DNA from: Candidatus Methylospira mobilis
Lineage (GTDB): Bacteria > Pseudomonadota > Gammaproteobacteria > Methylococcales > Methylococcaceae
DNA: 64,000 nt
Direction of reading: 5' to 3'
NCBI RefSeq assembly: GCF_009498235.1
Contig: NZ_CP044205.1
Span: 739,716 to 803,715, forward strand
Both the position numbers and the translations under genes were made by a program. Positions 1-64,000 of the stretch are shown piece by piece; position 1 is the first letter of the stretch, and each line of letters starts with the position of its first letter. The notes beneath the pieces are model-generated. The model made no database searches, was not told where the DNA came from, and saw only the letters and a list, made by a program, of their open reading frames with translations.

Positions 1-2
1 AG

Positions 3-1154
3 CAGAATGTTCCGGGCGCCGCTTATTATTCCAACAACAAGGGGGAGTCATCGGCCAACAACAACGTTGTTAATGACTGGGACGCGCTTTACTACACCGG
101 TCGAGTATGGGATAAGGTGGGTGCCTATCTGCAGCTCAATTTCAGTCCTCAGGTGGGCCGTTCGATCAGCCTGGCGATGGCCGATATCCGTTACGCCGAT
201 CACTTAACTTTTGACGGCAATAATGTGACTTACGGCATCACGGCCAATAATTCGCCGACCATGTCAGACTTCTGGATGACCTCTTATGCATGGATGTACC
301 CGTACACAACTTCGTCTGCGACGGTTAAATCAGCAGCTCAGCCCTGGCTGATGGCGCTGATGGGAGGCGCCAATACTGCCGGTTCGACCGCGTATGCCAT
401 GATCAACAACCATATCTACCTGGAAGCCGGCGGCTATACCTCCCAGTCGCAGCAAATGGCTCAAGGTTTGGGAGTCTGGAATGGCGGATCCCAGGGGCAA
501 GGGCCGCAAAGCGGGCTGATCAATGGTGGCGCGCCTTATTGGCGAGTGTTCCTGCAGCATAGCACCGGCCCGCATACGATGATGATCGGTACCTACGGTC
601 TACAGGCTAACGTATCTCCGCTATACAACCAGTTAAACGGCACCAACTCTTACGTGGAGTACAACGTCGACGCCAACTACTCGTTTATGTTGGACGACGA
701 CAACATGTTCATGGCGATGTTTAAATACACACGCGACAACATGAGCATGTCGGCGAGCCAGGCAGCTGGGTACTCTTCAAACTCCAGCAATCATCTCAAC
801 AGCACGATGCTGATGGGCATGTGGACTTATAAGCAAACCTATAATTTAACGTTTGGCTGGAACTACATGAGCGGCAGCGCCGATATGATGCTTTATAACG
901 GAAACGGAGGGGGCGTTAACCCCATTACCGGCACGGCAAACGGGTCGCCCAATACCAATTCCTTTCTGGTTGAGCTGGACTATATCCCGTTCGGCAAAGG
1001 TACGTTTGTCAGCGATCCTTATGTCAATCTGAGGTTGTCGCTGCAATACTGGGCCTATACACAGTTTAATGGCTCTTCCAATAACTATGATGGCAATGGG
1101 CGTAGTGCTGAAGCTAACAACACGCTTTACTTTGTCGGTAACCTGATGTTTTAG
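3..1154 (+). CDS. Outer-membrane beta-barrel protein, 3' part only
   Basis: The reading frame is open from the window edge, so the N-terminus, signal peptide and any heme motif lie outside. The visible ~383 residues are rich in alternating aromatic/polar strands and in Asn, Ser, Gly, Tyr and Met. The protein ends in a Phe (NLMF), the usual C-terminal residue of BamA-inserted barrels. It resembles the large porin-like proteins of methanotrophs often annotated 'cytochrome C', but no CXXCH is visible in this part. Two small cytochrome c genes follow directly (8-bp gap to the first), which suggests an envelope electron-transfer or metal-related unit. The barrel is well supported; the substrate is unknown. 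Confidence 0.7.
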   Translation, partial: QNVPGAAYYSNNKGESSANNNVVNDWDALYYTGRVWDKVGAYLQLNFSPQVGRSISLAMADIRYADHLTFDGNNVTYGITANNSPTMSDFWMTSYAWMYPYTTSSATVKSAAQPWLMALMGGANTAGSTAYAMINNHIYLEAGGYTSQSQQMAQGLGVWNGGSQGQGPQSGLINGGAPYWRVFLQHSTGPHTMMIGTYGLQANVSPLYNQLNGTNSYVEYNVDANYSFMLDDDNMFMAMFKYTRDNMSMSASQAAGYSSNSSNHLNSTMLMGMWTYKQTYNLTFGWNYMSGSADMMLYNGNGGGVNPITGTANGSPNTNSFLVELDYIPFGKGTFVSDPYVNLRLSLQYWAYTQFNGSSNNYDGNGRSAEANNTLYFVGNLMF

Positions 1155-1161
1155 ATGTAAT

Positions 1162-1590
1162 ATGACTAATAAGCACAAACTACCAAATTCAACAGTAAAG
1201 GTTGTCATATCGCTGATCTTCCTCTCGCTACCTGCTTTTTGCACGAGCGCTGGTGAGATGAGCGGAATGTCGGGGATGGATCATGAATCCATGGGGCTTT
1301 TCAATATGGATATGGGCATGGGCATGCATATGGAAGGAGATATTGCCCGTGGTGAGCATGTAGCCATTTCGACATGCGCAGCCTGTCATGGTAGATATGG
1401 CATCAGCTCCTCCGATACCATTCCTAACCTGGCGGGGCAGCAGGCCATGTACTTATACGGTGCATTGACGGCTTATCGCGACAAGGTACGTCATGTGCAG
1501 GTTATGACCGATGTTGCTTCGAAATTAAGCGAACGGGATATTGCCGATGTCACTGCATACTATGCCCATCTTCCAGACCGTAAATGGTAA
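1162..1590 (+). CDS. Class I cytochrome c with Met-rich N-terminal segment
   Basis: A 142-residue periplasmic monoheme cytochrome. A hydrophobic export segment spans about residues 12-30. The heme site is CAACH (72-76), and M115 in the MTDV context is the likely distal ligand; the C-terminal helix has the cytochrome c553/c4-like pattern. Between signal and heme domain there are nine Met and two His in about 25 residues (33-57), resembling Cu(I)-binding Met motifs. It starts 8 bp after the barrel gene, and a lipoprotein cytochrome follows, so the three probably form an operon. Electron transfer is inferred from family; copper binding is a hypothesis. Confidence 0.8.
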   Translation: MTNKHKLPNSTVKVVISLIFLSLPAFCTSAGEMSGMSGMDHESMGLFNMDMGMGMHMEGDIARGEHVAISTCAACHGRYGISSSDTIPNLAGQQAMYLYGALTAYRDKVRHVQVMTDVASKLSERDIADVTAYYAHLPDRKW

Positions 1591-1612
1591 TTTGACAGCC
1601 GGGAAAAACGCC

Positions 1613-1957
1613 ATGACTCATGCTTTGATTGTTGTTGTATTAAATGTTTTTCTGGTCGGTTTATCAGGGTGTTCTGTGTTTGAAAAGCAAGCAGCGGCTG
1701 ACACGCCTGCTGCTGCTGTTGATAGAACAGCTTATTATCTTTGCGGCGGGTGTCATGGGCCAGAAAATATCCGGGTCGAAACCATGACCCCCAATCTCTT
1801 CGGCCAGAAAAAGGGGTATCTTGCCGCCAAACTTCGCGATTACCGGGATAAACAGCGCGTCAATCCGTTTATGAATGGCATCGCGGAAGGGTTGAGCGAT
1901 CATGATATTGATAATCTGGCTGCTTATTTTTCTAGTTCCGGTAGCACGTCAAAATAA
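1613..1957 (+). CDS. Small lipoprotein cytochrome c
   Basis: A 114-residue protein with a lipoprotein signal (hydrophobic segment ending LSGC) and one heme site CGGCH. Downstream residues of the form MTPNLFGQ and a distal Met (PFMNG) match small c553-type cytochromes. I place the start at the ATG at 1613, because the alternative in-frame start at 1541 overlaps the previous gene and would bury the lipobox. It is paralogous in layout to the upstream cytochrome (PNLxGQ, AYRDK/DYRDK) and likely sits on the periplasmic face of a membrane as its electron partner. Confidence 0.8.
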   Translation: MTHALIVVVLNVFLVGLSGCSVFEKQAAADTPAAAVDRTAYYLCGGCHGPENIRVETMTPNLFGQKKGYLAAKLRDYRDKQRVNPFMNGIAEGLSDHDIDNLAAYFSSSGSTSK

Positions 1958-2589
1958 TTTTTCCGAGTCTTTCTTTGATTCGTTGGTGAGGAGCGGCATG
2001 AAAAAATCTATCACTGTTGTGAATATAAAAAATAGAGCCTAACTTTGTGCCGAGTTTTCATAAGTGAATCAGCCTAACCATCGTGGAAAAATGCTTCTTG
2101 TGCCACTACTGAATTCTTTTTTGGGTGCCGGAAAGTGCTTGAGTTATTTCCACGTCAGTTACCTGTGAATACTTATTACGCCATAAAACCGCTTGTGTTA
2201 TATTCACACCTCGACGGTTTTACTGGGCATGCTCGGAAGTCCAGCCTATTGATCGAGTTACGACGATACGCCCGGTTTTGCCAATAGCGTTATTCAGCTA
2301 CGAAGCAGCTTTAAAAAAATAGAAAACCAACTTTTGGAATATATGCAATATAAACCATATAAGCTATTACAGCCAAAATCGTAATGATAGTGACAATGTA
2401 ATCCACCATGGTATATGGTGAATGCTTAATCCTGAGGTGTTGAGTGTGCTTTTTCATCGTATGCTGAAAGTTGCGTAGATTAAAGACGAAATAAAAATCG
2501 CTTTCAAAAATACCGCTTCCAATAAACCGAGCCATAACCCGGCTCGCCGAGTCTTGCAAATGCCCACTTCCCAGTTATTAAGTCGTTAA
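1958..2589. other. Intergenic region before the IS5 element
   Basis: No convincing gene. A 14-codon reading frame (1998-2042) has a good ribosome-binding site (GAGGAG) and begins MKKSITVV; it may be the stub of a truncated gene. On the minus strand, 2311-2457 could encode a 48-residue protein with one hydrophobic helix (MKKHTQHL...), but no ribosome-binding site is visible and I do not call it. Composition is more AT-rich than the surrounding genes. Confidence 0.4.
2578..2589. repeat. Left copy of the direct repeat flanking the IS5 element
   Basis: The 12-bp sequence TTAAGTCGTTAA directly precedes the left inverted repeat and recurs directly after the right one (3828-3839). The expected IS5-family duplication is 4 bp, here TTAA; the longer match arises because the target was probably a tandem TTAAGTCG repeat. 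Confidence 0.75.
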
Positions 2590-3827
2590 GGAAACGCTGA
2601 TTTAATCGCCACCTAATTCCATATATTTATTATGGATATAAATTAACCATGGTATAATAATCAATATATTATACTGAAACGGTTTCCGGCGTATGATGAA
2701 ACAGACCACCCTCCTTGACGTTCTTCTCCAGCAAAAATCGCGTACCACGCGGCGCGAGACTTTTTTGAACGCGATGGATCAGGTAGTTCCCTGGTCTGAA
2801 CTGGTCGAGCTCATTCAGCCGGTGTATCCCGCTTCCGGACGAGGTCGTCCGCCTATCGGGATCGAAAGGATGTTGCGATTGTATTTCATCCAGCAATGGT
2901 ACGGCTTTTCCGACGAAGGAACAGAAGATGCGCTTTATGATATGCCCCTATTAAGCCGCTTTGCCGGAATTGACCTGACGCATGAGCGTGTTCCCGATGC
3001 TACCACGCTATTGAACTTCCGCCACCTGCTGGAAGAGCATAAGCTGGCGCCGGTGATGCTGGGCCGCATTAATGCGCTTCTTGAAGCGAAAGGATTACTC
3101 ATGCGCGAAGGAACGATCGTGGATGCCACGTTGATCGCAGCGCCGCCCTCGACCAAAAACAAAAGTGGCGAGCGCGATCCGGAAATGCACCAGACCAAGA
3201 AAGGAAATCAGTGGTATTTCGGGATGAAGGCGCATATTGGTGTGGATGCTGAATCGGGACTGGTTCATACGGTTGTCGGTACGTCGGCGCATGTCAGTGA
3301 TGTGGTGATGACCAGCGAGTTGCTTCATGGTCGGGAACAAGTGGTCATAGCCGATGCCGGTTACATCGGCGTTGAAAAGCGCGAAGAGAATACCGGGAAA
3401 ACGGTGGAGTGGTTGATCGCCATGAAGCGCGGCAAGCTAAAAGCGATGCCCGAAGGCCGATGGAAAGAAACGGTGCGCGAGATCGAAAAAAAGAAGGCGC
3501 AGATTCGTTCGCGTGTCGAGCATCCGTTCCATGTGATCAAGAACCTGTTTCATTATCGCAAGACGCGGTATCGGGGATTGGAAAAGAACACGCATCAACT
3601 ACAGATTTTGTTCGGGCTTTGTAATTTGTACCGGAGCCAAAAGCGGCTGATGGGGTCGATATGAGGGATTATTGCGCCCTCAATCCGCCCGAAAGGCGGA
3701 AAATGCCGGTAAAACCGGTGGTTTTAAGAGGGAACGCATAAAAAATGCGCCAAAATAGAAAATTTAGGCTCAAAAAAATTGCGCACCGGCGCAGCAACCC
3801 AGGTTTTGGCTATTAATCAGCGGTTCC
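2590..3827 (+). mobile_element. Complete IS5-family insertion sequence, 1238 bp
   Basis: The element is bounded by imperfect terminal inverted repeats: left GGAAACGCTGATTTAAT (2590-2606), right the complement of GGAACCGCTGATTAAT (3812-3827). It carries one uninterrupted DDE transposase gene and is flanked by TTAA duplications. Ends, gene and duplications are all intact, so it looks recent and possibly active. It sits between the cytochrome cluster and the EF-G gene in non-coding DNA; no disrupted gene could be recognised in the joined flanks. Confidence 0.88.
2693..3664 (+). CDS. IS5-family DDE transposase
   Basis: A 323-residue transposase of the IS5 group. The N-terminal domain (about 1-110, with GRGRPPIGIERMLRLYFIQ) is the IS5-type DUF772 region. 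The catalytic acidic residues are visible as VDATLI, IADAGY and RVEHPFH, the last being the glutamate region with the Y/R helix (YRKTRYRG). Length is normal for the family and there is no frameshift. Two adjacent ATG codons (2693, 2696) make the exact start uncertain by one residue. Confidence 0.92.
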   Translation: MMKQTTLLDVLLQQKSRTTRRETFLNAMDQVVPWSELVELIQPVYPASGRGRPPIGIERMLRLYFIQQWYGFSDEGTEDALYDMPLLSRFAGIDLTHERVPDATTLLNFRHLLEEHKLAPVMLGRINALLEAKGLLMREGTIVDATLIAAPPSTKNKSGERDPEMHQTKKGNQWYFGMKAHIGVDAESGLVHTVVGTSAHVSDVVMTSELLHGREQVVIADAGYIGVEKREENTGKTVEWLIAMKRGKLKAMPEGRWKETVREIEKKKAQIRSRVEHPFHVIKNLFHYRKTRYRGLEKNTHQLQILFGLCNLYRSQKRLMGSI

Positions 3828-3839
3828 TTAAGTCGTTAA
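3828..3839. repeat. Right copy of the direct repeat flanking the IS5 element
   Basis: TTAAGTCGTTAA again, continuing into a further GTCG. A three-copy TTAAGTCG tandem target with a 4-bp TTAA duplication explains both flanks exactly. Confidence 0.75.
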
Positions 3840-4067
3840 GTCGTAGTGCGTTAAATATTAGCTGGAGAAATTGCATCGAGCCATGCGTGAGCATGGTGCA
3901 AATATGGCATTCTATTGCGCAAGCAGTTCCGTATATGGCCGACATGAACACAGCTGTAGGGTCAGCTTTATGTGCTGTTCTGCGGCGAGTAGAAATTCAT
4001 TTTACCGGCGAAAAATCTCGTCGTGGTTTTGCGTTCAATCGTTGTAAAAAATCGCGGAATATAAACA

Positions 4068-4102
4068 AAAACCCCGGCATTCTGTAAAATGACGGGGTTT
4101 TA
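4068..4102 (-). terminator. Rho-independent terminator of the EF-G gene
   Basis: A hairpin with arms AAAACCCCG and CGGGGTTTT around a 16-nt loop, 28 bp past the EF-G stop on the minus strand. The arms carry A/T tails usable in both directions. Confidence 0.8.
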
Positions 4103-4130
4103 CGTTTTAAAAGTCCAGGCTGAAAGCCGC

Positions 4131-6215
4131 TTATTTCTTGCTGTTGCGTTCGTTGACTTCCTTGATAACCGCTTCAGCTACATTTTTCGGACACGGCAGG
4201 TAGTGTGAGAACTCCATCGAGAACTGGCCGCGGCCCGATGTCATGGTGCGCAGATCGCCGATGTATCCGAACATTTCGCTCAACGGTACTTCGGACTTGA
4301 TGCGTACGCCCGTGACGCCCGCTTCCTGCGATTTTACCATGCCGCGGCGGCGGTTCAAGTCGCCGATGACATCGCCGACATGCGCATCCGGGGTGAAGGT
4401 ATCCACTTTCATGATCGGTTCGATCAACTGCGGAGCGGCCTTCGGTATTGTCTGGCGGAAAGCGGCTTTGGCGGCGATTTCAAAAGCGATTGCGGAAGAG
4501 TCGACTGCATGGAAGCCGCCATCGGTCAGCGTCACCTTGAAGTCCAGGCATGGGAAACCGGCCAGCACGCCCTTGTCCAGCATGCTCTTGAAGCCCTTTT
4601 CAACCGCAGGCCAATACTCTCTCGGCACGTTGCCGCCGGTTACCGCCGACACGAATGAGAAGCCGCTGCCCGGTTCGCCCGGTTCGATGATGTAGTTGAT
4701 TTTTGCGTACTGGCCCGAACCGCCTGACTGCTTTTTGTGTGTGTATTCGTCTTCGACGAGTTTGGTAATGGTTTCGCGGTACGCAACCTGCGGCTTGCCG
4801 ACGATGACTTCAACGCCGTGGGTGCGCTTCAGAATATCGACCTTGATGTCCAGATGCAGTTCGCCCATGCCTTTGAGGATGGTCTCGCCGCTTTCCTCGT
4901 CGGTCATGACGTGGAAAGACGGGTCTTCCTGCACCATTTTGCCGAGGGCGACGCCCATTTTCTCGTTTGCGGCTTTGTCTTTCGGCGAGACCGCAATCGA
5001 GATAACCGGATCGGGGAATACCATGGGTTCCAGCGTGGCGGGTTTGTCCGGGTCGCACAGCGTGTGTCCGGTTTGCACGTTTTTCATGCCCAGCACCGCG
5101 ACGATATCGCCCGCCTGCGCCGAATCCAGTTCGTTACGCGAATTGGCGTGCATTTCGACGATACGGCCGATACGCTCGGTTTTGCCGGTAAAGGTATTCA
5201 GTACCGAGGTGCCTTTTTCCAGCTTTCCGGAGTAGATGCGCAGGAAGGTGAGCGCGCCGAAGCGGTCGTCCATGATCTTGAACGCCAGCGCGCGCAACGG
5301 ACGCTCGGCATCGACGATCGCGAATTCGCCGGTTTCGTTGCCTTCCAGATCGACTTCGGGTTGCGGGTTGACTTCGGTCGGGTTGGGCAGGTAATCGATT
5401 ACGCCATCCAGTACCAACTGCACGCCCTTGTTTTTGAAGGATGAACCGCAGAACGTCGGAAAGAAATCCAGTTTGATGGTGCCTTTGCGGATGCAGCGCT
5501 TGATGGTTTCGATGTCCGGCTCTTCTCCTTCCAGATACTTCTCCATGACTTCGTCTTCCTGATCGACGACAAGTTCGATCAAGGCTTCGCGCCATTTTTC
5601 GACATCGTCGACCATGTCGGCCGGAACGTCCTTGATCTCATAGTTCATCGGATCGCCGGAGTTATCCCAGACCCACGCTTTACGCGTCAGCAGATCGACA
5701 ACGCCGGTAAATTCATCCTCGCGGCCGATCGGCAGGGTCATCACGGCCGGCTTGGCGCCCAGGACTTCTTCAACCTGCTTGACGACGCGATAAAAATCAG
5801 CGCCGGTGCGGTCCAGCTTATTGACATAGATCACGCGCGCGACCTTGGAGTCGTTGGCGTAGCGCCAGTTGGTTTCGGATTGCGGCTCCACGCCGCCGGA
5901 GCCGCAGAACACGCCGATGCCGCCGTCCAGCACTTTCAATGAACGGTAAACTTCGATGGTAAAGTCGACGTGTCCGGGGGTATCGATGATGTTGAAGCGG
6001 TAATCTTTCCAGAAGCAGGTGGTTGCAGCGGACTGGATGGTAATGCCGCGCTCCTGCTCCTGCTCCATGAAGTCCGTCGTGGCAGCGCCGTCATGCACTT
6101 CACCGATCTTGTGGATTTTTCCGGTGAGCTTGAGAATGCGCTCGGTAGTCGTGGTTTTACCGGCGTCCACATGGGCGAATATGCCGATATTTCTGTAATG
6201 GGATAGATCAGTCAT
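4131..6215 (-). CDS. fusA2: Elongation factor G, second (EF-G2-type) paralogue
   Basis: A 694-residue translational GTPase that drives tRNA-mRNA translocation or ribosome recycling. The G domain has P-loop AHVDAGKT (14-21), DTPGH (78-82) and NKLD (132-135); domains II-V follow at normal length. Several signatures ([52 protein letters not shown]) fit the gammaproteobacterial EF-G2 paralogue better than the canonical str-operon copy. The gene is monocistronic: no rpsL, rpsG or tuf lies nearby, and it has its own terminator. EF-G identity is certain; the paralogue assignment is moderately certain. Confidence 0.9.
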
Positions 6216-6307
6216 GTTTATACTCTAAGTATTGAAAATAAAAGCTTAGCCGGCGAATATGCTATTGTAACCTCAGATAGTATGCGCTGGATATTGTTAC
6301 ACTCACG

Positions 6308-8167
6308 TTACGCCTGCGTGGATAGCCAGGCGCTTAAAACCATCAACGTCCACAGCGCCCGCGCGTGATCGCCCTGACGCTTGCGGTGGGCATTAAATAA
6401 ATCACGGGCCGCTTTGCGGTTGACGCCGGCTTGCTCCAGGCGCGGTTCGTTCAGCAAGTTTGAGGCCCAGTCGGCAAGAGGCCCGCGCAGCCAGCTGCTG
6501 AGCGGTACGGAAAGTCCTCGCTTGCGGCGATAAACGATCTCTTTCGGGAGATAGCGCATGGCATAGCTTTTCAGGAATATTTTGGTGCTGATTCCCCGGG
6601 TGCGCTCCGCTTCCGGCAAGGTTCCGGCGAATTCCATGACCGCCAGATCAAGGAACGGCGCCCTGAGTTCCAAACCTTGGGTCATGCCGCTACGGTCCGC
6701 CTTGGTGAGCAGGCCTTCGGCCAGCGAGTTTTCCAGATCGAAACGCTGCACCTGGTTCAACAACGAATCGGACTCGGCGGGATAGTCCGAAAAATGGTGT
6801 TGGACGCCAAGCTTGTGCAGTAATTCCGGTGCAATATTGGATACCCATAAACGATGCCGCTCCAGGCCCGATAAGGTGTCGCCCTGTATAAAGCGTTTCA
6901 GCAGAAACGACAGCGTGACTTTCTTGTCGGTCGCGGGCCATCGGTCCACTGAGATGCGGATCAGCCTGCGCAACGCCGCCGGCAGGCGCGAGTAATAGAG
7001 CGCAAAACGGGCGCCGAAGTAGGTCGGATAGCCGCCGAACAGTTCATCGGCGCCTTCGCCGACCAGCGCGACCTTAACGTCCTGCGCCGCGCGTTTGGCC
7101 AGCAAGGTCGACGGTATCCAGGCCGGATCCGCCAGCGGAATGCCGGTTACCCGCATCAGTTCCGGCAGCATTGCCGGGAAGTCCTCGGGTTTTATCCATA
7201 CCGGTATAAACTCGACGCCGAGGCTGTTGGCAACGCCTTCAGCGATATCGCCCTCATCGTAGGACGATTCGCTGAAGCGCAGCGAATAGGCGTTCAGCCG
7301 CTTTTCCGGCCGCAAGTTGCGGGTAACCGCGGCAACCAGCGAGGAGTCGACGCCGCCGCTCAGAAATACGCCGAAATCGACATCGACTTCGCTTTGCTGC
7401 AGCACCGCATTGCGAAAAACGGTATCGAAGTCGCTCAGCGCGCGCTCGCGCGCCGCGGGCGCCAGGGGGCTCATGCTGGTTGCCGTTAACGGCCACGACC
7501 AGTAATTGCGGCGTTGTGTGCCGTTTACAGTAAAGCAGATGACCTCGGCGGGACCGACGGCATGGATATGTTCCAGAGGCGTTGTCGGCGCCGGAAAATA
7601 GCCGAAGCGCAGAAAACCAGCTATGGCGTTGATATCCGGGCTTGCGCTGACGGCGCCGGAAGCGGTTAACGCGGTGAGTTCCGAGGCGAATGCAATGTTT
7701 GCTCCCTGCTGCCGGTAATACAGCGGCCGTTCGCCGGCGCGGTCGCGGGCCAGTATCAGGGTATTGCAGCGCGGGTCCCAGATGACTATGGCGAAAGCGC
7801 CGACCAGTTTTTCAGGGAAACGATCACCCAGTTCGAGGTAGAGCTGAGGAATCACCGCTACATCGGTGGCATGTTCGACCTGACGGCCGCGCTTTGCGAG
7901 CCAGTCGCGAATCTCCAGGTGGTTGTCTATTTCACCGTTGCACGCGACGGTAACGCCGCTTTCGCTGTCAACGAACGGTTGATCGCCATCAGCCAGACCG
8001 CGTATGGCCAGGCGCGTGGCGCCCAGCACCGCGTCATTTCCTGTCGATATGCCGGAGCCATCCGGGCCGCGATGCGCGAGCAACGCCACCATTTGTTCCA
8101 CCTGTCGTCTGGCTTCCGGTACATTGAGCGCTCCGGATAGCTGCGCAATTCCGCACACTCCGCACAT
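6308..8167 (-). CDS. asnB: Asparagine synthetase (glutamine-hydrolysing)-like amidotransferase
   Basis: A 619-residue class II glutamine amidotransferase. Cys2 of MCGVCGIA is the glutaminase nucleophile. The C-terminal ATP-pyrophosphatase domain shows the PP-loop SGGVDSS and GEGADELFGGYP. It would form an amide on an acidic substrate using glutamine nitrogen. The gene starts 1 bp after the stop of an ArnT-like glycosyltransferase, so the pair is translationally linked. In this setting such enzymes often modify envelope glycans rather than make free asparagine, so the asnB symbol reflects family only. Confidence 0.85.
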   Translation of the reverse strand: MCGVCGIAQLSGALNVPEARRQVEQMVALLAHRGPDGSGISTGNDAVLGATRLAIRGLADGDQPFVDSESGVTVACNGEIDNHLEIRDWLAKRGRQVEHATDVAVIPQLYLELGDRFPEKLVGAFAIVIWDPRCNTLILARDRAGERPLYYRQQGANIAFASELTALTASGAVSASPDINAIAGFLRFGYFPAPTTPLEHIHAVGPAEVICFTVNGTQRRNYWSWPLTATSMSPLAPAARERALSDFDTVFRNAVLQQSEVDVDFGVFLSGGVDSSLVAAVTRNLRPEKRLNAYSLRFSESSYDEGDIAEGVANSLGVEFIPVWIKPEDFPAMLPELMRVTGIPLADPAWIPSTLLAKRAAQDVKVALVGEGADELFGGYPTYFGARFALYYSRLPAALRRLIRISVDRWPATDKKVTLSFLLKRFIQGDTLSGLERHRLWVSNIAPELLHKLGVQHHFSDYPAESDSLLNQVQRFDLENSLAEGLLTKADRSGMTQGLELRAPFLDLAVMEFAGTLPEAERTRGISTKIFLKSYAMRYLPKEIVYRRKRGLSVPLSSWLRGPLADWASNLLNEPRLEQAGVNRKAARDLFNAHRKRQGDHARALWTLMVLSAWLSTQA

Positions 8168-8168
8168 G

Positions 8169-9923
8169 TCAGCGTAGCTCCTGCGCTACGGGTGCCGATG
8201 GCGCAGTCAGCAGCGTTGCCCAATATTGTTCATTGAGTTGGCGTACTGGCGTATTGGCATGAGCGGCCGCATTTTCCAGCAGGGGCAGCATGGCTTTTTC
8301 CGCTATCAGATACACCGGATGTTTGCGGGATGCCAGCCAACTGTCTATTCGGGCCGGATCGGCTACTTGATGAGGGCGTTCGGCGCTGTTCTTGAGCGCA
8401 AAGATGATATAGTTGCTGGTGAATTCATCGCCAACATCGCTGAATACCGTCAGTTCGCGCTGCAGATAAAATGCAAGTCCGCCGGGGAAGCAGCGTATGC
8501 AGGCCACTTCGGTCTCGGGTGTTAACTCATTGAACTGTCTGGCCAGTTCGCGCGAGGAGCGTCCTGCGCCATATATCTGCATCAGATCGAAATTGACGGT
8601 TACCAGCGCCAGCGGCAGCGCCAGGAAAGCTGCAAACGCCAGCGTGAGGCTGCGCCGCAGGCGCGCGTACAGAGCCAGGGCGCCGACAGCGGCGAGGGTG
8701 ACGACCAGGCTGTTGAGCGCCGCGGGCCATGGCGTCCAATAGGCATCCTTGATTTGCAGCAAAGCGTGCAGTTTTTCCGGTTGTTTCAGCTCGAACCAGA
8801 AAAATGCGCCTATCGCAGCGCACACAAAAGCGATGCCCGCCAGCGCGCGCATGATCATATGCGCGATGCGATTATCGGCGCTCTCCATGGCCAGCGCGAA
8901 TACTCTGGCTATGAGGATGCCCAGCGTAACGGTAGTGGACAAAATATAGCCGGGCAGCTTGGATTGTGAAATCGAAAAAAACAGCACTACGGCCAGCGTC
9001 CAGACCATGAGCAGGCGATCGGCGGATCGCAGTTGCGCGCGGCACTGCCACAGCCGTGCCAGGCCTTCGGGAAGTAGCGCGCTCCACGGGAAAAAACAGC
9101 TTGCAATAATCACCGCATAAAAATAAAACGGCTGGGTGCGTTGGAATTCGGAGGTTCCAAAACGCGACAACGACTCCTTGACGATGCCGTAATACGGAAA
9201 GTCCGGGTGATGATAGCTGACTCCGGCAAACCACGGAGCCACTATAAGCAGAAAAATGGCAATGTGCAGCGGCGAAAAGATTCTGCGCAATGCGCCCGGC
9301 TGCCGTTCGACCAGTCGCCACAAGGTAATGACCAGCAGTGGAATGATAAAACCGACCGGTCCCTTGACCAGGGTGGCGACGGAGCCCAGCGCGGCGGCGA
9401 GATAGTGCCGGCGCTTGCGTTGCGCTTCATCAGGCGTCGTTTCGGCAACGTAGGCGGCAAAGATGGAGGAGCAGACGAAAAAAGCCAGCGTCATATCGAA
9501 AATGACGTAGCGGGAAAATACCATGAACAGCGGCATGGTGGCCACTATCATGACCGCCAGCAACGCCGTGCGCGCGGAGTATTCGCGCCGGCAAAAAGCA
9601 TAAAGCACCAGCAATAACCCGCACCCCGCCAACGCGGACGACAGCCGGGCGCTGGTTTCCGATACGCCTAATACCGCATAGGTCAGCGCTACCGTTCTGA
9701 AATAGAAGGCAGGTTTGTCCAGATAATCGAGACCGTTGTAGACGGGGACCAGCCAGTTGCCGGATACCAGCATTTCGCGGGCAACCTCGGCGTTCCTTCC
9801 TTCGTCCGGAGAAAGAAGCGCCAAATCGCCCAGGCGATTAAACAGCATGAAAAAAACGATAAGCACAGCGGCGAGTAGCCCGAGCCAGGTGCGGGTTTTG
9901 TCGGTGATATCAGAGGAAAGCAT
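8169..9923 (-). CDS. ArnT/PMT-type membrane glycosyltransferase (GT39/GT83)
   Basis: A polytopic membrane protein of about 584 residues with roughly 10-12 hydrophobic segments. The conserved first periplasmic loop motif SPDEGRNAEVAREM carries the acidic residue used by ArnT-like enzymes, which move a sugar from an undecaprenyl-phosphate donor to lipid A, protein or polymer. I chose the ATG at 9923 because the next in-frame start is a GTG at 9977 that adds 18 residues of non-membrane sequence; neither has a strong ribosome-binding site. Pairing with the asparagine-synthetase-like gene suggests a glycan decorated by amidation. Acceptor unknown. Confidence 0.82.
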   Translation of the reverse strand: MLSSDITDKTRTWLGLLAAVLIVFFMLFNRLGDLALLSPDEGRNAEVAREMLVSGNWLVPVYNGLDYLDKPAFYFRTVALTYAVLGVSETSARLSSALAGCGLLLVLYAFCRREYSARTALLAVMIVATMPLFMVFSRYVIFDMTLAFFVCSSIFAAYVAETTPDEAQRKRRHYLAAALGSVATLVKGPVGFIIPLLVITLWRLVERQPGALRRIFSPLHIAIFLLIVAPWFAGVSYHHPDFPYYGIVKESLSRFGTSEFQRTQPFYFYAVIIASCFFPWSALLPEGLARLWQCRAQLRSADRLLMVWTLAVVLFFSISQSKLPGYILSTTVTLGILIARVFALAMESADNRIAHMIMRALAGIAFVCAAIGAFFWFELKQPEKLHALLQIKDAYWTPWPAALNSLVVTLAAVGALALYARLRRSLTLAFAAFLALPLALVTVNFDLMQIYGAGRSSRELARQFNELTPETEVACIRCFPGGLAFYLQRELTVFSDVGDEFTSNYIIFALKNSAERPHQVADPARIDSWLASRKHPVYLIAEKAMLPLLENAAAHANTPVRQLNEQYWATLLTAPSAPVAQELR

Positions 9924-10147
9924 GTTGCGGGGTATTCTGTAAGCTTCAGGAAGCGACGCAATATTGTATTTTAGCACACGGTATGTTTATACGCTCGGGA
10001 TTAAATGGGGATAGAGCGGATGGCCCTCTAAACCCCTGATCTGGTTGGCCGCAACCATATTGGGTTCATCCTGGTTGCTTGAAGCCAGACGGATAAGCGC
10101 CGGCGCTGGTTGGTGGCGAAGAGTTGCCGATAAATTATGTTTAAACG

Positions 10148-10193
10148 ATGGCATGTGGATTGCTTGTTATATGGCATGTGGATTGCTTGTTAT
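10148..10193. repeat. Perfect 23-bp tandem duplication upstream of spy
   Basis: Two exact head-to-tail copies (10148-10170 and 10171-10193), each beginning ATGGCATGTGG and ending GCTTGTTAT, lie 31-76 bp before the start of the Spy-like gene, where promoter or operator elements are expected. Confidence 0.9.
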
Positions 10194-10223
10194 AAGGGTC
10201 CTTTAATTCTAGTGAGAACAATC

Positions 10224-10703
10224 ATGAAATTTAATGTGCTTATTTCCATCATAGTCAGTCTTTTTCTGATGGCCGCTTCGAATGTTTCACTGGCGGAGAG
10301 CGGTGGCGACAAGGAAAGGTCCGAATATGCGAACTGCCCGCATCATCTTGGAAAAGGTGGCGCGGAAATGGATAAAAAGCTGGAGCAGCTGCATCAGAAT
10401 TTGAAGCTGACCGATGTCCAGGAGCCTTTATGGAAAGATTGGACGGCGAAACTGCTTGCAACACGCGACGCATGGAAGAAAAACAAGGCCGACCATGAGG
10501 CCTGGAAAAACCTGAAAGTTATCGAACGGATGGAGAAACGGTTGGCTTTAACCCGCGAGCGTCTCGCCGGCGAAGAATCCAGTCTGGCAAGCGCCAAGGC
10601 ATTGTATGCGCAGTTGACCGATGCTCAACGTAAAACTTTTGATGAGCAATTCCCTTTCGGTCATCACGGCGATAAGGATGGAGGCGACAAAAATAAGCGG
10701 TAA
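10224..10703 (+). CDS. Spy/CpxP-like periplasmic protein
   Basis: A 159-residue exported protein: signal peptide about 1-24 (cleavage after SLA), then a highly charged helical region with an LTDVQ motif early and LTDAQRKTFDEQF near the end, the two LTxxQ hallmarks of Spy/CpxP ATP-independent chaperones. The C-terminus is His/Asp/Lys rich (HHGDKDGGDKNK), possibly metal binding. The start at 10224 places the signal peptide at the N-terminus; an upstream in-frame ATG at 10137 would precede it by 29 unlikely residues and run through the tandem duplication. Probably induced by envelope or metal stress, judging from the family. Confidence 0.75.
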   Translation: MKFNVLISIIVSLFLMAASNVSLAESGGDKERSEYANCPHHLGKGGAEMDKKLEQLHQNLKLTDVQEPLWKDWTAKLLATRDAWKKNKADHEAWKNLKVIERMEKRLALTRERLAGEESSLASAKALYAQLTDAQRKTFDEQFPFGHHGDKDGGDKNKR

Positions 10704-10827
10704 AAAAACCTGTTTCCGTTCTAGTATTTACCCTTTCCAGAAATTATAGCGCAAGCGTTTGAGAGAGAATTTGTTATGCTGTGAGAAAAGCCCGGCAGGA
10801 GACGGTTTTTTGTTTTCATGCCATGCG

Positions 10828-11037
10828 GTAACTATTCAGTGAGCGCTTTTGATTCATGCCTGATGCAGTCGGGTTGAGGCAAGCCAGTCGAGACACGCGG
10901 AAGCATGTCGGGGGAAAAATAACGACGCTGCCAGTCGGTCCCTTATGTCTGGAAGCTCTCTGCGCCCACCCGTGGGTGCTGAAGGTCTCGCCTGACTCAC
11001 CTCGCTTCCTCATTCAGCGGGTAGGCTGAATAGTTAC
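10828..11037. repeat. MITE-like element with 12-bp terminal inverted repeats
   Basis: GTAACTATTCAG (10828-10839) and its exact complement CTGAATAGTTAC (11026-11037) bound about 210 bp. A 65-codon reading frame inside (minus strand, 10816-11013) matches nothing I recognise and is probably fortuitous. Solo copies of the end sequence occur at 49338-49349 (exact) and 58157-58168 (one mismatch), supporting a dispersed family. Confidence 0.55.
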
Positions 11038-11040
11038 GTC

Positions 11041-11601
11041 ATGCTTTTTTTGCAGACGCGGCATGGTCGTGGAAACCGTCCGCGTTTAACTCCGGAGCAG
11101 CTTGAAAACAAGGTTGAAAAACGGATCAACAAGGGCGGCTACACTACGAATCCATGCCGTAGCGCCCCACGATTATTGGATATTGATACAGTCATTGAGC
11201 GATATCGCTCGGTTGTTGCGTCATATAACCCAGCTTGCGCAAGAGCGACGGCAAGATAATTCGCATCCCGGCCTATCTTTCGATAGAGCCTGGTTGAGCG
11301 GCTGCAAGGGCATGGGCGAGCCGTTCTCGAACCGGCTCAAAACCAGCACAGCCATGGCTGCGCTGGTGCTTCTGGTTGATGGCGTATATTTTGCTTGGCT
11401 TTGTGCGTCCGAAGGTAGTGTCAAGATATTTCGCGCTTTCCGGCCGGACGCGCCTTGCCGGCGTATGAACGCCGCTTCGGCTGATTCTGACGGCATGACC
11501 ATGTTTTCTTTTGTGACCGAACATAACTCATTGATATAGGTATTTCACTTTGCCGGCCTATGTCAACAGAACCTAAGCAATACTCGATATCAGGAACCGC
11601 A
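11041..11601. other. Non-coding or unrecognised stretch before the ABC operon
   Basis: Several overlapping reading frames exist on both strands (for example 11102-11539 plus and 11273-11524 minus), but none has a ribosome-binding site, family motif or consistent codon use. It must hold the promoter of the downstream ABC transporter genes. Confidence 0.4.
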
Positions 11602-12324
11602 ATGCCGCATCCGCCCCTGCTTGAAGCGACCGAACTTGTCGTCAACTACAAAAATCATCGAGCCATCGACCGTCTGAACCTGTTGGTGCCGGCCGGTTGC
11701 GTGTATGCCATGCTGGGTGGCAACGGCGCCGGTAAAACTACCGCCATCAGCACTTTTTTAGGTTTCATTCAGCCTAGCAGCGGACGGGTGTCGATCGACG
11801 GCGACACGCCGATGCAGAATCCCGGCGCGGTGCGCGCCAAGTTGGCGTATTTACCGGAAAACGTCGCCTTGTACGATTACATGAGCGGTTTGGAAAACCT
11901 GGGATTCTTTTGCGCGCTGGCTGGTATTCAACTGAACCGTGAGCAAGGCGTCGAGTTGTTGAACGGCACAGGTCTGCAAGCCGACGCCCATCACAAGCGG
12001 GTAGCGAATTATTCGAAAGGCATGCGCCAGAAAGTCGGACTGGCGATTGCCGACGCCAAGCAGGCTAAAGTGATGCTGCTCGACGAGCCGACTTCCGGTC
12101 TCGACCCCAGCGCAGCCAACGATTTCGCGCAACGCATCCGCAACGCCGCCAATCGGGGCAGGGCGGTATTGCTGGCTACCCACGATTTATTCAATGCCAG
12201 GCAGGTCGCCGACCGGATCGGCATCATGAAAGCCGGCCGTCTGGTCGAAGAGTTCGACGCCCACAGCGTCGCCCACGACGAACTGGAGCAAAAATATCTG
12301 GCTCATGCACGGGGTTTATCGTGA
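11602..12324 (+). CDS. ABC transporter ATP-binding subunit
   Basis: A 240-residue nucleotide-binding subunit with Walker A GGNGAGKT, signature YSKGMRQK, Walker B VMLLDEPTSGLDP and an H-loop (LLATHD). It energises the two permeases encoded next; its stop overlaps the first permease start by 4 bp. The start at 11602 has AGGA about 8 bp upstream; an in-frame ATG at 11560 would add 14 residues. The family belongs to ABC-2 type exporters. Confidence 0.88.
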   Translation: MPHPPLLEATELVVNYKNHRAIDRLNLLVPAGCVYAMLGGNGAGKTTAISTFLGFIQPSSGRVSIDGDTPMQNPGAVRAKLAYLPENVALYDYMSGLENLGFFCALAGIQLNREQGVELLNGTGLQADAHHKRVANYSKGMRQKVGLAIADAKQAKVMLLDEPTSGLDPSAANDFAQRIRNAANRGRAVLLATHDLFNARQVADRIGIMKAGRLVEEFDAHSVAHDELEQKYLAHARGLS

Positions 12325-13733
12325 TAGCCGCCATTGTTCGCAAGGAACTGCTGGGGGTGCTGCGCGACGGACGTTTTCTGTTGCTGGCGATTTCGGTATT
12401 CGTGCTGCTGTGCGGATTTTTTCTCGCCTCGACGGACGAATACCGGCGCATTGGCGCGGAGAAACAGGCAATTGGCGCTACGGTGCGCGAGCAATGGGAC
12501 CATCAAGGCGTTAAAAATCCGCATACCGCCGCCCATTTCGGGATTTACGTATTCAAACCGGACTTGCCGCTGGCGGCTGTGGATCCGGGGTTGCGCGCGT
12601 TTACCGGGCAAGCGTTGTGGCTGGAGCCGCACAAACGCAATCTGGCGCGCTTCAGTCCGTCCGCCGACCAAAATCTGGCCGGGCGTTTCGGGCAAACGAC
12701 GGTGGCGTTCGTGCTGTACGCGTTGTTGCCGTTGATGATGATTGCGCTGGCGTTTAACGCCATCAGCCAGGAACGCGAGCACGGCACCTTGCGGATGCTG
12801 CATTGTCTGGGTATTTCCGGCAGACAATTACTGTTCGGCAAGTTTGCCGGTCTGCTGAGTGCATTTGTACTGGTGCTGTTACCGGCTGTCGTAATATCGC
12901 TGCTGATTTTGTATGCGCATTTCCAGTCCAGCCGCGACGGTCTGTTACGAATGCTGATACTGACTCTGGCGTTATTCATCTATTACGCCATATTTGCCGC
13001 AGTGTCCATGGCGGTTTCGGCGGGCCTGCGCAACAGCCGCACCGTGTTGTTCGCCTTGCTGGCTTTCTGGCTGGCGAGCGTGCTGGTCGCACCGCGTCTG
13101 GGCGCCGCTGCCGCCGAACTTCGACTTCCCACCCCCGATGCCGCCGATTTCTGGAACGGCATCAAACACGATATGCAAAACGGCATCGGTAACGATGGCG
13201 AAGCGACTCGCCGGGAAGCGGCTTTCCGTACTCAGGTGCTGAAACAATACGGCGTTGATAAACCGGAAGACTTGCCGGTTGGTTACACCGCGCTGTTGCG
13301 CCATTACAATGACGAATACTCCAGCCGGGTGCACGAACTGCACTTCGCGCAATTGCGCGCCACTTTCCTGCAGCAGCAAGCCTGGAGTCATATGGTTTCC
13401 TGGTTGGGGCCTTCCGTCGCGATGCGTTCGCTGTCGATGACGCTGGCCGGCATGGATTTGCCGCATCAATATCATTTCGAGGATGCCGCGGAACGCTACC
13501 GGCAATATTTTATCGGCCTGACCGACGATTGGGACAGGCAGCGCAGTCACGGCACGCTACGCACCGCCGAAGGCGGTAATGAAGATTGGAGCAGCGTCGA
13601 CGACTTCGATTATCGCGTACCGGACTGGCGGTTCGCGCTCGGCGCTGCCTGGCCGGATGTGGCGGTGTTGCTGATCTGGCTGTTCGCAGCGTTGAGTTTG
13701 CTGATGCTGGCGTCCAGGAGGTTGCAGCCATGA
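12321..13733 (+). CDS. ABC-2 type transporter permease (first of two)
   Basis: A 470-residue membrane protein with an N-terminal helix (about 10-32), a large ~110-residue extracytoplasmic segment, then a cluster of helices (about 135-265), another long soluble segment and a C-terminal helix (about 445-465). This layout is typical of DUF3526-like ABC-2 permeases. The motif FNAISQEREHGTLRML is the cytoplasmic coupling region. It overlaps its neighbours on both sides (ATGA type), so the three proteins are made together. Cargo is not apparent. Confidence 0.82.
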   Translation: MIAAIVRKELLGVLRDGRFLLLAISVFVLLCGFFLASTDEYRRIGAEKQAIGATVREQWDHQGVKNPHTAAHFGIYVFKPDLPLAAVDPGLRAFTGQALWLEPHKRNLARFSPSADQNLAGRFGQTTVAFVLYALLPLMMIALAFNAISQEREHGTLRMLHCLGISGRQLLFGKFAGLLSAFVLVLLPAVVISLLILYAHFQSSRDGLLRMLILTLALFIYYAIFAAVSMAVSAGLRNSRTVLFALLAFWLASVLVAPRLGAAAAELRLPTPDAADFWNGIKHDMQNGIGNDGEATRREAAFRTQVLKQYGVDKPEDLPVGYTALLRHYNDEYSSRVHELHFAQLRATFLQQQAWSHMVSWLGPSVAMRSLSMTLAGMDLPHQYHFEDAAERYRQYFIGLTDDWDRQRSHGTLRTAEGGNEDWSSVDDFDYRVPDWRFALGAAWPDVAVLLIWLFAALSLLMLASRRLQP

Positions 13734-15088
13734 GTTTATTGTTTAAAGCCGAGTTCTTGCGGTTTTCCCGAAACCCGCTCAATCTGCGCGTGCTGGCGGC
13801 ATTTTCTGTACTGTTTTGCGCGGGCGCGATCTGGGCCGGAGTGAGCGCCGGCGCATTTCGTGACAGGCTGGTCCAGCGTCAGCAATCCTGGCTGCAGGCG
13901 GTGGAAAAACTGCAAAACGCTGCCGATAGTGGCGCCGTTCAGGCCGCCCCCGAACCTTGGGCGGACTTGCCAGCGTTGGGCGGTCTGGTGTTGAGTGTGC
14001 GGCAATTCGATCTGCTCAATCCGGAAATACGCATTCTTACCCGTAGCCGTTACACGGACGGTCGCAATAGCGATCAAGTCTATAACCCGCTGCTGCTGGA
14101 ATGGGGGGTGCCGGATTTCGCCACGCTGCTGGTATTGCTGCTGCCACTGATGGTGGTCGGACTCTGTTACGGTCTGGTGCAGGAAGACCGGGAGCAAGGC
14201 TGCTGGCGGCTGGTCTGCGCGCAAACGGCGCGGCCTTGGCGTCTGGTTTTCGCTGCGCTGACCGTGCGCTTTATCGCCGTGCTGGCTGTGGCGGCCCTGG
14301 CCTCCCTGCTCGCGTTTGCGCTGGATTCCGGCATCGACATCCGGACGGTGCTGGTTTGGCTGTGCCTTATTGCAGCCTTTTTGTCGTGCTGGATTGCAGT
14401 ATCCGCGCTGTTGCTGTTGTTACCGGTCTCGGCTGCCGCGGCAGCGCTGGGCATGCTGGGCGTGTGGCTGATTACTACGTTTGGGGTACCCGCAGCATTA
14501 AGCTGGGCGGCCAATTCTCAACAACCGATGCCTTCGAGGCTGACCGCGATAGTGGCGATTCGCGCTATTGATGCCGAGATCGCCGGGCAGCGCGACACAT
14601 TGCTGGCGGCCTGGTATCAACAGCATCCCGGCGTCAATGCGCCGGCCGATCCGAAGGCGTTGCCGCGGCAGCTGACCTCATTGCCGGCCAATCTGGAGCT
14701 GGACAGGCGAGTGCGGTCTTTGCAGCGTCAATTCGACGCGGTTCGTCAGGCGCAGTTCGAATTGATGCGGCGCTACGCTTTTCTGTCGCCGGCTTTGGCC
14801 GTGCTGTTGAATGCCGATCAACTGGCGGGTATCGATGCCACACGTTATGCGGCGTTTGTCGACGCCGTTAACCGGTTTGAGGATCAATGGCGAGACTACT
14901 TTGTTCCCCGATTGATGGGCGGTGGAAAACTGACCGCCGACGATTATCGAGCAATGCCGGCGTTTGACCCAGGCGCATTAGCCTCTGGCGGCGAGAATTC
15001 GCTGGGTATCGTCATAAAATTGCTGACTACGGCGTTTGCCGGTTTGCTGTTGGCGGCCGGTTTGCGCAAATATTTATCCAGACCGTAG
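13730..15088 (+). CDS. ABC-2 type transporter permease (second of two)
   Basis: A 452-residue paralogue of the preceding permease with the same plan: N-terminal helix, large periplasmic domain, helices around the coupling sequence YGLVQEDREQGCWRLV, a second soluble domain and a C-terminal helix. The start is the ATG of the ATGA overlap at 13730; the longer frame upstream (from 13586) lies inside the previous gene. A heterodimeric exporter is likely. No receptor or substrate gene is adjacent. Confidence 0.82.
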   Translation: MSLLFKAEFLRFSRNPLNLRVLAAFSVLFCAGAIWAGVSAGAFRDRLVQRQQSWLQAVEKLQNAADSGAVQAAPEPWADLPALGGLVLSVRQFDLLNPEIRILTRSRYTDGRNSDQVYNPLLLEWGVPDFATLLVLLLPLMVVGLCYGLVQEDREQGCWRLVCAQTARPWRLVFAALTVRFIAVLAVAALASLLAFALDSGIDIRTVLVWLCLIAAFLSCWIAVSALLLLLPVSAAAAALGMLGVWLITTFGVPAALSWAANSQQPMPSRLTAIVAIRAIDAEIAGQRDTLLAAWYQQHPGVNAPADPKALPRQLTSLPANLELDRRVRSLQRQFDAVRQAQFELMRRYAFLSPALAVLLNADQLAGIDATRYAAFVDAVNRFEDQWRDYFVPRLMGGGKLTADDYRAMPAFDPGALASGGENSLGIVIKLLTTAFAGLLLAAGLRKYLSRP

Positions 15089-15246
15089 TAAGAACGGTTC
15101 GTTAACTGTTCAGCAGCGTTTTTTCAAGAATAACTTGTCGGATTCAATTGATTTTTTATTTCAGGCAACTATGTCATTGTCCCGCTTCAGGGCTCGGGGG
15201 CAGTTAGTAGAAACGCGCCCCTGTCAGGCGCTGGATAGTTGGTAGT

Positions 15247-16215
15247 TTAAGGCCCGCGCCGCGCATAATGGTAAGTCATCAGCAGGAAGAATTGAGCGCC
15301 AAAAATCAGGTTGGCCAGCAACAGATGAATCGGCTGCACAAAGGCCGGAAAGCCGAGGCGATCGAGTACGACGCCGCTCGCGATTGCGCAAATAATCAAT
15401 GCGCCGGGAATCATGCCGGCTGCGAACAACAAGCTGCCGCCCCGGATATGGCGATAAATCTGCCAGGCTATCCACAGATTGGTCAGCAATATCAGCGAGG
15501 AAAACGAACGATGCACGTAAAAAATCAGCGGAAATTCCTCGCGCCATAAGTGGCGGTTGAGATGAGCGAAGGCCATGGACAGCAAATCGACCGATTCGCG
15601 GATTTGCGTGCCCATCGCGATCTGCAGCAAGGTCATGACCAGTGCGATTTTCAGCACCGTGCCGACGCGCGCGGAAAGCCGGCTGGCATCCACTTGTTCG
15701 AGCTGCCGGCTCTGCGAGCGGGTAATCGCGTAAATCAGCATGCAGACGATGATAAAGGCCGTCGCCATATGCGCGGTGATCATCGCCGGACGCAGATTAC
15801 TGGCTACCACGGCCGATCCCAGCCAGCCTTGGAATCCGGTCAATAGCATCACGCCGGCGGATACCCAAAATACCGTCGCGTCGGACTTCAAAAAACGCCG
15901 CGCGCTGAATGTGGTCAGTATTATCAACAGACCGGTGCCGGCGCCCAGTACGCGGTTGGCATATTCGGTCCAGGTTTTGACGGGATTGAAATCGGTGTTG
16001 GCGTAACCGCGCGCGGCGTAAATAGCATGATAGTCAGCGGGCAACTGCGATTCCTGGGTAGGAGGTATCCAGCAGCCGAAGCAGGTCGGCCAGTCCGGAC
16101 AGCCCATGCCGGCCCCGGAAGCGCGTACGACACTTCCGGCCAGTATGACGAGGTAAACGGCGGCGATGGTCAGCGCGCCCAGGCGCCGGAAACGGATAAC
16201 GTCGGTTATATTCAT
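15247..16215 (-). CDS. ctaA: Heme A synthase (COX15/CtaA family)
   Basis: A 322-residue membrane protein with eight predicted helices in two four-helix halves. The N-terminal loop GMGCPDWPTCFGCW contains the conserved cysteines, and heme-ligand histidines occur in ITAHMATAF, VHRSF and PIHLLLAN. It oxidises heme O to heme A for aa3-type cytochrome oxidase. A cytochrome b561 gene lies 17 bp upstream on the same strand, suggesting co-transcription. Oxidase structural genes and ctaB are not in this window. Confidence 0.88.
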   Translation of the reverse strand: MNITDVIRFRRLGALTIAAVYLVILAGSVVRASGAGMGCPDWPTCFGCWIPPTQESQLPADYHAIYAARGYANTDFNPVKTWTEYANRVLGAGTGLLIILTTFSARRFLKSDATVFWVSAGVMLLTGFQGWLGSAVVASNLRPAMITAHMATAFIIVCMLIYAITRSQSRQLEQVDASRLSARVGTVLKIALVMTLLQIAMGTQIRESVDLLSMAFAHLNRHLWREEFPLIFYVHRSFSSLILLTNLWIAWQIYRHIRGGSLLFAAGMIPGALIICAIASGVVLDRLGFPAFVQPIHLLLANLIFGAQFFLLMTYHYARRGP

Positions 16216-16232
16216 AAATCTGGGCGCTTTGG

Positions 16233-16790
16233 TTACTTTTGTTTTTTACCGTGATTCGGCAGCATGCGCGCCAATGTGTCGTCGCGATCCACAAAATGGT
16301 GTTTCAGCGCCGCCGCGGCATGTCCTGCAATCAGAATACCGAATGCCCAGGCCAGCGTGACGTGCACGTTTCTGAAGGCTTCGCCCAATGACTCGTTTTT
16401 TTCCAGCAGTACCGGCAGCGGCAAAACGCCGGCCAGCTTGACCGGATAACCAAAGGCATTGCTTTCGGCCCAGCCGGCCAGAGGCACCAGTATCATGAGC
16501 AGGTAATAGACTATAAAGGCGTAGCCGGTAATCTTTCTCAGCAGTAACGGCATGGTTGCGGACAGCGGCGGCGGTGGATTGAAACTGCGCCAGGCCAGAC
16601 GGAAAGCGACGGCAGGGAGCACCGTGCTGCCTGTGGCTTTGTGCCAGCCTATCAGGCTGGAGCGCTCCGGTCCACGCGGCAGATCTTCGAAGTAGTAGCC
16701 TAAAACCCGGGTGCCGATGATCAGCACGGCCATCAGCCAATGTAGCCATTGCGCTGTCGGGTTGTAACGTATGGTGTTGCCGAATGCCAT
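16233..16790 (-). CDS. Cytochrome b561
   Basis: A 185-residue four-helix diheme membrane cytochrome. Paired histidines are visible in AQWLHWLMA, LIGWHKATG, VHVTLAWAF and LIAGHAAAALKHHFV, matching the bacterial CybB family that passes electrons between quinol and periplasmic acceptors. Located directly upstream of ctaA on the same strand. Confidence 0.88.
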   Translation of the reverse strand: MAFGNTIRYNPTAQWLHWLMAVLIIGTRVLGYYFEDLPRGPERSSLIGWHKATGSTVLPAVAFRLAWRSFNPPPPLSATMPLLLRKITGYAFIVYYLLMILVPLAGWAESNAFGYPVKLAGVLPLPVLLEKNESLGEAFRNVHVTLAWAFGILIAGHAAAALKHHFVDRDDTLARMLPNHGKKQK

Positions 16791-16908
16791 TAACGGGTCT
16801 CCCTGATTTCAAAAATGCGGTGTTTATTCTGCTAATAATATTGCATTTTGTGACTGCGCAGTGATGTTATAGACTGCTGATCATCAACACCGGTTGCATT
16901 TTGTTAGA

Positions 16909-17505
16909 ATGATACGCTTTTGTTTGCTTCTTGTTGTCGCAGTTTTGCAGGGCTGCGTGACATCGCCGCCCAGCAATGTCGCTGATATTTGCTCGATTTT
17001 CGAGGAGAAAAGCGATTGGTACGACAGCACGCTGGCCGCATACAAGCGCTGGGGCGCGCCTGTACACGTACAGATGGCCATTATCAACCAGGAGTCGTCA
17101 TTTGTGGGGGATGCGCGGCCCGATCGCGTACGCTTTCTGGGGATACCGCTCTGGTGGCGTCCCACTTCCGCTTACGGATACACTCAGGCGGTCGATATGA
17201 CCTGGAATGATTACATCAAGATGACGGGTAATTATGGGGCCGACCGGGACGACTTTGCCGATGCCGCCGATTTTGTCGGCTGGTACATGAAACACACCAC
17301 GCTGTCGCTTGGCATCTCCGGCAGCGATGCCTACCGCCAGTATCTGGCGTACCATGAAGGGCGGAAAGGATACCAGCGCGGCCACTGGAAATCCAAACCC
17401 GCGCTGGTAAGGGCTGCGCGGCATGTCGCCACTTTTGCCGATCGTTACAAAAAACAGTTGCGGCGATGCCAATCCAGCCTGGCGAGCGGTGAGGAAGATG
17501 AATAA
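16909..17505 (+). CDS. Lipoprotein with lytic-transglycosylase-like (SLT) fold
   Basis: A 198-residue lipoprotein (lipobox VLQGC, Cys16 from the ATG at 16909). The body contains AIINQESSFVGDARP, with the catalytic glutamate context ES of SLT transglycosylases, then YGYTQAVDMTWNDY, the Gly-Tyr-x-Q motif of lysozyme-like folds. Such proteins cut or bind peptidoglycan. A TTG at 16894 is an alternative start. It lies just upstream of rlmL with the same orientation. Confidence 0.8.
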   Translation: MIRFCLLLVVAVLQGCVTSPPSNVADICSIFEEKSDWYDSTLAAYKRWGAPVHVQMAIINQESSFVGDARPDRVRFLGIPLWWRPTSAYGYTQAVDMTWNDYIKMTGNYGADRDDFADAADFVGWYMKHTTLSLGISGSDAYRQYLAYHEGRKGYQRGHWKSKPALVRAARHVATFADRYKKQLRRCQSSLASGEEDE

Positions 17506-17595
17506 AGCGCTTTGCCCGCAGCGCCCTTCCTGACGGCGCGTAATTTCTGCTCTACGCTCCGTTTTTTCCGGTATTGCTACTTTCAGGACAAATCC

Positions 17596-19827
17596 TTGAG
17601 ACAAACACAAAATTTTTTTGCGACGGCGCCATTGGGCCTGGAATTGCTGCTGGCGGACGAACTGCAGGCGCTTGGCATGTGCGAGGTCAAGGCGGCGCGC
17701 TCCGGCGTCTATTTCGAAGGCGGTCTGGTTCATGCCTACCGGGTTTGTCTCTGGTCGCGGCTTGCCAATCGCGTATTGCTCAAGCTGGCGGAATTTCCCG
17801 CCGCCACGCCGGAGGCGCTATATGACGGTGTGAGCGCGCTGGACTGGTCCGCGCATCTCGATGACGGCGCTACGCTGGCGGTTGATTTCGTCTCGCAGCG
17901 TTCGCAGATTAGCCATACCCAGTACGGCGCGCAAAAAGTGAAGGATGCGATCGTCGACCAGTTCCGCGCACGCACCGGCAGCCGGCCTTCGGTCGACATG
18001 CATCATCCCGATCTGCGCATCAATGTTTATCTGGAGCGGGATCAGGCGGTGCTCAGTCTTGATCTGGCCGGGGACAGCCTGCACAAGCGCGGTTACCGTC
18101 TGGACGGCGTCAGCGCGCCGCTGAAAGAAAATCTGGCTGCGGCATTGCTGCTGCGCTCGGGCTGGCCGGAGATCAACGCCGCAGGCGGCGATTTTGTCGA
18201 TCCGATGTGCGGTTCCGGCACCTTGCTGGTCGAGGCGGCATGGATGGCCGCCGATGTCGCTCCCGGTTTATTGCGCGAATCCTTTGGTTTTATGGGCTGG
18301 AAACAGCATGATCGAGGCGGATGGTATGCGTTGCTGGACGAAGCGCTGGCGCGGCGCGAACAGGGCCTGGCCCGGCTCGACGCATCGATTTACGGCTGCG
18401 ATATCGATCGTAGCGCGATCAGCGCCGCTCAGGCCAATGTGGATCGCGCCGGATTGACGGATAAGGTAGAGGTGGCGCAGCGCTCCGTAGTCGATGTGCG
18501 CCCGCGCAAGGCTTCGGGGCTGCTGCTGGTGAATCCGCCCTACGGTGAACGACTGGGCGACGACGACACTCTGGTTCCGCTCTACACCGGTCTGGGGGAA
18601 ACTCTGCGCGAGCGTTTTCAGGGCTGGAAGGCGGGCGTATTCACCGGCAATGCCGACATGGCGTTCAAACTCGGTATCCGTTCGCACAAGAAATACGCGC
18701 TCTACAACGGCGCGCTGGAATGCAAGCTGTTCAATTTCGAAGTGGATGCCGCGCGCTTTTTCGAACCGCGCGCCGATGAAAGCGGATTAAGCGAAGAAAC
18801 GCGGGAACTGAACCGCTTGCTGCGCCGGGCAAGGGCGTTAGCGCAGAAGCCGGAGCAGGGCGCGGGCGCGGAGATGTTCGCCAATCGCGTGCGCAAAAAC
18901 CTCAAGAATCTCGGTCGCTGGGCGCGTCAGCAGGGCATCTCCTGCTACCGCCTATATGATGCCGACTTGCCGGAATACGCGGTAGCGGTCGATCTTTATC
19001 GCAGCGAGCAGGAAAATAAAACCTGGCTCAATGTGCAGGAATACGAAGCGCCCGCCAGCGTCGATGCCGGCAAGGCGGAAAGCCGTTTGATTGAGGTACT
19101 GGCGGTGCTGCCGCCGGTGGTGGAAATTCCTCCCGAGCAGATGTTTCTGAAAGTACGCCGCAAACAGAAGGGCGCGTCGCAGTACGAGAAGCAGGGCGAA
19201 GTCGGACATTTTCACCAAATAACGGAAGGCGGCTGCCGTTTCTGGGTCAACTTTCAGGATTATCTCGATACCGGCCTGTTTCTGGATCATCGCAGCACGC
19301 GCTTGATGATACAGCAGCGCGCCAACGAGAAGCGTTTCCTGAACCTGTTCGCCTATACCGGAACCGCCAGCGTGCATGCCGGCGTAGGGGGGGCGTTGAC
19401 CACCACCACGGTGGATATGTCGCGCACCTATCTGGACTGGGCGCGCCGCAACATGGCGTTGAACGGTCTGAACGGTTATGCGCACGAGTTTATTCAGGCC
19501 GATTGTCTGTCCTGGCTGGCGGCGGAGTCGGCGAAGCCCGTATGCCAGTTCGATTTGATTTTTCTCGATCCGCCGACGTTTTCCAATTCCGCGCGCATGA
19601 GTGCCAGTTTTGATGTGCAGCGCGATCACGTCACGCTGCTAAAGCAGGCAATGCAATTGCTCGCGCCGCAGGGCGAGTTGGTTTTTTCGACCAACTTCCG
19701 CCGCTTTAAACTGGATGCCGCCGCGCTCGGCGACGCGGAGATCAGCGATATCAGCGCGCGTACCATACCGCGCGACTTCGAACGCAATGCGCGGATTCAT
19801 TATTGCTGGATTATCAGGCGGAAATGA
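17596..19827 (+). CDS. rlmL: Bifunctional 23S rRNA methyltransferase RlmKL
   Basis: A fusion of THUMP domain plus RlmL (m2G2445) with RlmK (m7G2069), about 743 residues. In order: THUMP (about 40-150), first Rossmann methyltransferase with DPMCGSGTLLVEA and catalytic NPPYGERLG, then the C-terminal methyltransferase with NLFAYTGTASVHAG and DPPTFSNSARM. There is no in-frame ATG near the family's usual start; a TTG at 17596 preceded by CAGGAC fits the expected N-terminus (LRQTQNFFATAPLGLE). A TTG at 17512 is a longer alternative. Confidence 0.9.
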   Translation: MRQTQNFFATAPLGLELLLADELQALGMCEVKAARSGVYFEGGLVHAYRVCLWSRLANRVLLKLAEFPAATPEALYDGVSALDWSAHLDDGATLAVDFVSQRSQISHTQYGAQKVKDAIVDQFRARTGSRPSVDMHHPDLRINVYLERDQAVLSLDLAGDSLHKRGYRLDGVSAPLKENLAAALLLRSGWPEINAAGGDFVDPMCGSGTLLVEAAWMAADVAPGLLRESFGFMGWKQHDRGGWYALLDEALARREQGLARLDASIYGCDIDRSAISAAQANVDRAGLTDKVEVAQRSVVDVRPRKASGLLLVNPPYGERLGDDDTLVPLYTGLGETLRERFQGWKAGVFTGNADMAFKLGIRSHKKYALYNGALECKLFNFEVDAARFFEPRADESGLSEETRELNRLLRRARALAQKPEQGAGAEMFANRVRKNLKNLGRWARQQGISCYRLYDADLPEYAVAVDLYRSEQENKTWLNVQEYEAPASVDAGKAESRLIEVLAVLPPVVEIPPEQMFLKVRRKQKGASQYEKQGEVGHFHQITEGGCRFWVNFQDYLDTGLFLDHRSTRLMIQQRANEKRFLNLFAYTGTASVHAGVGGALTTTTVDMSRTYLDWARRNMALNGLNGYAHEFIQADCLSWLAAESAKPVCQFDLIFLDPPTFSNSARMSASFDVQRDHVTLLKQAMQLLAPQGELVFSTNFRRFKLDAAALGDAEISDISARTIPRDFERNARIHYCWIIRRK

Positions 19828-20001
19828 TGCTGCCTTCAGCAGAAGGGGGGCAGATTTATTTCCAGGTTAATTTTAAACTTTCATGCTCGCCACATATCAA
19901 CAAGTCAGTAGCGCGTCTTTCAGCGAGCCACCAGCAGTCAAGTTGTTCCATAGGGCAACATCGCCGCCTACTCCGTCCGCACCGCCGGCATTTGCATAAA
20001 G

Positions 20002-20250
20002 CTACGCCGCCTGTAGCTCTTCGTGCAGGATTTTACGCAAGGTTTCGGCTGTAACGGGCGCAGACTCAGGAGAAAGGCTAATGCGCAGTGTCTCGTTTAT
20101 CAAGGTTTGGTAGCCCTTGCCGCTGGCGGCGGCCCGTTCTTTGAACGCGGTCAATATATCGTCATCCAAAAAAATAGTAATCCGGGTTTTGCCAGTGGGC
20201 TCCAGCATTGCGCCGCGTTTGCCGTTGGAAAAGTCGCATTCGTCTTTCAT
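20002..20250 (-). CDS. brnA: BrnA-family antitoxin
   Basis: An 82-residue protein with the ribbon-helix-helix signature of BrnA: TRITIFLDDDILTAFKERAAASGKGYQTLINETLR. BrnA binds and neutralises the RNase toxin BrnT and represses the operon. It follows the brnT reading frame with a 3-bp gap, the normal toxin-first order. The antitoxin is intact while the toxin gene is broken, so it may be a leftover, or may protect against a related toxin elsewhere. Confidence 0.85.
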   Translation of the reverse strand: MKDECDFSNGKRGAMLEPTGKTRITIFLDDDILTAFKERAAASGKGYQTLINETLRISLSPESAPVTAETLRKILHEELQAA

Positions 20251-20253
20251 GAC

Positions 20254-20523
20254 TCAGCCCTCTTGGTAAGCACGCCGTTCATGGGGTTCGGCCAGACGCG
20301 CAGAAATTAAACGGATTTCATCTTCTTCACGATAGTGATAGGCGACCACGATGATTGCGGGCTAATCCGTCCATGCCCAACGTGACAAATCGCTCATCAT
20401 TATGATCGAGTCTTCAATGGTAATGGTCCTATCATCGTAGAAGACCGGCCTCTACTGGACCAAATCGACTTGATGTTTTTGCCGATTGAGTTTGTCTTTA
20501 GTCGGGTCGTGGGTAATGTTCAT
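20254..20523 (-). pseudogene. brnT: Decayed BrnT toxin gene
   Basis: The 90-codon span has the exact length and ends of a BrnT gene: it starts MNITHDPTKDKLNRQKH, continues VFYDDRTITIED and ends RLISARLAEPHERRAYQEG. Two in-frame TAG codons interrupt it (after DLVQ and after RWAWTD). Around the second, the expected VTLGMDGLAR sequence is found in another frame, so compensating indels have occurred. The RNase toxin cannot be made as one chain. Confidence 0.85.
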
Positions 20524-20789
20524 GCTCTAACTATGTATATCTTATACCTATTTACAAACAGCAAACCACAGTTCGAATTGCCTCAAATTTAAAGTAACCG
20601 AAGAGGCCTTTAAAAAGGATGGGAACGGGGGCGGATTTATTTTCATCGTATCAGCTAAAATGGTTCTGAATAGCCGCGTCGCTTATAACAGATAAACCGT
20701 TGTCTGTCCCTTGTTATTTCTTATTATTTAAAGACAAGTAAATTTCTTCCGATCATTGAAGACGAGGCATTTTCTCGCCTATAATTATT

Positions 20790-20937
20790 CAGGCATGGCA
20801 CTGCCGGTCAGAAGCCTGGAGGAATTTCCCGTGCGATGCCTGTGGAAATCCTGATTTACTCATTTTTCCAGGCAATCTCGGAACACAAAGCAGAGTATCA
20901 CGCCGGCCTTTCAGGCCAGGGTAACTGCGCTTGTTCC
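20790..20937 (+). ncRNA. Candidate structured RNA (unclassified)
   Basis: Two strong stems follow each other in DNA without a recognised gene. First, CAGGCATGGCAC (20790-20801) pairs with GTGCGATGCCTG (20831-20842), 11 of 12 positions. Second, GGAACACAAAGCAG (20880-20893) pairs with CTGCGCTTGTTCC (20925-20937), enclosing GGCCT-TTC-AGGCC (20905-20917). It does not match riboswitch classes I can recall (cobalamin, TPP, glycine, SAM, c-di-GMP). A 47-codon frame overlaps it. Downstream, 21045-21095 holds a short palindromic TTCGAC...GTCGAA repeat. Strand is inferred from the neighbouring LysR gene. Confidence 0.3.
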
Positions 20938-20979
20938 ACCCTGAAGGGCTGGGTTTTAAATCAACAAGGAATTGGATGA
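20836..20979 (+). CDS. Possible small protein, 47 residues
   Basis: ATG-initiated frame beginning MPVEILIYSFFQ, with a Cys-Ala-Cys near the middle (GNCACSTLKGWV). GGAGG lies about 13 bp upstream, slightly too far. It overlaps the candidate structured RNA, so either the pairing or the coding potential may be accidental. No family is recognised. Confidence 0.25.
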   Translation: MPVEILIYSFFQAISEHKAEYHAGLSGQGNCACSTLKGWVLNQQGIG

Positions 20980-21145
20980 AGACGAAATATAGTCGCTTCG
21001 AATAAATCAGCGCCTCTCCAGGGAGGCCCAGAACAAGTCGATTTCATTCAGGGTTCGACAAGGCTCTATTGAGCGCAGTCGAAGGACTTGATCAGGTCTT
21101 GCTTGGCCCAAACAACATGGTACTGAAACCGGTATTTGTCGCCCC

Positions 21146-22159
21146 ATGATTAAAAGTCGTATTCGCCGAAACAACTTGCGAGGAACTGATTTAAACCTGC
21201 TTACCGTATTTGAGGCGACTTACGAAGAGCAAAGCCAGGTCAAGGCTGCTGAACGCTTGGGGATGACGCAGCCCGCCGTCAGCAACGCACTGGGCCGCCT
21301 CAAGCATCTTACGAAAGATACGCTGTTTTATGGAAGATCTAATACCGGTTTGCAGCCTACCGCCCGCGCTAATGAAATTTATGCACAGGTTCACCGCGCG
21401 CTCAATCTGGTGCGCATGGGGCTCATCAATGGGAACGAATTCGATCCGTCGCTGAGTCACCGCCATTTTTCAATAGCGATCAGCTACGGAGGTGGTGCCG
21501 CGGTCGCTGCGCCATTATATAGATATATCCGGCAACAGGCGCCCAATAGCCGTATTACGATACGCGCGATAGATATAGAAAAAGAAGTCAGCACGCTGTT
21601 GCGCGACCAAGGTCTGGATGTGATTCTGCATTATGAGAAATACATCGAACCGAGTTTGGTACATGAGTTGATTTATCAACACCAGACCGTTCTTGTTGTA
21701 AACCGCGATCATCCACGTATCAGGGAAGCGCCGACGTCAGCCCAGATAATGAATGAAAATTTCGTTGTTGTATACGGCCCTTATCCGTTCGTTGTCGGGG
21801 AAAGCGACGAATTATTCGCCGATATCAATGAGCGCGTGGTACTTCAGGTACCGAACGTGATGACTTTGCTGCAGGTGATCGAAGATTCGGATTTGCTGGC
21901 GTTCACCACTCAGCAATTCGTACATACCTTTAAAAACAAGTTCAACATCGTCAGTTACCCGGTTCCGTGGCAAGTGGAAAATGCGCCGCTGTATATGATT
22001 TGGCACCGCTCGGTGCAACTCGATTCCGGCCATAAGTGGCTTAGAACCCAGGTGAAGCAGATCGTACAGGACTTCTGGATTCCGCCAGACGATACCGATA
22101 AGCTGAATAAAGACCACCTACGCTGGCGTTTAAGCCATGCGCAGTTCACCGGCCAATGA
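21146..22159 (+). CDS. LysR-family transcriptional regulator (NodD/LeuO-like)
   Basis: A 337-residue regulator. The N-terminal winged HTH (about 10-70: DLNLLTVFEATYEEQSQVKAAERLGMTQPAVSNALGRLK) is typical of the NodD/LeuO branch, followed by a periplasmic-binding-protein-like effector domain (about 100-310). Monocistronic; no divergent target gene is present, and the next gene (cellulase) is convergent. Effector and targets unknown. Confidence 0.88.
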   Translation: MIKSRIRRNNLRGTDLNLLTVFEATYEEQSQVKAAERLGMTQPAVSNALGRLKHLTKDTLFYGRSNTGLQPTARANEIYAQVHRALNLVRMGLINGNEFDPSLSHRHFSIAISYGGGAAVAAPLYRYIRQQAPNSRITIRAIDIEKEVSTLLRDQGLDVILHYEKYIEPSLVHELIYQHQTVLVVNRDHPRIREAPTSAQIMNENFVVVYGPYPFVVGESDELFADINERVVLQVPNVMTLLQVIEDSDLLAFTTQQFVHTFKNKFNIVSYPVPWQVENAPLYMIWHRSVQLDSGHKWLRTQVKQIVQDFWIPPDDTDKLNKDHLRWRLSHAQFTGQ

Positions 22160-22541
22160 CGCAATCCTTTCAACTTACGCAAATATTCAGTATAAATATT
22201 TTGGATCATAGAAAATGTCTTTATTTGTAGAAGTTCAGACTCTGCATGGCGCCCCCTTATTCTAAAAAACCTTTAGCCCGTTGGACACGCCATAGTTATT
22301 TGCGAGGGTAAAAATATTTACGCGCAGGAATCCAGGCCAGCTTCAGCGTTTTTTATCCCGGTTAGATCTATACATACTTTAGTACTGCACCGTCCCCTCT
22401 GTGTCAGAATAGTTATCGCTTTTTTTCATTTTGTACAGATATAACCCGTTATTCATCCAAATCCGTTTCTGGTTTGAAACTCCGGCGTTGCTGCTGCCCG
22501 GCCTGAAACGCCGAGCAGCAGGTTCCATTTTTCAGATCGGC
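22160..22541. other. Intergenic region between converging genes
   Basis: 382 bp between the stops of the LysR gene and the cellulase gene. No gene or clear terminator was recognised. Confidence 0.4.
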
Positions 22542-24296
22542 TCAGCGCGTCGCGCAAAACCCGAACTGAGTTGTTCCTCCCGCCGAAATAACGTTGTTTT
22601 GTCCGCTGATACTGCTGGCAGTCAACGTGCTGCCTGATTGCGTATAAACCGCATTCCACAGATTGTTGATTCTACCGCCGACCTGCTGCGTGACCTGCCA
22701 GGATTGCGTTGCGGTATTTCCGCCATTAGTGACGTTTACCTGCGCGCAATAGCCTGCACCCCAATCAGAACTGATCGACAACACGCTAGTGATCCCGTTA
22801 GTCGAGGTTGCGGGAGCCGCCGGTGCGGAAGTCGTAGTCGAAGTAGAAGCCGGACGAGTCGCGCAGAATCCAAAAGTCACTGATGCGCCACTCGCGACGG
22901 TATTATTCCAGCTCAGTCCGGAAGCGAGCAGTTCGCTGCCGCTTTGCGTATAGCCGGCATTCCACAGATTATTGACGGTGCCTTGAATCGTAACCGAGGT
23001 ATTCCAGAAGACCGTGGCAGGCGTCGAATTGAGCACCGTGACCGTAGCACAATAGCCGGTTCCCCAGTCCGAATTAATTGTCGTTTTCCCGGCCAGTGAA
23101 GTAGTCCCAGTCGGGGTGGGCGGCGTTACCACCGGAGTAGTGGTAGTAGTCGGTTGGGTGGTAGTCGTTGTCGTCGTTCCCGAGCCTGAAAGTCCCCATA
23201 AACTGGCTAACAGATTGACTTTATCCTGCCAGACCGCTGTCCAATCGTCCTGGAGTATCCCTCCGGTATCGCCGCTGTTCGGATTCCAGCTCCAGTAGAA
23301 TAAATTGGTGATGCCCTTACCTTTAAGGTAGGCAATCAAGGCATTCTGAAATTTGACATCTTTCGGATCGCCGCCGTGACCGTACTTACCGCCGATTTCA
23401 CCGATTGCGAGGGTATATCCGGCTTTTTTAAACTGGCCGAAATGCGCATCCCAGATAGCAGGCATGTTATCCGGAAAGGTTGGGTCGCTGAAGTAGGTTT
23501 GCTCGTAGACGTCCGGACCGTAAACATGCGGGGCCAGCACCAGTTTATTGGAAGGTATATTGAGCGGATAACAGGATAGCGGTTCGAGGTTACCGCCCCA
23601 CCAGTGGGCGGTCGTTCCGCTGCATACCGGGTTTCCCTCTACGCCCTCGACAAAGACCAGAATATCCGGCGCAGCGTTCAACACGGCGGTTGCTGCCATT
23701 GCCGCAGCGCCGTTCCAATCGGTCGAGGCATTTCCCGTTCCCCAGGTTGCAGCGCCGTGCGGTTCGTTTTTCAAATCGATCCCGATAAAATGCGGGAGCG
23801 ATTTGTAACGATTCGCCATAAACTTCAGATCGCTTATCCAGCTTTGCGCCGAATAGTCGGATTCGTACCAAAGTTCGGAAATGCCCGCATTGCAATTCAG
23901 CCTATGATGATCGAGCAGAATATAAAACTGCTGGCGATCGAATTCGGCGAGTACCGCATCCAGAATCTGCAGGGAGTTTTTTCCGACAAGGTCGGGATTC
24001 AATGTGCGGTCGTAGTTGGTGGCGCTGGCGCCTACCAAGGTGTCCGGACAAACCGGTATTCTTACCGCATTAAACCCGAGGGATTTCATCTGGTCAATCA
24101 TGCTCTGCCAGTTTCGGGCCCACAAACCATTCACGATACGGTCGGACGTTTCGAAGCCGAACCAGTTAACGCCTTGCAATTGAATCGGATGATTGGCGTC
24201 ATCGTAGACGGTACCGTCCTGAACCGTATAGGCATGTACCCCCGCAGTCCAGAACAATAATGATATGACTGCAGTTTTTACCAAGGATATTTTCAT
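22542..24296 (-). CDS. Secreted GH5 endoglucanase with two CBM2-like modules
   Basis: A 584-residue secreted enzyme. Signal peptide 1-22; GH5 catalytic domain about 23-370 with LQGVNWFGFET, acid/base E178 in DLKNEPH and nucleophile E300 in AIGEIGG. A Thr-rich linker (371-400) is followed by a CBM2-like module (about 404-481), a Ser/Thr/Ala linker and a second CBM2-like module (about 503-584). Each module begins with SDWGxGYCA and ends in FGFCATR, implying a disulfide. The likely activity is endo-beta-1,4-glucanase. Monocistronic. The architecture is plant-degrader-like and unexpected here. Confidence 0.88.
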   Translation of the reverse strand: MKISLVKTAVISLLFWTAGVHAYTVQDGTVYDDANHPIQLQGVNWFGFETSDRIVNGLWARNWQSMIDQMKSLGFNAVRIPVCPDTLVGASATNYDRTLNPDLVGKNSLQILDAVLAEFDRQQFYILLDHHRLNCNAGISELWYESDYSAQSWISDLKFMANRYKSLPHFIGIDLKNEPHGAATWGTGNASTDWNGAAAMAATAVLNAAPDILVFVEGVEGNPVCSGTTAHWWGGNLEPLSCYPLNIPSNKLVLAPHVYGPDVYEQTYFSDPTFPDNMPAIWDAHFGQFKKAGYTLAIGEIGGKYGHGGDPKDVKFQNALIAYLKGKGITNLFYWSWNPNSGDTGGILQDDWTAVWQDKVNLLASLWGLSGSGTTTTTTTQPTTTTTPVVTPPTPTGTTSLAGKTTINSDWGTGYCATVTVLNSTPATVFWNTSVTIQGTVNNLWNAGYTQSGSELLASGLSWNNTVASGASVTFGFCATRPASTSTTTSAPAAPATSTNGITSVLSISSDWGAGYCAQVNVTNGGNTATQSWQVTQQVGGRINNLWNAVYTQSGSTLTASSISGQNNVISAGGTTQFGFCATR

Positions 24297-24580
24297 GTTG
24301 CATACCTGACTTATTTATAATGATGAAAAAAGGATGAGTTTTTGCTAAGGAATCACTGATTAACTCAAAATAGACTGACTGCGAGCTAGTAAAATGAATG
24401 GATTGCCATGAAAATTTACGGTAAAAACTGATCAAATCAGCGATTACCTAACTGCACCGTCAGCCAACCATCACATGGTTGCATGGGTATGTATCCACGA
24501 CAAATTTATAATTTATAAAATCAAATTATTTTTTCTGAATATGTTGCCTGTGTATTTGCAATATCAAGTAACCCCTGATT

Positions 24581-24700
24581 GTGCGCCGTGCAAAAGTGCT
24601 GTTTTCCAGCGGGTGCGAGTCCCGCCCGGCAACTTTCGCAGCGACTGAAAGCAACCAGAGCAGACGCAGAAGTAACGAAACGGCTGGTTCCTTTGGTGCA
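24581..24700 (+). mobile_element. 5' fragment of a group II intron
   Basis: The stretch starts with GTGCG, the group II 5' boundary consensus, and contains GCGGGTGCGAGTCCCGC and AGCAGACGCAGAAGTAACG, which look like domain I of bacterial group II introns. No reverse transcriptase gene or domain V follows; the sequence runs into an IS21 remnant. The right limit is approximate. Confidence 0.45.
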
Positions 24701-24718
24701 GGAGTTCGGCGAACATGC

Positions 24719-24885
24719 ACTACGGCGCTGCTGAATCGGGTTGCTCATCACTGCGGCATCCTTGAAACCGGCAACGATTCCTATCGATTCAAACAGCGAA
24801 AAAAGGCGGTTGAAAACCAATAACCTTACAACTTAACTGGAAACTTATCGGCGCTCTTTACTGGAAACTTTTCAACACCGTTTGA
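24719..24885 (+). mobile_element. IS21-family remnant (end of istB and right end)
   Basis: Codons 24719-24823 encode [22 protein letters not shown], the C-terminus of the IstB ATPase, ending in TAA. The following bases contain two copies of CTGGAAACTT, as seen in the ends of IS21-type elements. Everything upstream in the element has been lost. Confidence 0.55.
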
Positions 24886-24890
24886 CACGC

Positions 24891-25357
24891 ATGGAGCGTG
24901 AAATCTTAAAAAAGTCCGCAGTCTTTTTTGCGAAAGAAGCCGAATAAAGTACGGGTTTATTCAGGCGCAACAGAAGACGTATCCAGTGACCGTACTTTGC
25001 CGAGTGATGCAGGTGAGTACCCGTGCGTATTATGAATGGTTAAAAGTCCCTCAGGACAGCGACAGGAATCAACAGGTTGCCGAGAGGGCGAGGCAGATTT
25101 TTATCGACAATAAACAGTGCCTTGGTTCGCGTCGTTTAGCGGATCGATTGCAAAAACAGGGTTTTACCCTTGGGCGTTTTAAAACGCGGCGCATCATGCG
25201 GGAATTAAAATTGAAGGTTCGCTATCCCAGGCGAGTTAAAGTCACTACCGATAGCAAGCATAACGAGGCCATTTCGCCCAACCGCCTGGACCGGCAATTC
25301 CAGGTTGCCAAGCCCAATCAAGTATGGACGACCGATATTACCTACGTGTGGACCCTG
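24891..25357 (+). mobile_element. IS3-family remnant (orfA end and truncated orfB)
   Basis: The end of orfA (MEREILKKSAVFFAKEAE, stop at 24947) is followed in another frame by orfB from about 24947. OrfB shows the HTH_21 region (RVMQVSTRAYYEWLK, CLGSRRLADRLQKQG) and the first catalytic motif NQVWTTDITYV. It is cut there, losing the rest of the DDE domain, and joins an IS110 fragment. Confidence 0.8.
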
Positions 25358-25359
25358 CT

Positions 25360-25640
25360 TGTTCCTCAATCTGAAAGAGATGGATCGTCAGGTAGAAGAG
25401 CTGGAACAGCAGATACGCCTCTGGCATCGGGATGACGAAGCCAGCCGCAAACTGGAAGCGATACCCGGCATCGGGTCGATCACCGCCAGTGCGTTAGTCG
25501 CTACGGTAGGTCAGGCGCGCGAGTTCAAGGATGGCCGGCGGCTGGGACTGATAAAAGGAGCAACGTCGCAGATTACGCAGGCAATCAGAAAATGATGGCG
25601 AGACAGGTCAGACCGTGAGTGGGAAAAGTCCGGTCAACTT
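25360..25640 (+). mobile_element. IS110-family remnant (Transposase_20 part)
   Basis: The frame ending at 25595 encodes LNLKEMDRQVEELEQQIRLW and EAIPGIGSITASALVATVG, the C-terminal helix-hairpin-helix of IS110 transposases. It breaks off after FKDGRRL, where the family normally continues with a conserved Ser-containing region. The next ~150 bp look like IS110 3' flank. Right limit uncertain. Confidence 0.7.
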
Positions 25641-25936
25641 TGCGGGCCTCGAGCCCGATAACGTGATAGGGACCCCACTCGGCGGATTCCATCAGGGACA
25701 GAAGCAATCATCGGCTTCAAATAAAGTCCGGATGTATGGCTGCAATCTTCACCTTCTCAAAATCATCGACTGAAATGTCCGGCAAAATGTGGGCGTCCAT
25801 GTATAAGTTGAGCGGCGCGCGCAAAAACGGTGGTAAGTAGGCCGGTTGTCAAGCGCGTCCGCCTCGAACGCTTCGTTAAAACGCCGATGAAACACAGTAA
25901 CGCTGAAGCCAGCGCAGCGCTGAAAAAATCTTTTAA

Positions 25937-26165
25937 GCGAGCCGTTACGCAGGCCATATTTCTGCGATAGGCCATCATGCGAGCGCGGAGTTATTGTCCC
26001 GGCTGCTGGGGTTCGACATTGCGCCCAATCGCATAGCCGTTTCGATGGCGGCAGGCGATCACGCATTAATTTTGCGTTTATTGCAACGCTTGCCGGAGGG
26101 TAAGATACTGGACGAGGTTGAATTGGCGGCTGTCCCCCTTCGAGCTGTGATTGCTAAGCCGCATG
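25937..26165 (+). pseudogene. Broken DUF1874 (ring nuclease Crn2/AcrIII-1-like) gene
   Basis: The frame reads AGHISAIGHHASAELLSRLL, APNRIAVSMAAGDHALILRL and LQRLPEGKILDEVELAAVP, closely matching DUF1874, the family that degrades cyclic tetra-adenylate. Lesions: a TAA at 25934 in this frame, with the preceding part (ALKKSFKRAVTQA) in another frame, and a further shift near 26137, after which PFEL-stop-LLSRMP is seen where the family has PFELGLL. The original start may lie near 25835. Family match is recalled, not searched. Confidence 0.65.
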
Positions 26166-26255
26166 CCCGCCTGTTGTGAAGTGGATAGCGCTTGTCCTGC
26201 TGGAAAAGCGCCGGTCTGATATTATTCCAACCATCAATTACGGAGGTGCAACCGC

Positions 26256-26390
26256 ATGTATCCGAAAACCCATGTGATACTGGTTTCCGATCCGGCCACA
26301 CCCAATCTGACGCCTGCGCTGGATGCCGATTTAAAGCCTGACGAAAATAGATTTGAGCAGAGAAAACGGGTCTTAAAGTTTTATTTTTAA
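26256..26390 (+). pseudogene. N-terminal fragment of a DUF1887 (Card1/Can2-like) CARF protein
   Basis: A 44-codon frame with a good ribosome-binding site (GGAGGT) starting MYPKTHVILVSDPATPNLTP and continuing ALDADLKPDE. This matches the first strand-helix of DUF1887 CARF proteins, effectors activated by cyclic oligoadenylate in type III CRISPR systems. After about residue 30 the similarity stops and the frame ends; CARF core and nuclease are missing. Confidence 0.55.
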
Positions 26391-26405
26391 AGCAAGGATA
26401 ATACC

Positions 26406-26789
26406 ATGGCTAAAGTAACCCGCATGCATCACTCATCCGTCCTGGTCGACAATCTGGCGCGGTCGCGCTTCTTCTATGAAGAATTGCTCGGCCTGATCGT
26501 CTGTCCCCATCGTCCGCAGCTAAAGTACGACGGCATATGGTACGATTTGGGCGAACAGCAGATACACCTGCTGGTGTTGCCTTCTTCCGAAACCGGGCTG
26601 GAGCGTCCCGAGCACGGCGGGCGCGACCGTCACGTCGCTGGTCGACGACCTGGACGGCATGGCCGGGCCGCTTGACCCACCCAGAACGGAGTGGCTTTTA
26701 CGTGCGGCCATGTGGGCCGCAAGGCGCTGTTTTGCCGTGATCCTGATGGTAATGCCATTGATCTGATAGACCGGAGCATAGTGAATTAG
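26406..26789 (+). pseudogene. Frameshifted VOC-superfamily (glyoxalase-like) gene
   Basis: Starts MAKVTRMHHSSVLVDNLARS with the metal-ligand His of the VOC fold and FYEELLGL; the middle continues VDDLDGM in another frame, and the end TQNGVAFTCGHVGRKALFCR followed by DPDGNAIDLID is in a third. Two indels, near 26640 and 26685, separate these parts. Each part fits a ~125-residue VOC dioxygenase/glyoxalase-like protein. Sequencing error cannot be excluded, but neighbouring genes are also broken. Confidence 0.75.
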
Positions 26790-27054
26790 ACTTATCCTGA
26801 ATTTATCTCCATGGCGCCGTTGACGTTGACCTGATCCCGGTGCTAGCCATAATGACAGGTGAAGGCAGCAATATCGACGGCAAGAGCAATGCCTTGCATG
26901 AACAGTTTCTGTGTTTTCATTCAACCGCCTCCCGAGATGCTGTTATTACTGACAGGCTGAAACGATAGAAACGCCGTGCGATAATCATGTGACATAAGCT
27001 CCCGATTGCATGGGCTGCCATTCGCCTCTATCTCTAAAGGAGAATCTGGACCAG

Positions 27055-28605
27055 ATGATACATAAATACATAGAGCGCATACTGAAAGCGCGCGTTTACG
27101 ATGTGGCTGTTGAAACGCCGCTTGATTATGCCGCCAATCTGTCGAAACGTCTGGACAACTCCGTTTATTTGAAGCGTGAAGACATGCAGCAGGTATTTTC
27201 GTTCAAGCTGCGCGGAGCCTATAACAAAATCGCATCGCTGACCGACGATGAAAAGAAAGCGGGCGTGATCGCCGCATCAGCAGGCAACCATGCCCAAGGC
27301 GTCGCGCTGGCCGCAAGCAAGCTGGGTATTACTGCAATCATCGTCATGCCTTGCACCACGCCGCATATCAAGGTGCAGGCGGTGCACAATCTGGGCGGTC
27401 AGTCGATATTGCATGGCGACAGCTATGACGAGGCCTGTGAATATGCCAGAACATTGGCCGAAGAACGGCATCTTACCTTTGTCCATCCTTACGATGATCC
27501 GGAAGTCATCGCCGGACAAGGCACCATCGCCATGGAAATTCTGCGCCAGCACGGCGGCCCGATAAACGCCATTTTTGTGCCGGTGGGCGGCGGCGGACTA
27601 ATTGCCGGCATTGCCGCTTATGTCAAATTCCTCAGGCCGGAAACGCGGATTATCGGCGTGGAGCCGGACGACGCCGATTGCCTGAATCAGGCCATGAAAG
27701 CCGCCCGGCGCGTTACCTTGAAACAGGTCGGGCTGTTTGCCGACGGCGTCGCCGTCAAGCAGATCGGTAGGGAAACCTTCAAGCTCGCGCAGCACACCGT
27801 CGATGCCGTCATTACCGTCAGCACCGACGAAATCTGCGCCGCTATCAAGGATATCTTCGAAGACACGCGTTCCATAGCGGAACCGGCAGGAGCGCTGGCG
27901 CTGGCCGGATTGAAAAAGTACGTGGAGGAAAACGCGGTTGCGCGGCAGACCCTGATCGCAATCGAAAGCGGCGCCAATATCAACTTCGACCGTCTGCGGC
28001 ACGTGGCTGAGCGCGCGCAAAGAGGCGAGCACAGGGAACTGCTGCTGGCTGTGACCATTCCGGAACAGCCCGGCAGCTTCCTGAAGTTCTGCCGGCGTCT
28101 GGATAAACGCAGCATCACCGAGTTCAACTATCGTTACAGCGACCCGCAACAAGCCCACGTTTTTGCAGGACTCCAGGTCAGTAACACCGGAGAGGATAAA
28201 ACAGCGCTGATCCGGGGGCTGGAGGACGAGGGATTTGGCGTCACCGACATGACCGGCAACGAACTTGCAATCGAGCATATTCGTTACATGGTCGGAGGAC
28301 ATTCGCCTCATGCGCTGGATGAAGTTGTGTACAGTTTCGAGTTTCCCGAGCGTCCGGGCGCGCTGTTGCATTTCCTTACGCTGATGGGGACGCGGTGGAA
28401 CATCAGTCTGTTTCATTACCGCAACCACGGCGCGGCTTTCGGTCGCGTGCTGATGGCGATACAGGTTCCGCCCCGTGCGCGCCATGAGTTCAAGTCATTT
28501 CTGCATGAACTCGGTTATCAGCACAGGGAAGAAACCGATAACCCCGCCTATCGGCTTTTTGCAGGTCGAAACATGTCGGATAAAAGCGAGAAGGAACTAT
28601 TCTGA
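27055..28605 (+). CDS. ilvA: Threonine ammonia-lyase, biosynthetic
   Basis: A 516-residue PLP enzyme converting threonine to 2-oxobutyrate, the first step of isoleucine synthesis. PLP lysine K51 lies in FSFKLRGAY; the phosphate-binding GGGGL is in VPVGGGGLIAG. Two C-terminal ACT-like domains (about 335-500) provide feedback control by isoleucine/valine, as in the long IlvA type. The ATG at 27055 has AAAGGAG upstream; an ATG at 27010 would add 15 residues. Monocistronic. Confidence 0.93.
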   Translation: MIHKYIERILKARVYDVAVETPLDYAANLSKRLDNSVYLKREDMQQVFSFKLRGAYNKIASLTDDEKKAGVIAASAGNHAQGVALAASKLGITAIIVMPCTTPHIKVQAVHNLGGQSILHGDSYDEACEYARTLAEERHLTFVHPYDDPEVIAGQGTIAMEILRQHGGPINAIFVPVGGGGLIAGIAAYVKFLRPETRIIGVEPDDADCLNQAMKAARRVTLKQVGLFADGVAVKQIGRETFKLAQHTVDAVITVSTDEICAAIKDIFEDTRSIAEPAGALALAGLKKYVEENAVARQTLIAIESGANINFDRLRHVAERAQRGEHRELLLAVTIPEQPGSFLKFCRRLDKRSITEFNYRYSDPQQAHVFAGLQVSNTGEDKTALIRGLEDEGFGVTDMTGNELAIEHIRYMVGGHSPHALDEVVYSFEFPERPGALLHFLTLMGTRWNISLFHYRNHGAAFGRVLMAIQVPPRARHEFKSFLHELGYQHREETDNPAYRLFAGRNMSDKSEKELF

Positions 28606-28636
28606 CAGCGTTTGCCGGCAGATGAGGGTGAAACAC

Positions 28637-28681
28637 TGTTATCCCCCGTCTACGGCAGGGAGCCATAGACGGGATAGCAGT
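28637..28681. terminator. Hairpin between converging ilvA and the CuA-like gene
   Basis: CCCGTCTA (28645-28652) pairs with TAGACGGG (28666-28673), extended by TATC/GATA outside a small bulge. It lies between two converging stops and could terminate both transcripts, although no long T run follows. Confidence 0.45.
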
Positions 28682-28726
28682 GACGGTCCGGGGTTGATAT
28701 TCCCTGTCGAAAGATTTGGCTCTTCT

Positions 28727-29089
28727 TTAACTTTCCACGATAATTGCCCCCGCCATTTCTTCATGGCCCGAGCCGCAAAAAATATCGCAATAAAACATGA
28801 AGCTTCCTGTTTTGGTCGGCGTGATGCTTAATCTTATCTTTTGTCCTGGCGTGGCTTCGGCGCGAACTCCGAGTTCGGGGATGGCGAAGCCGTGCAGACG
28901 GTCCAGGGATTCGATTTCCAGAACGACGGTTTGCCCTTTTTTCAATACTATTTTGTTCGGTTGATAAAGAAACCGGCTCGCCTTGATGGAGATGACCGGT
29001 ACGTCCGCTGCGGAAGCTGTTTCAGCATAGGATGCATTCGTCTCCAGCAATAATGCGAGCAAGCTCGCGATCAGTAATCTGCCCTTCAT
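28727..29089 (-). CDS. Secreted CuA-type cupredoxin
   Basis: A 120-residue protein: signal peptide about 1-22, then a single cupredoxin domain. The C-terminal loop CDIFCGSGHEEM gives C-x3-C-x3-H-x2-M, the ligand set of the binuclear CuA centre of cytochrome oxidase subunit II and nitrous oxide reductase; the distant His is in RLHGFAIP. No membrane helix remains after processing, so it would be a soluble periplasmic CuA protein. Its start overlaps the phosphoesterase stop by 4 bp. Role (electron carrier or copper carrier) is open. Confidence 0.8.
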   Translation of the reverse strand: MKGRLLIASLLALLLETNASYAETASAADVPVISIKASRFLYQPNKIVLKKGQTVVLEIESLDRLHGFAIPELGVRAEATPGQKIRLSITPTKTGSFMFYCDIFCGSGHEEMAGAIIVES

Positions 29090-30012
29090 GGTTTTTCTCC
29101 CTCGCCAAGTACCTGTTCGTTAATCGCATAGTCATGTTTGCGTAAAGACGCTTTGACGTTTCTGAATCCCAAACCACTGTAAGGCTTGGCGGTATCCCAC
29201 GGAATCGGCGCGCGTTTGGGCGCCGAGCCGGGTGCGGGTAGCGGGAAGATCAGCGACTTGGCGGCGTAATGAGCAATATGCTCAGTTTTATACTGATGTT
29301 CCTGGTGAATATGCCCATAAAATACAGCGACGTTCCGGTGCGGAAGCAGCATCTCGATAGCCGCTTGTCCATCGCGCGTAAACCAGTCCCATTGCGGGTA
29401 TAAATCGAATAAGGGCCGATGAGTCAACACGACGATGGGCGCTTCGGGTTTGAGTTGTTCCAGATCCGCTTTAAGCCAGTCCAGTTGGGGTGCTCCCAGA
29501 TTCGCCGCTGGATCGGATACGTTATCCAGAACGATGAAATGGATGCCCTTGTGATCGAAACTGTAATGCAAGGGTCCGAAAAACTCCCTGTAGGCTTCGC
29601 CTTGATCCAGAGAGGCATCGTGTTCGCCGGGTATGAACCTGATGTTTTTGACACGCAGAGTGCTCACGATAGCGCTGAATTCTTTCATACGCTGCCGTCT
29701 TTGTTGGGGATCGTCGGTGGTATGAGTCAAATCGCCGGTAAACACGACAAAATCCGGCTGGTGTTTCAACGCATTAACGCGGTCGATTGCCTTGGGCAGG
29801 GTTAGCTGCGCATCGGGGTTGATCGCGTTACCGCTGAATCCCCAGTGTGTATCCGATAGCTGGACGAAGAAAAAGTCGTTATGATGGAGTTCCCCGCTTT
29901 TTCCATTTCCGTTTGTTTTGGCCATGACATCAAATCCCAGCCCGGAAGCGAACACGATACCGCCCAATCCGGTCAGTTTGAGAAAACTTCTTCGATCGAT
30001 AAAACTACGCAT
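29086..30012 (-). CDS. Tat-exported metallophosphoesterase
   Basis: A 308-residue calcineurin-like phosphoesterase. The N-terminus has a twin-arginine signal (DRRSFLKLTG). Metal-site motifs are SDTHW, GDLTH, GEHD (usually GNHD), LTHRP and GHIHQEH. The start at 30012 follows AGGAGG closely; a longer frame to 30051 would run through the promoter. First gene of a two-gene operon with the CuA-like protein, divergent from an ECF sigma gene and preceded by the same promoter motif. Substrate unknown. Confidence 0.87.
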   Translation of the reverse strand: MRSFIDRRSFLKLTGLGGIVFASGLGFDVMAKTNGNGKSGELHHNDFFFVQLSDTHWGFSGNAINPDAQLTLPKAIDRVNALKHQPDFVVFTGDLTHTTDDPQQRRQRMKEFSAIVSTLRVKNIRFIPGEHDASLDQGEAYREFFGPLHYSFDHKGIHFIVLDNVSDPAANLGAPQLDWLKADLEQLKPEAPIVVLTHRPLFDLYPQWDWFTRDGQAAIEMLLPHRNVAVFYGHIHQEHQYKTEHIAHYAAKSLIFPLPAPGSAPKRAPIPWDTAKPYSGLGFRNVKASLRKHDYAINEQVLGEGEKP

Positions 30013-30054
30013 GATGAAACCTCCTGTTGGAATCGCTGAATACTCAGTCAACTA

Positions 30055-30084
30055 CCTATACCGTTGCGCTACGGTGAATATTCC
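30055..30084 (-). promoter_or_regulatory. Putative ECF promoter of the phosphoesterase-CuA operon
   Basis: On the minus strand: GGAATA (30084-30079), 16 bp, GGTATAGG (30062-30055). The -10 edge lies 42 bp before the ATG at 30012. The motif and spacing are repeated on the other strand before the sigma factor gene. Confidence 0.6.
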
Positions 30085-30209
30085 CGATTACCAGGTTTAT
30101 TTCTGCAACGAAACAGCTTATCGGCGCGTAACGCAGTGGATTTGAGGCGTGCTTGGGAAGTTTTCTCTTGCCCGGCAACACGGAGCGTTGAGTTTTTTGA
30201 CATTTTCAA

Positions 30210-30239
30210 GGAATAAAACCGGGCTTGTAATGGTATTGG
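30210..30239 (+). promoter_or_regulatory. Putative autoregulatory ECF promoter of the sigma factor gene
   Basis: GGAATA (30210-30215), 16 bp, GGTATTGG (30232-30239), 28 bp before the TTG start at 30268. It matches the divergent motif in both boxes and spacer length. Confidence 0.6.
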
Positions 30240-30267
30240 TGATGTATCAGTCAGGAAAGGCGGGCGA

Positions 30268-30825
30268 TTGACCGAACAGAATAAAACTCAGCGTTTCAAC
30301 AAACTTGCGTTACAGCATCTGGACGCCGCTTACAATCTGGCCAGATGGCTGACCCGGAATTCACCGGATGCCGAAGACGTTGTGCAGGAAAGCTTGTTGA
30401 AGGCGTTCCGTCACTTCGACGGTTTCAGGGGAGGCAACGGCAAGGCATGGTTCCTGACCATCGTCAGAAATTCAAGCTATACCTGGCTGAAATCCCAAAA
30501 AGGGTTCCAACAGGAATCCTTCGATGAAGGTTGCGATTATGATGATTTCAATCCTCAATTTCCCGGTGCGGTTTCGTGGGCGAGCGATCCCGAGCAACTT
30601 GTGCTGCAGGAAGCCAACCGGGAGCTGATCGATGCCGCAATCCGGGCGCTGCCTGCTGAATTTCGCGAAGTCCTGGTGTTGCGAGAGCTGGAGGATTTTT
30701 CCTATAAGGAGATTGCCGCAATTACCGGGAGACCGGTTGGTACGGTGATGTCACGGCTGGCCAGGTCACGCGCACTGCTGCGCCGTATGCTTGCACAGCA
30801 TTTTTCCGTGGAGTCTGCAAGATGA
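30268..30825 (+). CDS. ECF-type RNA polymerase sigma factor
   Basis: A 185-residue sigma-70 family protein. Region 2 (about 10-80) holds SPDAEDVVQESLLKAFRHFD; region 4 (about 125-180) holds LPAEFREVLVLRELEDFSYK and GTVMSRLARSR. The start is a TTG with GGAAAGG upstream; no in-frame ATG fits. The stop overlaps the anti-sigma start by 4 bp. Likely drives both its own operon and the divergent phosphoesterase operon. Confidence 0.9.
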   Translation: MTEQNKTQRFNKLALQHLDAAYNLARWLTRNSPDAEDVVQESLLKAFRHFDGFRGGNGKAWFLTIVRNSSYTWLKSQKGFQQESFDEGCDYDDFNPQFPGAVSWASDPEQLVLQEANRELIDAAIRALPAEFREVLVLRELEDFSYKEIAAITGRPVGTVMSRLARSRALLRRMLAQHFSVESAR

Positions 30826-31583
30826 ATTGTCAGGATGTCGAAATTCACATACATGGCTTTCTTGACAGGGAGCTGGAGCTCGGCGCAACGCTGGAGGTCG
30901 AGTCCCACCTGGAAACCTGCACGTCCTGCCGGATGAAATTTCAGGAGTTGAGTGCAATGCGCACCGCTATGCAGGACGCAATGAGCTATCATCGTGCGCC
31001 GGATTCCCTGCGCGCGTTGCTGCAAAAGCCGCCTTATAGTGTCCGCGAGCAAAACCGGAAGCAGCATAAGTCGCTGTTTGCGCCATGGCGGATGCTTGCT
31101 TCCGTCTCTGCCGTGGCGGTTCTGTTTCTTGCCGTCGGCATTGGCTTGCAATTGCAGGAGGAAGCACCGCTGGACCGGTTATCCGAAGAGGTTGTCGCCA
31201 GCCATGTGCGTTCGCTCCTGGCTGCGCACTTGACCGATGTCGCCTCCTCGGACCGGCATACGGTGAAGCCCTGGTTCGAAGGCAAGCTTGATTTCTCGCC
31301 GCCAGTTGTCGATCTGAGCGGGCAGGGGTTTCCTCTAATCGGCGGACGTCTGGATTATCTGAACGCCAGAGCGGTTACCGCGCTGATCTATCGGCGTAGA
31401 CAACATGTGATCAATGTCTTTATCTGGCCCAAGGATGCGGATGAACCGCAAGTGGAATACAATGTGACTCGCAAAGGCTATAACGTGATTTCATTCAAAT
31501 CCGGTGAAATGAACTACTGGGTTGTTTCCGACCTGAATAAAAAAGAGCTTGCGGAGCTGGGCAATCTTTTACATGCGCCGTAG
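30822..31583 (+). CDS. Membrane anti-sigma factor with zinc-finger-like domain
   Basis: A 253-residue protein. The cytoplasmic N-terminal domain has the HxxxCxxC zinc anti-sigma signature (HLETCTSC) preceded by a conserved Cys-Gln (NCQDVE). A transmembrane helix follows at about 88-108 (MLASVSAVAVLFLAVGIGL), then a ~145-residue periplasmic sensor domain with conserved VVDLSGQGFPLIGGRLDY. The 4-bp overlap with the sigma gene makes them a pair: the anti-sigma holds the sigma factor until a periplasmic signal arrives. Signal unknown. Confidence 0.88.
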   Translation: MNCQDVEIHIHGFLDRELELGATLEVESHLETCTSCRMKFQELSAMRTAMQDAMSYHRAPDSLRALLQKPPYSVREQNRKQHKSLFAPWRMLASVSAVAVLFLAVGIGLQLQEEAPLDRLSEEVVASHVRSLLAAHLTDVASSDRHTVKPWFEGKLDFSPPVVDLSGQGFPLIGGRLDYLNARAVTALIYRRRQHVINVFIWPKDADEPQVEYNVTRKGYNVISFKSGEMNYWVVSDLNKKELAELGNLLHAP

Positions 31584-31672
31584 CAGGAGAACGATTTATC
31601 TGTCGTAGACTATGTTCTGTTGACATAAAACGAAAGTGAATAAATTAGTTAGTTAGCGTGATGTCGTCAGAA

Positions 31673-31701
31673 TCAGCCCCCGGGCTTGCTCCGGGGGCTG
31701 A
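31673..31701. terminator. Strong hairpin after the sigma/anti-sigma operon
   Basis: TCAGCCCCCGG (31673-31683) pairs perfectly with CCGGGGGCTGA (31691-31701) around a 7-nt loop, 90 bp past the anti-sigma stop and before the converging pilT. No T tract follows, so it may be a transcript-stabilising or bidirectional stem. Confidence 0.5.
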
Positions 31702-31838
31702 CGGCATCCAATTTACTCGGATGTTACTTTGAACTCATCCGGACTCCGGGATAAGTAGTTTCACTGTTCAGGCTTCCAATAACAGAATCACATTACCTGC
31801 CGCGCCGGTTGCATAGTGATGCGATTTATGGAACGGAA

Positions 31839-32870
31839 CTACTGGAAAACGTTTTTGCCGGTTGCACCGGCGATTTGCTGCGAGATTAAACCTTTGCCGA
31901 CCAGTTCCTGCAGGTGCTGGTCCAGCGTCTGCATGCCGTCCTTGCGGCCGGTCTGCATTGCGGAGTAAATCTGCGCCACTTTGTCTTCGCGTATCAGATT
32001 GCGGATGGCCGCCGTGCCTGTCATGATTTCCCATGCGGCTATGCGTCCGCCTCCGGTTTTTTTCAGCAGGGTTTGCGCGATGACGGTCTGCAGCGATTCC
32101 GACAGCATGGAGCGCACCATGCTTTTTTCGGCAGCGGGAAAAACGTCGATGATGCGGTCGATGGCCTTGGCGGCGGAACTGGTGTGCAGGGTGCCCAGCA
32201 CCAGATGGCCGGTTTCTGCGGCGGTCAGCGCCAGACGGATGGTTTCCAGATCGCGCATCTCGCCGACCAGGATCACATCCGGGTCTTCGCGCATGGCCGA
32301 ACGTAGCGCATCGCTGAAGCTTCTGGTGTCGCGATGCACTTCGCGCTGGTTTACCACTGCGCGCTTGCTTTGATGCACAAACTCGATCGGATCTTCAATG
32401 GTCAGAATATGCGAATAGTCGTTGCTGTTAATGTAATCGACCATAGCCGCCAGCGTCGTGGATTTACCTGAACCGGTGGGTCCGGTGACCAGAATCAGGC
32501 CGCGCGGTTGACGTGTGATTTCTTCGAAAAGAGGAGGGCAGCCAAGCTCCTGCAGAGATTTGACAGTGGAGGGAATGGTTCTGAATACGCCGGCAGCGCC
32601 GCGATCCTGATGAAAGGCATTGACGCGAAAACGCGCGATGCCCGGCAACTCGAAAGAGAAATCGGTTTCCTGCAGATCTTCATAATCCCGTCGTTGCCGA
32701 TCGTTCATGATGCCGTGCAGCAGCGCGTGGACTTCCCTGTTCTCCAACGCTGGCGCATTGGTGCGTCGTATATCGCCGTCCACGCGTATCATAGGCGGCA
32801 GGCCTGCGGACAGGTGTAAATCGGACGCGCCGCTTTTGACGGAAAAGGCGAGTAATTCGGCAATATCCAT
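31839..32870 (-). CDS. pilT: Type IV pilus retraction ATPase PilT
   Basis: A 343-residue hexameric ATPase that depolymerises type IV pili. It shows the N-terminal PAS-like domain (SGASDLHLSAGLPP), Walker A GPTGSGKST, Asp box, Walker B (VILVGEMRDLETIRLALTAAE), His box (HLVLGTLHT) and the AIRNLIRE retraction motif. Monocistronic here; the usual partner pilU is absent, while pilD lies 20 kb away. Confidence 0.93.
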   Translation of the reverse strand: MDIAELLAFSVKSGASDLHLSAGLPPMIRVDGDIRRTNAPALENREVHALLHGIMNDRQRRDYEDLQETDFSFELPGIARFRVNAFHQDRGAAGVFRTIPSTVKSLQELGCPPLFEEITRQPRGLILVTGPTGSGKSTTLAAMVDYINSNDYSHILTIEDPIEFVHQSKRAVVNQREVHRDTRSFSDALRSAMREDPDVILVGEMRDLETIRLALTAAETGHLVLGTLHTSSAAKAIDRIIDVFPAAEKSMVRSMLSESLQTVIAQTLLKKTGGGRIAAWEIMTGTAAIRNLIREDKVAQIYSAMQTGRKDGMQTLDQHLQELVGKGLISQQIAGATGKNVFQ

Positions 32871-32943
32871 GGGCGAATGAATTTTGTAAGGGCGAAGAAA
32901 GCTGAATTATCAGAACTTTCAGCTATCGTTGCAATTCCCTGTT

Positions 32944-33000
32944 TGCAGGAGCGGGCTTTAGCCCGCGAATAGCCGACCGCTCGCGGGCCAAGGGTTCCGC
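32944..33000. repeat. Degraded REPIN-type palindrome
   Basis: The left arm TGCAGGAGCGGGCTTTAGCC continues CCGCGA as in the two intact copies (48312-48373, 49419-49480). The right arm starts TCGCGGGC but then decays into unrelated bases. Located between pilT and glgB. Confidence 0.75.
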
Positions 33001-33031
33001 TTCCAAACCTGCGTATCCCGATTTTGATGGT

Positions 33032-35218
33032 CTACTTCTTACCCTGATAAGCCAGCACGACCCCCGCAAGCGGCGGCAGGTCGATCTGCACGGAATATGG
33101 ACGGTTCATCCACTCCAGCTCCTCGCTCAGCAGGTCGCCGTTGCCATTGCCGACATTGCTTCCGCCGTAATAGGTGGAGTCGGAGTTGAAGACTTCGCGA
33201 TATTTGCCTTCCAGCGGAACGCCGATGCGGTAGCCTTGACGCACCACCGGCGTCAGATTGAGCGCGATAACCATGATTTCGTCGCCGTCGCCCTTACGCA
33301 GATAGCAAAGGATCGACTGCCGGTTGTCGTTGCAGTCGATCCATTCGAACCCTTGCCAATCGAATTCGTAACGGTACAGCGCCGGGCTGGTCAGGTACAG
33401 GTGGTTGATGTCCTTCACCATGCGCCGCATGCCCTGGTGCAGCGGATAATCCAGCACATACCAGTCCAGCGTGCCTATGCTGTTCCATTCCTGTCCCTGC
33501 GCAAACTCGGTACCCATGAACAGCAGTTTTTTGCCGGGATGCGTGAACTGGTAAGTGTACAGCGTACGCAGATTGGCATGGCTCTGCCATTCGTCCCCCG
33601 GCATTTTGTTGAGCATGGAACCTTTGCCGTGCACTACTTCGTCATGCGAGAACGGCAGCATGAAGTTTTCGGTGAAAGCGTAGAGCATGCTGAAGGTAAT
33701 CATGCCGTGGTGATACTGACGATGTATGGGATCTTCTTCCATATAGCGCAAGGTATCGTTCATCCAGCCCATGTTCCATTTCAGATCGAATCCCAGGCCG
33801 CCTACGTAAGTAGGGCGGCTGACCTGCGGCCATGAAGTGGATTCTTCCGCTATCATCAGTACGCCGGGGCATTCCTCGTGTACCGCAATATTGATTTCTT
33901 TCAGGAAATCGACAGCCGCCAGATTTTCCCTGCCGCCGTACTGGTTCGGTACCCACTGACCTTCTTCGCGCGAATAATCCAGGTACAGCATGGAGGCGAC
34001 GGCATCGACGCGCAGACCGTCGATATGCATGTCCTGCAGCCAGAAAACCGCGCTGGAGATCAGGAAGTTTTTCACTTCGTTGCGGCCGAAGTTGTAAATC
34101 AGCGTCGCCCAGTCCAGATGTTCGCCCAGACGCGGGTCGGCGTGCTCATACAGCGGCGTGCCGTCGAAGCGCGCCAGACCGTGAGCGTCTTTCGGAAAGT
34201 GCGCAGGCACCCAGTCCAGCAGCACGCCGATGCCGTTCTGATGGCAGTGATCGACAAAATAGCGAAAGTCGTCCGGCGTGCCGAAACGGCTGGTAGGCGC
34301 AAAGTAACCGGTTGCCTGGTAGCCCCAGGACAGGTCGAACGGATGTTCGGTAATCGGCATCAGTTCGATATGGGTAAATCCCATGTCTTTGACATAATCG
34401 ACCAGACTGTGCGCCAGTTCGCGGTAGTTTAGAAATTCGCCTTCCATGTCACGCCGCCAGGAGCCCGGATGCACTTCATAAACCGACATCGGACTATGCT
34501 GCCAATCCGCCGTTGCGCGCCGAGCCAGCCATGGATCATCGCGCCATTGATAGTGTCCGTCGTTGGGGATGATCGAAGCGGTGCGCGGCCTCAGTTCCTG
34601 TTGCCGTCCATAGGGGTCGGCTTTCAGCAGTACCCCGCCATCGTGCCTGTTACGGATTTCGTACTTGTAAACATGGCCCTGCTCCAGGTCGGGAATGAAC
34701 AGCTCCCAGACGCCGCTGCCGCCGCGCACGCGCATGGCATGCGTGCGTCCGTCCCAGCGGTTGAAGTCGCCGACGACGCTGACGCGTTCGGCATTGGGCG
34801 CCCATACCGCGAACAGCGTGCCTCCGACGCCATCGACCTGATGGTTGCGCGCGCCGAGGAAACGGTAGGTATGCCGATGCCGGCCTTCGCCGAACAGATA
34901 CAGATCGAAGTCGCTGATTTGAGGCGTGAAGGTATACGGATCGCGCGAGCAGTGCTCAATCTGCGCGTGATCGCGCCAGATCAGGCTGTAATGCGCCGGC
35001 AATGCCGAAGCGTCGCCGCGCCATTCGAACAGAGCGCTGTCCGGCAGCCGCGATAGAACCATTCCGCCTTCGGCGATGCGCACTTCCGTTGCATGCGGTA
35101 AAAATGCGCGTATCACGGTGCCGTCAGCATCCGTATGCCGTCCCAGCACAGCGAAAGGGTCATGGTGCCGGGCTTCGCTGATTCGAATCTGTTCGGTAGT
35201 GAGATGCGGGTTATGCAT
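33032..35218 (-). CDS. glgB: 1,4-alpha-glucan branching enzyme
   Basis: A 728-residue GH13 enzyme introducing alpha-1,6 branches into glycogen. N-terminal CBM48 modules (about 1-220) precede the catalytic barrel: nucleophile Asp in [11 protein letters not shown], acid/base Glu in [10 protein letters not shown], and SHDEVVHG. Length is normal. It is last in a four-gene set on the minus strand: GH57, glgA, GH57, glgB. Confidence 0.95.
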
Positions 35219-35245
35219 ACATGTTTTCCCTGTTGAGGTCGGGTA

Positions 35246-36709
35246 TCAAAAATCGGAAGTCAGGATGGCGTCGGTGCGGCGGCAAATCTCGCGCGCATAG
35301 TCGGTCCATAGCCCCTCGCCCCAGTAACGGAAGCAGCTGGTCTGGGAGCACAGCAGATGGAACAGCGCGTTGCGGTAACGCGCATCCGAAGCCGGGACAC
35401 CGGACGCGATGACTTTGTCGTAGAAGCGCGCGCTGACTTCTTCCATCGGTTTGAGGACGTTATCGTAACCCTTGACCCAGGACAGGTTGCCGGTCCAGCT
35501 GCCTCCGTCCATGTGAAACTGGTGATGTTGCTGTCTGATATCGGCTATGACTTCTCCGAGCCGAGCCACTCCGTCTCCCGGCTTCATCCGATCCCAGATC
35601 AGCTTCTGGAATATGGGTTGGATGACCGGAAAATCCTTTTCGCTCAAGCCCAGCGTGAACAGATACTCCAGGTATTCGGTCGCATTGACGGCGGGTGTTG
35701 CGCTGTGACTGCTCTCGCGTATCGCGTCCATGAACTTGGGCGGAAACTCGTTCATCATTACGCCGCCGTTCTCGCCGTCGGCGATTTGCGTGACCAGCGG
35801 CGGCACCTGATGGCCTCCCAGATCGACGCGCGCCAGGCCGAGCGCTTCGTAGTAAGGCTGCATCTGCGCGACCAGCTTGGTGTCCGAGCCTTGTGTTTTG
35901 ACGATGGCGATGATGCTGACGGTTTCGCCCCTGGAGTTGGTGCATACCAGGCGATGCGGCAGGTGAGGACGGCGCGGATGCGCGCCGTCCTCCGGATGCT
36001 CCACTGTGTGTTCCTGCACCAGCACCCATTGGTAGCCGCAGTCGACCAGCGTTTTCACGAATTCGTATGCTACGTCCGGGTGGTTGGGCAGCGCCATTTC
36101 CGACGGAGAGAAACCGCGCACGCGCGCCAGCGCATCCAGGCCGAAGATGGCGGCGAAATGATGCTGCCATGCGCGCACATGCAGACGGAAGTCCTGCACC
36201 GGCGTGGAGGGCGCGACCGCATGACCCCACGGCGCTCCCAGCCATTCCACGCAATGGCGGTAATCGGGGTTGCAGGTAATGGTTTTCAGGCTGTCGAAAA
36301 CATCGTTCAGTCCCATTTTGCGCAGGCCATGGAACAGCACACCGGAGTATTCCAGCATGATGCGCGGCTGTTTGCCTTCGTGCACCAGTTGCGACAGAAA
36401 TTCTCCCATGCGCTTGTAACACTGGTGGAACACCGAAGCGTTATGATTGTCGCCGATGCCGGGATTTTCCATCATGTACTGCAGGTTGCTGATGATCTCC
36501 GCAGTGCGCAGGTCGCCTCCGCCTGCCGGGATCAACGGCTGCTGCATGTGCAGCGCGTTGGCGTATGCGCTTTTGACGCGGCTGAAATCGATCCCGCTTT
36601 CCGGCAGAAATACCGGACGTCCTTTGGTTTCGGCAATGGCCTTGGCAATATCGGCTTCGCTGCCGCAGATATTGGGTAAACCGTCTATATATTCCGCCAG
36701 TTGAGTCAT
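35246..36709 (-). CDS. GH57-family glycoside hydrolase-like protein (487 residues)
   Basis: Motifs fit GH57: ALHMQQPLIP resembles motif 1 (HMHQP), GFSPSEMALP resembles the nucleophile region (Glu), and IADGENGGVMMNEFP resembles the late conserved Asp-Gly-Glu region. A helical C-terminal part contains CSQTSCFRYWGEG, typical of GH57. An AGGAGAAGG ribosome-binding site precedes the ATG. Likely an alpha-glucan-acting enzyme, since it sits between glgB and glgA; amylase, transferase or branching activity cannot be told apart from sequence alone. Confidence 0.75.
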   Translation of the reverse strand: MTQLAEYIDGLPNICGSEADIAKAIAETKGRPVFLPESGIDFSRVKSAYANALHMQQPLIPAGGGDLRTAEIISNLQYMMENPGIGDNHNASVFHQCYKRMGEFLSQLVHEGKQPRIMLEYSGVLFHGLRKMGLNDVFDSLKTITCNPDYRHCVEWLGAPWGHAVAPSTPVQDFRLHVRAWQHHFAAIFGLDALARVRGFSPSEMALPNHPDVAYEFVKTLVDCGYQWVLVQEHTVEHPEDGAHPRRPHLPHRLVCTNSRGETVSIIAIVKTQGSDTKLVAQMQPYYEALGLARVDLGGHQVPPLVTQIADGENGGVMMNEFPPKFMDAIRESSHSATPAVNATEYLEYLFTLGLSEKDFPVIQPIFQKLIWDRMKPGDGVARLGEVIADIRQQHHQFHMDGGSWTGNLSWVKGYDNVLKPMEEVSARFYDKVIASGVPASDARYRNALFHLLCSQTSCFRYWGEGLWTDYAREICRRTDAILTSDF

Positions 36710-36742
36710 GGAACCTTCTCCTTGTGTTGGATATCGGGGGAA

Positions 36743-38215
36743 TTACTTGTCGCGAATATATTCATAAATGTTTACATAATCCTTGCCGGGCTGGTTCCAC
36801 GAGTAGTCATAGCGCATGCCGTTGATCGCCAGTTCGTGGAACTGCTCGGGTTCATTGAACCATAAGCCGATGGCGCGATCCATCGCCGACTCTATGGCCA
36901 GGTTGTCGGTCTGATGGAAAACAAAGCCGTTACGTTCCTGTCTGGGGCGTTCGGAAAAATCCCAGTCGAATACGGTATCGATCAGCCCGCCTACTGCGCG
37001 CACGATAGGCACCGTCCCGTAGCGCAGCGCGATCATCTGGGTAAGACCGCAGGGCTCGAACAGGCTGGGAACCACCAGCATGTCGGCGCCGGCGTAGATC
37101 AAATGCGCCAGCTCTTCGTTATAGCCGATTTCCAGGTGACAATCGGGATTATCGTTGAGATGGTGCTTGATGGCCCAGAAGTCCGCGTTGATGCCGGATT
37201 CCGGACTGGAACCGAGCAGTACGAATTGGGCGTTCCTGTGCAGCGCATGAAAAATGGCATGGCGGATCAACGGCACGCCTTTCTGCGGGTCCAGCCGGCC
37301 GACATAGGCGACGATGGGTTTGTAGGCATCGCGCAGCAACATGCGCTGGCGCAAGGCTTCCTTGGTTTTGTATTTATTGCTTATATCGCCGGCGCTGTAA
37401 TGATAGGGGATATGCGGGTCGCTTTCCGGATTCCACATATCGTAATCCAGCCCGTTCAATATGCCGCCAAAATGGCTTTGGTGCTGGTGCAGCACATGAC
37501 CCAGGCCGTAGCCCCAGTCGCTATGGCGTACCTCCCAGGCGTGAGACGGTGAAACAGTGGTGACGAAATTGGCGTAGACCACCGCTCCTTTCATGAAGTT
37601 GATCGCGCTGTGGTTGAAATCGTCGCCCATGCGATCGCGCTGGAAATAATACTCGGGCCGTCCCAGGCCGGTAAGCCAAAGTATATTCGCTCCGGCGATG
37701 CCCTGATGCTTGAAATTGTGGATGGTATGGCAGGCCCGGCTGTGCCACATTCCTATGTGCTGATAGATTTCATAGAGCATGACCGGAACCAGCGCGGTTT
37801 GCCAGTCGTGGGTGTGAATCACATCCGGGCGCTTACCGGATTTCAGCATAAACTCCAGTGCGGCCTTGGAAAAGAACGCAAAACGCACGTGCTCGTCAGG
37901 AAAACCGTAATAAGCGCCGCGATTGAAAAAGTTTTCCGGCGAATGCGGCTCGATAAAAAAGCATTTGCGACCATGTACGAAACCGAACCAAACCGTACAG
38001 GATATATGGTAGTTAAACCATGGCACCAGCAGATTTTCATAGCATTTCTGCAAACCCCAAATGTGGTCGTAGCGCATGCAATCATACTTGGGCAATATGA
38101 TTTCCACGGAGTGACCGCGAATTTCAAGTTCGCGGGTTAATCCAAATACGACATCTCCCAACCCGCCTACTTTGGCTACCGGCGCGCATTCGGAAGCAAT
38201 CATGACGATATACAT
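36743..38215 (-). CDS. glgA: Glycogen synthase (GT5)
   Basis: A 490-residue glucosyltransferase elongating alpha-1,4-glucan. N-terminal SECAPVAKVGGLGDV contains the K-x-G-G-L nucleotide-sugar motif; the C-terminal domain has VAYVGRLDPQKG and VVPSLFEPCGLTQMIALRYG with the conserved Glu. Start chosen at the ATG at 38215 after GAGGTAGAG; a GTG one codon upstream is possible. ADP-glucose synthase (glgC) is not in this window. Confidence 0.93.
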   Translation of the reverse strand: MYIVMIASECAPVAKVGGLGDVVFGLTRELEIRGHSVEIILPKYDCMRYDHIWGLQKCYENLLVPWFNYHISCTVWFGFVHGRKCFFIEPHSPENFFNRGAYYGFPDEHVRFAFFSKAALEFMLKSGKRPDVIHTHDWQTALVPVMLYEIYQHIGMWHSRACHTIHNFKHQGIAGANILWLTGLGRPEYYFQRDRMGDDFNHSAINFMKGAVVYANFVTTVSPSHAWEVRHSDWGYGLGHVLHQHQSHFGGILNGLDYDMWNPESDPHIPYHYSAGDISNKYKTKEALRQRMLLRDAYKPIVAYVGRLDPQKGVPLIRHAIFHALHRNAQFVLLGSSPESGINADFWAIKHHLNDNPDCHLEIGYNEELAHLIYAGADMLVVPSLFEPCGLTQMIALRYGTVPIVRAVGGLIDTVFDWDFSERPRQERNGFVFHQTDNLAIESAMDRAIGLWFNEPEQFHELAINGMRYDYSWNQPGKDYVNIYEYIRDK

Positions 38216-38285
38216 CACTCTACCTCACAGGTTTTATAATTCCATATTATCAGCGGCAGGGCGCGCGGCGCGCGCCTTGTGGGAT

Positions 38286-39494
38286 TCAGTCCCGCAAAGT
38301 ACGCAGTGCGTATCCCGCAGGCCTGTTTTTTAAAGTTTGTCGGGCTTTCTCAAGATGGGCCAGGCTGTCGTCCATCTGTTGATGAGCGCGCGGCAGCCAC
38401 GCCTCACCCCAGAAGTAGTGACAACTGGTTTGCGCGCGCAGCAAGAGCCAGCGCGCCTGTTCGAGCAGTTCATGCGCTTCCCTCTCCTGTTTATTGGCTT
38501 GTTTTTGTACGTCCTGTACGGCATTGCTCACTGTCTCCACTCTGAGCAGCGCTTCTTTTTGCGCCTGGGAGCCGGTCCATTGTAGAAAGTCGCGGCCGTG
38601 ATGCCAACCGGTATTCCATGCGCCGGTGTTTACCCTGACTTCGCCGCTGACGCCATAACGGTCCAGATAGTCGTCGATAAACGTCGGGCGTATCGCGCCG
38701 CCGGAACGGGTGTAATCCATCAGGCTTCGGTAAAACCCCCAGAAATTGGCCTGAGGCTGCCAGTTGCGGAACCATCCGCCATTGTCGCCGTCGGTGGCGG
38801 TTGTGACCAGCGGTTCAAAATCGCAGCCCTGTGTGCGCGCAGCCGTTTCCCTGGTAAACCAGTCCAGATCCATGCCGGATTCCTGGGCATTGGATAAATC
38901 CCGGTCCCGCACCACGACGATGATTTCGGCATCGCCGTAGCGGGCGACATGAGGCCGGTAGCGCAGTTCCTGCCATGTCATCGGCGTAACCGCTTCCACA
39001 TACTCGCTGTCCACCAGCACATAGCGATATCCGGCGCGCTGCAGCAGCGGGATCAGTTCCATGCTGAAGCCCATCTCCGGCGGCCAGAAGCCCTGAAACT
39101 GGTCGCGCCAGAACAGGTGGCGGCCTATTCCCTGCCAGCGGCGTATCTGTTCCTCGCGATCGGCTTCCGGGATCAGCGGCAATACCGGGTGATAATATCC
39201 GGTGCCCAAGATCCGGAAAATGGAAAGGTTTTGAAAATACCAGAGCAGGGATCCGCAGTCGACCACGCCGTACATGCGGCTCTGGAAATCGAGATCCGAG
39301 AGCGTTTCCAGCAGGGTGCCTGACAACGACAGATGGACCCTGCCGACATCCTCGTATCCCCACAGCGAGCGAGGAATGCGATCCATGGCTTCCAGTACTT
39401 CCCGCGTTTCCCATGGCTGGTAAGTCAGCAGTTCATCCAGGTTTCCCGCAGGTTGATGAAGGTTCAGTACTAACGCGTGGTGGATAGTGTGCAT
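38286..39494 (-). CDS. GH57-family glycoside hydrolase-like protein (402 residues)
   Basis: Shows GH57 motif 1 (ALVLNLHQPAGN), a catalytic-region motif GFWPPEMGFS, VLVDSEY, and TTATDGDNGGWF. The C-terminal helical region again has the TSCHYFWGEAW signature shared with the 487-residue neighbour (TSCFRYWGEG), so the two are distant paralogues. Likely acts on glycogen or maltodextrin. First gene of the cluster on the minus strand. Confidence 0.78.
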   Translation of the reverse strand: MHTIHHALVLNLHQPAGNLDELLTYQPWETREVLEAMDRIPRSLWGYEDVGRVHLSLSGTLLETLSDLDFQSRMYGVVDCGSLLWYFQNLSIFRILGTGYYHPVLPLIPEADREEQIRRWQGIGRHLFWRDQFQGFWPPEMGFSMELIPLLQRAGYRYVLVDSEYVEAVTPMTWQELRYRPHVARYGDAEIIVVVRDRDLSNAQESGMDLDWFTRETAARTQGCDFEPLVTTATDGDNGGWFRNWQPQANFWGFYRSLMDYTRSGGAIRPTFIDDYLDRYGVSGEVRVNTGAWNTGWHHGRDFLQWTGSQAQKEALLRVETVSNAVQDVQKQANKQEREAHELLEQARWLLLRAQTSCHYFWGEAWLPRAHQQMDDSLAHLEKARQTLKNRPAGYALRTLRD

Positions 39495-39661
39495 ACGTTG
39501 CTTCCTCGAGTCCGTGATCTACAATTCGATTGGGCATGATAATAACCGATTATGACCGTTCTATAACTATCCAGTATTCATCCGGGGCATCAAAAGCGAC
39601 CGGTGTTCAGGCCGGGAGGGATGGACTCTGACTGTGCGGTGCAGTATGTCTATAAAAGTTA

Positions 39662-39783
39662 CCTGATTAGCACTGAAGTTCACTGACAGTTGGCACAGCC
39701 CGGAATCTCGCCCGGGAACGCTGGCAGTTTCCGGTTTATTTCCACTGACGATAGGCTTCTTGTGAAGATTAGTGCTAATCAGG
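39662..39783. repeat. 122-bp element bounded by 13-bp inverted repeats
   Basis: CCTGATTAGCACT (39662-39674) and its exact complement AGTGCTAATCAGG (39771-39783), with partial pairing extending inward (GAAGTTCAC against GTGAAGATT). It lies in the 419-bp gap between the GH57 gene and the next plus-strand gene. The rest of that gap holds no recognisable gene. Could be a small MITE or a structured leader. Confidence 0.5.
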
Positions 39784-39913
39784 GAAATTATGATGCATGT
39801 AATCGGGCAAACCGGCGATGATAATGGGCGTTCCCGTATGGGTAACCTTGACAAAATACCGCGCATAAGCGCTTATATATCCGCGTTGATCACAAAAAGC
39901 AAAATAACCCGAC

Positions 39914-40234
39914 ATGAGCCTGAATATCGATCAGTTTACAGAATCCGAACTCGTTGACCTCAACCACAGAATTGTGAAACCCCAGCGTTTTCTTCGGCAA
40001 ATGCGAGCGCATGCCAGTATGCTGAAATTCTCGATTGGCGCTCAGGTCTGTTTTGAGACGGACGATTTACGCACTACCACCGGAACGCTCATCCGCTATA
40101 ACAAAAAAACGGTTTCGCTGGTAACCAACGATGGTCATCGCTGGAATGTCTCGCCGAGCCTATTGCGTCTGGTCGAACCGCGCGACATCACGCCCGTTGC
40201 TGATGTGCAAGCCAGGAATATTCTGCAAAAGTGA
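39914..40234 (+). CDS. Conserved hypothetical protein, 106 residues
   Basis: Small soluble protein. The N-terminal helix contains DLNHRIVKPQRFLRQMRAH; a small barrel-like part follows (FSIGAQVCFETDD, GTLIRYNKKTVSLVTNDGHRWNVSPSLLRLVE), reminiscent of KOW/SH3-like nucleic-acid-binding folds. I have seen similar proteins in many proteobacteria without known function. Monocistronic. Confidence 0.75.
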   Translation: MSLNIDQFTESELVDLNHRIVKPQRFLRQMRAHASMLKFSIGAQVCFETDDLRTTTGTLIRYNKKTVSLVTNDGHRWNVSPSLLRLVEPRDITPVADVQARNILQK

Positions 40235-40634
40235 GGTTCCCTCGTTTTTTCGTCTTCCAAGGGCGTCCCACTGGCGATTCAGTGATTTACCCCGGCAACG
40301 ACTTATCAGCCGTATTTGATAATGAAGGAAAATGGCCGTTCGAACACAAAGACGGAACGCCATTGCTTAAAATACGGGCGCGCCGGAATTACTCGTTGAC
40401 TTCAATCTGTAGCGAACGGCTCGCCTCAGTCGTTTCGGAACATTCGGCCTGAAAGAACGGTATTTGACTATTGGATTTCACTGGCATGTAGGTTTGGGCT
40501 GGGATTCCGGGCTACTTTACTCATTTACGCAGAAATCGTTACACCTACCCCGTGTGCAATGCCGGTTTGGGGAGACTTTCGATTATCCTGCTATTCTGAA
40601 CGCGCTCAACGAATCCGGATAAGGGAACAGTATC
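40235..40634. other. Intergenic region
   Basis: 400 bp before the nitrilase-family gene. A 73-codon frame (40231-40452) overlaps the previous stop and has no family features. Nothing else recognised. Confidence 0.35.
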
Positions 40635-41699
40635 GTGATTATTCAGAGTTTCATCAGTAACAGCATTCCCGCCGATTTGCCGCATGTGCGCCTGGGGCTC
40701 TATCAGGGCTTCGGACCTGCAGGCGATATGGCGGCAATAGAGCATAACCTGGATGTGCTACGCGACGCTGCGGCCCAGGCCGGCGCCTATGGGGCGCACC
40801 TGCTGAGCTTCCCCGAACTGTTTCTGACCGGCTACAACGTGATGGACGCAGCTACGGCCCACGAGCTGGCCGAAAGAATTCAGCGCGAAGGCATCCTGGA
40901 GCAGGTGGCAGCCGCAGCCGAGGAGAATCGTCTCGCCATAATTTGCCCGTACCCGGAAGCGTCCACAGTGGCTGGAGAGCGCCGCTACTACGACAGCATC
41001 ATCGTCTACGGCCCGGATCGCAACGTTCTGAAAAATTACCGCAAAACGCATCTCTGGGGCGGCGATGAGCGCAACAACTGGTCGTTTGGTTATGTTTATC
41101 CAGAGGAAGGCGAGGCTTATACGGTCTTCGCAGTCAACGGCGTGGGCGTGGGCGTACTGAACTGCTACGAGGCCGAATTCCCCGAGCTTTCCCGCATCCT
41201 GGCTCTGAAAGGAGCGCAATTGCTGGTGATCCCCACCGCTGCCGATGATTTCATCATCCTGCGTAGCGGAGAAAAAACTAAAACTGCGTACCCTAATGTA
41301 GACTTTCTAATCCGCGCCAACGCCTATCAAAACGAGTTTTTTTGCGCCTACAGCAACCGGCGCGGATTGGAGGTTCTGGACGGCCAGGTAGTGGGAGGCT
41401 ATCTGGGCAACAGCTGTCTGGTGGATCCTCACGGCAACTTTCTGCTGCCCGAGATCAGCCTTCCTCCGGCCAGACCGGACAAACCCGGATCGGGCTGGAA
41501 TGATCAGATGCTGATGATCGCCGACTGCGTACCCGGCTACTATGGCCCCACTCACCCGGAAACCTGTATCCGCGACCGATCGATGTCCACCCATTACTTC
41601 ACTGATCGCCGCTGGAGTCTGTACGGCCAGCTTTCAGCAAAAACCTATGTGAATCAGGAGTCCGGCAAGACGCATATCTATCCTGAAACGCCCGAATGA
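40635..41699 (+). CDS. Nitrilase-superfamily carbon-nitrogen hydrolase
   Basis: A 354-residue amidohydrolase with the complete Glu-Lys-Cys triad: E61 (SFPELFLTGY), K136 (YRKTHLW) and C176 (LNCYEAEFPE). GTG start. These enzymes hydrolyse non-peptide amide bonds or nitriles. The gene lies 42 bp upstream of a glutamate-decarboxylase-like gene on the same strand, so the two may act in one amine/amide pathway. The exact substrate cannot be read from the sequence. Confidence 0.85.
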   Translation: MIIQSFISNSIPADLPHVRLGLYQGFGPAGDMAAIEHNLDVLRDAAAQAGAYGAHLLSFPELFLTGYNVMDAATAHELAERIQREGILEQVAAAAEENRLAIICPYPEASTVAGERRYYDSIIVYGPDRNVLKNYRKTHLWGGDERNNWSFGYVYPEEGEAYTVFAVNGVGVGVLNCYEAEFPELSRILALKGAQLLVIPTAADDFIILRSGEKTKTAYPNVDFLIRANAYQNEFFCAYSNRRGLEVLDGQVVGGYLGNSCLVDPHGNFLLPEISLPPARPDKPGSGWNDQMLMIADCVPGYYGPTHPETCIRDRSMSTHYFTDRRWSLYGQLSAKTYVNQESGKTHIYPETPE

Positions 41700-41741
41700 G
41701 TTGTGCACTCTCAACCGATTGTAATCATAGAAGAGTCGAAA

Positions 41742-43136
41742 ATGCTTATCGCCAAAAAAAACCAGAATGAATCCAACGCCATCTATGCGAGCCGCTACAT
41801 GTGCGAAGTGGCGCCTAAATACGATTTGCCGGATGAAGGCATGCCCGCCGGAACCGCCCAGCGCATCATTCTGGATGAGCTGAATCTGAACGGCAACCCG
41901 GCCTTGAATACCGCCAGTTTCGTGACTATCTGGATGGAACCCGAGGCTGACGATCTGTTGCAGAAAACCAGCAATATCAACTTCATCGACTTTCATGAAT
42001 ACCCCACCACGCTGGCGATTCATCAGCGGGTGGTGAATATGACGGCCGACATCCTGCATGCGCCCAGGGAAGTAGCAGGCGGAACGAGTGTGTCTGCGAT
42101 GGGAACTGCCACAGTAGGTTCTTCCGAGGCCATTATGCTGGGTCTGCTGGCCCATAAATGGAGCTGGAAGAAAAAGCGCGAAGCCGCCGGCCTGGATGCA
42201 TCCAGACCCAACGTGATCTTCGGAGCCGACGTGCATTCATGCTGGGAAAAGTTCGCTCTTTATTTCGACGTTGAACAACGCGTTATTCCACTGCGGCCCG
42301 GAAAGTATGTGATCGGCCCTGACGATGTGGAACCGCTGCTGGATGAGAGCACCATTGCTGTCGGCGTGGTGGTGGGGACGACCTTCACCGGTCAAAACGA
42401 CGACTTTGCAGGCATCAATGAACTGTTGATCAAGGTTAAGGCTGAGCAGGGCTGGGATATTCCGATGCATGTTGATGGGGCGTCGGGCGGATTCGTGATG
42501 GCGTTTGTCAATCCTGAGGTGGCCTGGGATTTTCGCCTGGAACAGGTGCGCTCCATCAATGTCAGTAATCACAAGTTCGGTCTGGTATATCCAGGCATGG
42601 GCAGCATAATTTTTCGGGATCAGACCTGCGTACCCGATGATCTGATATTCAAAATCAATTATCTGGGCGGCGAGATGCTCAATTACAGCCTGAACTTCTC
42701 CCGCTCCGCCTCCCAGGTTTATCTGCAGTACTACAACTTTCTGCGTTTGGGCCGAGCTGGTTATACCCGCATCATGACCAATATCATGAGTAACGCCCAC
42801 TATCTTGAAGAAAGGCTCATGGCGCTGGGACGTTTCGATTTGCTTACCGACCGCAACTATCTGCCGGTAGTGGTGCTGAAACTCAAGGACGACAACGCCT
42901 ATACGGTGTTCCAGATCTGCGAAGTGCTCCGCGAGCGCGGCTGGGCCGTGCCCGCTTATACCTTGCCGCCCGATGCCCAGGACATAGCGGTGATGCGCGT
43001 GGTGGTAAAAGAAAACTTCAGTCGCGATATGGCCGAGATGTTCTCCGAGGATGTGGAGCGCGCCTTGAAGCGCCTGGATGTGGATCAGCCCAATCACCGT
43101 CATCCAGGCAAGATAAAAAAACACCCTATCTGCTAA
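41742..43136 (+). CDS. Glutamate-decarboxylase-like PLP enzyme
   Basis: A 464-residue group II PLP decarboxylase. PLP contacts are visible in HVDGASGGFV and the Schiff-base lysine in NVSNHKFGLVYPG. N-terminal PKYDLPDEGMPAGTAQRIIL and SFVTIWMEPEADDLL are typical of bacterial GadA/GadB, which turn glutamate into GABA with proton uptake. ATG at 41742 follows AGAAGAG. No gadC antiporter is adjacent, so acid resistance is not obvious. Pairing with a nitrilase and position before fhc are notable. Confidence 0.85.
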   Translation: MLIAKKNQNESNAIYASRYMCEVAPKYDLPDEGMPAGTAQRIILDELNLNGNPALNTASFVTIWMEPEADDLLQKTSNINFIDFHEYPTTLAIHQRVVNMTADILHAPREVAGGTSVSAMGTATVGSSEAIMLGLLAHKWSWKKKREAAGLDASRPNVIFGADVHSCWEKFALYFDVEQRVIPLRPGKYVIGPDDVEPLLDESTIAVGVVVGTTFTGQNDDFAGINELLIKVKAEQGWDIPMHVDGASGGFVMAFVNPEVAWDFRLEQVRSINVSNHKFGLVYPGMGSIIFRDQTCVPDDLIFKINYLGGEMLNYSLNFSRSASQVYLQYYNFLRLGRAGYTRIMTNIMSNAHYLEERLMALGRFDLLTDRNYLPVVVLKLKDDNAYTVFQICEVLRERGWAVPAYTLPPDAQDIAVMRVVVKENFSRDMAEMFSEDVERALKRLDVDQPNHRHPGKIKKHPIC

Positions 43137-43589
43137 GGTCCTGTCCAGAATCAGCCTGAACAGTTTTTTGCAATAGCTCGGGAAAGGTCGGCCTTGATTT
43201 ATCGTTGCTGAGTTTCCTCAGCATCCTGTTCGATAATGGGCTGTACTTGGCATATGGTCAGAAATAACTTTGGGTTACGGTATCCGGGGTTAGGCGGATG
43301 CGCTATGTATATCCCCTCTTACCAGGTCATGCCAACCTGTTGCGTCTTGACTGGGGTAAGGGCCGGCGTCTTTTCCGGATGACGATACGCAGCCTTCCGC
43401 GGATGTCCTTTGCATGCTATTAGTTGATAGCGTAGCGCTTGAAAAGCGTCTGTTTATTCCCTATTCTTGTTGTACTCGATTATGGGGCTGGAGCGTAGAA
43501 TCTGGCCGTCAAGATCATAAACATTCGATGCTGTTGATTTACTGGCATAAATCGGCGGCAACGGCGATTACACCCCGAGGGGGCAGGGT
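43137..43589. other. Intergenic region carrying the fhc operon promoter
   Basis: 453 bp with no recognised gene. It should contain the promoter of fhcBADC, but no confident -35/-10 pair was identified. A short GGCGGATGCGCTATG phrase near 43289 resembles part of a hairpin at about 62396-62470. Confidence 0.4.
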
Positions 43590-44873
43590 ATGGTGGAAAC
43601 TAACACGCGGGTTTTGGAAAATGTTCCCAGCCCGTTTTGCGGTATTGCTTCAGACGATCTGACCATACAAGTCAGCGGCAATACCCTGAAGGTGCTGGAG
43701 AACGGCGACAGCATCACGGTTGCCGGTTTCGAGCAGCCGCTGACGGATACGCAGCCGCGTGTTGCCGGTAAGGACGTAACGCTGCAGGAGGCGGTATCTG
43801 CCGTGGCGGGCTTGCTGAAAGCGGCGCGGCTGCCGGTGTTCAGCGGTTTCGGCACCGATGTGAACGATACGCGCGCCGCGCTTTCGCTTGCGGATCGCAG
43901 CGGCGCGGTTCTGGATCAGGCGCGCTCGGAAGGCGGCCTGCGCAACTTGCTGGTGCTGGCCGATTCCGGTTGGTTTGCCACCACGCTGGGCGAGCTGAAA
44001 AACCGCGTCGAAGTGCTGGTGGTTTTTGGCAGCGATATCGAAAGCGATTTTCCGCGTTTCTACGAACGCTTTATCTGGCCGCAGGAAACGCTGTTCGGTC
44101 AGGATGCCGGCAAGCGCGAAATCATCTATATCGGACGCGCGCCTTCAGGCGAAGCTTCTACTGCGCCGGATGGCCGCAAGCCCGTGGTATTGCCTTGCGC
44201 GTTGGAGGATTTACCGGCTGTCGCCGCAGCATTCAACGCTTTGACTCACGGCGCCCGTCTGCAGGCCACTCATGTCGGCGGTATCGCTGTTGCGGATCTG
44301 GCCGCAGTGCTGGAAAGGGTAAAGCAGGCTCACTACAGCGTTTTTACCTGGGCGGCGGGACATCTGGCTTACGCGCATGCCGATCTGACCGTTCAGCAAT
44401 TATCCGCAGCAGTGGTTGCGCTCAATGCCGGCGGGCTGACGCGCTCCGCGATTCTGCCGCTCGGCGGGCAGGACGGCGACAGAACGGCGAGTCAGGTCTT
44501 TGCATGGCAAAGCGGCTACCCGACGCGCATCAGCTATGCGCGCGGCTATCCCGAGTACGATCCTTACCATTTTTCCGTAGCTCGTCTCCTGCAAAGCGGC
44601 GAAGCCGATGTACTGATATGGATTTCCACGCTCAACGCGCGCCTGGCGCCGCCGGCAACCCATATTCCCACCGTAGTGATAGGCCGCTCCGGCATGCGCT
44701 TCGAGCGTGAACCGGATGTGTACATCCCCGTTTCCACGCCCGGAATCGACCATGCCGGGCATATGTATCGTTGCGATAACGTCGTATGCCTGCCGTTGCA
44801 CAAATTGCGCGATTCCAATTTACCGACAGGCTCTGCGGTGCTGGCGGCGATAGAAAAGGCTTTAGAGGAGTAA
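43590..44873 (+). CDS. fhcB: Formyltransferase/hydrolase complex subunit B
   Basis: A 427-residue relative of the catalytic subunit FwdB/FmdB of formylmethanofuran dehydrogenase. It keeps the molybdopterin-oxidoreductase fold (IRNLLVLADSG-like and LPLGGQDGDRTASQV segments), but the N-terminal motif is PFCGIASDDL with a single Cys, so the 4Fe-4S ligands are absent. This fits the methylotroph Fhc complex, which hydrolyses rather than oxidises the formyl group. GAGGGGG ribosome-binding site. First gene of fhcBADC. Confidence 0.88.
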   Translation: MVETNTRVLENVPSPFCGIASDDLTIQVSGNTLKVLENGDSITVAGFEQPLTDTQPRVAGKDVTLQEAVSAVAGLLKAARLPVFSGFGTDVNDTRAALSLADRSGAVLDQARSEGGLRNLLVLADSGWFATTLGELKNRVEVLVVFGSDIESDFPRFYERFIWPQETLFGQDAGKREIIYIGRAPSGEASTAPDGRKPVVLPCALEDLPAVAAAFNALTHGARLQATHVGGIAVADLAAVLERVKQAHYSVFTWAAGHLAYAHADLTVQQLSAAVVALNAGGLTRSAILPLGGQDGDRTASQVFAWQSGYPTRISYARGYPEYDPYHFSVARLLQSGEADVLIWISTLNARLAPPATHIPTVVIGRSGMRFEREPDVYIPVSTPGIDHAGHMYRCDNVVCLPLHKLRDSNLPTGSAVLAAIEKALEE

Positions 44874-44880
44874 CCCGTAA

Positions 44881-46545
44881 ATGTTGACCAAACTGACCGG
44901 TGGCAGGGTATACGACCCCGCGCATGGCATCAACGGCGAAATCAGGGATATTTATATCCGTGACGGACGTATCATCGCCGCGCCCGGCGATGCTTCTCCC
45001 GACCATGAATTCGACCTGCGCGGCAAGGTGGTGATGGCGGGCGCCATCGATATGCATACGCATATCGGCGGCGGCAAGGTGACCATCGCCCGCAACCTGC
45101 TGCCGGAAGATCATCGCGGCGATCAGGCCGCGCGCGAAGGCTTGATGCGCGGCGGTTGCGGACATGCCGCGCCTTCCACGCTGACCACCGGCTACCGCTA
45201 TGCGGAAATGGGCTATACCACCGGCTTCGAACCGGCGGTGCTGCCGGTCAACGCGCGTCAGGCGCATCACGAAATGGCCGACGTGCCGCTACTTGATGTC
45301 GGCGGCTACGCCATGCTTGGCAGCGACGACTATTTCCTGCGCCTGCTGTCTTCCGGCAAAAGCCAGGAGGAAATCAACAACTATGTCGCCTGGACCATCC
45401 ATTCCGCGCAATGCATCGGCATCAAGGTGGTGAACCCCGGCGGCATCAGCGCGTTCAAGTTCAATCAGCGCAGCCTCGATCTGGACGAGCAGCACGTCTA
45501 CTACGGCGTCACGCCGCGCAAGGTGCTGCAGACGCTGGCGCGCGCCGTTCACGAGCTGGGCGTGCCGCATCCGCTGCATGTGCACGGCTCCAACCTGGGC
45601 GTGCCGGGTAACGTCGAAACCACGCTGAACACCATGGCCGGCATCGAAGGCTTGCCGCTGCATCTGACCCATATCCAGTTCCACAGCTACGGCACCGAAG
45701 GCGACCGTAAATTCTCCTCCGGCGCGGCGCGCATAGCCGAGGCGTTTAATCGCACCAAGAACATTACCATGGATGTCGGCCAGGTTTTATTCGGACAAAC
45801 GGTGACCGCTTCCGGCGACTCGCAACGCCAGCACGCCAACGCCTCACACGCCAACCCCAATAAATGGGTGTGCATGGATATCGAGTGCGACGCCGGCTGC
45901 GGCGTGGTGCCGTTCAAGTACCGCGACAAGAATTTCGTCAATGCCCTGCAATGGGCGATAGGGCTGGAAATCTTCCTGCTGGCGGACGATCCGTGGCGCA
46001 TCTTTCTGACTACCGACCATCCCAACGGCGCGCCGTTTACCAGTTATCCGCACCTGATCAAGCTGCTGACCAACAAATCGTTCCGTAACGATATGCTGGC
46101 CACCATCAACCCGGATGCGGCGGCGCTCAGCACCTTGGGCTCGCTGACGCGCGAATATTCGCTCTACGAAATTGCGATCATGACGCGCGCCGGCGCGGCG
46201 AAACTACTCGGGCTTAAGGACCGCGGCCACTTGGGAGAAGGCGCCGGTGCGGACATTACCGTTTACACCGAGCAGGAAGACAAGGAAGCGATGTTCGCCA
46301 GGCCCGACTATGTATTCAAGGACGGCGAGCTGGTGGTGAAAAACGGTGAAGTGGTCAAAGTGGTTTGGGGCAACGTGCATACCGTCAAACCCGAATTCGA
46401 TCGCGCTGCCGCCGAAAAAGATCTGAAAAGTTACTTTGAGCGTTACCTGACCATGAAAATGGACAACTTCATTATTCGTGACCAAGAAATCGAAAACGAT
46501 GGCCGCAGCAAGATCATCGTGCACCCGTGCGGAGGCAAGGCATGA
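44881..46545 (+). CDS. fhcA: Formyltransferase/hydrolase complex subunit A (formylmethanofuran hydrolase)
   Basis: A 554-residue amidohydrolase-fold protein. The zinc-site HxH is in AIDMHTHIGG; further ligand regions are PHPLHVHGSN, LTHIQFHSYG and FLTTDHPNG. It hydrolyses formylmethylofuran to formate, the last step of H4MPT-linked formaldehyde oxidation. It follows fhcB by 7 bp and overlaps fhcD by 4 bp. Confidence 0.92.
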   Translation: MLTKLTGGRVYDPAHGINGEIRDIYIRDGRIIAAPGDASPDHEFDLRGKVVMAGAIDMHTHIGGGKVTIARNLLPEDHRGDQAAREGLMRGGCGHAAPSTLTTGYRYAEMGYTTGFEPAVLPVNARQAHHEMADVPLLDVGGYAMLGSDDYFLRLLSSGKSQEEINNYVAWTIHSAQCIGIKVVNPGGISAFKFNQRSLDLDEQHVYYGVTPRKVLQTLARAVHELGVPHPLHVHGSNLGVPGNVETTLNTMAGIEGLPLHLTHIQFHSYGTEGDRKFSSGAARIAEAFNRTKNITMDVGQVLFGQTVTASGDSQRQHANASHANPNKWVCMDIECDAGCGVVPFKYRDKNFVNALQWAIGLEIFLLADDPWRIFLTTDHPNGAPFTSYPHLIKLLTNKSFRNDMLATINPDAAALSTLGSLTREYSLYEIAIMTRAGAAKLLGLKDRGHLGEGAGADITVYTEQEDKEAMFARPDYVFKDGELVVKNGEVVKVVWGNVHTVKPEFDRAAAEKDLKSYFERYLTMKMDNFIIRDQEIENDGRSKIIVHPCGGKA

Positions 46546-47438
46546 TCATCAACGGTGTAACTATCGACGATACTTTCGCGGAAGCTTTTCCGATGCGCGC
46601 CACGCGCGTCATCATCACCGCGCAGAATCTCAAATGGGCTTACCATGCCGCGCACGCGATGACCGGTTTCGCTACCTCGGTAATCGCCTGCGGCTGCGAG
46701 GCGGGCATAGAGCGCGAGCTGGCTCCGGAGGAAACACCGGACGGACGTCCCGGCGTCGCGGCGATGATATTTGCAATGGGCGGCAAGGGACTGGCGAAAC
46801 AACTGGAAACGCGCGCAGGACAATGCGTGCTGACCTCGCCGACATCGGCTCTGTTTGCCGGGATGGATGAAGGCGATAAAATTGCGCTGGGCAAGAATCT
46901 GCGTTATTTCGGCGACGGATTCCAATCTTCCAAAAGTATCGGCGGCAAGCGCTACTGGCGCGTGCCGGTCATGGACGGCGAATTTCTGACCGAGGAAACC
47001 ACCGGCATGGTCAAGGCCATCGGCGGCGGCAACTTTCTGGTGCTGGCCGAATCGCAACCGCAGGCGCTGGCCGCCTGCGAAGCGGCGATCGACGCGATGA
47101 AAAAACTGCCCAATGTCATCATGCCGTTTCCGGGCGGCGTGGTGCGTTCCGGTTCCAAGGTCGGTTCCAAATACAGGACCTTGTCCGCGTCCACCAACGA
47201 CGCCTTTTGCCCGACATTGAAGGGGCAAACCGCAACCGAGCTGTCGCCGGAAATCGAATCGGTGATGGAAATCGTCATCGACGGATTAAGCGAAGCCGAC
47301 ATCAGCCAGGCGATGCGCGTCGGCATGCAGGCCGTGTGCGAACTGGGTTCGGCCCAGGGCGTCCACCGTATTTCGGCGGGCAATTACGGCGGCAAACTGG
47401 GGCCGTTCCTGTTCCACCTGCGCCAGATACTGGCCTGA
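46542..47438 (+). CDS. fhcD: Formylmethanofuran:H4MPT formyltransferase (complex subunit D)
   Basis: A 298-residue Ftr-family protein moving the formyl group from formyl-H4MPT to methylofuran. Characteristic stretches are TFAEAFPMRATRVIITA, ACGCEAGIE and GVVRSGSKVGSKYR with STNDAFCPTL. The start at 46542 is the ATG of the ATGA overlap with fhcA; an upstream in-frame start at 46527 lies inside fhcA. Confidence 0.93.
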   Translation: MIINGVTIDDTFAEAFPMRATRVIITAQNLKWAYHAAHAMTGFATSVIACGCEAGIERELAPEETPDGRPGVAAMIFAMGGKGLAKQLETRAGQCVLTSPTSALFAGMDEGDKIALGKNLRYFGDGFQSSKSIGGKRYWRVPVMDGEFLTEETTGMVKAIGGGNFLVLAESQPQALAACEAAIDAMKKLPNVIMPFPGGVVRSGSKVGSKYRTLSASTNDAFCPTLKGQTATELSPEIESVMEIVIDGLSEADISQAMRVGMQAVCELGSAQGVHRISAGNYGGKLGPFLFHLRQILA

Positions 47439-47462
47439 AGCCATCGGACCGGATTGATAATC

Positions 47463-48281
47463 ATGACAGCACTTACCTTTACTCTCAAAATCGAACCGCG
47501 TCAGCGCATCGACGTTTCCCCGTTGATCCCGCAACAGCTGGACGGAAAAACCGTAGCGGAAATTTCCGCGATTGAACTGCAATCGGGTAATCGCAAACTG
47601 CGCGTGGACGAGGTTTTCACAACAAGCGGCTCCGATAGCCGGAACATTCGATTCCTGGGCGCGGCCACCGCCAAGCTCGACTTCATCGGAAAAGGACTGA
47701 CGGAGGGCGAAATCCAGGTGGAGGGCAATGTCGGTTCCTATGCCGGGATGTACATGAAAGGCGGGCGTTTGCTGATTTCCGGCAATACCGACGCCTATGC
47801 CGCCTGCGAAATGAAGAGCGGCGAGCTGACCATAGACGGCGATGCCGGCGATTATCTGGGCGCGGCCCTGCCCGGCAACCGCAAGGGCATGCAGGGCGGC
47901 ATCGTCATTGTGCGCGGCAACGCCGGTCACCGTGTCGGCGATCATATGCGCCGGGGTTCGATACTGATCGAAGGCAACGCCGGAGATTATCTGGGTACGC
48001 GCATGGTCGCCGGCACCATCGGCGTGCTCGGCACGGTTGGCGCTAATCCGGGGTATGCGATGCGGCGCGGCACGCTGCTGTTGTTGACGGCGCTGTCCCA
48101 GGTTCCCGCAACCTTTAATGACTGCGGCGCACATACCCTGGGCTTTCTGCCGTTGCTGTTGAAAGGTTACCGGGGGTATCGGACCCGCTTCGCCGAACTG
48201 GCAGGCACGGTCAAACGCGTGCGCCGTTATGCCGGCGATATGGCGGGACTGGGTAAGGGCGAGATACTGGTCGTTCTTTGA
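47463..48281 (+). CDS. fhcC: Formyltransferase/hydrolase complex subunit C
   Basis: A 272-residue structural subunit made of a right-handed beta helix with repeated G-x-x-G-x-x-x-G units (VEGNVGSYAGMYMKGG, IVRGNAGHRVGDHMRRG, IEGNAGDYLGTRM), homologous to FwdC and the C-terminal domain of glutamate synthase. It starts 24 bp after fhcD. A REPIN palindrome follows the stop. Confidence 0.92.
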   Translation: MTALTFTLKIEPRQRIDVSPLIPQQLDGKTVAEISAIELQSGNRKLRVDEVFTTSGSDSRNIRFLGAATAKLDFIGKGLTEGEIQVEGNVGSYAGMYMKGGRLLISGNTDAYAACEMKSGELTIDGDAGDYLGAALPGNRKGMQGGIVIVRGNAGHRVGDHMRRGSILIEGNAGDYLGTRMVAGTIGVLGTVGANPGYAMRRGTLLLLTALSQVPATFNDCGAHTLGFLPLLLKGYRGYRTRFAELAGTVKRVRRYAGDMAGLGKGEILVVL

Positions 48282-48311
48282 GCTGAAGCGCTGTAAAAGA
48301 TATCAGTTCTC

Positions 48312-48373
48312 CTTGTAGGAGCGGGCTTTAGCCCGCGAACGGCCCCTCGCGGGCTAAAGCCCGCTCCTACAAG
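48312..48373. repeat. REPIN-type palindrome, intact copy 1
   Basis: Two perfect 27-bp arms (48312-48338 and 48347-48373) around an 8-nt spacer. Arm core GGAGCGGGCTTTAGCCCGCG resembles the common gammaproteobacterial REP of Pseudomonas. It sits 30 bp past the fhc operon and may protect its mRNA end. Confidence 0.9.
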
Positions 48374-48463
48374 GGTTTATCCGAAAATGTCGTGCGCGGT
48401 TCTTCTATTTAAGCGCATATTATCCACAAAAAGCTCCAGGTGATTAGAATAGTTATGATGCTT

Positions 48464-48886
48464 TCATCTGAGCGTTTCGTTAACCGGCAAATATAAAAAA
48501 TCGGTCACCAGACTTTCCCTGTTTTCCGAGACCAGCTTCAGTACCTGAACCATATCCACATTCATGTAATCGTGAACGATGCGGTTGCGCAAGCCTATGA
48601 CAGCATTCCACGCCGGAAGTCTGGAGGCATCGATCATGCCGCAACGCGACAGCGCGGCAAATGCATCGTATCCGGAAACCGGCACAGGCTGGTTTATTGC
48701 CTTGAGCAGTTGTTTCGCCTTGCCGATGGCGTTCTCGATCAGCACTTGCAAGGTATGTAGCACGCCGGCTTGTTCCATCTGGCTCAGTTGGCGCTGTTGC
48801 GCCATGATGCCTCTGGCCTCAGCCAACAATGCCGCCTGTTCTGCAGCGATGCGGGCCGTTTCCGCCTGATACAGTGCAAACTGCAT
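48464..48886 (-). CDS. hepT: HepT-like toxin (HEPN RNase)
   Basis: A 140-residue helical protein of the HepT/DUF86 family. The HEPN active-site motif R-x4-H-x-Y is intact (RNRIVHDY). HepT cuts RNA and is controlled by AMPylation of the HEPN tyrosine by the MntA nucleotidyltransferase. Its MntA gene upstream on the same strand is frameshifted, yet the toxin gene looks intact. Confidence 0.85.
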   Translation of the reverse strand: MQFALYQAETARIAAEQAALLAEARGIMAQQRQLSQMEQAGVLHTLQVLIENAIGKAKQLLKAINQPVPVSGYDAFAALSRCGMIDASRLPAWNAVIGLRNRIVHDYMNVDMVQVLKLVSENRESLVTDFLYLPVNETLR

Positions 48887-49288
48887 GGCTTTGCTCCCAG
48901 TAGAAATCCTCGATTTCGCGCCAGGTGCGCGTTAAAAAACGTGCCCAGACCAGGCTTTCGCCTCCTTTGAGCGGTATTCCCGTCTCGGAAACTTCGGCGC
49001 GCATGGCCAGATTCGCTCTGCGAAGTTCGATGAGGTCGATTTTTTCCTCGGTCGTACCGATAGTGCAGCCAGTTTCCTGCGTAAAGTTTCCGTGCTGCCC
49101 AGCATATCCAGCCAGGGCAGGGCGGCGTTCCATTGCACGACGATATCCCAATCGCTGTCGATGTGCGCCCGATCAGACGCCCGACTGCCGATCAGTATCG
49201 CAAACTCGATATCTGACTCGTTCGCGAATAACGGCAGGAGTTTTTCACCCCATATTCCGGTAACTGATGATAATTTATCGGCGCTCAT
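48819..49288 (-). pseudogene. mntA: Frameshifted MntA-type nucleotidyltransferase antitoxin gene
   Basis: The 5' part (from 49288) encodes EFAILIGSRASDRAHIDSDW followed by DIVVQW, the minimal nucleotidyltransferase GS-x9-DxD motif. Near 49067-49075 the coding frame shifts; the other frame continues EEKIDLIELRRANLAMRAEV and ends after LTRTWREIEDFYW, overlapping the hepT start. The catalytic motif survives, but the encoded chain would lose its native C-terminal half. A one-base sequencing error is possible. Confidence 0.8.
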
Positions 49289-49337
49289 AAAAGGGATTGT
49301 TTGTCTGAGCAGCTTGGCGTTCCAGTAGCTATTATCG

Positions 49338-49349
49338 TAACTATTCAGT
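49338..49349 (+). repeat. Solo end of the MITE-like repeat
   Basis: Exact copy of GTAACTATTCAG, followed like the 10828 copy by an AGCGCTTT phrase a few bases later. The remaining 49289-49697 gap holds a REPIN but no gene. Confidence 0.5.
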
Positions 49350-49418
49350 TCATCAGCGCTTTCTACGGAAAACGCATTATTAATAGGAACTGCAATGTAA
49401 TCTTCGAATGAAACGACT

Positions 49419-49480
49419 TTGTAGGAGCGGGCTTTAGCCCGCGATCGGCCTCCCTCGCGGGCTAAAGCCCGCTCCTGCAG
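49419..49480. repeat. REPIN-type palindrome, intact copy 2
   Basis: Same arms as copy 1 with one change near the right end (CTCCTGCAG against CTCCTACAAG) and a 10-nt spacer. The pair 48312/49419 brackets the hepT/mntA locus. Confidence 0.9.
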
Positions 49481-49697
49481 CGATATGCAACGGTGGCTGA
49501 TAGTTGTTTACCCATTATCTACTGGTCATGGCGCAAGCGTCGCCCCCTATCATAAATGCTTACGCCATGCCCGGTTTCCCTCACCCAGCCCGCCTGCGCC
49601 CCAAAGGAAGAGGGGATTAGGTATTCGCTTGTCGCGATTTGCACGGTAACGATATAGCATGCAAGGACTTGCGGCAAGCCGCAGTTCGACAGGCTAG

Positions 49698-51857
49698 TTA
49701 CTGCGCCGTCAGCACCTGCTCGAACTCGCCGGCCGGCAACGGTTTGGAGAATAGATAGCCCTGGCAGTAATCGCAGCCGAGCTGCGCGAGGAGCGTGCTT
49801 TGCTGCTTGGTTTCAACGCCTTCGGCGATGACGCTCAGGTTCAGTTTGTGCGCCATCGCAACCATGGCTTCCGCCAGCATGTAGCTGTTGGAGTTGGGCT
49901 CAAAGTTGCGCACGAAAGAAGGGTCTATCTTCAAAAAGTCGATATCGAATTTTTTCAGATAGGACAAGGATGAGTAGCCGCTGCCGAAATTGTCGATCGC
50001 CATTTGGATCGCGTTGTCGCGGAATAAAAAAAGCTTCCTGGTGGTAATGGCGTCCGTGTCGATCAGCAAGTCTTCGCTGATGTCGACGTTGATGCTGTTT
50101 CCGGGCAGTCCCAGCTCATGCAAATGCCGTATCCAGCTATCAAAATCCTTGCCGTTGCTGCGAAATTGCACTGGCGACATGTTCAGGCTGATCTGGAAAT
50201 GTTCATAGCCGGGCAGCTGCCGCCAGCGCCTGGCCTGGTTAGCCGCCTGTATGAAGACCCATTCGCCCAAACCATGTATCGTGCCGCTCTCTTCGGCAAT
50301 GGGAATGAAAACGGCTGGACTAATCACGCCGAGCTCGGGGTGCCGCCAATGCAGAAACGCTTCCGCCTTGTGAATATGGCCGGTTGCCAGCTCGACGATA
50401 GGCTGGAAATAGATGTGCAACTGACCGCGTTCCTGCGCATGACGCAAATCCTTGTCCAGGCGTGTGCGCATCATGACTGATTCCTGCATGTCGGCGGTAA
50501 AGGTCCGGTAACTGTTGCGCCCGCCGTCCTTGGCTGCATACATGGCCTGATCGGCGCATTTAAGCAGGTCTTCGACGCTACGTGCATCGTCAGGGCAGAG
50601 CGTAATGCCGATGCTGGCCGAAACATAGGCCTCGTCCTTGTCCAGTTGAAACGGCTGGGACAGACTGTCCAGGATGTTCTGGGCGACACGATCCATATTG
50701 GATATTTCGTGCAGATCGTCGAGAATAACGGTAAATTCGTCGCCGCCCAGACGCGCAACGGTATCGGACTCGCGCACGCAATTTTTGATTCGTCTGGCCG
50801 CTTCCACCAGCAGCAAGTCGCCCTGATGGTGTCCCAGCGTGTCGTTGACCTCCTTGAAGTGGTCGAGGTCGATATACATGACGCCTACGCGGCGATTGAT
50901 ACGCTGACCTTTTTTTACGGTATGCTCCAGACGGTCCATGAATAAGCGCCGGTTGGGAAGTTGCGTCAACTCGTCGAAGTTGGCCTGGAACTGGATCATG
51001 GAGAGAAAACGCTTTTGTTCGGTAATGTCCGAGAACAAGGCTACGCGCTGGTGTATTGAGCCGGTTTCATCGTAAATGCTGTTGATAACCAGGCGTACCG
51101 CATATTCCTCTCCGTTTTTGTGCCGGTTCCAGATTTCGCCATTCCACTTGCCGGTGCTGTTCAGGCTGCGCCACATGTGCTGGAAAAACATGTCTTCATG
51201 TCTGCCCGAGCCCAGTATTTTGGGGTCCTTGCCCGCGACTTCCTCAAAACTGTACCCGGTCAGAGCGGTGAAGGCGGGGTTGACTGCCATTATGCGATTG
51301 TTGGCATCGGTCAGCGTCATGGCTTCGCTGCTGGCGTTATAAACCAGTCCTGCTACCTGGAGCTGTTCGCGCGCATTGCGGTGTTCTATGGTTTCCAGTT
51401 TAAGCTGGCGTTCCTGCCGGGCCTGTTTGGCGTAGTTGCCTATCCGCGCCTTGGTAATGGCGAGAGCGAAAGGTTTAATAAGGTAGTCAGCCGCACCCGC
51501 CTTCAGTCCCAGCGCTTCGTCATGAGCATTGTTTTTATCCATAATCAGCAGCACGGGAATATGACCGGTTAGCTCGTTCTGTTTAATTTTGCGACATACT
51601 TCGAAGCCGTTTACTTCCGGCATGACGGCTTCCAGCAGGATCAGGTCAGGCAACTCTTCCGTGTCGAGCAGCGACAAGGCTTCCGTTCCCGAGTAGGCGA
51701 ACTGCACGTCGAAATCGCGTTCAAGCATTTTCCGCAGTGTGGCGATGCCTTGCAATTCAGTGTCGACAATCAGGATACGCGCCGGTTTAGGATTTACGCC
51801 ATTTCCGTTATGACGGTTCAAGTCGGCAACATAATGGGTAAGCGTTTCAGTTGCCAT
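49698..51857 (-). CDS. REC-PAS-GGDEF-EAL signalling protein
   Basis: A 719-residue cyclic-di-GMP protein. REC domain (about 27-140), with Glu76 (LILLEAVMPE) where the phosphoacceptor Asp should be. PAS domain about 170-290. GGDEF domain about 300-460 with an intact RLGGDEF active site. EAL domain about 470-715: signature EAF instead of EAL, and IDNFGSGYSSL instead of IDDFG, so one metal-binding Asp is Asn; other ligands (SLNMSPVQF, ISEDLL, AEGVE, CQGY) remain. Likely a diguanylate cyclase with impaired phosphodiesterase. Monocistronic. Confidence 0.88.
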   Translation of the reverse strand: MATETLTHYVADLNRHNGNGVNPKPARILIVDTELQGIATLRKMLERDFDVQFAYSGTEALSLLDTEELPDLILLEAVMPEVNGFEVCRKIKQNELTGHIPVLLIMDKNNAHDEALGLKAGAADYLIKPFALAITKARIGNYAKQARQERQLKLETIEHRNAREQLQVAGLVYNASSEAMTLTDANNRIMAVNPAFTALTGYSFEEVAGKDPKILGSGRHEDMFFQHMWRSLNSTGKWNGEIWNRHKNGEEYAVRLVINSIYDETGSIHQRVALFSDITEQKRFLSMIQFQANFDELTQLPNRRLFMDRLEHTVKKGQRINRRVGVMYIDLDHFKEVNDTLGHHQGDLLLVEAARRIKNCVRESDTVARLGGDEFTVILDDLHEISNMDRVAQNILDSLSQPFQLDKDEAYVSASIGITLCPDDARSVEDLLKCADQAMYAAKDGGRNSYRTFTADMQESVMMRTRLDKDLRHAQERGQLHIYFQPIVELATGHIHKAEAFLHWRHPELGVISPAVFIPIAEESGTIHGLGEWVFIQAANQARRWRQLPGYEHFQISLNMSPVQFRSNGKDFDSWIRHLHELGLPGNSINVDISEDLLIDTDAITTRKLFLFRDNAIQMAIDNFGSGYSSLSYLKKFDIDFLKIDPSFVRNFEPNSNSYMLAEAMVAMAHKLNLSVIAEGVETKQQSTLLAQLGCDYCQGYLFSKPLPAGEFEQVLTAQ

Positions 51858-51997
51858 GGTTGTACGGAATGGTGTGGTATTTGGTAAGCATTTTAGTTAG
51901 GAATTCCTTACAGCGAGTTCGCCACAAACTATGATATCCGGACGGAGCCATCCGGTTTTCGATATGGCAAAGGCGCTTGATTCGCGCGCTTTTTCGC

Positions 51998-52177
51998 TCA
52001 GACGCCGGCGACGGACATAGCGTCCTTCGGCACATTAATCATATGAGGTTGTCCGTCCAGCCCGGTTTTACAAGGGATTCCTTCAGTGCGGGCAGGTTGT
52101 TTATCGCTCGCCTTTTTCCAGACAGACCGCGCGTCATGGTTACGCGCATTGAGCGGTAAAGAGTGAAACTTCAACAT
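51998..52177 (-). CDS. Small hypothetical protein, 59 residues
   Basis: The ATG at 52177 is preceded by a strong ribosome-binding site (GGGAGG, 9 bp spacing). The product starts MLKFHSLPLNARNHDARSVW, is basic and soluble, with one Cys, and matches no family I know. The longer in-frame start at 52291 lacks such a site. The rest of the 51858-52399 gap shows nothing recognisable. Confidence 0.4.
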   Translation of the reverse strand: MLKFHSLPLNARNHDARSVWKKASDKQPARTEGIPCKTGLDGQPHMINVPKDAMSVAGV

Positions 52178-52399
52178 GTTGAAACACCTCCCATTCCAGC
52201 GGCGGGTCCTGCCGGTAGGTTTCAGGGACTTGAGAATATTGTTCATGCGCCTGATGATCGCCAGCAATTCAGGACTGATTGTCAGTGACAATATAAATAT
52301 TCGCAGTTAATTTTAGCAACATATTACCGCCATTGATAGGCAGGACGGCGGTGTCGATGCGCGGGGTTACGCAAACGCCATGCGGGCTTTACTACGGCG

Positions 52400-53281
52400 T
52401 CAGCGCGCTTCCGCTTGTGGTAGGAAGTAGCGCCAATAGGCATCCAGCATCTCGTTTCCGCAGAACAGCACCAGTAGTCCGGCCAGCGCCAGAAAGGGTC
52501 CGAATGGTATCGGCTGATCGTAAGCCTGTCGTCCGAAGATAGCGAAAGTGGAGGTCAGTGTCAGCAGAGTGGCAATAAATACCAGGGGCATCAGCATTTG
52601 CCAACCGAGCCACGCGCCCAAGGCCGCCAGCAGCTTGAAGTCGCCATGGCCCATGCCTTCTTTTTTACGGAGGTAGCGGTGCGCGTGATAGACCAGCCAT
52701 AGCCCCAGATAGCCGCTCATCGCACCGACCAGGCTTGAAGTCTGGTCGGTCAGCAGCCCTGACAGGTTGACACCGAGGCCCAGCCACAGCAGCGGCTGGG
52801 TGATCGTATCGGGCAGCAATTGGTGGTCGAAATCGATAAACGCCAGCGCAATCAGGCTCCAGCACAGCAGTAACGCCGCCGCCGTCTGCCAGTCAGGTCC
52901 GAAACGCCAGGCAACCGCCAGAGAAAGCAACGCAGTAAGCGCTTCCACCAGGGGGTAGCGCAGAGCGATCGGCGCGCGGCACTGAGTACAGCGTCCGCGC
53001 AGCAGCAGATAGCTCAGCAGCGGAATATTTTCCAGCACGCTGATTTCATGTCCGCAATGCGGGCATGAGGACCCCGGTACGCACAGGTTGTAGGGCGCGC
53101 TTGGGGCATCGCCGGCCGGTAAGTTGAGGAAGGCTTCGCAATCGCGCCGCCATTCGCGTTCCATCATAATGGGCAGGCGATGGATGACCACGTTCAGAAA
53201 ACTGCCGGCTATCAGGCCCAGCACGGCGATGCTTCCGTAAAAGAGCGCAGGTATTTCCAGCAGCAGGTGCAGGTTGTTCAT
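52400..53281 (-). CDS. pilD: Type IV prepilin peptidase / N-methyltransferase
   Basis: A 293-residue membrane aspartic protease that cleaves and methylates type IV prepilins and type II secretion pseudopilins. The N-terminal cytoplasmic domain has the two CxxC pairs (CPHCGHEI, CTQCRAPI); the catalytic Asp residues lie in ALAFIDFDHQLLPD and the GxGDFK motif (MGHGDFKLLAALG). About eight helices. pilB and pilC are not adjacent. Confidence 0.93.
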   Translation of the reverse strand: MNNLHLLLEIPALFYGSIAVLGLIAGSFLNVVIHRLPIMMEREWRRDCEAFLNLPAGDAPSAPYNLCVPGSSCPHCGHEISVLENIPLLSYLLLRGRCTQCRAPIALRYPLVEALTALLSLAVAWRFGPDWQTAAALLLCWSLIALAFIDFDHQLLPDTITQPLLWLGLGVNLSGLLTDQTSSLVGAMSGYLGLWLVYHAHRYLRKKEGMGHGDFKLLAALGAWLGWQMLMPLVFIATLLTLTSTFAIFGRQAYDQPIPFGPFLALAGLLVLFCGNEMLDAYWRYFLPQAEAR

Positions 53282-53353
53282 GGAAGGGTTCTTAAAGTCA
53301 ATAGTTCCGTCAGCTTGGCGCGGGCGTACCGATGATGGCGCAGCGCCGATGTT

Positions 53354-54508
53354 TTACATCAGCATTTCCAACACATTATCCAGAAAATTCCATCCCCTGT
53401 CCGTGCAGTAAATCCGGTTGCCGTCCTGCTCCAGCAACCCCTCCCCTATACACTGCCTCAGCGGTTCATCCAGACATTCTACAGATAGACCTGTGCGCGC
53501 CTCGAATAAGGGTAGCGTGAACCCTGCGCGCAAACGCAAATGATTCATCAGAAACTCGAATGGCAGCTCTGCTTCACTTACGGCGGACTCGCCTCCGACT
53601 GTGCCGGTTGCACCGGCTGCCGCGAGATAAGTGCGGGGGTGCTTGATGCGCCAGTAGCGCGATATCCGACCGGTAGCGGGGTCGGTCAGTTTGCCGTGCG
53701 CGCCGGCCCCTATGCCAAGGTAATCGCCGAATTGCCAGTAGTTCAGGTTATGGCGACAGTGATCACCGTTACGCGCCCAGGCGGAAACTTCGTATTGACC
53801 GAATCCGGCCGAAATCAGCGCCTGCCGGCAGGCCTGCTGCATTTCCCAAATCCTTTCATCTTCCGGCAAGGAGGGCGGATGTTCGTGAAACAGGGTATTG
53901 GGTTCCAGCGTTAGCTGATAAAACGACAAATGCGACGGCTGCAACGCAATTGCCGTATTAATGTCGGCAAGCGCATTGCCGAGCGATTGCCCCGGCAATC
54001 CAAACATCAAATCCAGATTGAGCCGTTCGAAACCGCATGCTTTGGCCTGATGCGCCGCAGCTATCGCCGCATCGGCCCCGTGTATGCGTCCCAGTTGCTC
54101 CAGGCCGGCATTGTCGAAACTTTGCACGCCGATGGACAACCGGTTGACACCCGCGAGGCGGAATCCCTCGAACTTGCCGGTTTCGAGCGTACCCGGATTT
54201 GCCTCCAGCGTTACTTCCATATCGGGCGCGCACGCCAGCCTCTCGCTTATGCCCGTCAACAGACGCGCGATGGCTGCGGGACTGAACAGACTGGGTGTGC
54301 CGCCGCCGATAAAAACAGTTTCGAGTCCGCGGCTTCCGATCCGGGGCGCGTCAAGGTCGAGATCGGCCAGCAGCGCGTCCACATAAGCCGCCTCAGGCAG
54401 GCTTTCGGCGCTGGCATGCGAATTGAAATCGCAATAGGGACATTTGCGCACGCACCAGGGAATATGCACGTAAAGGCCCAGAGGCGGGGCTGAAAGCGGC
54501 ATGCGCAA
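53354..54508 (-). CDS. hemW: Radical SAM heme chaperone HemW
   Basis: A 384-residue radical SAM protein of the coproporphyrinogen III oxidase-like group. The cluster motif is CVRKCPYC (C19, C23, C26), CX3CX2C; the GGGTPSL SAM-binding motif follows. The extra N-terminal Cys of true HemN is absent, supporting HemW, which inserts heme into target proteins. The next gene (lipocalin) lies 6 bp upstream on the same strand. Confidence 0.9.
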   Translation of the reverse strand: MRMPLSAPPLGLYVHIPWCVRKCPYCDFNSHASAESLPEAAYVDALLADLDLDAPRIGSRGLETVFIGGGTPSLFSPAAIARLLTGISERLACAPDMEVTLEANPGTLETGKFEGFRLAGVNRLSIGVQSFDNAGLEQLGRIHGADAAIAAAHQAKACGFERLNLDLMFGLPGQSLGNALADINTAIALQPSHLSFYQLTLEPNTLFHEHPPSLPEDERIWEMQQACRQALISAGFGQYEVSAWARNGDHCRHNLNYWQFGDYLGIGAGAHGKLTDPATGRISRYWRIKHPRTYLAAAGATGTVGGESAVSEAELPFEFLMNHLRLRAGFTLPLFEARTGLSVECLDEPLRQCIGEGLLEQDGNRIYCTDRGWNFLDNVLEMLM

Positions 54509-54514
54509 ACGTCT

Positions 54515-55132
54515 CTATTTCTCCGCGGGCGCCGGCGTTGCGGCAGCAGGCGCGGGCGGGTTCTGGTTGACGAGTATCAGTTTTTTGATATCGAATCCCC
54601 AATGTATCGCTTTTGCGACCATTGCGGAATAAGTCTTGTCGTCCATGGTCTTGTCGCGCGACAGTATCCACAAAATGGAACGGCTCGGCCCGGCCACCAT
54701 GGCGTAGCGATAATTGTCTCTGTCGAGATCGACGATGTGATAACCGCCGTAAAACGGCCCGAAATACGATACCTTCAGACTGCCGACATTGTTGTCTCCG
54801 ACAAATGATCCCTGGCCGGTTTCTTCTTTCCATTCCCCGGATTTGGCGCGGTAGCCGCGATTCACCAGTTTGAAACCGTCCTCGCCGTCTGCGATGAATT
54901 CCGCGGTGACGTTATCCAGTCCGCGTTCGAAGCCGTGATCGAGACGCGCGATTTCATACCATGTACCCAGAAAACGCTCCAGAATAAAGCCTTGCACCGG
55001 CTGCAAACCTTCGGGGATTTTGGTGCACCCGGTCAGTGCAAGCAGCGACAGGACGGATGCCAGCATAGCGACTGCACGCCGCGGGCCGGATGCCTGAAAA
55101 AAAGAATTAGAAAGTAAAATGCTATCTTTCAT
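54515..55132 (-). CDS. blc: Bacterial lipocalin (Blc-like lipoprotein)
   Basis: A 205-residue lipoprotein: lipobox LALTGC, then the lipocalin G-x-W motif (FLGTWYEIARLDHGFERGL) and the rest of the barrel (KVSYFGPFYGGYHIVDLD, SRSILWILSR). A Pro/Ala-rich tail ends the chain. Outer-membrane lipocalins bind lysophospholipids or fatty acids under envelope stress. ATG at 55132 chosen so the signal peptide is near the N-terminus; frame extends to 55171. Confidence 0.88.
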   Translation of the reverse strand: MKDSILLSNSFFQASGPRRAVAMLASVLSLLALTGCTKIPEGLQPVQGFILERFLGTWYEIARLDHGFERGLDNVTAEFIADGEDGFKLVNRGYRAKSGEWKEETGQGSFVGDNNVGSLKVSYFGPFYGGYHIVDLDRDNYRYAMVAGPSRSILWILSRDKTMDDKTYSAMVAKAIHWGFDIKKLILVNQNPPAPAAATPAPAEK

Positions 55133-55201
55133 TGTATTACCTGTCAGTATTAATGATGGGTTTCTGCCCATCCTGCATTATCGCTCATTGTGGTGACTAT
55201 A

Positions 55202-56104
55202 TCAGGGCGCGATCTCCGGTTCCAGTTGTCGCACATGGGCGTTGATGTCGCCGGGACGGGTCAACCAGATCTTCTCGCGGAACTTTGCAATCTCTTTCAG
55301 GGCGGGCCGCAATGCGCGCAGACGGTAGGGTTGTCCGACGATGTAGGGATGCAGCGCGATTCCCATGACCAGCGGGCCGCTTGCGGCCTGATCGTACATT
55401 TCGGCGAAGTTATCCCGGATCATATCCGCAAATTCGGTTGCGCTGGCGCGGCGCACCGCAATTGCAGGTATATCATTGATTTCCTGTGGGTAAGGTATGG
55501 ACAGTATCGGTCCCGAGCGAGTACGGAGCCAGACCGGCTGGTCATCCATGCACCAATCGAGCAGATATTCATAGCCCCGTTCCTTGAGCAAATCCGGCGT
55601 AGACCTGCTTTCCGCTATCCACGGCCCAAGCCAGCCGCGAGGCGCGACGCCTTCATGCATGGCGATGGTTGCTGTGGTTGCGTCAATCAGCGCACGCTCT
55701 TCCGCTTCGTCCAGCACGCTTTGACGCTCGGCATTGCTGCGCCCGTGCGCAACGATTTCATCGCCGCGGGCGCAAAACGCGGCGGGGATCGACGGGCAGG
55801 CGTCATAAATGCTTGAATTGATCAAGCCGCAGGCAGGCAATTGCAGCTCATCGCATAAGTCCAGCAATCGCCAGATTCCGACCCGGTTACCGTAATCGCG
55901 CCAGGCGAAGTTGAGTATATCGGGCTGCGGGCCGCCGGGAGCAAGCTCCGCGCCCAGGCCTTCCCCAAAAGCGAAGTGTTCGACATTGATTGCAATGTAA
56001 ACGGCCAGGCGGGTGGCGTCGGGCCAATCGTAAACGCGACGGCCTTTGATGGGGTCATAATCGTACCGGTTGTGGGACGGTAAATGCATCACCGAATTCA
56101 ACAT
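55202..56104 (-). CDS. Polysaccharide deacetylase-family protein (PuuE-like)
   Basis: A 300-residue NodB-fold protein without a signal peptide. Regions AVYIAINVEHFAFG, GLINSSIYDACPSIPAAFCA and GDEIVAHGRSNAERQ correspond to the metal-site region of the cytoplasmic PuuE/allantoinase-like branch; LGPWIAESRSTPDLLKERGY and LHPYIVGQPYR follow. Purine genes are not nearby, so an amide or deacetylation substrate remains open. Confidence 0.82.
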   Translation of the reverse strand: MLNSVMHLPSHNRYDYDPIKGRRVYDWPDATRLAVYIAINVEHFAFGEGLGAELAPGGPQPDILNFAWRDYGNRVGIWRLLDLCDELQLPACGLINSSIYDACPSIPAAFCARGDEIVAHGRSNAERQSVLDEAEERALIDATTATIAMHEGVAPRGWLGPWIAESRSTPDLLKERGYEYLLDWCMDDQPVWLRTRSGPILSIPYPQEINDIPAIAVRRASATEFADMIRDNFAEMYDQAASGPLVMGIALHPYIVGQPYRLRALRPALKEIAKFREKIWLTRPGDINAHVRQLEPEIAP

Positions 56105-56142
56105 GGCTGTGTCACCGTATCGATTAAAGTAAATCGGTAAAG

Positions 56143-56655
56143 TTACGGAAGAAGCTCAATTTTCGTTCCCTCTTTTACCAGATCCCAGACCTGGTCCATA
56201 TCGGCGTTGCTCAAGGCGATACAGCCGTTGGTCCAGTTTAAATATCGGCTGATAAAAGAAAGCCAGCCCAAGCCGTTCTTCTGGCCGTGGATCATGATCA
56301 GACCGCCCGGCTCCATATCGCGCGCTTGTGCCGAAGCGATATCCCGCTCGCCGGGATAAGAGATATGAATCGCCTTGTGGAACGCGCTGTCGGATTTTTT
56401 GTAATCCAGCAGATAAACGCCTTCGGGGGTTTTGCCGTCGCCTTCCTGTGTTTTATGTCCCAGCGGATTGCTGCCGAAGACGGCATGAAACTCGCGCGTA
56501 ACCTCATTCGCGGATAGCAGCTGCAGTTTATGCTCTGACTTCAACACGCGTACCGATTCGATCGGCAGCTCACCGGCAAATAGCCGGCCGGCAAGGCAAC
56601 AAAGCAAAATAGCGCTTATCAGGCTCAGCTTCGTCCTGCAGGTTGCCGTAGTCAC
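56143..56655 (-). CDS. L,D-transpeptidase (YkuD family)
   Basis: A 170-residue exported protein: signal peptide about 1-27, then the YkuD domain with HGQKNG and the catalytic Cys motif WTNGCIAL. These enzymes form 3-3 peptidoglycan cross-links or attach lipoprotein, and most beta-lactams do not block them. Its start overlaps the stop of a class D beta-lactamase by 4 bp. Confidence 0.88.
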   Translation of the reverse strand: MTTATCRTKLSLISAILLCCLAGRLFAGELPIESVRVLKSEHKLQLLSANEVTREFHAVFGSNPLGHKTQEGDGKTPEGVYLLDYKKSDSAFHKAIHISYPGERDIASAQARDMEPGGLIMIHGQKNGLGWLSFISRYLNWTNGCIALSNADMDQVWDLVKEGTKIELLP

Positions 56656-57467
56656 TGTTTGCCGCCGGCAGGCGCGGGAGCCGCGTCCAATAAGCCCAAT
56701 GCGTTAAGGCAGGCTTTACCCAGTTCCATTCGTTTCGCCGCATCGCTTGCCTGGGCCATATCGATATTTAATGCGAAACTGTACAAATGTTCGCTTTTTT
56801 GCAGCCAGCCGACCCACCAGCCGATCGCCGGATTTTCGTCGGCGGCCCAGCCGGATTTGCCGTATAAAGTCCACCCAGCGCCCTGCTCCAGCCGGACAAT
56901 ATCGCGTACCGCTGCCTGAATCTTTCTGGGAAACGGCAAGTCATCCCGCGCCAGACGCGCAAGAAAGCGCGTTTGCTCCACAGCGCTGATTTTCAGCGGG
57001 CCGGCCAGCCAGAATTTATCCACGACATTGCCTGTTTCCGCATTGCCGTATCCTATCGCCTTGACACTATCGCGCATGCGCTCCAGTCCGATACGTCTGG
57101 CGAGCGTCTGATAGACGGGTACATTGGAAATCCTGATGGCCGCGCGCAACCCCATATCCTGCTCCCATGTCTTGATCGGTTGAGGGTTTCCGCCATAGGG
57201 TAATATCTCATCCACGCTTTTTACCGCGCCGAAGGCAAGACCGATCAGGCTGTTGGGAATTTTAAAAGTGGAGGCGGGAATATAGCGCGTTTCGGCGCGT
57301 ACAGGATCGTAACCGGCAAACTGATTCGCGTTGATGTCATACAGCACGAACGTGCCGCGCACGCCGGCATTGGCGAATAGCTTGCCCAGTTCCGGGTTGT
57401 TCTGCCAATCGGCTGCCTGTGTCGGGTAATTTATCAGCAGCATCAAGGTAGCGAATAGAAGTTTCAT
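56652..57467 (-). CDS. Class D (OXA-like) beta-lactamase
   Basis: A 271-residue secreted serine hydrolase: signal 1-19, active-site S66-TFK69 (PASTFKIP), S114-NV, Y140-GN, W153 and K204-SG (YGKSGW). All class D motifs are present, with KSG instead of the usual KTG. It hydrolyses penicillin-type beta-lactams by family, but a housekeeping cell-wall role is possible given the coupled L,D-transpeptidase. Confidence 0.88.
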   Translation of the reverse strand: MKLLFATLMLLINYPTQAADWQNNPELGKLFANAGVRGTFVLYDINANQFAGYDPVRAETRYIPASTFKIPNSLIGLAFGAVKSVDEILPYGGNPQPIKTWEQDMGLRAAIRISNVPVYQTLARRIGLERMRDSVKAIGYGNAETGNVVDKFWLAGPLKISAVEQTRFLARLARDDLPFPRKIQAAVRDIVRLEQGAGWTLYGKSGWAADENPAIGWWVGWLQKSEHLYSFALNIDMAQASDAAKRMELGKACLNALGLLDAAPAPAGGKQ

Positions 57468-57674
57468 ATTGTCTTTGCGTTATGCGTTTGCCTGTATGAG
57501 TATCGATACATAGTCATTCCTGACGAGCTTGCGTCGCAAGTCCGGGAGCAAAGATTACTCTTGCCTGAATCCCGTTACCCGGCGCAAACTGGTGGCGGCA
57601 GGACGGTTGTTGGCGGCGTCATCAAAATACCGTTCCGTTCGACGGATTTCTTTCCCTTTTGTCAGGAGAACGCT

Positions 57675-58121
57675 ATGCACACAAGCAAGTTTTCAGCCAT
57701 TGCAATCCTGGTTTTCGCGCTGTCCGGCTGTTCCTCGCAACCTGTCGGCGGTAAGAGTACAACATCGCCCTCTGTCTCTGCCGGCGATTCTACAGCAGCC
57801 AATGTGAAAAAAGTAAAGTCGGAAGACGGATCGTTCGACGGCGAAATCATCGGAACGCCGGCGCCGGCCGGCAAGTTCGCCAAACTGCGCATCGGCATGA
57901 CGCAACGGCAGGTCGAAGAACTGATCGGTCGGCCTGACGATGAAGACTCGCATATTACCGGCAAGGCGTTCATCCCGTTTTTCTTTGGCGGCGACACGCA
58001 CCGCTTGGAAGCGTTTTACAAAAACGAGGGGCAGCTTACCTATTCGCCTACCCACTACGGCGGCAGCGCGAACGTGTTAATGCGCCTTCTGGTTAATACG
58101 CAAGCCACCGGAATGCGCTGA
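57675..58121 (+). CDS. BamE/SmpA-like small lipoprotein
   Basis: A 148-residue lipoprotein (lipobox FALSGC) with AGGAGA before the ATG at 57675. The domain FAKLRIGMTQRQVEELIGRP and the closing aromatic strands (EAFYKNEGQLTYS) match the SmpA/OmlA fold used by BamE. It is probably a paralogue rather than BamE itself, because the linker is long and fur/recN are not nearby. Confidence 0.8.
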   Translation: MHTSKFSAIAILVFALSGCSSQPVGGKSTTSPSVSAGDSTAANVKKVKSEDGSFDGEIIGTPAPAGKFAKLRIGMTQRQVEELIGRPDDEDSHITGKAFIPFFFGGDTHRLEAFYKNEGQLTYSPTHYGGSANVLMRLLVNTQATGMR

Positions 58122-58156
58122 GCGCTTTGAGGAAATTCGCATAACCTGTCCGGATA

Positions 58157-58168
58157 GTAACTATTCGG
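58157..58168 (+). repeat. Solo, one-mismatch end of the MITE-like repeat
   Basis: GTAACTATTCGG, matching GTAACTATTCAG in 11 of 12 bases. Followed at about 58180 by a CGTTCGTCCTGAGCTTGTCG phrase, a common dispersed repeat core. Confidence 0.4.
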
Positions 58169-58273
58169 CGTTCCGATTTTCCGTTCGTCCTGAGCTTGTC
58201 GGAGGACTTTATCAGCGTTTCCTTAACGATATAGGACAAAACATCAAAGGACGCTGAATCGTTACCCCGAATA

Positions 58274-58876
58274 TTAAACAGGCAGCAGGCCTTGGTCTTG
58301 CAGGACGCATTGCAGCGATTTAAAGCCTTCGACATGAAACGCCCGCATGCCAATACTTTGAGCCGCCTGGATATTGGTTAATATATCGTCAAAGAAGCAG
58401 ACTTCCTCCGGCCCGATATCGCATTCTCTCAACGCTCGCGTAAACGCCTCCCGATCCGGTTTGATGACCCCCAGCAAATGGGAGGAGAGGGCGATGTCGA
58501 AATCTTCCGCGAAGCCGCCGAACCTTTCCCAATGCAGGACATTCGAGTTGCTCAAACAGCAAACGCGATAGCTTTGCCGTAAAATGCGCAGCGTTTCGCG
58601 GGCTTCGGGATAGAATCCCTTGGGCCAGGAAATAAACTCCTGCAGGAATGCATCGACAGTAAGCCGGATATCCCACTCGGCTAGAAAACTTTCGGCGAAA
58701 TCCTGGGGGGAAACATCGCCGCGCTCGAATCGCCGGATCGCGGAGGAATGCAGCCAGCGTTCCTTGACGATCGCATCGTCGAGCGGTTGCGGCAGCAAAC
58801 GGTTCAGGCGTTCGCAGGTGGCGTTTTCTATCAGGACTCCGCCGAGGTCGAACAGTAACAGCGCAGGTTTATTCAT
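58274..58876 (-). CDS. HAD-superfamily hydrolase (YihX-like)
   Basis: A 200-residue phosphatase-like protein. Motif I is LFDLGGVLIE (nucleophile Asp10; the second Asp is replaced, as in the YihX/epoxide-hydrolase N-terminal branch), motif II CCLSNSN, motif III KPDREAF, motif IV CFFDDILTN. Likely a sugar-phosphate or small-molecule phosphatase. Confidence 0.87.
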   Translation of the reverse strand: MNKPALLLFDLGGVLIENATCERLNRLLPQPLDDAIVKERWLHSSAIRRFERGDVSPQDFAESFLAEWDIRLTVDAFLQEFISWPKGFYPEARETLRILRQSYRVCCLSNSNVLHWERFGGFAEDFDIALSSHLLGVIKPDREAFTRALRECDIGPEEVCFFDDILTNIQAAQSIGMRAFHVEGFKSLQCVLQDQGLLPV

Positions 58877-58938
58877 TTTTGTCTCGCAAAGCGGCGGCTC
58901 GGATTTATAGGATTTGCCGTTGAGCGGGTGGCGGCTGT

Positions 58939-59322
58939 TTATTTCGCCTCGTCGATCATCAGCGTGGTCTTTTCTTCAACCTCTTTAGCGACTTGAGCCA
59001 GTCTTTCATCCTGAGACAACGCCGCCAGTATCTGCACCGGTTTGATCATGCCTATCCTGGTTTTGCCATGCTCGGTAAAAACGGAAATACGGCACGGCAA
59101 CGCCATGTTCAGGCGCATATCGACGGATAAAACTTTTGCCGCCTGCCCGGGATTGCAGACTTCGAAAACCTTGCACTGTTCGTCGAAATTCATGCCTTTG
59201 CTGCGCAAGGTAGTCCCTATGTCATGGACATGCAGCACCCCGAACCCGTTACGCAGAACCGCCGTTTCGAGATCCGCAGCGGCCTGCTCGAATGATTTGT
59301 CGCTTTCGACTGTGTAATACAT
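58939..59322 (-). CDS. DUF302 domain protein
   Basis: A 127-residue protein spanning one DUF302 domain: SFEQAAADLETAVLRNGFGV, VHDIGTTLRSKGM, CKVFEVCNPGQA and LPCRISVFTEHGKT. No signal peptide is evident. The family is common beside envelope and redox genes; biochemical function is not known. Confidence 0.88.
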   Translation of the reverse strand: MYYTVESDKSFEQAAADLETAVLRNGFGVLHVHDIGTTLRSKGMNFDEQCKVFEVCNPGQAAKVLSVDMRLNMALPCRISVFTEHGKTRIGMIKPVQILAALSQDERLAQVAKEVEEKTTLMIDEAK

Positions 59323-59450
59323 GAGCGCCTCTATGGTTTGTGGTTGACGGAAGATTGGATCGCGATCCGGTCGGGCTGAAAGCCGACGTATATATCATAC
59401 CCCGAGTATGACGCCACGGTGCGCCGGATAGTGAAAGTATAGTGGAAGGG

Positions 59451-62051
59451 TTAAGAACACGATGCTTGTGCGCCATTACCCATTAGGCCGCGCAGCCTGT
59501 CCATCGAAATCACAATAAGCAGGTTTTGTACCGCTTCGTTATCCGGCGATCTGACGATGCTTTCCGCCAGCCGGTTGCCGGATGTCATTAATGCCGAGAT
59601 CGGCACTATCCTGTTCAGGGGAATCTCCGGGATTTCTCCCAGTTCATCCACCCTGATGCCGAAGCAGCTTTCCTGTTTGTCGCTGTCATGCTTCAAAACA
59701 ATGATTTGACCGTTTTTATGCGATGACGGCGGACCGGAGTAACCCATCAGACTCCATAACTCGATTACCGGAATAACCTTGTCGTGAAACAATATACAGC
59801 CGTGGCCTTGTTTGCCCTGATCCGGCAATAGCGTGAAACCTTTATCGTCTATTGCTTCAATAACGAAGCGGGATTCCAGGCCCAGCCATTGATTGTCTAC
59901 GTAGAAGGTCGCGATTTCCTTGCGGGCGCTCGCCTCCGCAGTATTGTCGGCATGACGCAGATTACGCACATGATATTGCCGGATGGACTGTTTTTGCTCC
60001 GGTATTTCCCCCAGCGGCGTGAAAATGAGCGCAACGACGTCGTTACGATAGCAATCGTCCGCTCTTTTGTATTCGCGATAGCCTCCCGACATGGTAGCGC
60101 CGACAGCGTAATACCAGCCGTTGAAACGGCAAAGGCGGGACGCGCCTTGTCGATTGCGCAGAGCGAAAAAGTCATCGTCAAGCGTTACCCGGCTGCCGGG
60201 TGGAAAGGCGCTGCTGGTCGATGCAATAACGGTTTTTTGGCGATCCGCGAACAGGCCGAAGCATCCTGCAGGAATCTCCCCCCGTTCGTTTCGCGGCAAG
60301 GCGTCGTTCAACATCGCCGAAAATTGCGGCTCCGAATCGAATACGATACCGATGCCGCCGACAATTTTGGCATCGGCGGAAGCAACGCGTACGGCGGCGG
60401 CATAGATATAAGTCGGGCGGTTTCGATACAGGGGCGTGCCGGAAAACGCCGATACCGCATATTTTTGTGCGTCAGTCAGTGATAAGGCGCGCTGTACCCA
60501 CTCTTCTGCAATATCCTGTCCAACCATTGCATGATAATCCGGGTTGGAAACGGCAACGACGGTGCCGCGTTTACTGTACAGTAAAAGGTTGTCGTAGACC
60601 GTATACAGAGCATTAATGTCGGTAAGTGTCTGTGTGATGGATTTTTGCGTTTGTTGATCGATTTCCGCCGATGTCAGCGCGCTTTGAAAGTTGGGTGTAA
60701 GCGCCCACCAGCGGCAATCGTTGGCGCGCTCGTACAGGTTGCGATCCATGATGTCGATGGCAAGCGCCGCCTTGAACTGGTTGTCCTGCAGGATGGATGA
60801 AACCACGGTTTGGTGCAGATTGCCGATGGAGCGATCGAATACCTGTTGGGTTTTTAATCCGGTATTACTGATTTCCCAAAGCAGGACTTTTGAAAATGCA
60901 GGGTTCAAGGCAGTGCGATCGCTTTGCTGGCGAACGTGGCCGTTCCAGACGGACCGATTCAGGTCGCGCTGGATGTTCCCGGCTTGCAGCGGGATATCTC
61001 TGATGGCTTCGCAGAACAGTTCCGGGTTGGTGGTCATCGCATCAAGCAGGTCGGCGTCAATGTCGTCGAAGCGAAATGCGGCGTCGCTGTCGAATGCATG
61101 CTCCAATGGCATCATGACATGACCAAACCAGCCTGGCCCCATATAGTCCTGATATCCTTGCGTAGGTCTTGTGCTCGCAATGTATTCGCGACCGGCGAAA
61201 AAAATCCGGCTGCCGTTCGAGTCTTGAGTCGTTTTTAATCGGGAGCCTATCGCGACGTATTGAGCGTCGCTGCTGGCGATAACCTTGCCTTGATCGTTTA
61301 ACAGCGTAATAGCACTCCAATAGTGCGCACCTATCAGGTTTGAGAAAATTTTTTCTGCTTCATCCTGGAATTTGAAGCATAAACACAATACTCCCAGCGC
61401 TTTACCGCAGTTTTTTTCGACGACCCGGTAGGCGTAAATGAGGCTGACGGCTATGTCGGGTTGCAGGTCGCTGTGCCGGAAAACTTCCACATAGGCGTTT
61501 TCGGTCGCCAGCGATTCGGCTATGAGCGGGTCACTCGAGTGCGTGACGAGATTGCCGTCGTCGAGCTGTACCAATAGCCGGCCCTCGGTATCGAGAAGAA
61601 TTACATTCGAGTAAACCGTATACTTAAGCACATAGTCTCGAAACCGGGATTGCATTCTTTTTCTGCGTGCTTCCGCAGCAACGGACGACACGTCTTGAAG
61701 CAAAAAGTTACGAACTTCATCGTCCATAGCAAGAAAGCCGATATCCGCGGTTCTTTCGAACAGATTGCGCACCATGATGTCGATGGCGACCTGCGCCCTG
61801 GCCTGCATCGAAAGCATCGTTTTCTTTAGGGTTTCGTTGCCGAGCTGATTTAGCAAGCTGCCTGTGAGACGATGAAAAGCCTGACGCGTGCCGGTCATGT
61901 CGGTGCCGGTGCCTGATAAGTGTCCCAGCAGGGACAGGTTATCCCAGATCGTTTGCAGGGTTTGCAGGTTTTCACGATATTCATCGACATGACCCATATG
62001 ACTTATGAGTCCACCGATGTTGTCGTCTACTTCTATCCCTTTATATTGCAT
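59451..62051 (-). CDS. Soluble double-Cache protein with C-terminal CheW domain
   Basis: An 866-residue protein with two repeated sensory halves and a CheW domain (about 690-855). Each half begins with a similar helix (AIDIMVRNLFERTADIGFLA near 93; AIDIMDRNLYERANDCRWWA near 437) followed by a Cache-like domain. The CheW part shows EIATFYVDNQWLGLESRFVI and DKVIPVIELWSLMGY. No signal peptide or membrane helix is visible, so it appears cytoplasmic, unlike most Cache sensors. It probably links a small-molecule signal to a CheA kinase. No che genes are adjacent. Confidence 0.8.
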   Translation of the reverse strand: MQYKGIEVDDNIGGLISHMGHVDEYRENLQTLQTIWDNLSLLGHLSGTGTDMTGTRQAFHRLTGSLLNQLGNETLKKTMLSMQARAQVAIDIMVRNLFERTADIGFLAMDDEVRNFLLQDVSSVAAEARRKRMQSRFRDYVLKYTVYSNVILLDTEGRLLVQLDDGNLVTHSSDPLIAESLATENAYVEVFRHSDLQPDIAVSLIYAYRVVEKNCGKALGVLCLCFKFQDEAEKIFSNLIGAHYWSAITLLNDQGKVIASSDAQYVAIGSRLKTTQDSNGSRIFFAGREYIASTRPTQGYQDYMGPGWFGHVMMPLEHAFDSDAAFRFDDIDADLLDAMTTNPELFCEAIRDIPLQAGNIQRDLNRSVWNGHVRQQSDRTALNPAFSKVLLWEISNTGLKTQQVFDRSIGNLHQTVVSSILQDNQFKAALAIDIMDRNLYERANDCRWWALTPNFQSALTSAEIDQQTQKSITQTLTDINALYTVYDNLLLYSKRGTVVAVSNPDYHAMVGQDIAEEWVQRALSLTDAQKYAVSAFSGTPLYRNRPTYIYAAAVRVASADAKIVGGIGIVFDSEPQFSAMLNDALPRNERGEIPAGCFGLFADRQKTVIASTSSAFPPGSRVTLDDDFFALRNRQGASRLCRFNGWYYAVGATMSGGYREYKRADDCYRNDVVALIFTPLGEIPEQKQSIRQYHVRNLRHADNTAEASARKEIATFYVDNQWLGLESRFVIEAIDDKGFTLLPDQGKQGHGCILFHDKVIPVIELWSLMGYSGPPSSHKNGQIIVLKHDSDKQESCFGIRVDELGEIPEIPLNRIVPISALMTSGNRLAESIVRSPDNEAVQNLLIVISMDRLRGLMGNGAQASCS

Positions 62052-62572
62052 TTTATTATTATAAGTTATTGATTGTAAAGTTGATATGTGTGGTGTGCGC
62101 TTATGTCCGCCTGAGTGCCGAGTGAGCTGGGCATGAATAACCCTTGTTATGATGACGCATTTTCCATGCCATGAAGCAAGCTATTTGTTACAGATTGATT
62201 ACATGTTGGAACAGGGTAAATGGAGATGTTTTGTATGCGACATTTTGTCGCATTGTCATGCAACAATAAGTTATTGCCGACGCGGCGACCTATGCTATCT
62301 TCCTGCGTCCGGTTTGCTAAAAATAATGGGTAAACGGCTTAAGTATTAGTGGGTTGGGTTTTTGTCAGTCATTGTCATCCCTTAGCTGGTTCTGCGGGTG
62401 CGCTATGCTTATCCGTTCTGTGACAGGCCTTCTTCATCGGGTAGTGAGCAAGCGTAGCGCATCCGCCCATATCTTAAAGTATTATGTCCGGGAAGTTATT
62501 TTAGCCAAACCCGCAGTTTTCAATCAGGGGTTCGAGTTGTTTGAGACGGGGATCCCCGGCGGTTTTTCGTGA
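62052..62572. other. Intergenic region
   Basis: 521 bp without a convincing gene; a 66-codon frame (62149-62349) has no family features. An inverted repeat (GTGCGCTATGCTTA near 62396 against AAGCGTAGCGCATCC near 62450) could form a hairpin, and part of it recurs at about 43289. Confidence 0.4.
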
Positions 62573-63094
62573 TCAGCGCTCCAGTAGCCGAGGCATCAGC
62601 TCCACCAGATTACAGGGCCGGGTTCTGAAATCCAGTTGTTCCCTGATCAGCTGATCCCAGGCAGTGCGGCAGGCGCCGGATGAACCGGGAAGACAGAAAA
62701 TATAAGTGCCGTTCGCCACGCCTGCCACTGAGCGTGATTGCAGCGTCGATGTTTTGATTTCCTGCCAGGAAATAGCGCGGAATACTTCCCCGAACCCGTC
62801 TATGGTTTTGTCGAATAATACCGAGACCGCCTCAGGCGTCCCGTCGCGTCCGGTCAAGCCGGTGCCGCCGGTGGTAAGCACTACCTGTACTTCGGGATCG
62901 GCGATCCATACCGATACCTGCGCTCTGATTTGGTAAATGTTATCCGGCAGGATGCGTTTTTCGGCCATGGTGTGGCCGGCTTGCGTTAACCGTTCGACGA
63001 GCGTTTTCCCTGATGTATCATTTTCTTCGATGCGGGTATCGGATACTGTCAGCACGGCGATATTTAACGGAGTAAATGTTCTTTGTGTATTCAT
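62573..63094 (-). CDS. moaB: Molybdenum cofactor biosynthesis protein MoaB
   Basis: A 173-residue MogA/MoaB-fold protein adenylylating molybdopterin or assisting moco assembly. Motifs: VLTVSDTRIEENDTSGKTL, VVLTTGGTGLTGRDGTPEAV and CLPGSSGACRTAW. The ATG at 63094 fits the family; the frame continues upstream to 63217 through promoter DNA. Divergent from the carbonic anhydrase gene. Confidence 0.92.
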   Translation of the reverse strand: MNTQRTFTPLNIAVLTVSDTRIEENDTSGKTLVERLTQAGHTMAEKRILPDNIYQIRAQVSVWIADPEVQVVLTTGGTGLTGRDGTPEAVSVLFDKTIDGFGEVFRAISWQEIKTSTLQSRSVAGVANGTYIFCLPGSSGACRTAWDQLIREQLDFRTRPCNLVELMPRLLER

Positions 63095-63232
63095 TGGTAT
63101 ATTTCTGTATAAGTATTGCGTGAACTTCCGTGTTTGAAGTTTGTCTAACGAACGTGTTATTTGCGGACACCTCATAATACATATAATGCAAACAATGCAT
63201 GCCCGGTAAAAAAACATACACAGAGGAATAGC

Positions 63233-63814
63233 ATGAGCAAGATACTTGAAGAAGTTTTAAATGCCAATGCGCATTATGCTGCCGATTTTGGAGATAAAGC
63301 GGCATTGGCCCTGCCGCCCGCCCGGCACTTTGCGATTTTGACCTGTATGGACGCGCGTCTGGACCCGGCGAAGTATGCGGGACTGGCCGAGGGCGATGCG
63401 CATGTAATACGCAATGCCGGCGGGCGCGCCAGCGATGACGCGATACGCTCACTGGTAATTTCGTACAAACTGCTGGGTACGCGCGAGTGGTTCGTGATTC
63501 ATCATACCGATTGCGGTATGGAGCTTTTTACCAATGAAATCATGAGCGACCTCCTCGCCAGCAGTCTCAGGACCGCTACTGTCGATGAAACGGGCTGGCA
63601 CGATTGCGGAACAGGGCCGGGTTGCAGCGATGGCAAATATATCAACTGGCTGACGATCAAGTCCCAGGAGCAAAGCGTGCTGGAAGATGTGGCGCGCATC
63701 CGCAATCACACGCTGGTGCCTCGCGATATTCCGGTTTACGGCTATATCTATGATGTTCGTTCCGGACGGTTGCTGGAGGTTCCTGCTGCGACTGAGGCGG
63801 GCCGGGCTGCATAG
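63233..63814 (+). CDS. Beta-class carbonic anhydrase
   Basis: A 193-residue zinc enzyme interconverting CO2 and bicarbonate. Zinc ligands appear in [11 protein letters not shown] (Cys, with the Asp-Arg dyad) and [10 protein letters not shown] (His, Cys). GAGG precedes the ATG at 63233. It belongs to the short type with an insertion [13 protein letters not shown]. In methylotrophs it could aid CO2 or bicarbonate supply. Cytoplasmic, no signal. Confidence 0.88.
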
Positions 63815-63818
63815 CTTT

Positions 63819-63854
63819 GCAGCCGCCGCGTCTTGCCAAAAGCACGGCGGCTGC
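63819..63854 (+). terminator. Hairpin downstream of carbonic anhydrase
   Basis: GCAGCCGCCG (63819-63828) pairs perfectly with CGGCGGCTGC (63845-63854), 5 bp after the stop codon. No strong T tract follows. The last 146 bases of the window hold no recognised gene. Confidence 0.6.
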
Positions 63855-64000
63855 TGTAATTGAAACAGTGCTTGCGTCTCATTCGTTCGCTGTTGGCGTG
63901 AGAAGAAATGTTCGTGCGCCTGGCGATGGGGTTTCTGTGGTTGTGATGGCGCGCCTCGTCGATTCGGGGTGAAATTCATCGTTGTTTTTTTTTAGTGCCG

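Follow-up and report, generated by a model that had tools for sequence, protein, structure and literature searches.

Paired GGAATA-N16-GGTAT sites as predicted promoters of an ECF sigma factor and a divergent phosphoesterase–CuA operon in Candidatus Methylospira mobilis

We analyzed a 64,000-nucleotide stretch of the Candidatus Methylospira mobilis genome (hereafter the window). The motif GGAATA-N16-GGTAT occurs once on each strand in the 254-bp region between two divergent operons, and each copy faces its own gene. With a probability of about 0.9, we consider both sites to be divergent promoters recognized by the product of the ECF sigma gene at 30268-30825; this factor would drive its own operon and the phosphoesterase–CuA operon. 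A first-pass annotation had proposed that the sigma factor autoregulates and controls the neighboring operon. This proposal is now strongly supported by sequence comparison, as the sites are conserved in relatives and absent from loci without the sigma gene. The features of the locus are as follows.

28727..29089, minus strand: secreted CuA-type cupredoxin, 120 aa (Pfam Cupredoxin_1 and COX2, CuA alignment)
29086..30012, minus strand: Tat-type metallophosphoesterase, 308 aa, leading the divergent operon (Pfam Metallophos, RR signal, alignment)
30055..30084, minus strand: predicted ECF promoter of the phosphoesterase–cupredoxin operon (GGAATA 30084-30079, spacer 16, GGTAT(AGG) 30062-30055)
30210..30239, plus strand: predicted ECF promoter of the sigma/anti-sigma operon (GGAATA 30210-30215, spacer 16, GGTAT(TGG) 30232-30239)
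30268..30825, plus strand: ECF sigma factor, 185 aa, TTG start (Pfam, NCBIfam, region 4.2 alignment)
30822..31583, plus strand: anti-sigma factor, 253 aa (Pfam zf-HC2, alignment, structure model, fold comparison)

The gene identities read in the first pass (ECF sigma factor, phosphoesterase, and CuA protein) hold in Pfam searches and alignments.

Two facing sites and their conservation in relatives

The minus-strand site (30084..30055) reads GGAATA-TTCACCGTAGCGCAAC-GGTATAGG, and the plus-strand site (30210..30239) reads GGAATA-AAACCGGGCTTGTAAT-GGTATTGG. Both sites, with their identical 16-nt spacer, are exactly as first noted, and both lie at promoter distance: the start of the -35 element is 72 nt from the phosphoesterase ATG (30012) and 58 nt from the sigma TTG (30268), respectively. 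A search of 29950-30330 for sigma-70-like promoters returned none, and 28500-31700 contained no Rfam element.

The scan of species genomes yielded 29 loci with the phosphoesterase, and searches of plasmids and of order- and class-level genomes added more. In sigma-linked relatives, GGAATA-N16-NGT was present upstream of 23 of the 28 phosphoesterase genes (shuffle mean 0.08), 45-141 nt before the start codon. It was also present upstream of 20 of the 30 orthologous sigma genes (shuffle mean 0.06). The spacer was almost always exactly 16; spacers of 14, 15, 17, and 18 made up 3 cases in total. Many divergons kept both copies, e.g., L005, L009, L011, L063, L064, L071, L075, L076, L077, and L079. 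The conservation check proposed in the first pass was thus run, and it returned both copies in orthologous divergons with the same spacing and gene distance. The exact site was absent from 5 of the 28 phosphoesterase regions and 10 of the 30 sigma regions, some of which held a site with one mismatch. Some of the sigma genes lie inside the same operon and would therefore need no promoter of their own.

Among the 14 phosphoesterase loci without this sigma gene in the fetched stretch, none had the motif, with the caveat that for L007, L012, and L072-L074 the fetched DNA is short and a sigma gene could lie further away. Seven of the 14 are close relatives. Three of these seven, L072-L074, come from the same order as the window; their phosphoesterase is 68% identical to that of the window, and the cupredoxin gene is still attached. 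Fisher tests of motif against sigma presence gave 2e-7 for all 14 sigma-less loci and 1e-4 for the close seven; these values are optimistic because the loci compared are related to one another; L004 and L074, for example, seem to belong to one species. At the level of sequence comparison, the support from the upstream regions of relatives is overwhelming.

The locus was found in 7 of 301 genomes of the order and 4 of 369 of the class, a patchy distribution that points to loss or horizontal transfer. At 24986-25595 of the window, a few kb from the divergon, there are fragments of an insertion-sequence transposase (HTH_21), and a gene for a GH5 cellulase with two cellulose-binding domains is found nearby (22542-24296). 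A search for defense systems gave no match of note. In one relative (L076:1334-2250), the phosphoesterase gene is apparently split by a frame change near the N-terminus, with both promoters and the sigma gene intact.

The 44 collected sites gave the consensus (c)GGGAATAAA-N13-(g)GT(A/C/T)(T/A), with GGGAATAAA-N13-(G)GT(A/C/T) as the conserved informative core; GGAATA and GT were required when the sites were gathered, and these columns are therefore fixed by construction. The columns independent of this selection were the G preceding GGAATA (35/44), the AA after it (35/44 and 34/44), and the weaker positions around GT. The base after GT was A in 21 sites, C in 14, and T in 9; both window sites have GTA. 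The -10 element first noted, GGTATNGG, is present at both window sites, but its trailing GG is not conserved in relatives.

Genome scan for further targets

The 4.70-Mb genome was scanned with exact consensus patterns only. GGAATAN{15,17}GGTATNGG gave 3 matches, against 1 for the control orientation. The third match has an N15 spacer and lies inside an 846-codon ORF, and it was rejected as a target. A window site at 50021, antisense inside a GGDEF/EAL gene, was also rejected as a third target. The other genome matches examined were inside reading frames or without a usable start downstream, and none of them was a convincing promoter. Thus, the scan suggested in the first pass left only the two divergon sites, and the predicted regulon is this divergon alone.

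A larger regulon, of which the divergon is one part, would fit the main model except for this local-regulon claim. The pattern GGAATAAA-N15-GT matched the genome 12 times, compared with 3 times for the control pattern, which speaks for additional targets. In two relatives, a c-type cytochrome gene (L008:3458-3915 and L010:3460-3917) has its own predicted GGGAATAAA-N13-GGTAT promoter and is followed by the phosphoesterase, cupredoxin, sigma, and anti-sigma genes, suggesting a third target there and fitting a redox function. Against these points stand the unsuitable positions of all other matches examined with exact patterns, and we regard a larger regulon as unlikely.

The sigma factor and its predicted promoter recognition

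The 185-aa sigma factor consists of regions 2 and 4 only (Pfam Sigma70_r2, 15-78; r4_2, 119-171). With a co-encoded anti-sigma factor and a length in the range of about 170-200 aa, it has the layout of ECF (group 4) sigma factors. Its best NCBIfam model was PRK12533 with 210 bits, below the cut-off of 248; the Cupriavidus ortholog in L063 scored 300.7 bits on the same model. It is 28% identical to RpoE6, whose best models are PRK12511/PRK12546. By sequence, the sigma factor is nearer PRK12533 than RpoE6.

Region 4.2 contains GTVMSRL, which is invariant across the sigma family and common to Sinorhizobium meliloti RpoE6 (ECF26) and Mycobacterium tuberculosis SigH. Escherichia coli RpoE and the classical RpoE of the same genome have GTVRSRI instead. 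In Corynebacterium glutamicum sigma-H, Met170, the counterpart of the methionine in GTVMSRL (Met161), was modeled contacting positions -31/-30 of GGAAT promoters, and the M170R mutation impaired such promoters (PMC10012870). This contact and the effect of its mutation tie the sigma factor to the T that separates GGAATA from the GGAACTT of RpoE. The locus has GGAATA and GTVMSRL in place of the GGAACTT and the GTVRSRI arginine of classical RpoE systems.

The first-pass annotation had taken the motif as a recognition sequence of its own that differs from the RpoE boxes. The difference from RpoE stands, but the sequence is not new: it corresponds to the consensus GGAATA/GT published for ECF26 (PMC6180224), also given as GGAAT/CGTC (PMC6527743), and it is close to the SigH/SigR promoters, which have GGAAT and GTT at 16 nt (PMC3489674). 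Both window sites carry the ECF26 elements (-35 GGAATA, -10 GT) and lack the GTT of SigH/SigR. The genes that accompany ECF26 factors (an SMc01418-like lipoprotein, a divergent serine protease, and a sulfite oxidase) are not the neighbors here, which are the metallophosphoesterase and the CuA cupredoxin. Membership in ECF33 was considered and dropped, the EcfF motif being GTAAC-N14-15-CGT.

The sites could instead be read by a different sigma factor in the cell, e.g., classical RpoE, with the adjacent sigma gene merely another target. Cross-talk among ECF factors does occur, promoters are shared by ECF26 factors in S. meliloti (PMC6180224), and this genome holds a classical RpoE and other ECF-like matches. 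However, the sites track this particular sigma gene (23/28 where it is present, 0/14 where it is absent), and the RpoE of the genome, with its GTVRSRI, belongs to a class that reads GGAAC, not GGAAT (PMC10012870). Reading by another sigma factor is very unlikely.

Operator and chance explanations of the paired sites

The motif could also be the binding site of a repressor or an activator rather than a promoter, as divergent regions often hold shared operators and the two copies occupy a single intergenic region. The copies are not palindromic, though; they keep a strict 16-nt gap, each is oriented to its gene, the published ECF promoter boxes match, and the conserved regulatory neighbor is a sigma/anti-sigma pair. 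These features make an operator highly improbable.

In the 64-kb window, GGAATAN{15,17}GGTATNGG occurred at the two sites only, and it occurred 0 times in 100 shuffles; this pattern was picked post hoc, so a fairer shuffle test open to any word was needed. The 254-bp intergenic region was shuffled, and any 6+5 bipartite word on opposite strands with a spacing of 14-18 was counted, overlaps being barred. Some opposite-strand pair of this kind was present in 95 of 3000 shuffles (p ~0.03). Within the window alone, the pair is moderately improbable, and the case therefore rests on the relatives, for which the window had fixed the motif beforehand. Coincidence, for which that rate of about 3% speaks, has a negligible probability given that the sites are conserved in orthologous divergons with a protein identity of about 45-70%.

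The anti-sigma factor

The anti-sigma gene overlaps the sigma stop codon by 4 bp and is a conserved neighbor in relatives. The protein contains an N-terminal zinc-binding zf-HC2 domain, one transmembrane helix at about 90-110, and a periplasmic sensor domain at about 115-253. In the alignment, H128, D144, H146, and H195 of the periplasmic domain are invariant. The RsrA model scored the protein 36, against a cut-off of 62.5.

The structure of the anti-sigma factor was modeled with a mean pLDDT of 84. Its periplasmic domain resembled the C-terminal domain of RseB/MucB (Z 9.0, rmsd 3.0, 95 residues), somewhat above the unrelated entries of the comparison. The likeness is a resemblance of predicted folds and is not proof of function. 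Judging from the target genes and the invariant residues, copper or redox stress in the envelope is the likeliest signal for this domain to sense.

The phosphoesterase and the CuA-type cupredoxin

The cupredoxin gene overlaps the phosphoesterase stop codon by 4 bp. Residues H66, C101, C105, H109, and M112 of the cupredoxin align with the CuA ligands of cytochrome c oxidase (ba3-oxidase), giving the full ligand set of two Cys, two His, and Met. Three relatives (L005:4915-5271, L006:4910-5275, and L014:4948-5313) carry Met in place of the first His (H66), and their copper site must therefore differ.

A fold search with the phosphoesterase gave Rv0805 and GpdQ as the best matches. Metallophosphoesterases usually carry GNHD/E. 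The motif of this family is GEHD (GEND in one aligned relative), and all 17 aligned sequences keep its Glu. The phosphoesterase scored 43 bits on PRK11148 (cut-off 225) and 44 bits on SpdA (cut-off 400), far short of the CpdA and SpdA thresholds and of assignment as a 3',5'-cAMP/SpdA phosphodiesterase.

The exported phosphoesterase/CuA pair is apparently unstudied. Literature joining ECF sigma factors, anti-sigma factors, metallophosphoesterases, and cupredoxins was searched, and nothing was found on this locus. On a Mycobacteroides plasmid (L068:2167-4906), a different ECF sigma gene is accompanied by a gene for a Rieske-domain protein at the expected anti-sigma place, then by a cupredoxin gene and a related phosphoesterase gene. 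As a similar pair is found beside an unrelated ECF sigma factor, ECF control of the pair may have arisen in more than one lineage.

Comparison with known systems

By analogy, the closest parallel is S. meliloti RpoE4 with sorT–cytochrome c–azu2. RpoE4 controls itself and a neighboring operon for exported redox proteins that include a blue copper protein (PMC3511301). The shared features with ECF26/RpoE4 are the -35 GGAATA, the -10 GT, autoregulation, a small local regulon, and an adjacent anti-sigma factor, the regulatory ones being predicted here. In both cases, the products of the target operon are exported redox proteins with a copper protein among them; for RpoE4, this is a pseudoazurin. 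The targets differ in that a phosphoesterase and a CuA protein stand here in place of a sulfite dehydrogenase, and the typical -10 is GGTAT here, whereas it is CGTC/CGTT in ECF26.

SigH of M. tuberculosis and C. glutamicum and SigR of Streptomyces coelicolor have in common with this locus the -35 GGAAT, the 16-nt spacing, the GTVMSRL helix, and a zinc-finger anti-sigma factor. Their -10 is GTT, whereas the base after GT can be A, C, or T here, and a membrane helix and a periplasmic domain set the anti-sigma factor of this locus apart from theirs.

The RpoE–RseA–RseB system likewise combines an ECF sigma factor with an envelope anti-sigma factor, and it shares the RseB/MucB-like periplasmic domain (a predicted fold here). 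It differs in its -35 GGAACTT and in having Arg in region 4.2 where Met is found here. In addition, the RseB-like domain here is part of the anti-sigma factor itself, and the genome has a separate classical RpoE.

The phosphoesterase has the fold and most metal-site motifs of Rv0805 and GpdQ, and it differs from them in its Tat signal and GEHD.

Discussion

We propose that, at rest, the sigma factor would be held by the co-expressed zf-HC2 membrane anti-sigma factor. An envelope signal at the periplasmic domain of the anti-sigma factor would free it. RNA polymerase with the freed sigma factor would then transcribe both operons from the paired sites. Transcription of the sigma/anti-sigma operon would provide positive feedback with a built-in brake, and that of the divergent operon would supply the Tat-exported metallophosphoesterase and the secreted CuA-type cupredoxin.

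A broader proposal is tentative. The locus may be a patchy, probably horizontally moving module, in which the cis RseB-like anti-sigma factor (H128, D144, H146, H195) senses envelope copper/redox and induces a GEHD-type exported phosphoesterase and a soluble CuA carrier that act together.

The wiring is familiar in kind; the controlled genes and the sensed signal look unstudied. A motif noticed by eye has become a well-supported sigma–promoter pair through a strong comparative test. The locus is a compact, self-contained switch with a clear target list, with which the role of the phosphoesterase/CuA pair and the signal of the anti-sigma factor become testable.
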